A DNA stretch of 20,593 nucleotides from a virus, in IMG/VR virus record IMGVR_UViG_3300021375_000211, positions 1 to 20,593 of that record; one strand, written 5' to 3'. Positions 1 through 20,593 of the stretch are shown here, piece after piece. The notes under the pieces were generated by a model that searched no databases, was not told the origin of the DNA, and was given only the letters and a program-made list of their open reading frames with translations. Position 1 is the first letter of the stretch; each line of letters opens with the position of its first letter. A program made the position numbers and the translations under genes.

Positions 1-1
1 G

Positions 2-1606
2 GAACTCAATACTCCGGCTGTTCGCAACGCCACGGCGCAACCTCCGAGTGCGGGCTTGGCAACAGAGCTTATGTTGGCGGCGCAACAAGGACCCGCTCCG
101 GATCCAAACGATGAGATATTGGCTCAAGCTCGGGCGCTTTTGTCCGATGAAGCTAATGCTCGTATTGACAGTGGAGACACGCAAGGAACGATAGCCAATG
201 CTCTGGGCCCTGATTCCCCATTATTGGACGCAAATCAACTTGCTTCCGAAGAACTAGCCGCAGCTGCGGAGGACGACGGTTTTGTTCCAGTGACCTTAAA
301 TCAGGGCACGATGGGTATGTCTGTCTTTGACTACAACCCAAAAACAGGGGCCATCCGCCCACGCGGGGGCAATGCGGAGATCATGCTAGGAGGCGGATCA
401 AAAGCAGAAGCTAACGTGCAGAAGATGGTTATAGATCAGTACAACTTCGACACGAACGTACAGCCTCAAATGGAAGCTGAACGTGTTGCCGAGGATGCGC
501 AGCAAAGGTTCGAAGAAACAGGATCTGGAGAGTTTTTAGATCTAGCAGCGAAGGCTGCGAGAGACGCTCGTGAGATTGCGGCCAAAGAACCCGTGGCTCC
601 ACCCTCTGCGGTGGATCAAGTTCTTAGTAGGACTAAACCATTTAAAGAAGTGCCCTATGCACTGGATGAGATTGAGGCTCAACAACTCCAAAAGGCGGAA
701 GCCGCAGCAAAACCCGAGGTTGTGGAAACGGAAGTCGAACCCGAAGCCGCAGCGAAACCCGCGGTTGTGGAAGTCGAAACGGAGGACGCAGATGATGAAC
801 AAGCGATTCCTGATTTAACCCCAGAACAACGAAGAGAAGCGGCGGAGAATGCGGGTAGATCTGGGCCCTCGAACCTTGAACCTATTGTAGAGATTGCTAA
901 CGATCCAGATCTAACCCCAGAGGAAAAATCAGATAAAACGTCCAATCAAATCTTTACTGGGCTCACGGGCCAAGAAGTTAACTTGTCTCCCAAAGAATCG
1001 GTCAAGGCGTATGAGAAAATGTTTAGCGAAATGCTAGGCATGAAAGACAAAGACGCTGAGAAAGAAATGTGGCACAACATGGCAATGATTGGATTTGCTA
1101 TAGCCGCGGGCGAAAGCCCCAATGCTCTGTCCAACATAGCCAACGGGCTGCTTGCGGGCACGAAGATGATGAAGCAGGATCGAGCATCCGAGCAAGCGCG
1201 TAAAGATAAAATTAACATGTTGGCATTGTCCGAGGCCAACGAGGATCGCAGACTAGAGGCGAGACTTCGAAACGCTCGAACGGTTGCAGGTATGCGGGCA
1301 ACAGGGGACGCGGTCGGAATGCGAGATTTTAAATCTCCTATCGATGCAATTCAGGCCGCAGAAACTCAAGTAGCCAAAGAAATTGATGATGGTACATTAG
1401 AACTTAAACCGGGAGAGACGGTTCAAAGTGTAGCTATAAGCCGGGTAACTCCTATTTATGAGGCTATGGGCGTTGACATGAGCAACTTTTCGTCTTTGGC
1501 TGGGGGCGGCACTCGACAATTAACAATGCAAGAAACGGAAGCAGCGGCGAAAGCGGCAGGGAAATCAGAGTTTGTATTTGGAGGACAACGGTATCCCGTT
1601 CGTTAG
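2..1606 (+). CDS. Partial acidic phage protein, probably virion-associated (5' end outside window)
   Basis: The frame is open from the first bases of the window with no stop, so this gene is cut at its 5' end; the TTG at 56 is only the first possible start inside the window. Visible protein: an acidic, Ala/Glu/Pro-rich first half, with a 15-residue imperfect tandem repeat (EAAAKPEVVETEVEP, then EAAAKPAVVEVETED) around bases 695-785. The more folded-looking second half holds a hydrophobic helix (MAMIGFAIAAGESPNALSNI, about base 1078-1137) and charged, probably coiled-coil helices after it. It lies 15 bp upstream of the 1374-residue virion-type gene on the same strand, which suggests a late structural operon. 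I do not recognise a family. Role in the virion is inferred from position and low-complexity composition only. Confidence 0.75.
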   Translation, partial: ELNTPAVRNATAQPPSAGLATELMLAAQQGPAPDPNDEILAQARALLSDEANARIDSGDTQGTIANALGPDSPLLDANQLASEELAAAAEDDGFVPVTLNQGTMGMSVFDYNPKTGAIRPRGGNAEIMLGGGSKAEANVQKMVIDQYNFDTNVQPQMEAERVAEDAQQRFEETGSGEFLDLAAKAARDAREIAAKEPVAPPSAVDQVLSRTKPFKEVPYALDEIEAQQLQKAEAAAKPEVVETEVEPEAAAKPAVVEVETEDADDEQAIPDLTPEQRREAAENAGRSGPSNLEPIVEIANDPDLTPEEKSDKTSNQIFTGLTGQEVNLSPKESVKAYEKMFSEMLGMKDKDAEKEMWHNMAMIGFAIAAGESPNALSNIANGLLAGTKMMKQDRASEQARKDKINMLALSEANEDRRLEARLRNARTVAGMRATGDAVGMRDFKSPIDAIQAAETQVAKEIDDGTLELKPGETVQSVAISRVTPIYEAMGVDMSNFSSLAGGGTRQLTMQETEAAAKAAGKSEFVFGGQRYPVR

Positions 1607-1621
1607 TAGAGAGGAAAAACA

Positions 1622-4600
1622 ATGGCCGAAGAATACATTCCTCCGGAACCGCTAGGACCAGTAAACGAATACATTCCTCCGGAACCTTTAGGACCTATAG
1701 ACGAAGAGTCGGATCAAACGGTCATCGGGTCGATAGCCCGTGGCGCTGGTGCGGGTATCGTAAACATCGGTCAAGGTTTGACAGAACTTGGAGCGGCGGG
1801 TCTAGCGTCTGCTGATCTAATAGAAGACGGGGCCCAACAGAAAGTCACCGAAACCTTTGAGGGCGTGAAGGACAGTCTGGGCCTAGTGCCAGAACGCTCC
1901 GCAGGTAAAGTCGCAGAAGTTATTACGACATACGCAACCCCTGGGTTAGGGGTGTTTAGTCTTGTTTCCAAAGCGGACAAGGCCCGTAAAGCTTTGCAAT
2001 CAGGGACCGCGATTCCCGCTGCTCGAACATGGTTCGGTAAGGCCGCGCAATCGTTTGGAAGAACTGCACCCAAAGCTTTGACCCAAACAAGAGCGGGTCG
2101 CGCTGCTCTGACCACGGCGGGGACAGGCATAGCAGATGTGTTGGTGTCTCCTAGCACCATGACCACCTTGGCAGATAGCTGGGACGCTATGCCAGATCTT
2201 ATGAGAACAGAAGATGAGTTCGGTCTAACGGGAAAGGAGCTCGCAGCGGTACGGCTGAGAAACAAGTTCCGGCTTGGTATAGAAGGCGCGGGCTTTAACC
2301 TTGCAGGGGAAGTTGTGCTGCCTGTAGCGGGGGCCGTGATTCAAGGCATTGGCCGCACAGAATTATCTGGCGTTCCGACTTTGGCTCGTGGCCTGTCGGC
2401 TGGAATGAATTACTTAGGGGATAAAGCAAAAGGTTTGTTTCCTAAATCTGCGGACTTTTTAAAGAAGAACTTTACCGCGGATGGGCTGGCACCCAACGAA
2501 ATAACCACCGCTGTTCGTACCGCGGAAGGCATGACCGAGGCTCAAGAAGCAGCGGCATCTAAACTTTTACGCGAGTATGAGTCTGCAATCAGCAAAGCTA
2601 TTCGCCTGCAACGTCTTACAGGTCGGGGCAAGTCCGCCACGCAACGAGCGTACAACGACACGATGGACTTTCTCACAGGCAACATGAGTAAGGATGACTT
2701 TACTAAGGTTTATGGTGCCAAGGCCCGGACTGCTGTGGATAACATGCGCAGTAAGATCGATGATCTAAGCGTAGAGTTTGAAACCTCTGTTCGCTCTGCT
2801 CCAAACCTTGATCCTGCCCGACAGGATGAACTCTTACAGCAGTTCCAGAACAATCAGGGGACATACATCCGACGGCTGTACGAGCTACACTTGGACCCAA
2901 AGAAGTTTCAAGACGTAAACCCAGCGTCCATGCCTCAGTACAAAGAGGCCAAGCAACAAATTATAAATGTCATCCAAACTCGGACCCCGACCATTGATAC
3001 TCAGACCGCGGACCAACAAGCCACGCAGTTTATCAACGACATATTTAACAAGTCTTCAGTCAACTCCTTTGGTTTGACGCCGGAGGCGGCAGCTAGACAG
3101 GCTGGTTCTGGGGTGGCGAAAGGCGCGAAGGAAGTGGTAGGGCGTACCTCGCTGTTTAAGTTGGCAGACGGAATGTTAAAAGATCGGTCGGCGTTCTTGG
3201 AACAAGCTCCTGTGCTGCGGGAAATGATGGGCGAGGTTCGTAATCCAAAGGAGGCGTTCCTACGCACAGTGGACAACATGTCTACTACGATGGCCTCGCA
3301 AAGATTGTTTGACTCGATCAGCAACACCGCACAGTCGGCCTCGACCCCAGGGCAGGTTCAGTTCTTTGACGAGGCCGTTCAAAAGATGAACGCAGGCGGT
3401 CGGCCCTTTGCCATCAACGGAAACAACCTGACTGATGATCAGGTCAAAGTTCTTACGGAAGAGTTGAACTATACCAAGATGGGTGAGTTTGATTCGGAGA
3501 ACGTGTTTGGTGGCAAGTATGGATCTTTGTCTGGCAACTACGTTCCGACCGAGATTGCTAATAGTTTGACTACACCAAGTCGATCACAGTCTTTTGTGCA
3601 GGATGCCCTTGCTGTATCCTTGCAACTCAAGGGTCTGTCCCAGATGACGAAGACGGTTCTTAATCCGTTGTCACAGGTTCGTAACTTCTTGTCGAACACC
3701 TTTGTTGTGGGGGCAAACGGATTGCTTGGCCGCAACATGGGCATCTTTGAGAGCGGGCAAGTGCTGGTAGCTAACGCGGTGGACAGCCCAGAACAGTTCC
3801 GGTTGCTCAAGGCTATGCAAGACGAAGGCGCCATCGGTCAGAACATCCAACTCAACGAACTTAAAAAGTTGATGCAGGAGCAGACTGAAGAAGGTGTATC
3901 CTCTCTTCTTACTAAAGGCGGCAGTTTAGTTCGCAAGACCCCTGTCATTGGCACTGGGGTAAAGTTTATGGAAAAAACTTACCAGTTAGGTGACGACTAT
4001 TGGAAGGTGGTGGGTGCTCTTGGCGAGAAAGCTCGCTATGGCGCGGCAATGCGCAAGGCTGGTATTGACATAGAGAATGTTGACCCATTGATTCAAGATG
4101 CGTTCCAGCAAGCTGGGTTAGCGCAGCGGAGTACGTCTATCGCAGGCACAGACTTTGGCAACATGCTGGCAACAGACTTGGTCAAGCAGACCATGCCTAC
4201 ATATTCTATGGTTCCTGAAGTCATTAAATCCCTACGTCGAATCCCTGTTATGGGTAACTTTATGGCGTTCCCTGCGGAGATCATTCGTACTTCTGGCAAC
4301 ATTGTAAACCGAGCGGTCAAGGAACTAGGGTTTAAGGCTACCCCTGAAATGATTCAAGCCATGGGTGAACAGCAAGCTAGAGCGTTCGCTCGTCAGGTGC
4401 GTGGCATTGGGGCCGAGCGTCTTACGGGTTATATCTCTATGGCTACGGTTGCACCTGTTGCAATGCGGGATGCAGCGCATAACATCTTGGGCATTACAGA
4501 AGCAGAAGAGGATCTTCTGGAAAAGAACAAGCCGTTCTGGTCTGTTGGTAACACGATGATGTTCTTGGAGAAACCAGACGAGGACCTGAACGCAGAGGTT

Positions 4601-5746
4601 GTCGATCTGTCATACATGCTTCCTTATGAGTTTATGCTGGCTCCTGCACGAGCCGCTGCGGAAGTCTACCAACAGAAGGGTGAGATCGGGGCCAACGAGG
4701 CAGAGCAAATTGGTTTCGCTGCGATTGAAGCGTTCAAGAAGTTTTCGGAGCCGTTTGCATCAGAGGCTTTGGCAACGGAACGTCTTGTTGATGTTACTCT
4801 CCGAGACGGTAAGACCCAGACTGGCGCCGAGATCTATGAGCCCGGTGAACTTTGGGGGGACAAACTATCTAAGTCCTTGGTCCATGTAGCAGGGGCCTTT
4901 GTCCCTGGGATCGTGGAGCAGGCTTACACCGTCAAAGGTGGTGAGATTGTTTCTGGCAGATTAAACCGCGCAATCACAGGTGAGCCCGGAAAGACTGGTG
5001 ATCCATTTACGGTGGCGGAAGAAGCGGGCACCATGCTTACGGGTCTTCGTCCCTTGAAGATTAACATTGGTCGAAGCTTGGGATACGATGCTGGTGCATA
5101 CTCCGCGGACAGGTCCAGTGCGGTTCAGATCTTTACGAAGGTTGCGGACGACAACGACGCTACAGTAGAAAGCATTCTGGATGCGTATGTTCAAGCAAAC
5201 ACGGCAAAACGTCGGCATCAAGCTGTCTTAAAAAGTAAAATAGATGCTGCAATGGACGCAGGTATGAGCCGAGCACAGATTAAACAAGCATTCAAGAACA
5301 CGGGTGTTTCAAACTCAGAGCTTAATAAAATTCTACAGAACAAGTTTGAGCCAATAAAAGTCAGTCGGTCATTGATTAGGGAGGTCGCCCGAGAGGTGAA
5401 CGTCAAAAAAGAAAACAGGATTCTTCAACGCGTTCCTAAAAAAGAGATAAATGAAGTTCGTAGATCTCTAATGAACACTGAGATAGTCGGGACTCAACAA
5501 CCTACTTATGTTCCTCCGGAGCCCTTGGGTCCCGTGGTTTCTCAACCCGTGGTCCCACAACCTCAACCTAGTGAAACCTTTGTAGGGCAAGCGACGGATA
5601 CGATTAGCGGATTAGCGGATCGAGCAACGACTGGCGCAACAAGCTTATTGCAGCGAGCTCAGTCTCTGGCTCCGTCAGTCTTGGGCAGTGATCCGGCGGC
5701 GCAAGCTGCTAACGAAGAAATCCTACGCCGCCAACAACGTCAGTAA
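1622..5746 (+). CDS. Very large phage virion protein (1374 aa), probable internal/ejection protein
   Basis: ATG at 1622 is preceded by a GAGGAAA ribosome binding site (about 1611-1617). The protein is long, helical and Ala/Gln-rich. Gly/Ala-rich apolar stretches lie near residues 38-62 (ARGAGAGIVNIGQGL), 220-240 (LAGEVVLPVAGAVIQGIG), about 690-710 and about 940-955. This is the sort of composition seen in podovirus internal core or ejection proteins. I see no lysozyme, protease or polymerase motif. An unusual motif, YIPPEPLGP, occurs twice at the N terminus (Y5 and Y17, a 12-residue period) and once as YVPPEPLGP near the C terminus (Y1296). The C-terminal ~150 residues are basic then Gln/Pro/Ala-rich. 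It ends by overlapping the last gene of the opposing replication operon by 7 bp. The virion/ejection assignment is inference from size, composition and position. Confidence 0.75.
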   Translation: MAEEYIPPEPLGPVNEYIPPEPLGPIDEESDQTVIGSIARGAGAGIVNIGQGLTELGAAGLASADLIEDGAQQKVTETFEGVKDSLGLVPERSAGKVAEVITTYATPGLGVFSLVSKADKARKALQSGTAIPAARTWFGKAAQSFGRTAPKALTQTRAGRAALTTAGTGIADVLVSPSTMTTLADSWDAMPDLMRTEDEFGLTGKELAAVRLRNKFRLGIEGAGFNLAGEVVLPVAGAVIQGIGRTELSGVPTLARGLSAGMNYLGDKAKGLFPKSADFLKKNFTADGLAPNEITTAVRTAEGMTEAQEAAASKLLREYESAISKAIRLQRLTGRGKSATQRAYNDTMDFLTGNMSKDDFTKVYGAKARTAVDNMRSKIDDLSVEFETSVRSAPNLDPARQDELLQQFQNNQGTYIRRLYELHLDPKKFQDVNPASMPQYKEAKQQIINVIQTRTPTIDTQTADQQATQFINDIFNKSSVNSFGLTPEAAARQAGSGVAKGAKEVVGRTSLFKLADGMLKDRSAFLEQAPVLREMMGEVRNPKEAFLRTVDNMSTTMASQRLFDSISNTAQSASTPGQVQFFDEAVQKMNAGGRPFAINGNNLTDDQVKVLTEELNYTKMGEFDSENVFGGKYGSLSGNYVPTEIANSLTTPSRSQSFVQDALAVSLQLKGLSQMTKTVLNPLSQVRNFLSNTFVVGANGLLGRNMGIFESGQVLVANAVDSPEQFRLLKAMQDEGAIGQNIQLNELKKLMQEQTEEGVSSLLTKGGSLVRKTPVIGTGVKFMEKTYQLGDDYWKVVGALGEKARYGAAMRKAGIDIENVDPLIQDAFQQAGLAQRSTSIAGTDFGNMLATDLVKQTMPTYSMVPEVIKSLRRIPVMGNFMAFPAEIIRTSGNIVNRAVKELGFKATPEMIQAMGEQQARAFARQVRGIGAERLTGYISMATVAPVAMRDAAHNILGITEAEEDLLEKNKPFWSVGNTMMFLEKPDEDLNAEVVDLSYMLPYEFMLAPARAAAEVYQQKGEIGANEAEQIGFAAIEAFKKFSEPFASEALATERLVDVTLRDGKTQTGAEIYEPGELWGDKLSKSLVHVAGAFVPGIVEQAYTVKGGEIVSGRLNRAITGEPGKTGDPFTVAEEAGTMLTGLRPLKINIGRSLGYDAGAYSADRSSAVQIFTKVADDNDATVESILDAYVQANTAKRRHQAVLKSKIDAAMDAGMSRAQIKQAFKNTGVSNSELNKILQNKFEPIKVSRSLIREVAREVNVKKENRILQRVPKKEINEVRRSLMNTEIVGTQQPTYVPPEPLGPVVSQPVVPQPQPSETFVGQATDTISGLADRATTGATSLLQRAQSLAPSVLGSDPAAQAANEEILRRQQRQ
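1631..1702 (+). repeat. Two tandem 36-bp repeats encoding EYIPPEPLGP
   Basis: Codons 4-13 and 16-25 of the 1374-residue protein encode the same decapeptide. The first 20 bases of each copy (starting at 1631 and at 1667) are identical at DNA level. A third, diverged copy (YVPPEPLGP) lies at 5507-5533 in the same gene. This suggests a short linear docking motif present at both protein ends. Confidence 0.8.
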
Positions 5747-5946
5747 GCTTCGACGGTTACCTTAACACCGTTGCCGCCAAACAACCGTACCAGTTCATCG
5801 GCTGAAGACTCTACTTCTTTGAGAATCTCTTCGTCGTCGGTCAAGGCGGCTAGGTTCAGCGCCTCTCCTACGAAGTCCATCAACGCGTGAACCTGTAACG
5901 GGTGCATTTGTTTCAGTCCTAGTGTCGGCATGTCATCTTCAATCAT
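5740..5946 (-). CDS. Small acidic hypothetical protein, last gene of replication operon
   Basis: A 68-residue acidic, mostly helical protein (MIEDDMPTLGLKQMHPLQVH...). I chose the ATG at 5946 rather than the upstream TTG at 5961. It overlaps the TGA of the DNA polymerase as ATGA and has GGGGAG seven bases upstream, inside the last polymerase codons, which is classic translational coupling. The middle (EALNLAALTDDEEILKEVE) looks like a helical hairpin. It is the last gene of the minus-strand replication operon, and its stop lies inside the end of the opposing structural gene. No family recognised. Confidence 0.75.
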   Translation of the reverse strand: MIEDDMPTLGLKQMHPLQVHALMDFVGEALNLAALTDDEEILKEVESSADELVRLFGGNGVKVTVEAY

Positions 5947-7853
5947 TCGATTTCTCCCCAATCATCTTTAATATCTACGTCAATTTTAGAAGGGACCTTG
6001 AGCGGTATACCTGTTTCCATGATGTCTTTTATCTTAGCAGCCTGTTCTTGGCTCTCTATGTTAAAGCATAACTCATCATGAACCGTGAGCATAGGAGTAA
6101 GTCCCTCGTTGTAACAATCAAGCATCGCCTGTTTTGTTTGGTCGGCTGCTGATCCCTGGATCAAACGGTTGAGCGCCTTGTAAGTAAACGCTCGTTTGAT
6201 GTCCGATCCGTACTCCTTCTGTGCATCGTCGTGAGACATGGCTTTGCCCACTCCGAACTTCTTAGGCTCCCACAAGGGAAACCTGCACTTACGGCCTAGC
6301 AGAGTGCGTATATGACCGTTCTGGTCAGCCCTCTTGGTTGCCATGTCCGCAAGCTGCTTAACAAACGGAACCTTACTGCGGTGCCGCTTGATTAAATCCT
6401 TGGCGTCGTCCGAAGCAATGCCTAGCTGATCGGCCAGTTTGGCTACGCCCATGCCGTACATAATCCCCAGGTTCACAGTCTTGGCTTGCTTACGCGTGAT
6501 CCCAGCAAGGTCCGCCACCATCTGGTGCAAATCAACATCGCCACTGTTGAACTCATCCACCACATCATCCACCACATGACTGCGTAACTCAGATGGAACG
6601 CTCGCTGCGAAGTGAACCAAGAGCCTCGGTTCTTGGCTTGAGTAGTCGAACGATCCCCATTTCATCCCCTCTTCTGGAATAAACAATCCGCGGATCATCT
6701 TCTTGATGTCCGGATCACGAGCAGGAATCTGCTGTAGATTAGGGTTGGATGACGAAAACCTACCCGTAACCGTGCCGCCCTCATCCCTACGGGTAGAGTG
6801 GAGCTCCGTATGAATACGTCCATTATGCTCGTGGCGCAGAATGCTATCAATAAACGTAGCGTCTGCCTTGTCAAACTCACGCAGCTTAACCAGTGATTGG
6901 CATATCTCAGCCGGGTGATCGTTCAGAAATGACTTGGTAAAGGACGGCGCACCTTTCTCCGTGGTAAGGTATTCCATACCTAGCTTGTCAAACATCTTCT
7001 GGATCGAAGCGGATGCCCAGATGTCCACTTCCATCCCCGCTTCTTTCTCAATCTTAGTTCTCAAGAGTTTCGACTGCTTACGAATCAGCTTCTTGTTTTG
7101 CTCTGCCTTGTCCAGATCAACGCGCACACCGTTGGTACGCATGTCCAACATGCAGGGTATCAACCCGTTCTCAATGTCCCAGATGTGCCAGAGTTCTTCT
7201 TCCTCTAACCGTGCCTTTAATGCGTCCCACAGTTTGAGCGTAGCAACCGCGTCCTGCTCGGCGTAGGCCCCCACATATTTGGGCGGAAGCTTGTACATCC
7301 CTGACTTAGGATCAACGCCCCACTCCTTGGCCGCTGCTTGCAGAAGCCGTTCGTTCTTACGCATGGACACAAAGTCCCGAGCCATGGAATCAAGACCAAA
7401 GGACCAACGGTTTTCATCCACCAGTGCCCCTGAGATCATCGTGTCGATAATCCTACCCTTGATTTCTATGCCCTCGGCTCTCAGCCAACCCGCATCGTAG
7501 ATTGCGTTGTGCATAATCACGTTCATGTCAGGCACAGACATCTGTTTCTTGAGCCACCGCAGGGTAAACTTGGGGTCTAGGTTGTGAGCGTTCTCGTGCC
7601 GGATAGGAAAATATCCTTGGTATTCTCCCGCTGCCACCGCAATACCTATGATGTGGCCGTCCTTACGGGCCCACCCTGGGCCAAGAGTCTTGATGTTGGG
7701 ATCATAGGTTTCCAAATCCACGGCCACATTCTTGTACCCTGTTAGGTCAGGATAGTCCGGAGGAATGTTCCAGTCAGCATCTATCAGATTCAACTCGTTC
7801 TTAATCTGGTGGTGCAACGCACTGCCAAAGAGATTATCTTGCATTCTTTTCAC
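5943..7853 (-). CDS. polA: Family A DNA polymerase with 3'-5' exonuclease domain
   Basis: Replicative phage DNA polymerase of the Pol I family, 636 aa, without a 5'-3' exonuclease domain. The proofreading exonuclease motifs are all present: Exo I VAVDLETYD (D46, E48), Exo II HNAIYD (N116, D120) and Exo III YAEQD (Y197, D201). The polymerase domain shows TGRFSSSNPNLQQIP (363-377), motif A GSFDYSSQEPR (catalytic D403), motif B RKQAKTVNLGIMYG (R454, K458, L462, Y466) and motif C VHDE (D593). The residue equivalent to E. coli Phe762 is Leu462. The GTG at 7853 overlaps the upstream gene by 20 bp. The ATG at 7844 is an equally possible start; AAAGGA upstream fits neither perfectly. The gene sits in an operon with the helicase and primase and is coupled to the next gene by ATGA. 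Family and catalytic activities are certain; exact start is not. Confidence 0.97.
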   Translation of the reverse strand: MKRMQDNLFGSALHHQIKNELNLIDADWNIPPDYPDLTGYKNVAVDLETYDPNIKTLGPGWARKDGHIIGIAVAAGEYQGYFPIRHENAHNLDPKFTLRWLKKQMSVPDMNVIMHNAIYDAGWLRAEGIEIKGRIIDTMISGALVDENRWSFGLDSMARDFVSMRKNERLLQAAAKEWGVDPKSGMYKLPPKYVGAYAEQDAVATLKLWDALKARLEEEELWHIWDIENGLIPCMLDMRTNGVRVDLDKAEQNKKLIRKQSKLLRTKIEKEAGMEVDIWASASIQKMFDKLGMEYLTTEKGAPSFTKSFLNDHPAEICQSLVKLREFDKADATFIDSILRHEHNGRIHTELHSTRRDEGGTVTGRFSSSNPNLQQIPARDPDIKKMIRGLFIPEEGMKWGSFDYSSQEPRLLVHFAASVPSELRSHVVDDVVDEFNSGDVDLHQMVADLAGITRKQAKTVNLGIMYGMGVAKLADQLGIASDDAKDLIKRHRSKVPFVKQLADMATKRADQNGHIRTLLGRKCRFPLWEPKKFGVGKAMSHDDAQKEYGSDIKRAFTYKALNRLIQGSAADQTKQAMLDCYNEGLTPMLTVHDELCFNIESQEQAAKIKDIMETGIPLKVPSKIDVDIKDDWGEIE

Positions 7854-8193
7854 GCATCCTTTGGATGATTTCTTTGTGCCGAGGTAATAAAAGAGACGGT
7901 ACGTCTTTCTTATCCCGGTCTATGTGCTCCGAGCCCAAGGCACTATACCCGGCCTTGTCCACCCAAGAATCCTCGTGGTCGATGTTCTCAACCAAACGCG
8001 CACTCTTTACCCAGTCCATCATCAACGCGACATGCGCAGCGGTTACATGGCCGTGACTCTTTAACGCTCCGCTGATAATAATGTTCCACCCCTCCGCAAT
8101 CCTGCCATGATTGTGGTACGCATCACCGTAATCCTTGGCCCTCTGACCGTTGATCAACTCTTTGGCTTTGTCTAAGACTTCATCTCGTTTCAT
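7834..8193 (-). CDS. DUF6378-like phage protein, possible nucleotide-metabolism enzyme
   Basis: A 119-residue protein. It has the pattern R-x-K-D-Y-G-D near residues 18-23, then H-x-R-I-A-x-x-W, V-A-L-M-M-D-W-V-K-x-A-R (about 55-66), and D-x-W-x-D-K-A-G-Y-S-A-L (about 75-86). From memory this matches a group of small phage proteins filed as DUF6378, which look like all-alpha MazG-type nucleotide pyrophosphohydrolases; the enzymatic role is not demonstrated. Its ATG overlaps the helicase TGA as ATGA, and its 3' end overlaps the polymerase start. It is thus translated between helicase and polymerase. A role in trimming the nucleotide pool during phage replication would fit but is inference. Confidence 0.75.
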   Translation of the reverse strand: MKRDEVLDKAKELINGQRAKDYGDAYHNHGRIAEGWNIIISGALKSHGHVTAAHVALMMDWVKSARLVENIDHEDSWVDKAGYSALGSEHIDRDKKDVPSLLLPRHKEIIQRMREKNAR

Positions 8194-9719
8194 AGCGTGT
8201 ACCTGTATTTGTTGCTGCTCTGTAGAATGTACAACGTGTGCCTTGCTCTGGTCACCCCGACATAGAACGCTCGATGCTCATCGTCTGGGTGGTCACTGTT
8301 CACACACGCTGCGGTGGACGCCGTATATACGACGCAGTTATCATCTTCCCCGCCCTTCATAGCATGGAAGGTGGATAACTTAATGCGTGGCTCGGACAGT
8401 AGATCGTCACCCCTTCGCATCATAGCTACGATATACTCTCTCTCAGCTTTGCCAATCCTTAATACTTCCGACGCAGACTGTTCGGCTCCCACCAACAACC
8501 CATAATCTTTTTGCAGTTGCTCCATGGTGAGCTCCGCATCCGACGCTAAAGTATCTAGCATCTGAGTGGATCCTCGTTTGACAACAGCGTTCTGCCCCTG
8601 CTTTGGGACCGACGAATAGAAGTCCTTGATCCTTTGCAGAGACACCGTCTTGTCCGCGCAAAGATCCTGCCAAGTAAAGATGTTTGCAACCAAGGTAGGA
8701 GACACACTGGGCCGTCCCTTGATGGAGTATTTAAACCCCGCCTTCTTTATGTGGTCCGCCAAGTCCGTAACATAGCTGTTGGTCCGAGCCATGATTGTCC
8801 ACGACCCCTCGTACAACGGGATGTCATCCAAGTGATAAACAAACTCGACCTTTCCCTCCTCGTCACGCGAATCAAACTCCTTCTCGTGCCGTCCGGATAT
8901 ACGTTCGGATATACTGTTTGCCAAACGATGCACGGCCTTGGGAATACGGTAGGATTTCTCCAGAACTTTTACATTGTTCGAGCTCTCGTTAAACAAATCA
9001 ACATCAACGCCCGTCCACCTGTGAATAGCTTGGTCATCATCCCCTGCAATAAACACCTGATCGGCATTGTCCGCTATCTTCTCAGCCATCTGCCATTGCA
9101 GCGGAGTAAAGTCTTGGGCCTCATCAATAAACAAGAAGTCTAGGCTCGGCGCTTCCCCCAACGGAATGTACTTCTCGATCATGTCCACAAAGTCAAACTT
9201 GTTAGTCGCCGCCTTGTACTCTTCGATCTGCTTGGACAACTGCACAAGCTTCGGGAAAAACAAATCACGGTCCCCCGCATCGTTGAACTCACGTTCCAGA
9301 TCAATCATACGCAGCCGAGCTCGGTGCTCCAGTTGCAGATACTTGGACCCTGATCCTCCAATCGTGGGCAAAGACAAGCCATCCTCTAGCGACATACGCA
9401 TCTTACCTTCAAACGTCAGGCCGAGCTCCCGTCCTATGTTGTCGTAATCTTCCTTGGTCATGATGTCTTGAGGCTGCAACCCTAGTCCATGGAACCCGAA
9501 CGAGTGGCTTGTCTTCATAAACGGAAAGTCTTTTGGCTCCAGGTTAAACTCAGCACAGGCCCGAGCAACCATCTCCTCGATGGCTTTACGCGTAAACGAA
9601 ATCACGCCGATCCTTGACGGGTGCGTTCCTTTTTCCAACGCCGCTTTGATCTGCTGTATCAGGTAGTAGGTCTTGCCTGTCCCTGGAGGGCCAAGCACCA
9701 GTTCCGCTTTAGGTATCAT
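8190..9719 (-). CDS. SF1 DNA helicase (UvrD/Rep-like)
   Basis: A 509-residue superfamily 1A helicase, shorter than bacterial UvrD/Rep (about 670-720). Motif I is GPPGTGKT (10-17), motif Ia VISFTRKAIEEM (39-50) and motif II FIDEAQD (197-203). Motif III is FIAGDDDQAIHRWTG (223-237), motif IV KSYRIP (255-260), motif V STFHAMKGGE (449-458) and motif VI FYVGVTRARHTLYI (485-498). All ATPase residues look intact. It probably unwinds DNA with 3'-5' polarity at the phage fork or in recombination, as is usual for this family. No DnaB-type helicase is visible in the window, so this may be the main replicative helicase (inference). The ATG at 9719 lies 11 bp inside the end of the AlpA-like gene. Confidence 0.95.
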   Translation of the reverse strand: MIPKAELVLGPPGTGKTYYLIQQIKAALEKGTHPSRIGVISFTRKAIEEMVARACAEFNLEPKDFPFMKTSHSFGFHGLGLQPQDIMTKEDYDNIGRELGLTFEGKMRMSLEDGLSLPTIGGSGSKYLQLEHRARLRMIDLEREFNDAGDRDLFFPKLVQLSKQIEEYKAATNKFDFVDMIEKYIPLGEAPSLDFLFIDEAQDFTPLQWQMAEKIADNADQVFIAGDDDQAIHRWTGVDVDLFNESSNNVKVLEKSYRIPKAVHRLANSISERISGRHEKEFDSRDEEGKVEFVYHLDDIPLYEGSWTIMARTNSYVTDLADHIKKAGFKYSIKGRPSVSPTLVANIFTWQDLCADKTVSLQRIKDFYSSVPKQGQNAVVKRGSTQMLDTLASDAELTMEQLQKDYGLLVGAEQSASEVLRIGKAEREYIVAMMRRGDDLLSEPRIKLSTFHAMKGGEDDNCVVYTASTAACVNSDHPDDEHRAFYVGVTRARHTLYILQSSNKYRYTL

Positions 9720-9930
9720 ACTCTTTGCCTCTTGGTCTTGAGTTTACCCAATCTTCAACCTCGGACAGAACCCAACGGCTAGAGGACCGCTTGTTTGTTT
9801 CGTCCCCCAGAACAATGGGCTTCGGAAAGTTGTCTGTAGTCTGCGCTAACTTGTAGACGTAGGATCGCGACACACCCAATAGGTCCGCAACTTCCCCCAC
9901 TCGGAGCAAGCGATTAGAATGGGATGTCAT
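9709..9930 (-). CDS. AlpA-type helix-turn-helix DNA-binding protein
   Basis: A 73-residue protein with the AlpA/excisionase-like winged HTH. The segment LLRVGEVADLLGVSRSYVYK (8-27) is the helix-turn-helix. FPKPIVLG and the W-x-L-S-E-V-E-D-W-V ending are the typical wing and last helix. The ATG at 9930 has AAGGAG seven bases upstream and overlaps the primase stop by 17 bp. AlpA-type proteins act as transcription activators or recombination directionality factors. Its place inside a replication operon, with no integrase in view, favours a regulator. An excisionase role would need an integrase elsewhere in the genome. Confidence 0.88.
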   Translation of the reverse strand: MTSHSNRLLRVGEVADLLGVSRSYVYKLAQTTDNFPKPIVLGDETNKRSSSRWVLSEVEDWVNSRPRGKEYDT

Positions 9931-11440
9931 TTGATATCTCCTTCACAGGCAATTCGGTTTCATCTTCTTCAAAAGCAGGGACGTACCAACATCGGATGTT
10001 TGTCCGCTTCCCTTTGGCTTTTACTATATTCTGCACTCCATTGTCGCCGCCCATGTCCCGTATCATCTGAATAATGTGCGCTCGGGTCTGACCAACAAAC
10101 CTTCGATGGTGCAGATACTCCAACAGGCCTTCCAACTTAAACTTCGTCACACCACCATCGGTCCACGGTTTATTCATCTCGATTTCTTCTGGAGCCATGG
10201 CACGAATGTGACTGGTGCAGTAGGCAAACAAGTGCTCCTTGAATTGACCCGCAATCGTCTCCTCATACGGCACATCGATGTACGTTGCTTGGCTCATCAA
10301 ACTGTTGACCATCTGCTGCCACTTCTGTGGCTTAGTAGTCGGCGGCATAAAGTTACACTGCTCCATGCAAGCTCGCTGCCAGAGCGTTTGATTCTGCAAC
10401 TGCTCTGAGCTCAACTGAATCCGCAACCCGTTTACATCCATGAAATACAACCGAGGCTCAGACAACATGATCGTCAGCCCGCCAACCTGCGGTGCATCAG
10501 GCGCATCATCGCTGATCCCGTGCTTTGCCAAGACGCACAGAGATGGATCGCAGTATGACTTGAACGGCTCGTCCTTACAGGTGTACCCCCAGTCTTTCTT
10601 CTCGTGCTGTTTGATTACGGTCAGCACTTCTGAGGATGGAAGGGGTGGAGAGAATAACGTTCGGTTGTATTCCTCCAGGGAGGCTTGCCAACTATCCGGA
10701 AACTTCTTCTTGCAGTACACACCTATGAAAAACAAAAGCTTGTTCCTCGGCTCGCTCTGTGGCCCGTCCGAAAAGATGTTGCGTATGCAGGGAGGCCCAT
10801 CGTCGAAGTGCTTGCGAACCTTGGTCGTGCTGCGCAAAGCTTCCAAGTCAGCCAACTCAACCCGGTTCTTCTCCACCGCATCCAAGAACTCATCCAGTTC
10901 CATGGCCTCGCCATTGGGATTGTAGCAATACCGCTGCGGAGTTTCCGCATTGAAGTACGGCATGTTTATAAAGTTGCCAACATCACCGCGCTCGGCAATG
11001 ATCGTGTCCTGCTTTGGAAAAATCTCAACGCCACTGTGCCCAAGCATGATCGACATCTCGGTCAGGTATTCTCGGACCACGGCTGCTTGCTCCCACTCCT
11101 TGAGAAACAAATAGAGATGGGCGCCTCCGGACTTAGATCTGCAATGCAGCAACGGAAGCTTGAGCTTCTGGATCTTGTCCTGCATTTCTTTCTGGTTCAG
11201 ATCATAGACATCCACATCTATAGCACCGAACCGACATTGGTTGTCTTCGTTGATCGGAATGGCCCCGACCCCCTGCTCGCCCTTGATGTGCGCTTTGACT
11301 AGCGCATCTGTCAGCGGCTCTCGTATGATCTTACTCTTTGAGTCTGCCTTACCGTTCCGACCTATCCGACCTACGGATGTCGTGCCGTGAGCATTCTTGG
11401 CTCCGGCAAACGCGGCAAGCAGTTTTTTAGATTGTGACAT
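9914..11440 (-). CDS. AEP-type primase (TOTE/primase-polymerase family)
   Basis: A 508-residue archaeo-eukaryotic-type primase. The catalytic D-x-D is FGAIDVDVYD (D75, D77). The S-x-H segment is SKSGGAHLYLFL (104-112), and GNFINMPYF (155-163) follows as in TOTE-type AEP domains. A downstream Cys cluster (C288, C297, C302, YTC-x-YC-x-LC) resembles the metal-binding or PriCT region of such primases. The last ~170 residues are an extra domain of unknown function. The protein ends NDIPF, like the acidic tip of bacterial SSB. The ATG at 11440 has GGGAG six bases upstream, and a terminator-like hairpin lies just before it. It should make primers for the adjacent family A polymerase; a polymerase activity is also possible. 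Confidence 0.9.
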   Translation of the reverse strand: MSQSKKLLAAFAGAKNAHGTTSVGRIGRNGKADSKSKIIREPLTDALVKAHIKGEQGVGAIPINEDNQCRFGAIDVDVYDLNQKEMQDKIQKLKLPLLHCRSKSGGAHLYLFLKEWEQAAVVREYLTEMSIMLGHSGVEIFPKQDTIIAERGDVGNFINMPYFNAETPQRYCYNPNGEAMELDEFLDAVEKNRVELADLEALRSTTKVRKHFDDGPPCIRNIFSDGPQSEPRNKLLFFIGVYCKKKFPDSWQASLEEYNRTLFSPPLPSSEVLTVIKQHEKKDWGYTCKDEPFKSYCDPSLCVLAKHGISDDAPDAPQVGGLTIMLSEPRLYFMDVNGLRIQLSSEQLQNQTLWQRACMEQCNFMPPTTKPQKWQQMVNSLMSQATYIDVPYEETIAGQFKEHLFAYCTSHIRAMAPEEIEMNKPWTDGGVTKFKLEGLLEYLHHRRFVGQTRAHIIQMIRDMGGDNGVQNIVKAKGKRTNIRCWYVPAFEEDETELPVKEISNDIPF

Positions 11441-11460
11441 TTACTGCTCCCAAGTGAAAA

Positions 11461-11486
11461 GGGAGGCGGATACCCGTCCGCCTCCC
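11461..11486 (-). terminator. Terminator/attenuator hairpin between SSB-like and primase genes
   Basis: A perfect 10-bp stem GGGAGGCGGA/TCCGCCTCCC with a 6-base loop (11471-11476). On the minus strand it is followed by TTTTC. It lies just after the SSB-like stop and about 20 bases before the primase start. It probably ends a share of transcripts so that SSB is made in excess of primase and polymerase. The U-tract is short, so termination may be partial. Confidence 0.7.
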
Positions 11487-11494
11487 CAAGGCTG

Positions 11495-12286
11495 CTAGAA
11501 GGGGATTTCATCATCCTTCAACGGAGGAGTGGGAGTGGAAGCCCCTTCCTCCGGTGCAGCTTTCACTTCGCCCGCAGCGACACTGTCGCGGAAGGCTTTG
11601 GCCTCAAGCATTAGATCACGGCTATCAACCAACCCGACCTTCTCGATCTGATAGTTGAACCATGTACCTTGGTCATTGCTCTCTTCAACAGTGCTGAACT
11701 TCCAGATCGTAGCAAACAGGGGTGGCAGAACCATCTGCCCTGTCTTTGGATGCTTAACCTTTTGCATCGCAATCTGGGTCTTCCAACGACGGCTGACCTT
11801 TAACTGGCTAGACTTCATGTCGATCACAACAGGTTGCGTGATCCCGTCCTCACCAATCAGTAAGCAGAAGTGCTGATCAGATTTGACCAACTCATTGCCG
11901 TTGGGCAGGATCTCCTTGGATCCCGAGCGCGAAGTCTGTTGCAACACAGGATCGGTTGCAGCAATCTCTCCTTGGAAACCACCACCTTGATCCCGAGGAA
12001 CGAACTCCAGGTACTTAACAGTCTGGTAGCAGGGGATCACAGTGACCCCGTCCTCTCCTGTGAACAGTTCCATGGTGACGTTGTTAAACAAATCACCTTG
12101 CTCCGAACCCTTGATGTGACTGGCCTCGCGCTTGTTTAGCTGCGGGGACATCGCTTGCAGGATACGAACAAACGGGATCTGCATTTCAGAACTGTCAAAG
12201 GCGGCGCCCTCTCCAGCAAACTCTAGGATGTCATCCATGACATCTGTGCTTAACTCTGCACTTTTTTTCTTAGCTACGGCACCCAT
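11495..12286 (-). CDS. Probable single-stranded DNA-binding protein
   Basis: A 263-residue protein starting at the ATG at 12286, with GGAGG seven bases upstream. The longer frame to 12346 has no such signal. The body (IPFVRILQAMSPQLNKRE..., a FTGEDGVTVIPCYQTVKYLEF segment in two pieces, and later RRWKTQIAMQKVKHP) resembles a group of phage proteins annotated as SSB. The C-terminal ~25 residues are Pro/Glu/Ala-rich and end KDDEIPF, very close to the partner-binding tip of bacterial SSB (DDDIPF). It should coat ssDNA at the replication fork and recruit partners. The TAA of the upstream gene lies one base before its ATG. A divergent or Gp2.5-like OB fold is expected but not proven from sequence. 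Confidence 0.75.
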   Translation of the reverse strand: MGAVAKKKSAELSTDVMDDILEFAGEGAAFDSSEMQIPFVRILQAMSPQLNKREASHIKGSEQGDLFNNVTMELFTGEDGVTVIPCYQTVKYLEFVPRDQGGGFQGEIAATDPVLQQTSRSGSKEILPNGNELVKSDQHFCLLIGEDGITQPVVIDMKSSQLKVSRRWKTQIAMQKVKHPKTGQMVLPPLFATIWKFSTVEESNDQGTWFNYQIEKVGLVDSRDLMLEAKAFRDSVAAGEVKAAPEEGASTPTPPLKDDEIPF

Positions 12287-12287
12287 A

Positions 12288-12845
12288 TTACTTCCTCCGG
12301 ATTTGTGCTGTATTGGAAATGAAAGCCCCGAACAAATCGAGATCAATCGGCTTACCTTCTATCACGCGCTCCTTAACGAAGGCTTTGAGTGTAGAAGGGT
12401 GAACGTGGGTCTTGGTCTTCGGATCGAAGCCACGCTCTTGCAGCAGTCCGACAACGTCGCCCGCTACATTATCCTCGCCCTTACCAAAGGACACGGTGAT
12501 GTCATTCTTGATGATGTCATCCAAGCCATTGGACCGAAGCCAATCAAACGCGGCCTCTTTGTTTGCCGCAGGTATCGACGCAGCAACAATCATCTTGCGC
12601 TCCACAACAGAGCCGTCCACATCCAAACGCTCGACGCCCATCTCATCCATTAAGGCGGGGATGTTCTCGACCGAAAGCTTGTGCTTCTCTTGCTTCATAG
12701 CTTTAATGTGGTCCTCCGCATCGCTGATCTCTTTCTCAACAGCGCGAAGTTTACGAACCAGTTGACTTAACTTCTTTCCGGTTCCAGTATCGACAGACGC
12801 GAGCGCCTCCGATTCGTCGTATAAGTCTTCAAATATATCGCTCAT
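12288..12845 (-). CDS. Conserved phage protein with N-terminal coiled coil, first gene of replication operon
   Basis: A 185-residue protein. The ATG at 12845 has GAGGAAAA nine bases upstream; the longer frame to 12932 would cross the promoter. Residues ~25-60 (LVRKLRAVEKEISDAEDHIK) form a coiled coil. A compact alpha/beta part follows (ALMDEMGVERLDVDGSVVER, then FDWLRSNGLDDIIKNDITV). The C-terminal part carries HPSTLKAFVKERVIEG. I have seen similar proteins beside SSB-like genes in phages but know no function. Its tight spacing to the SSB-like gene (TAATATG) suggests a replication or recombination accessory role. No enzyme motif seen. Confidence 0.8.
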   Translation of the reverse strand: MSDIFEDLYDESEALASVDTGTGKKLSQLVRKLRAVEKEISDAEDHIKAMKQEKHKLSVENIPALMDEMGVERLDVDGSVVERKMIVAASIPAANKEAAFDWLRSNGLDDIIKNDITVSFGKGEDNVAGDVVGLLQERGFDPKTKTHVHPSTLKAFVKERVIEGKPIDLDLFGAFISNTAQIRRK

Positions 12846-12871
12846 AAAGTTTTTCCTCTTCAGGGTTGATT

Positions 12872-12898
12872 TATCCGGTAGCACCATGCTATCCGTTA
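12872..12898. promoter_or_regulatory. Possible operator in the divergent promoter region
   Basis: Two 9-bp direct repeats, TATCCGGTA (12872-12880) and TATCCGTTA (12890-12898), lie 18 bp apart. Between and across them sits an imperfect dyad (12877-12894, GGTAGCA/TGCTATC). The site lies just downstream of the candidate minus-strand promoter and upstream of the SNF2 gene. This is a natural place for a repressor controlling both directions. Confidence 0.35.
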
Positions 12899-12902
12899 GT
12901 GG

Positions 12903-12932
12903 ACAATAGTGGAGGTATATAATGGTTGTCAA
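12903..12932 (-). promoter_or_regulatory. Candidate sigma70-type promoter of the replication operon
   Basis: On the minus strand, a perfect -35 TTGACA (12932-12927) is followed after 18 bases by TATTGT (12908-12903). The -35 box overlaps codons 2-4 of the divergent SNF2 gene. Transcription would start about 50 bases before the 185-residue gene. No match to a known operator was tested. Confidence 0.45.
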
Positions 12933-14391
12933 CTACAAATATAAATTACCACCGTTTAATCACCAGGCCGAAGCCTTGGATGACGGGTGGGATCGAATCG
13001 AGTTTGGTTTGTTCATGGAGATGGGGACGGGTAAATCCAAAGTTCTAATCGACAACATGGGCATGCTGTATCAATCAGGGCTGATCAACTTTGCCTTGGT
13101 CATCGCACCCAAAGGCGTGTATCGCAACTGGGTAGCCAAAGAAATCCCAGAACATATGTCCGATGATATACCCCATCGCGTCATACGTTGGGTGTCTAGT
13201 CCAAACAAAAAACAAACCGAAGAGATGCGCTCAGTCAAAGATAAGTTCAACGGCCTGACCATCTTTGTCATGAACGTCGAATCATTCTCATCTCTTAAAG
13301 GTAAAAATGCAGGGGAATGGATGGCTCGTGCGCTGGGCTCAAACGGTATGATCGCAATCGACGAATCAACCACCATCAAAAACCATAAGGCCAAGCGCAC
13401 CAAAGCTCTAATGAAAATCGCTGCGGGGTTCAAGTATAGAAGACTCTTGACAGGCTCACCCATAACAAAAAGCCCAATGGATATCTATTCGCAGTGCGAG
13501 TTCCTCCGCCCTGGGCTCTTGGGATATGATTCGTACTACGCGTTCCAAGGACGCTACGCCGTAGTGCAACGCAAGACCATGGGTCAAGCAGCCTTTCAGC
13601 AAATCATTGGGTTCAAGAATCTCGACGAGCTCACCAACAAGATCGATATGTTCTCCTTCCGCGTATTAAAGAAGGACTGCCTCGATCTTCCCGACAAAAT
13701 CTACACCGCCAGGTATGTCGGCATGACCTCCGAACAGTTCAAGATGTACGAGGATGTGCGCCGCCATGCCATGGTGCTGCTCGATGACGGTGAGTTGGTC
13801 ACCGCACCAGCAGTAATCACGCAGATGCTGCGGCTCCAACAGATCATGTCCGGCCATCTGAAGACCGACGACGGTGAGATGCTGTACTTCCCATCCAAAC
13901 GCATGGACGCACTGACCGAGATCATGGACGAGCACGACGGCAAAGCTATCATCTGGTCCCGCTTCCGGTACGACATCCAACAGATCACACAAATGCTGAA
14001 CAATAAGTTTGGAGAAGGATCCGCTGCGGCATACTTCGGGGACACAACCGACGACGACCGAAACGACATCGTCAAGAACTTCCAGAATCCAAACCACCCA
14101 CTTCGATTCTTCGTAGGCAACCCCGCCACCGCAGGATACGGTCTGACTTTGACCGAGGCAAACCTCGTGGTATACTATGCCAACGACTTCAATCTGGAAA
14201 CTCGGATCCAATCAGAGGATCGAGCACACCGGATCGGACAAAAGAACAACGTGACATACATCGATCTGATCTGCGAAGGCAGCATCGATGAACGCATAGT
14301 TAAGGCCCTTCGAACCAAGATCGATATCGGCGCCAAAGTATTAGGAGAGGAAGCAAGGGAATGGCTAAGTCTAAAACCCACGATGAAATAA
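12922..14391 (+). CDS. SNF2-family (SF2) DNA helicase/translocase
   Basis: A 489-residue SNF2-type ATPase. Motif I is FMEMGTGKSK (31-40), motif II AIDEST (145-150; DEST instead of DEAH) and motif III LLTGSPI (175-181). Motif V is GYGLTLTEAN (405-414) and motif VI RIQSEDRAHRIGQ (428-440). The HRIGQ ending is diagnostic for SNF2/Rad54-like proteins. There is no extra nuclease, HNH or zinc-finger domain. The ATG at 12922 has GGAGG six bases upstream. It is one of only two genes on the plus strand in the middle of the window, facing away from the replication operon. It may remodel protein-DNA complexes at the phage fork, for example by stripping host proteins. That role is inferred. Confidence 0.94.
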   Translation: MVVNYKYKLPPFNHQAEALDDGWDRIEFGLFMEMGTGKSKVLIDNMGMLYQSGLINFALVIAPKGVYRNWVAKEIPEHMSDDIPHRVIRWVSSPNKKQTEEMRSVKDKFNGLTIFVMNVESFSSLKGKNAGEWMARALGSNGMIAIDESTTIKNHKAKRTKALMKIAAGFKYRRLLTGSPITKSPMDIYSQCEFLRPGLLGYDSYYAFQGRYAVVQRKTMGQAAFQQIIGFKNLDELTNKIDMFSFRVLKKDCLDLPDKIYTARYVGMTSEQFKMYEDVRRHAMVLLDDGELVTAPAVITQMLRLQQIMSGHLKTDDGEMLYFPSKRMDALTEIMDEHDGKAIIWSRFRYDIQQITQMLNNKFGEGSAAAYFGDTTDDDRNDIVKNFQNPNHPLRFFVGNPATAGYGLTLTEANLVVYYANDFNLETRIQSEDRAHRIGQKNNVTYIDLICEGSIDERIVKALRTKIDIGAKVLGEEAREWLSLKPTMK

Positions 14392-14609
14392 TCGAAACCA
14401 TGGTGGACTATAAGAAAGGACTTCGGACCCTCGATACGGGGGCCAAGGTCCTTGCCGAACAAACAGGCCTAGAGGATGACGTAGCAAAAGCCCTGCTCAA
14501 AGGAATGAATAAATCCTACACCAACGTCACACAGATCCGAGGGTACTCCAAAGAAAAGGCCTACCAAATCGCAGGCAAAAAAGGCAAATCTAATGAGGCA
14601 AAAAAATAA
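14361..14609 (+). CDS. Small lysine-rich hypothetical protein coupled to SNF2 helicase
   Basis: An 82-residue, strongly basic protein with a helical first part (ETMVDYKKGLRTLDTGAKVL), then a second helical segment around DDVAKALLKGMNKSYTNV and a Lys/Gly-rich tail (AGKKGKSNEAKK). It starts inside the SNF2 gene (31-bp overlap) behind GGAG/AAGGGA, so it is probably made together with the helicase. The charge suggests nucleic-acid binding or a helicase partner. No family recognised. Its last codons (AAA-rich) double as the U-tract of the opposing terminator. Confidence 0.75.
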   Translation: MAKSKTHDEIIETMVDYKKGLRTLDTGAKVLAEQTGLEDDVAKALLKGMNKSYTNVTQIRGYSKEKAYQIAGKKGKSNEAKK

Positions 14610-14650
14610 CCCCAACCGTTGCAGTGCGAATCCTAGCCGGGTCGGGGTTA
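14600..14650 (-). terminator. Intrinsic terminator of the accessory minus-strand operon
   Basis: TAACCCC (14607-14613) pairs with GGGGTTA (14644-14650), with three further inner pairs (ACC 14615-14617 with GGT 14640-14642). On the minus strand the stem is followed directly by seven T's (14606-14600). It lies between the convergent 82-residue gene and the ribbon-helix-helix gene and stops the minus-strand transcript. The 14651-14709 stretch beyond it shows nothing else. Confidence 0.65.
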
Positions 14651-14709
14651 GTTGATGAGGGCAAATAAGGCCACAGGCGTGAACCTATTCGAGCAGTAAG
14701 TAAAGTATA

Positions 14710-14880
14710 TCAAGCCGTCTCTAATTCAGCAATAGCTTTTCTAATCAATACAGATAGTTGTCGTGCCATGGACCTCTGCTCTGCGTCCGCCAACTTGCGA
14801 AGCAGGTCATGATCCTCTTTGATCAAGCCAACATTCTGAAATTGCTGCTTGTCTTTCTCTTTCATCTTCTTACGAGCCAT
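14710..14880 (-). CDS. Ribbon-helix-helix (Arc/CopG-like) regulator, 56 aa
   Basis: A short gene that is easy to miss. The ATG at 14880 has GGAGG seven bases upstream; the stop is the TGA at 14710-14712. The 56-residue protein has a basic N terminus (MARKKMKEKDKQQ), a likely beta strand (FQNVGLI), helix A (EDHDLLRKLADAEQRS) and helix B (MARQLSVLIRKAIAELE). This is the beta-alpha-alpha pattern of Arc/CopG/MetJ DNA-binding dimers. It is the last gene of the accessory operon and is followed by a terminator. An inverted repeat covers its ribosome binding site, so it is probably under translational or auto-regulatory control. Its target is unknown. Confidence 0.75.
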   Translation of the reverse strand: MARKKMKEKDKQQFQNVGLIKEDHDLLRKLADAEQRSMARQLSVLIRKAIAELETA

Positions 14881-14882
14881 AG

Positions 14883-14927
14883 CTTGTCCTCCATTTGTTG
14901 GTTACTTCTAAACCACTGGAGGACAAG
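14883..14927 (-). promoter_or_regulatory. Inverted repeat masking the RBS of the ribbon-helix-helix gene
   Basis: CTTGTCCTCC (14883-14892) and GGAGGACAAG (14918-14927) are perfect 10-bp inverted repeats with a 25-base loop. In the minus-strand mRNA, the upstream arm CUUGUCCUCC pairs with GGAGGACAAG, which contains the Shine-Dalgarno of the 56-residue gene two bases before its ATG. It could be an RNA switch or, as DNA, two half-sites for the dimeric regulator. Confidence 0.6.
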
Positions 14928-14934
14928 TTGCAAG

Positions 14935-15189
14935 TTAATCGTTCTTGTGGGAAATCTTTATGCAGCGCCAAGGAATCTCGTCCCGCTTGTCCACATAATT
15001 AGGAATGCAGTGCGCCGTAACCTCGTCTCCAGGTTCAATCTCCATCTTCTCAACAATCCTGGTGCCAAAGAACACCCCGTCACCCTCTTCATTCACCCCG
15101 AACGCACTGTCCGAATGAGTTAGATCCTCTATCAAAACAGTCATCTCTTCCGACTGGAACTTTTTCTTCGTCTCAAAAGTCTGGCTCAT
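14935..15189 (-). CDS. Small hypothetical protein, possible OB/cold-shock-like fold
   Basis: An 84-residue protein; the ATG at 15189 has GGAG eight bases upstream. The sequence alternates short strands (MTVLIEDLTHSD, FGVNEEGDGVFFGTRIVEKM, PGDEVTAHCIPNYVD, PWRCIKIS). The G-D-G-V-F-F ... I-E-P-G-D-E-V-T-A layout recalls cold-shock or S1-type OB folds, where 'GxGFVF...GDxV' elements line an RNA-binding face. The likeness is by eye only. It overlaps the 56-residue gene upstream by 17 bp and precedes the ribbon-helix-helix gene. Confidence 0.72.
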   Translation of the reverse strand: MSQTFETKKKFQSEEMTVLIEDLTHSDSAFGVNEEGDGVFFGTRIVEKMEIEPGDEVTAHCIPNYVDKRDEIPWRCIKISHKND

Positions 15190-15343
15190 AGAGTTCTCCT
15201 TTCTCTTCTTGGCTCTTTAAATAATTGAGTTCTTCTACCAACTGCTCGATCCTCGGATCCGCGGTGTCTTCCCACAGTATATCATCGATCTCTTGGTTCA
15301 GTTCTTTAATCCGCGTTGGAATGTACGTCAGAAGGTTTTTCAT
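15173..15343 (-). CDS. Small acidic coiled-coil hypothetical protein, 56 aa
   Basis: The ATG at 15343 follows AAGGAG with five-base spacing; the TGA at 15173-15175 lies inside the next gene. The 56-residue product (MKNLLTYIPTRIKELNQEID..., ending GELYEPDF) is acidic and helical, with a probable coiled coil (LVEELNYLKSQEEKGEL). It fills what would otherwise be a 115-base gap. It overlaps its upstream neighbour by 38 bp and its downstream neighbour by 17 bp. No family recognised. The good ribosome binding site and gap-filling position support it. Confidence 0.6.
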   Translation of the reverse strand: MKNLLTYIPTRIKELNQEIDDILWEDTADPRIEQLVEELNYLKSQEEKGELYEPDF

Positions 15344-15653
15344 CCTTGCTCCTTGGTAAACCGTATCTTGATTTAATCTGACGCAAAGACTTAACGGTCA
15401 AGCCCATGATGTCAGCCGCATCGGTTAAAGAAAGCTCACGTTGCAGCAACTTGTTTAACATCACCGCATCCTTGGACAACGTCAACTTTGGACGCCCGCC
15501 CTTGTTCACAGAGGGATGCTTCTTGAATCCATTGCGAGCACTGTTGGACATGCCACCATTCCAACGCGGGTTCGCCGCCTCGTCCTTGATGTTCTGCTCC
15601 AACCATTTTGCTCGGTACAAATCCTCGTACTTAATGCGCTCAAACTCTGTCAT
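15306..15653 (-). CDS. HTH-containing hypothetical protein
   Basis: A 115-residue basic protein. Its C-terminal part, LSLTDAADIMGLTVKSLRQI (about 74-93), reads as a helix-turn-helix, so DNA binding is likely. The middle, NPRWNGGMSNSARNGFKKHP, is polar and Gly/Asn-rich. GGRPKLTLSKD resembles the linker before resolvase-type HTHs. The ATG at 15653 forms ATGA with the stop of the upstream gene; there is no strong ribosome binding site, so translation is probably coupled. It may be an operon regulator. Confidence 0.72.
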   Translation of the reverse strand: MTEFERIKYEDLYRAKWLEQNIKDEAANPRWNGGMSNSARNGFKKHPSVNKGGRPKLTLSKDAVMLNKLLQRELSLTDAADIMGLTVKSLRQIKSRYGLPRSKDEKPSDVHSNAD

Positions 15654-15838
15654 ATCTGCTTGCCCGATTCACGAAGATTCTTAACATATGTATCAAGCTC
15701 CTCACGCGCAGCGAATAACTCACGCTGTACATTGGGCCTCGCATCCCTGCGATACCGCTCCTCCTGTAACGCATCAACCTGACGCTTGAGCCAGTTCAAC
15801 TGAGCCGCTTGGAATCTAGTTAAATCACTGTCACCCAT
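15650..15838 (-). CDS. Small coiled-coil hypothetical protein, 62 aa
   Basis: A helical, highly charged 62-residue protein (LNWLKRQVDALQEERYRRDA, then REELDTYVKNLRESGKQI), most likely a dimeric coiled coil. The ATG at 15838 has GGAGGG eight bases upstream. It overlaps the upstream gene by 8 bp and the downstream HTH gene by ATGA. Function unknown; length and charge pattern resemble many small phage proteins of unknown role. Confidence 0.68.
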   Translation of the reverse strand: MGDSDLTRFQAAQLNWLKRQVDALQEERYRRDARPNVQRELFAAREELDTYVKNLRESGKQI

Positions 15839-16076
15839 TGCCTAATCCCTCCGGTCGAAGCCTCGGTCGTACCACCCTCGATGGCTTGTCTGTCACCTCA
15901 CAAAACATCATGATGTTGTTGCCGTACAAACTATAAAGCTCATTGTACAACGGCATCGCAATGTCCTGATCCATGACCGACTGACATTGAGCCTCGTTCT
16001 CAAACCAAACCACCGTCTCCATCTCAAGGTCCTGCATCTCATAATGCAGGACCAACGCTGTAAAATATTCAATCAC
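15831..16076 (-). CDS. Small hypothetical protein, 81 aa
   Basis: The GTG start at 16076 overlaps the upstream TGA as GTGA and has GAGG seven bases upstream. The product begins with a beta-like segment (MIEYFTALVLHYEMQDLEME) and has a middle with two Cys (NEAQCQSVMDQDIAMPLYNE; later MMFCEVTD). It ends in an Arg/Pro-rich tail (PSRVVRPRLRPEGLGNG). I recognise no family. The Cys residues are too far apart for an obvious metal site. Confidence 0.68.
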   Translation of the reverse strand: MIEYFTALVLHYEMQDLEMETVVWFENEAQCQSVMDQDIAMPLYNELYSLYGNNIMMFCEVTDKPSRVVRPRLRPEGLGNG

Positions 16077-16570
16077 GCAACTTCCTCCTCAACACCCCGC
16101 AACGTCTGAGCAATATCCTCCAAAGGACCCATGTCCAAACCGATGTTCTCAGCACACCCACGATATCTTGATAACCAAGATGCCATAGCCGTCGCCGCCT
16201 GTCTGCGTAATTCTTGTTGAGCATCACTGCTCTCAGGATCAAACCGCTCATACCCACCACCACTCTTGCGTAAACTCACAGGACTGATGAACGTAGGGTA
16301 CTCACGAACCGATAAACTAACCACCTGATCATTGGTCGTCGTGTCTTGAACCACGATCCTTAGACCACTCGCCATCTGACGAGCCAACTGGATCCGATGT
16401 TGACGCGCAGCTTCCGCATCATTCAGACTATAGAACCAATCATATGCCTCATGCTCAGGCTGTCCACCCAACCAATCCACAAACTCATGCGGAACAAACA
16501 TGTTGTTCCCAGATGCCGCTAGATATTCGTCAATAATTCTTTGACGTTCTTTCTTTGGAAAACCAGCCAT
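16073..16570 (-). CDS. Conserved hypothetical protein, 165 aa
   Basis: I chose the ATG at 16570 (MAGFPKKERQRIIDEYL) because GGAGAAAAGAA precedes it. The frame stays open to 16690, but those extra 40 codons are repeat-array sequence (Arg/Gly/Ser-rich) and not credible protein. The N-terminal part contains NNMFVPHEFVDWLGGQPEHE and YDWFYSLNDAEAARQHRI. The C-terminal part has SVREYPTFISP, a Gly-rich turn RKSGGGYERFDP and a final helix MASWLSRYRG. I associate this pattern with hypothetical proteins of alphaproteobacterial phages and genomes. Function unknown. It is the first gene after the noncoding array and begins the run of seven small coupled genes. Confidence 0.78.
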   Translation of the reverse strand: MAGFPKKERQRIIDEYLAASGNNMFVPHEFVDWLGGQPEHEAYDWFYSLNDAEAARQHRIQLARQMASGLRIVVQDTTTNDQVVSLSVREYPTFISPVSLRKSGGGYERFDPESSDAQQELRRQAATAMASWLSRYRGCAENIGLDMGPLEDIAQTLRGVEEEVA

Positions 16571-16599
16571 TTCTTTTCTCCTTATATAGCTGTTTAATT

Positions 16600-17109
16600 G
16601 ACCGCCGCGCCTTGCCCCGACGTAACTTACCGTTCGCCGCCTCCCCGCGCCATGACCGCCGTACCGTGACCGCGACCCGACTGACCGCAACGTAACTCGT
16701 CATACCGCGCCTCGACCGCCTTAACAAACAATACCAAAACCAATAAAACCGAAACACATCTCGCCCCGACCGCCATGACACGACCTGACAGAACCCGACA
16801 TACCTCAACTTATCATTCCATGACCGCCGTACCGTGACCATAACTTAACCGAACACATCACACCTCACCTAGAGTGACCCCGACCGCCTTGCTGCACCGT
16901 AACTCTCCACGACCAACCATGTCTTACCGGACCCCGACCGCCTAACCAAAACGGGCCATGCCTGTGCCGCGCCCCAACTCAACGAACCCGTCCAAACCGG
17001 ACCGTGCCCCGACCGTCTTAACCCGACTTGCCATAACCGACCTTGTCACACCTCGACCGCCTGACCCAACCGGACCGTACCCCGCCCTAACCGAACGTGC
17101 TCGACCGCA
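16600..17109. repeat. Noncoding periodic repeat array (CCNYGACCGCC core every ~54-60 bp)
   Basis: The exact heptamer GACCGCC starts at 16600, 16654, 16714, 16768, 16822, 16882, 16936 and 17055, with variants at 17011 (GACCGTC) and 17103 (GACCGCA). Most copies are preceded by CC(C/T/A)(C/T). The first seven are spaced 54, 60, 54, 54, 60, 54, so the pattern repeats every 168 bp. A 22-bp identical block occurs at 16650-16671 and again at 16818-16839, exactly 168 bp apart. Between cores the plus strand is C/A-rich and G/T-poor and full of ACC/CCG words, often in 6-base phase. No reading frame crosses the region, so the whole 16571-17140 gap is noncoding. It could be a replication origin, a recombination or packaging site, or a structured RNA on the minus strand. 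It is not a standard CRISPR array. Confidence 0.8.
16650..16839 (+). repeat. 22-bp direct repeat, copies 168 bp apart
   Basis: Positions 16650-16671 and 16818-16839 are identical (CCATGACCGCC followed by GTACCGTGACC). This is the longest exact repeat seen in the array. It falls exactly on its 168-bp super-period, supporting growth by duplication of a three-unit block. Confidence 0.85.
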
Positions 17110-17140
17110 CCTCACCCAGACCGTGTAACCTTGACCAAAT

Positions 17141-17165
17141 GGATGGGGGCTCGCGGCCCCCATCC
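17141..17165 (-). terminator. GC-rich hairpin after the RAMP-like gene
   Basis: GGATGGGGGC (17141-17150) and GCCCCCATCC (17156-17165) form a perfect 10-bp stem with a 5-base loop, three bases after the stop of the 258-residue gene. On the minus strand only ATTTGG follows, so the U-tract is weak. It marks the boundary between the gene and the repeat array and may also stabilise the mRNA 3' end. Confidence 0.6.
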
Positions 17166-17168
17166 TTC

Positions 17169-17945
17169 TTACGCAACTAAAGTAATATCACGACGGGATC
17201 TCTCCTCCGCCATGAACTGCATCAACTCCTCAGTCTGCTCATCCGCAAACACAGGGTTGTCCATCGCATCCTGCTGAACCGCTCGATCCTCCAACATCAA
17301 CTCATCCCACTCACTCTGAAATGAACCCATGCTGTCCTCAGTCAGAACTTGGAACGTGCCAAACGATCCTCGGCCCTTCTCCTGCCGGAAGTCTCCAATC
17401 CCAACAATCGATCCCGCATTCGTCAATAACGACACAATCGAATACGCAGACAGGGTTGGTTGTACATACGCAATGTCAACCTCCGCACACCAACGAGGCA
17501 AGTAAGCCCGCGTCCGCATGTCCGGCGTCTTGTTCATGTCCGCAGAGCGAACCATGTCAATCTTTAACTGAGGCTTGCCCCATATCTGAACATGCGTCTG
17601 AGGTAAAAAAATCAACCGCTGCACACTCGTCTTCGTAATACCATCAGTCTCCAACGCAGCCGTAGCCATCGCGCCCTTGACCCCTGGAGCAGGGAAACAT
17701 AACAACGTATCCCCAAAAGACTTCTTGTAAACCGAATCACGAAACTCCTGCTCAGGATTGTGCTTGATCTCTTTCTTCTGCGCCGCAGTCTTGCGACCCC
17801 CACCAATCAACAAATCACGCATAGCCTTGCTGCTCATGCTGTTGAAATACAACGGGGTAGTGCCCATCATCCGAAGTTTAACGCGACCCTGCTTCAATGG
17901 TTGAATTTCCAATGCAGACTCTTGTGGTGCTTTCTTCGTTGCCAT
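17169..17945 (-). CDS. Conserved phage protein with RAMP/Cas7-like motifs
   Basis: A 258-residue protein; the ATG at 17945 has AAGGAG seven bases upstream. Its N-terminal strand is VKLRMMGTTPLYFN (22-35). A segment FPAPGVKGAMATAAL (84-98) resembles the P-G-S-x-x-K-G element of RAMP proteins. A glycine loop GIGDFRQEKGRGSFG (182-196) resembles the RAMP G-h-G-x-x-R-x-x-x-G-x-G pattern, followed by a strand TFQV. I recall similar phage/prophage proteins of unknown function with the same GxGDxRxEKGxGxFG loop. The RAMP/Cas7 relationship is my inference from motifs and order. The C-terminal ~50 residues are acidic. It is separated from downstream genes by a hairpin and the repeat array. RNA or ssDNA binding would be the expected role. 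Confidence 0.8.
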   Translation of the reverse strand: MATKKAPQESALEIQPLKQGRVKLRMMGTTPLYFNSMSSKAMRDLLIGGGRKTAAQKKEIKHNPEQEFRDSVYKKSFGDTLLCFPAPGVKGAMATAALETDGITKTSVQRLIFLPQTHVQIWGKPQLKIDMVRSADMNKTPDMRTRAYLPRWCAEVDIAYVQPTLSAYSIVSLLTNAGSIVGIGDFRQEKGRGSFGTFQVLTEDSMGSFQSEWDELMLEDRAVQQDAMDNPVFADEQTEELMQFMAEERSRRDITLVA

Positions 17946-18007
17946 GTGTTTTCTCCTTACTTGGCTTCTAGTTGATAGTAACTTGTTTGTGACATGCGCT
18001 CTGCGCG

Positions 18008-18259
18008 TTAGTCAAGAACTTTTTTCACAATCCAAACGCCCTCGCGCCCAGACTTCTTTCCAGTGTCCACAATTAAACCAGCCTTGTGTAACTGAGTCAT
18101 CGTCGCCCGAACAATCGTAAGCTTCAATCCCGTGCGGTCCGACAACTGCTTCGCAGTCCCCGCTCCTCGGTCCAACTCACCCAAGATCTGCTCCTTGCGC
18201 GTCAACTTCTTATTGCTCCGACGCTTGCGCGTCAGACGTTGCCAAAATTCTCTAATCAT
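18008..18259 (-). CDS. Winged-helix DNA-binding protein, 83 aa
   Basis: A strongly basic N terminus (MIREFWQRLTRKRRSNKK) leads into a winged helix: LTRKEQILGEL (helix 1), GTAKQLSDRTGL (helix 2), TIVRATMTQLHKAGLI (recognition helix) and a wing ending REGVWIVKKVLD. This is a MarR/IclR-type small DNA-binding domain. The ATG at 18259 overlaps the 28-residue gene stop as ATGA and has GGAG eight bases upstream. It probably regulates the accessory operon or the RAMP-like gene just downstream. The 62-base gap after it (17946-18007) holds the next ribosome binding site and a weak GCGC dyad. Confidence 0.8.
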   Translation of the reverse strand: MIREFWQRLTRKRRSNKKLTRKEQILGELDRGAGTAKQLSDRTGLKLTIVRATMTQLHKAGLIVDTGKKSGREGVWIVKKVLD

Positions 18260-18342
18260 TTCTTCTTCTCCTCTTCTGTTAAACTCCTAAACACTTTGCG
18301 AAATACCGCATCCAACATATCTTCCATGTCCTGCGCTGTCAT
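18256..18342 (-). CDS. 28-residue microprotein coupled on both sides
   Basis: The ATG at 18342 overlaps the upstream TGA as TGATG, has GGAGGAGG just upstream, and the TGA at 18256-18258 overlaps the next ATG as ATGA. The product (MTAQDMEDMLDAVFRKVFRS plus an acidic/Lys-rich tail) would form one amphipathic helix. Its Lys/Glu-rich 3' end carries the ribosome binding site of the winged-helix gene. It may be a real microprotein or a leader that serves only to couple translation. Confidence 0.55.
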   Translation of the reverse strand: MTAQDMEDMLDAVFRKVFRSLTEEEKKK

Positions 18343-18791
18343 CACGCCTCCTCCAATACATCTTCAGGATCCCACGAACGATCCTCACCATGATGATACT
18401 CACCCTCAAACATACCACCCTCGTCCTGATACTCCGCCTGAACCTCGATGCCCATCGCATGCAACCTATCCCACACCGGAATAGGCGCACCCCATGCCGT
18501 CCAACAGCGGAACGAGAACCACGCAACCTTCTTGTCATCTGAATACTCAAGACCATCCTCGTCGATCTCCGCATCACAAACATCCCACTTCGTACCCCAG
18601 TTCTTGGCTCTCCACTCGTACCAATCAGGCATGACCTGATCCGGCTGCGTCTGCTTGGCCCACACCTCAAATGGCATGGGTGCAATGGTGCTACAAAACT
18701 CAGGCTCATCCTTCGATAACGCAGCATGTAAGTGCTGGATCAAATGGGTCGGCCCGTGAAGGTACACACCTTGATAACAATGATTAGGCAT
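18342..18791 (-). CDS. Api92-like (DUF1281 / ferredoxin-like) phage protein
   Basis: A 149-residue protein starting at the ATG at 18791 ([14 protein letters not shown]) with GGAG seven bases upstream; a TTG 24 bases earlier is less likely. Family signs are the M-P-N-x-C opening, the IAPMPFEVW block, the DWYEWRAKNWGTKWD motif and WTAWGAPIPVWDRL. These match the Api92-like ferredoxin-fold family found in phages and on plasmids, including anti-defence regions. Its function is not known to me. It overlaps the methyltransferase by 8 bp. The C terminus is acidic. Confidence 0.85.
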   Translation of the reverse strand: MPNHCYQGVYLHGPTHLIQHLHAALSKDEPEFCSTIAPMPFEVWAKQTQPDQVMPDWYEWRAKNWGTKWDVCDAEIDEDGLEYSDDKKVAWFSFRCWTAWGAPIPVWDRLHAMGIEVQAEYQDEGGMFEGEYHHGEDRSWDPEDVLEEA

Positions 18792-19782
18792 CTGCTGTCT
18801 CCATATAACTTTCAATTAATCCTTGCGCGACTTGCGCCGTGATCGCGTTGCCATAGGCGCGCAATCGTCCCACGCGGGAGGTAGCCCCATTAACCAACGG
18901 GAATGAGCCGGATCTAACTGGCCTCCACTTTCCATCCCTGCATCCAAGCCAGTCAACATCTCCCCAGAAGCCGTTAGTCTTATCGGCCCCGCCATCTTCG
19001 ACATCTGAGTCAAACTGCTCCCCGACATCTTGGCCGTGATCCCACTGCCGCCCCGCGTCCCGTCCGAGGCTGATGGTGTGGTCCACCCCGTGGTCAAAGA
19101 CGCTATCGCCCCCAACCCGTTCTGAAAATCCTCCCGATACCGATTGCAATCCTTCGTCGCGTTGTTCGCTGTCGGCGTGGGCCACCCCACCAACTGAGCC
19201 GCCACATCCAACGTGTCCGTGCTGATCTTGCCGTTGCGTATCCGACCCCCTATGTAACCGCCCTTGTGATCCCGCGTCGTCGGCGTCGGCCACGAACCAA
19301 AGCCGTTGCCGGATGTGCGGGGCGCCGAAGCCCGCAGAGCACAAATCAAAAGCCCCGAAGGCGTAGTCCTCTCCTTCCATGTCAGCTTGTACAAGGTCGA
19401 GCCAACCAAGCCCGTCTTTGCTCGCAACCTGCTCTCCAAAGATCGTTGAAGGGCGGCACTCCGCGATGAGGTGGTGCCAGTGAGGCCAGAGGTGCCGCTC
19501 GTCAAGCACCCCCTTTCTTGTGCCGCTCTGGCTGAAAGGTTGGCAGGGACATGAGCCCGTCCACACAGGCCGCTCGTCATCCCATCCCGCGGAGCGGAGC
19601 GCGTGGCTCCAGATTCCAATCCCCGCGAAGAAGTGACACTGAGTAAATTCAAAAAGTTCTTCTGGTCTGACATCACTAATACTCCTCTCGTCAACCACAC
19701 CATCAGCAATGTGGCCCGCCTTAATTAATTCCCGCAACCATGACGCCGCATAAGGATCGATCTCATTGTAATAAGCACTCAT
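18784..19782 (-). CDS. dcm: DNA C5-cytosine methyltransferase (phage Dcm type)
   Basis: A 332-residue C5-methyltransferase that adds a methyl group to cytosine in DNA, probably to protect phage DNA from host restriction. Motif I is [12 protein letters not shown] (51-62), motif [14 protein letters not shown] with catalytic Cys80, motif VI FGEQVAS (EQV rather than ENV, 115-121) and motif [12 protein letters not shown] (158-165). The last motif is [14 protein letters not shown] (307-320). The target-recognition region (~166-285) is unusually rich in Gly, Asp, His and Ser. That probably reflects a second open frame in the same DNA. The ATG at 19782 is preceded by AAGGAG at eight bases and overlaps the upstream stop as ATGA. 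No cognate endonuclease is in the window, so it acts as an orphan. Target sequence unknown. Confidence 0.95.
18816..19673 (-). CDS. Long overlapping gene inside the methyltransferase (alternate frame, 285 aa)
   Basis: A second frame on the same strand is open for nearly the whole methyltransferase. The ATG at 19673 ([10 protein letters not shown]) has AGGAG eight bases upstream, inside the methyltransferase codons. The 285-residue product is Ser/Thr/Arg-rich. It contains [12 protein letters not shown] (75-86), [16 protein letters not shown] (92-107), repeats [16 protein letters not shown] and WTTPSASD, and a C-terminal block [20 protein letters not shown]. These motifs resemble widespread phage hypothetical proteins with WPTPT repeats and an L-N-P-x-x-x-x-W-L-M-G-x-P ending, some of which I recall as independent genes. 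So this may be a true dual-coding pair, although it could also be a passive shadow of a conserved gene. Confidence 0.45.
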
Positions 19783-19943
19783 GAAAACCGCTCCTTCAAT
19801 CGCTTGGCGGCTTCCAACCTACTGTGAAGCTCCTCATGCTCCCAAGGCTCCGCATCACTGTCCAACCAAACATCCTCCAGATGCTCAATCATATGATCAA
19901 TCGCAACACGCAACACTGCAAACTCTAAATTTGGCAAAACCAT
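19779..19943 (-). CDS. Small acidic helical protein upstream of the methyltransferase, 54 aa
   Basis: The ATG at 19943 overlaps the TAA of the upstream gene (TAATG) and has GGAAGG seven bases upstream. The TGA at 19779-19781 overlaps the methyltransferase ATG (ATGA). The 54-residue product (MVLPNLEFAVLRVAIDHMIE..., ending [13 protein letters not shown]) is acidic and probably two helices. It fills the only gap between its neighbours and is coupled on both sides. Function unknown. Confidence 0.65.
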   Translation of the reverse strand: MVLPNLEFAVLRVAIDHMIEHLEDVWLDSDAEPWEHEELHSRLEAAKRLKERFS

Positions 19944-20446
19944 TATGTCGCCTTCCAAATCTCTAACGCATCAGCAAACGGCATGTCGTTCAAGATCCGA
20001 CGGCCATTGACCCACGAGCCGTCAGTCACAGTAGGATAATACTTGGAGCCATACACACCATCTTCACCCTCCTTCTGAAACAAAATGTTGCTCTTCAGCT
20101 TGCGCTTCAATTCACGACCCGTCAAAAAATCATTGACTTGATCACAACACCACGACTCCAACGTCTGAGGCAAAGTATCATGAACCATAACACCATACGC
20201 GTCCTCATAACTAAAAGGTGAAGGAGGCAACGATTCAAAATACTCTTCAATAGATTTCATTACCAAACGGTAATCACGACTGTCACCCTTGAACTTAGGA
20301 TGATCATAGTCACGGTCACAACCACCATGACCATCATTACTCACAACAGCAACAGGCTTGCCATCCACATATAGATTGGCCTGATAACAATGAGTCTCCT
20401 CAGAAGCCCACGCAGTATGCTTGATAGATTTTAATTCAAGTTTCAT
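19943..20446 (-). CDS. Conserved phage hypothetical protein, 167 aa
   Basis: The ATG at 20446 has GGAAGGAAAG seven or so bases upstream. The N-terminal part (MKLELKSIKHTAWASEETHC, then YQANLYVDGKPVAVVSNDGHGGCD) looks like a beta sheet with a conserved D-G-x-x-x-x-V-S-N-D-G-x-G-G motif. I remember this from phage proteins of unknown function. A helical middle follows (KSIEEYFESLPP, LESWCCDQVNDFLTGRELKR), then a C-terminal strand region. No catalytic motif is evident. It is the first gene of the accessory operon visible here. Confidence 0.8.
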   Translation of the reverse strand: MKLELKSIKHTAWASEETHCYQANLYVDGKPVAVVSNDGHGGCDRDYDHPKFKGDSRDYRLVMKSIEEYFESLPPSPFSYEDAYGVMVHDTLPQTLESWCCDQVNDFLTGRELKRKLKSNILFQKEGEDGVYGSKYYPTVTDGSWVNGRRILNDMPFADALEIWKAT

Positions 20447-20483
20447 AAGTCTTTCCTTCCTTGTTTACTTGTTGAATACATGC

Positions 20484-20512
20484 AAGCTATTGCACCTCGG
20501 TCCTCGGGTCAA
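20484..20512 (-). promoter_or_regulatory. Weak candidate promoter of the accessory operon
   Basis: On the minus strand TTGACC (20512-20507) is followed after 17 bases by TAGCTT (20489-20484), about 40 bases before the 167-residue gene. The -10 match is poor. The rest of 20447-20593 is noncoding: it holds GTTAC direct repeats (20532-20545) and a T-rich end with 13 consecutive T's (20575-20587). Confidence 0.3.
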
Positions 20513-20593
20513 GGACTTTTTGCAAGCAGCGGTTACGCGAGTTACACTATAGACACTTCCCCAGAGATTTTTTGTTTTTTTTTTTTTCATTCA

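Follow-up and report, generated by a model that had tools for sequence, protein, structure and literature searches.

Why should a seven-nucleotide core recur at nearly regular distances through a noncoding interval of a marine phage, when the sequence between the cores has diverged? The interval lies in the window (the whole stretch of 20,593 nucleotides of viral DNA analysed here). A sequence-only reading of this DNA saw in it a hierarchy of 54-, 60- and 168-bp spacings and supposed that selection acts on phasing, as at an origin, a site bound by a protein filament or a repeated RNA. I propose a different basis for the regularity: the interval is very probably the vrRNA guide array of a VIPR system, aimed at rival phages. 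VIPR (Viral Interference Programmable Repeat) was described in 2026 (bioRxiv 2026.04.26.720920, PMC13142463). In it, a phage-encoded RAMP protein, Vipr, reads DNA by means of vrRNAs composed of GGY/NN repeats, with one base skipped between NN pairs (PMC13142463).

The unit of the array

The eight exact copies of GACCGCC begin at positions 16600, 16654, 16714, 16768, 16822, 16882, 16936 and 17055, giving start-to-start spacings of 54, 60, 54, 54, 60, 54 and 119. An offset of 168 bp places copies 1-4 on copies 4-7, and a 22-bp identical block sits within a 49-nt pair separated by the same distance. In all this the sequence-only reading was accurate, and the autocorrelation of 16571-17140 lies far above that of dinucleotide shuffles: at lags 168 and 54, z is 6.0 and 5.9 respectively, the 99th percentile of the per-shuffle maximum z being about 4.0. 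The peak itself, which that reading lacked, is at a lag of 5 bp (z = 6.5), with further signal at 10, 15, 25, 30, 35 and 40 bp. Since lag 5 is the strongest, the unit of the array is a pentamer.

On the minus strand, which is that of the genes, 16604-17121 can be read as about 100 in-phase pentamers of the form G[G/T]Y-NN, the GGY motif being relaxed, with GTT and GTC both frequent. A single 4-nt unit (GGCG or GACG, from the core GRCGGTC) splits the array into about nine tracts, mostly 8-12 pentamers long (Table 1). Ten pentamers and the 4-nt unit make up the 54-bp module, and the 60-bp modules have one more pentamer and one more base at their common 3' end (GGTCACGGTACGGCGGTC), and this end is the '168-bp' block. 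The 54/60/168 spacings are thus counts of pentamers plus the 4-nt separator, together with one duplication at a module boundary. The hierarchy noted earlier is real, but its unit is a 5-nt repeat on the minus strand.

Table 1. Features of the guide array and its flanking genes in the window
Feature	Position	Strand	Basis
Candidate vap (vipr-accessory protein), phrog_15946-like, 165 aa, fold unknown	16073..16570	-	gene linkage
vrRNA array, ~9 tracts	16604..17121	-	pentamer parsing
Last GGCGGTC core, 3' border of array	16600..16606	-	sequence
Guide tract F, 10 pentamers	16607..16656	-	pentamer parsing
Guide tract E, NN = GA GC AT GA AC GC CA GG GC CA	16667..16716	-	pentamer parsing + target scan
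Guide tract D, 10 pentamers	16721..16770	-	pentamer parsing
Guide tract C, 10 pentamers	16775..16824	-	pentamer parsing
Guide tract B, 9 pentamers	16840..16884	-	pentamer parsing
Guide tract A, 10 pentamers, weak candidate target motif PKMCVETAQ	16889..16938	-	pentamer parsing + target scan
Guide tract 3, 9 pentamers, then slip + 4 more to ~16943	16969..17013	-	pentamer parsing
Guide tract 2, 8 pentamers	17018..17057	-	pentamer parsing
Guide tract 1, 12 pentamers	17062..17121	-	pentamer parsing
Hairpin GGATGGGGG...CCCCCATCC, just past vipr stop, 5' border of array	17141..17165	-	sequence
vipr, Cas7/Csm3-like RAMP protein, 258 aa, phrog_4652	17169..17945	-	fold + homology
Small winged-helix-like DNA-binding protein, upstream of vipr	18008..18259	-	PHROG matches to MarR + Ren-like families

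The array is the only one that a periodic parser finds on either strand of the window or of a 56.9-kb sister record. A coding repeat was considered, as the first spacings are divisible by 3, and rejected, because the strongest lag is 5 and the 4-nt units break the frame. A structured RNA was likewise set aside, as the array contains no inverted repeats and folds no better than shuffles (z = 0.68), and no Rfam family, hammerhead ribozymes included, gives a gathering-level match in the window. Nothing longer than the 7-nt GGCGGTC core recurs, and the spacers are themselves pentamer-periodic, so this is no CRISPR array. The view that the array is noncoding, selected and hierarchical, and unlike those of CRISPR, iterons or telomeres, was correct.

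A Cas7-like protein beside the array

Along the minus strand, the locus runs winged-helix gene, vipr, hairpin, array, vap candidate. The family of the vipr product is annotated as of unknown function. Its AlphaFold2 model (pLDDT 92) finds CRISPR Cas7/Csm3 proteins in all of its best Foldseek matches (E 8e-6), and the rows listed by VIA-align are all RAMP-type Cas subunits (Z about 10). The protein also carries a conserved G-rich loop, GxGDxRP...GxF. Then there is homology to the Vipr of a phage in which the system has been studied, SUSP1 (the protein at 28474-29061): hhalign relates the two families with a probability of 99.9% (E 1e-32, 181 columns). A Cas7/Csm3 fold together with homology to SUSP1 Vipr leads to the view that the array is the vrRNA array of a VIPR system. 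The suggestion of a repeated RNA and a filament-type protein was therefore essentially right, the RNA being a VIPR guide RNA and the protein Cas7-like. The identification rests on motif and array structure, RAMP fold, SUSP1 homology, gene linkage and code, each established by computation, as are the codon signature, the targets and the lack of self-targets considered below.

In each of the 76 loci in which both genes could be placed, the vap candidate shares the strand of vipr and lies downstream of it. The model of the vap candidate is confident (pLDDT 90), with no fold match in the PDB, no convincing match in Pfam and no detectable relation to SUSP1 vap1. In 28 loci a relative of the winged-helix gene lies close to vipr, on one side or the other, and the gene may be a second accessory or a regulator of VIPR expression. 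A hairpin follows vipr in relatives as well, differing in sequence and often missing the T-run. No further cas-like genes were identified among the window proteins scanned. Elsewhere in the window, 9917-11440 encodes a replication primase of the archaeo-eukaryotic type, with AEP-TOTE (TOTE conflict system primase) as its best Pfam match, and a 36-bp tandem repeat at 1631-1705 encodes EYIPPEPLGP at the start of a 1374-aa protein that has a similar motif, TYVPPEPLGP, near its C-terminus.

Conservation and spread of the array

With the vipr product as query, 75 loci were found in IMG/VR, and in about 60 of them the gene is followed by a G-rich array with GGCGGTC cores and a periodicity of 5 and 10. 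Whole tracts have been exchanged between phages with identical Vipr proteins while the cores and the periodicity are kept. Tract B is present in 11 records, the window included. The expectation that cores are conserved and spacers vary was borne out, but not the conservation of spacing, which ranges from 38 to more than 100 from core to core and is mostly 5n+4 (44, 49, 54, 59, 64, 74, 119). Selection on phasing does not account for the spacing, which is set by the number of pentamers in a tract plus the 4-nt separator. The two outcomes that would have told against the earlier observation, relatives with a random gap and an autocorrelation no higher than in shuffles, were both looked for and neither was found.

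The association with vipr appears also when the protein is ignored. A scan of IMG/VR for a pure DNA pattern, (GGYNN)7GG, gave at least 120 stretches, in many diverse phages, and 62 of the 92 array loci examined have a gene of the vipr family, nearly always adjacent and on the same strand. The Vipr proteins of array-bearing phages are 15-75% identical to that of the window. In the window's clade the array lies between vipr and the vap candidate; in distant relatives (L064-L073) it comes after the vap candidate, some 0.53-1.37 kb beyond vipr. The position of the array relative to the two genes is thus mobile, yet it stays beside vipr. The window DNA has no close relative among named phages, only distant similarity to proteins of Mycobacterium and Gordonia phages.

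Targets and the gapped code

If the array encodes guides, they should match something. Guide E does: with one nucleotide skipped between NN pairs, 20 of its 20 bases are matched, in frame, in 89 viral contigs, and the site (target sequence GAnGCnATnGAnACnGCnCAnGGnGCnCA) encodes the EAIETAQGAH motif of the large subunit of terminase (TerL) of the HK97 type. A scan requiring 8 of 8 central NN pairs retrieves at least 120 contigs with guide E, against 9-27 with five other guides. PHROG places the TerL concerned in the HK97 type, and it is about 55% identical to that of HK022, which retains 18 of the 20 bases, in frame. Among named GTDB genomes the 20-base pattern occurs six times. Three of these are at the terminase motif, two in a single Paracoccaceae isolate and one in a MAG that carries the label Euryarchaeota; the other three occurrences are in different contexts.

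From the size of the database, a guide is estimated to have a chance of about 0.07 of matching at 20/20 somewhere in IMG/VR. This is not tiny, and the claim of targets therefore rests mainly on the family-wide match of guide E and on an independent test, in which 224 tracts unrelated to guide E were compared with the 120 contigs that guide E had fetched. With a skip of 1, four tracts match at 18/18. With skips of 0, 2 or 3, none does, and 60 shuffles of NN order give a mean of 0.03 tracts. Recognition by NN pairs with a 1-nt skip thus appears, from sequence comparison, to hold in this lineage.

Then there is the usage of the NN pairs themselves. In 308 unique tracts (3,090 pairs) it follows the first two codon positions of the clade's own genes, in the sense direction, with r = 0.86 (KL 0.036), as compared with r of at most 0.13 for all other phases and the antisense; phase 0 sense ranks best in 500 of 500 bootstraps. 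Other VIPR clades bear the same sense signature more weakly (r = 0.58). The diverged sequence between the cores is not neutral; it carries guide information.

The four tracts of that skip-1 test, which belong to sister phages, supply the other targets when taken at full length. Those of L032 (22/22) and L026 (20/20) match the head-protease motif DVSIVTTPAY, that of L047 (20/20) the terminase motif EVGQVRGPHD, and that of L002 matches 21 of 24 bases on KVVRMESDIRKH. A tract of L031 reaches 18/20 on the terminase motif matched by L047. Among the window's own guides, E alone has a clear target. Guides F, C, B, tract 3 and A have 24, 18, 11, 27 and 9 matches, which is the level of chance, with no family at 20/20. 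The best for guide F is 19/20 in L202/L207, a candidate only and not above chance. Guide A matches at 16 of 16 central NN bases in six of its nine contigs (L407, L408, L412-L415), all in a phage protein family with PKMCVETAQ, but the outer pairs mismatch (18/20 at best), which makes this a weak candidate target.

The tracts do not match their own genome: the 56.9-kb sister genome with the same tracts contains no self-target, the best matches being 12-16 of 16-24 bases. In 1.6 Mb of other VIPR-carrying loci, no target stands above shuffles. Five metagenomes hold both VIPR-bearing and target contigs. One target contig, L339 (IMGVR 3300046170_000558), has terminase and head genes as well as an integrase-like ORF. 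It shares its metagenome of origin with the VIPR-bearing L047 and is possibly a prophage or satellite targeted by L047.

Alternatives to a guide role

One might suppose that the array is a decoy, a DNA or noncoding RNA to which the Cas7-like protein binds without being guided anywhere, in which case the NN pairs would be free to drift. A decoy would account for a GGY pattern that is kept while tracts differ between phages. It would not account for NN pairs with a sense codon signature, nor for matches to terminase and protease that occur under the 1-nt-skip rule only and almost never in shuffles, and homologous tracts change more at the Y position (14%) than at NN (8-9%). The idea is largely refuted already by the independent skip test, and I consider it quite improbable.

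Less credible still is an element of replication initiation, be it an origin, an R-loop or a G-quadruplex, formed by a strand-asymmetric, G-rich array. The gene strand of the array indeed has a strong skew of G over C, and the array is intergenic, near replication genes and present once per genome. But it shifts with respect to vipr and vap while keeping beside vipr, it is found in many diverse phages, and neither the codon signature nor the targets would be explained. The earlier suggestion of an origin has nothing to point to it. That the array consists of functionless, degenerate tandem repeats left by polymerase slippage is scarcely conceivable: the short units, module duplications and 168-bp offset are what slippage might leave, but not an array kept in phages with such widely differing Vipr proteins, nor its strand and gene linkage, codon signature and target matches.

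A model for the action of the array

If the array is indeed a set of VIPR guides, it would be transcribed from the minus strand with vipr and vap, giving RNAs of about 8-12 G[G/T]Y-NN pentamers, either by cutting of the transcript or by its use as overlapping guides. Along the RNA, each pentamer would be covered by one Vipr subunit, the protein gripping the GGY bases while the NN pairs read the DNA and pass over one target base between pairs. The skipped base coincides with the wobble position of a codon, so that a guide spells out, in the sense direction, positions 1 and 2 of about ten codons in a row. The guide RNA would pair with the template strand, and the RNP sitting on that strand of terminase and head-protease genes would block their transcription. 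Transcription, RNP formation, DNA binding and transcriptional silencing are expected here by analogy with experiments on SUSP1 and P. fulva (PMC13142463).

Because guide E and the guides of sister phages are aimed at HK97-type terminase and head protease, the system most likely acts on rivals that share its host, be they phages or prophages, and silences their packaging and capsid genes. To judge by the Paracoccaceae target contigs, the host probably belongs to the Rhodobacterales. A more doubtful idea is that this lineage constitutes a distinct type of VIPR, whose guides form a 'peptide code', always in sense, made up of positions 1 and 2 of some ten successive codons and drawn from highly conserved HK97-type packaging and capsid motifs. 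If so, one guide would cover many phage species, and the sense bias would point to transcribed strands as the source of the guides or as what they are selected against.

What the locus adds

The kind of system is already published; what is new is the marine lineage, the natural targets and the sense codon signature. The gapped VIPR code gains independent support here, from a marine phage lineage with only a remote relationship to SUSP1; the pentamer array and its Cas7-like partner were recognised from raw sequence, independently of the VIPR paper. VIPR, with its gapped code, may predate CRISPR (PMC13142463). As natural targets the locus supplies motifs conserved in the terminase and head protease of HK97-type phages, and two questions become testable: how new gapped guides originate and whether phages turn them against the packaging of rivals.

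Comparison with known systems

In common with published VIPR, the locus has a phage-encoded, homologous Cas7-like Vipr with an accessory gene near it, tandem YNNGG repeats beside vipr, a code that skips one nucleotide and targets in competing mobile elements. The differences are in the layout. VIPR ncRNA consists of about 9-16 tandem GGY/NN repeats beside vipr (PMC13142463), and Escherichia phage SUSP1, the example of type II, has one vrRNA array upstream of vipr and three downstream, each vrRNA with an invariable structured 3' tail (PMC13142463). The array parser, run on SUSP1 as a positive control, recovered exactly those four arrays. In the window there is instead one compact array between vipr and vap, with some nine tracts joined by 4-nt units and no apparent structured tail (only the 7-nt core recurs, with no excess structure), a relaxed G[G/T]Y, a vap candidate without detectable relation to SUSP1 vap1 and a strong sense bias. 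The architecture may be one already described, since staggered or overlapping arrays are mentioned for other VIPR types (PMC13142463). The targets differ too: HK97-type terminase and head protease here, satellites or lysogeny regulators in published VIPR.

Similar in design are three actinophages, Mycobacterium phage Donkeykong and Gordonia phages Ecliptus and UmaThurman, each of which has a phrog_4652-like protein and an adjacent (GGYNN)n array with a 4-nt slip (GGCA|GGC), the separator being GGCA rather than the GGCG of the window. In Ecliptus the array lies in the gap after gene 19. In the other two an annotated hypothetical gene overlaps it, gp48 of Donkeykong (L417, 2523-2866) and gp40 of UmaThurman (L419, 3626-3937). 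These two are probably not genes but guide arrays, and some actinophage ORFs listed as hypothetical are thus probably of this kind.

CRISPR-Cas systems of class 1 (Csm/Cmr, type VII) likewise have a RAMP fold that coats a guide RNA, with positions left unpaired at regular intervals. The array of the window differs from theirs in its period of 5 and its gapped guide, where CRISPR has identical repeats and unique, contiguous spacers.
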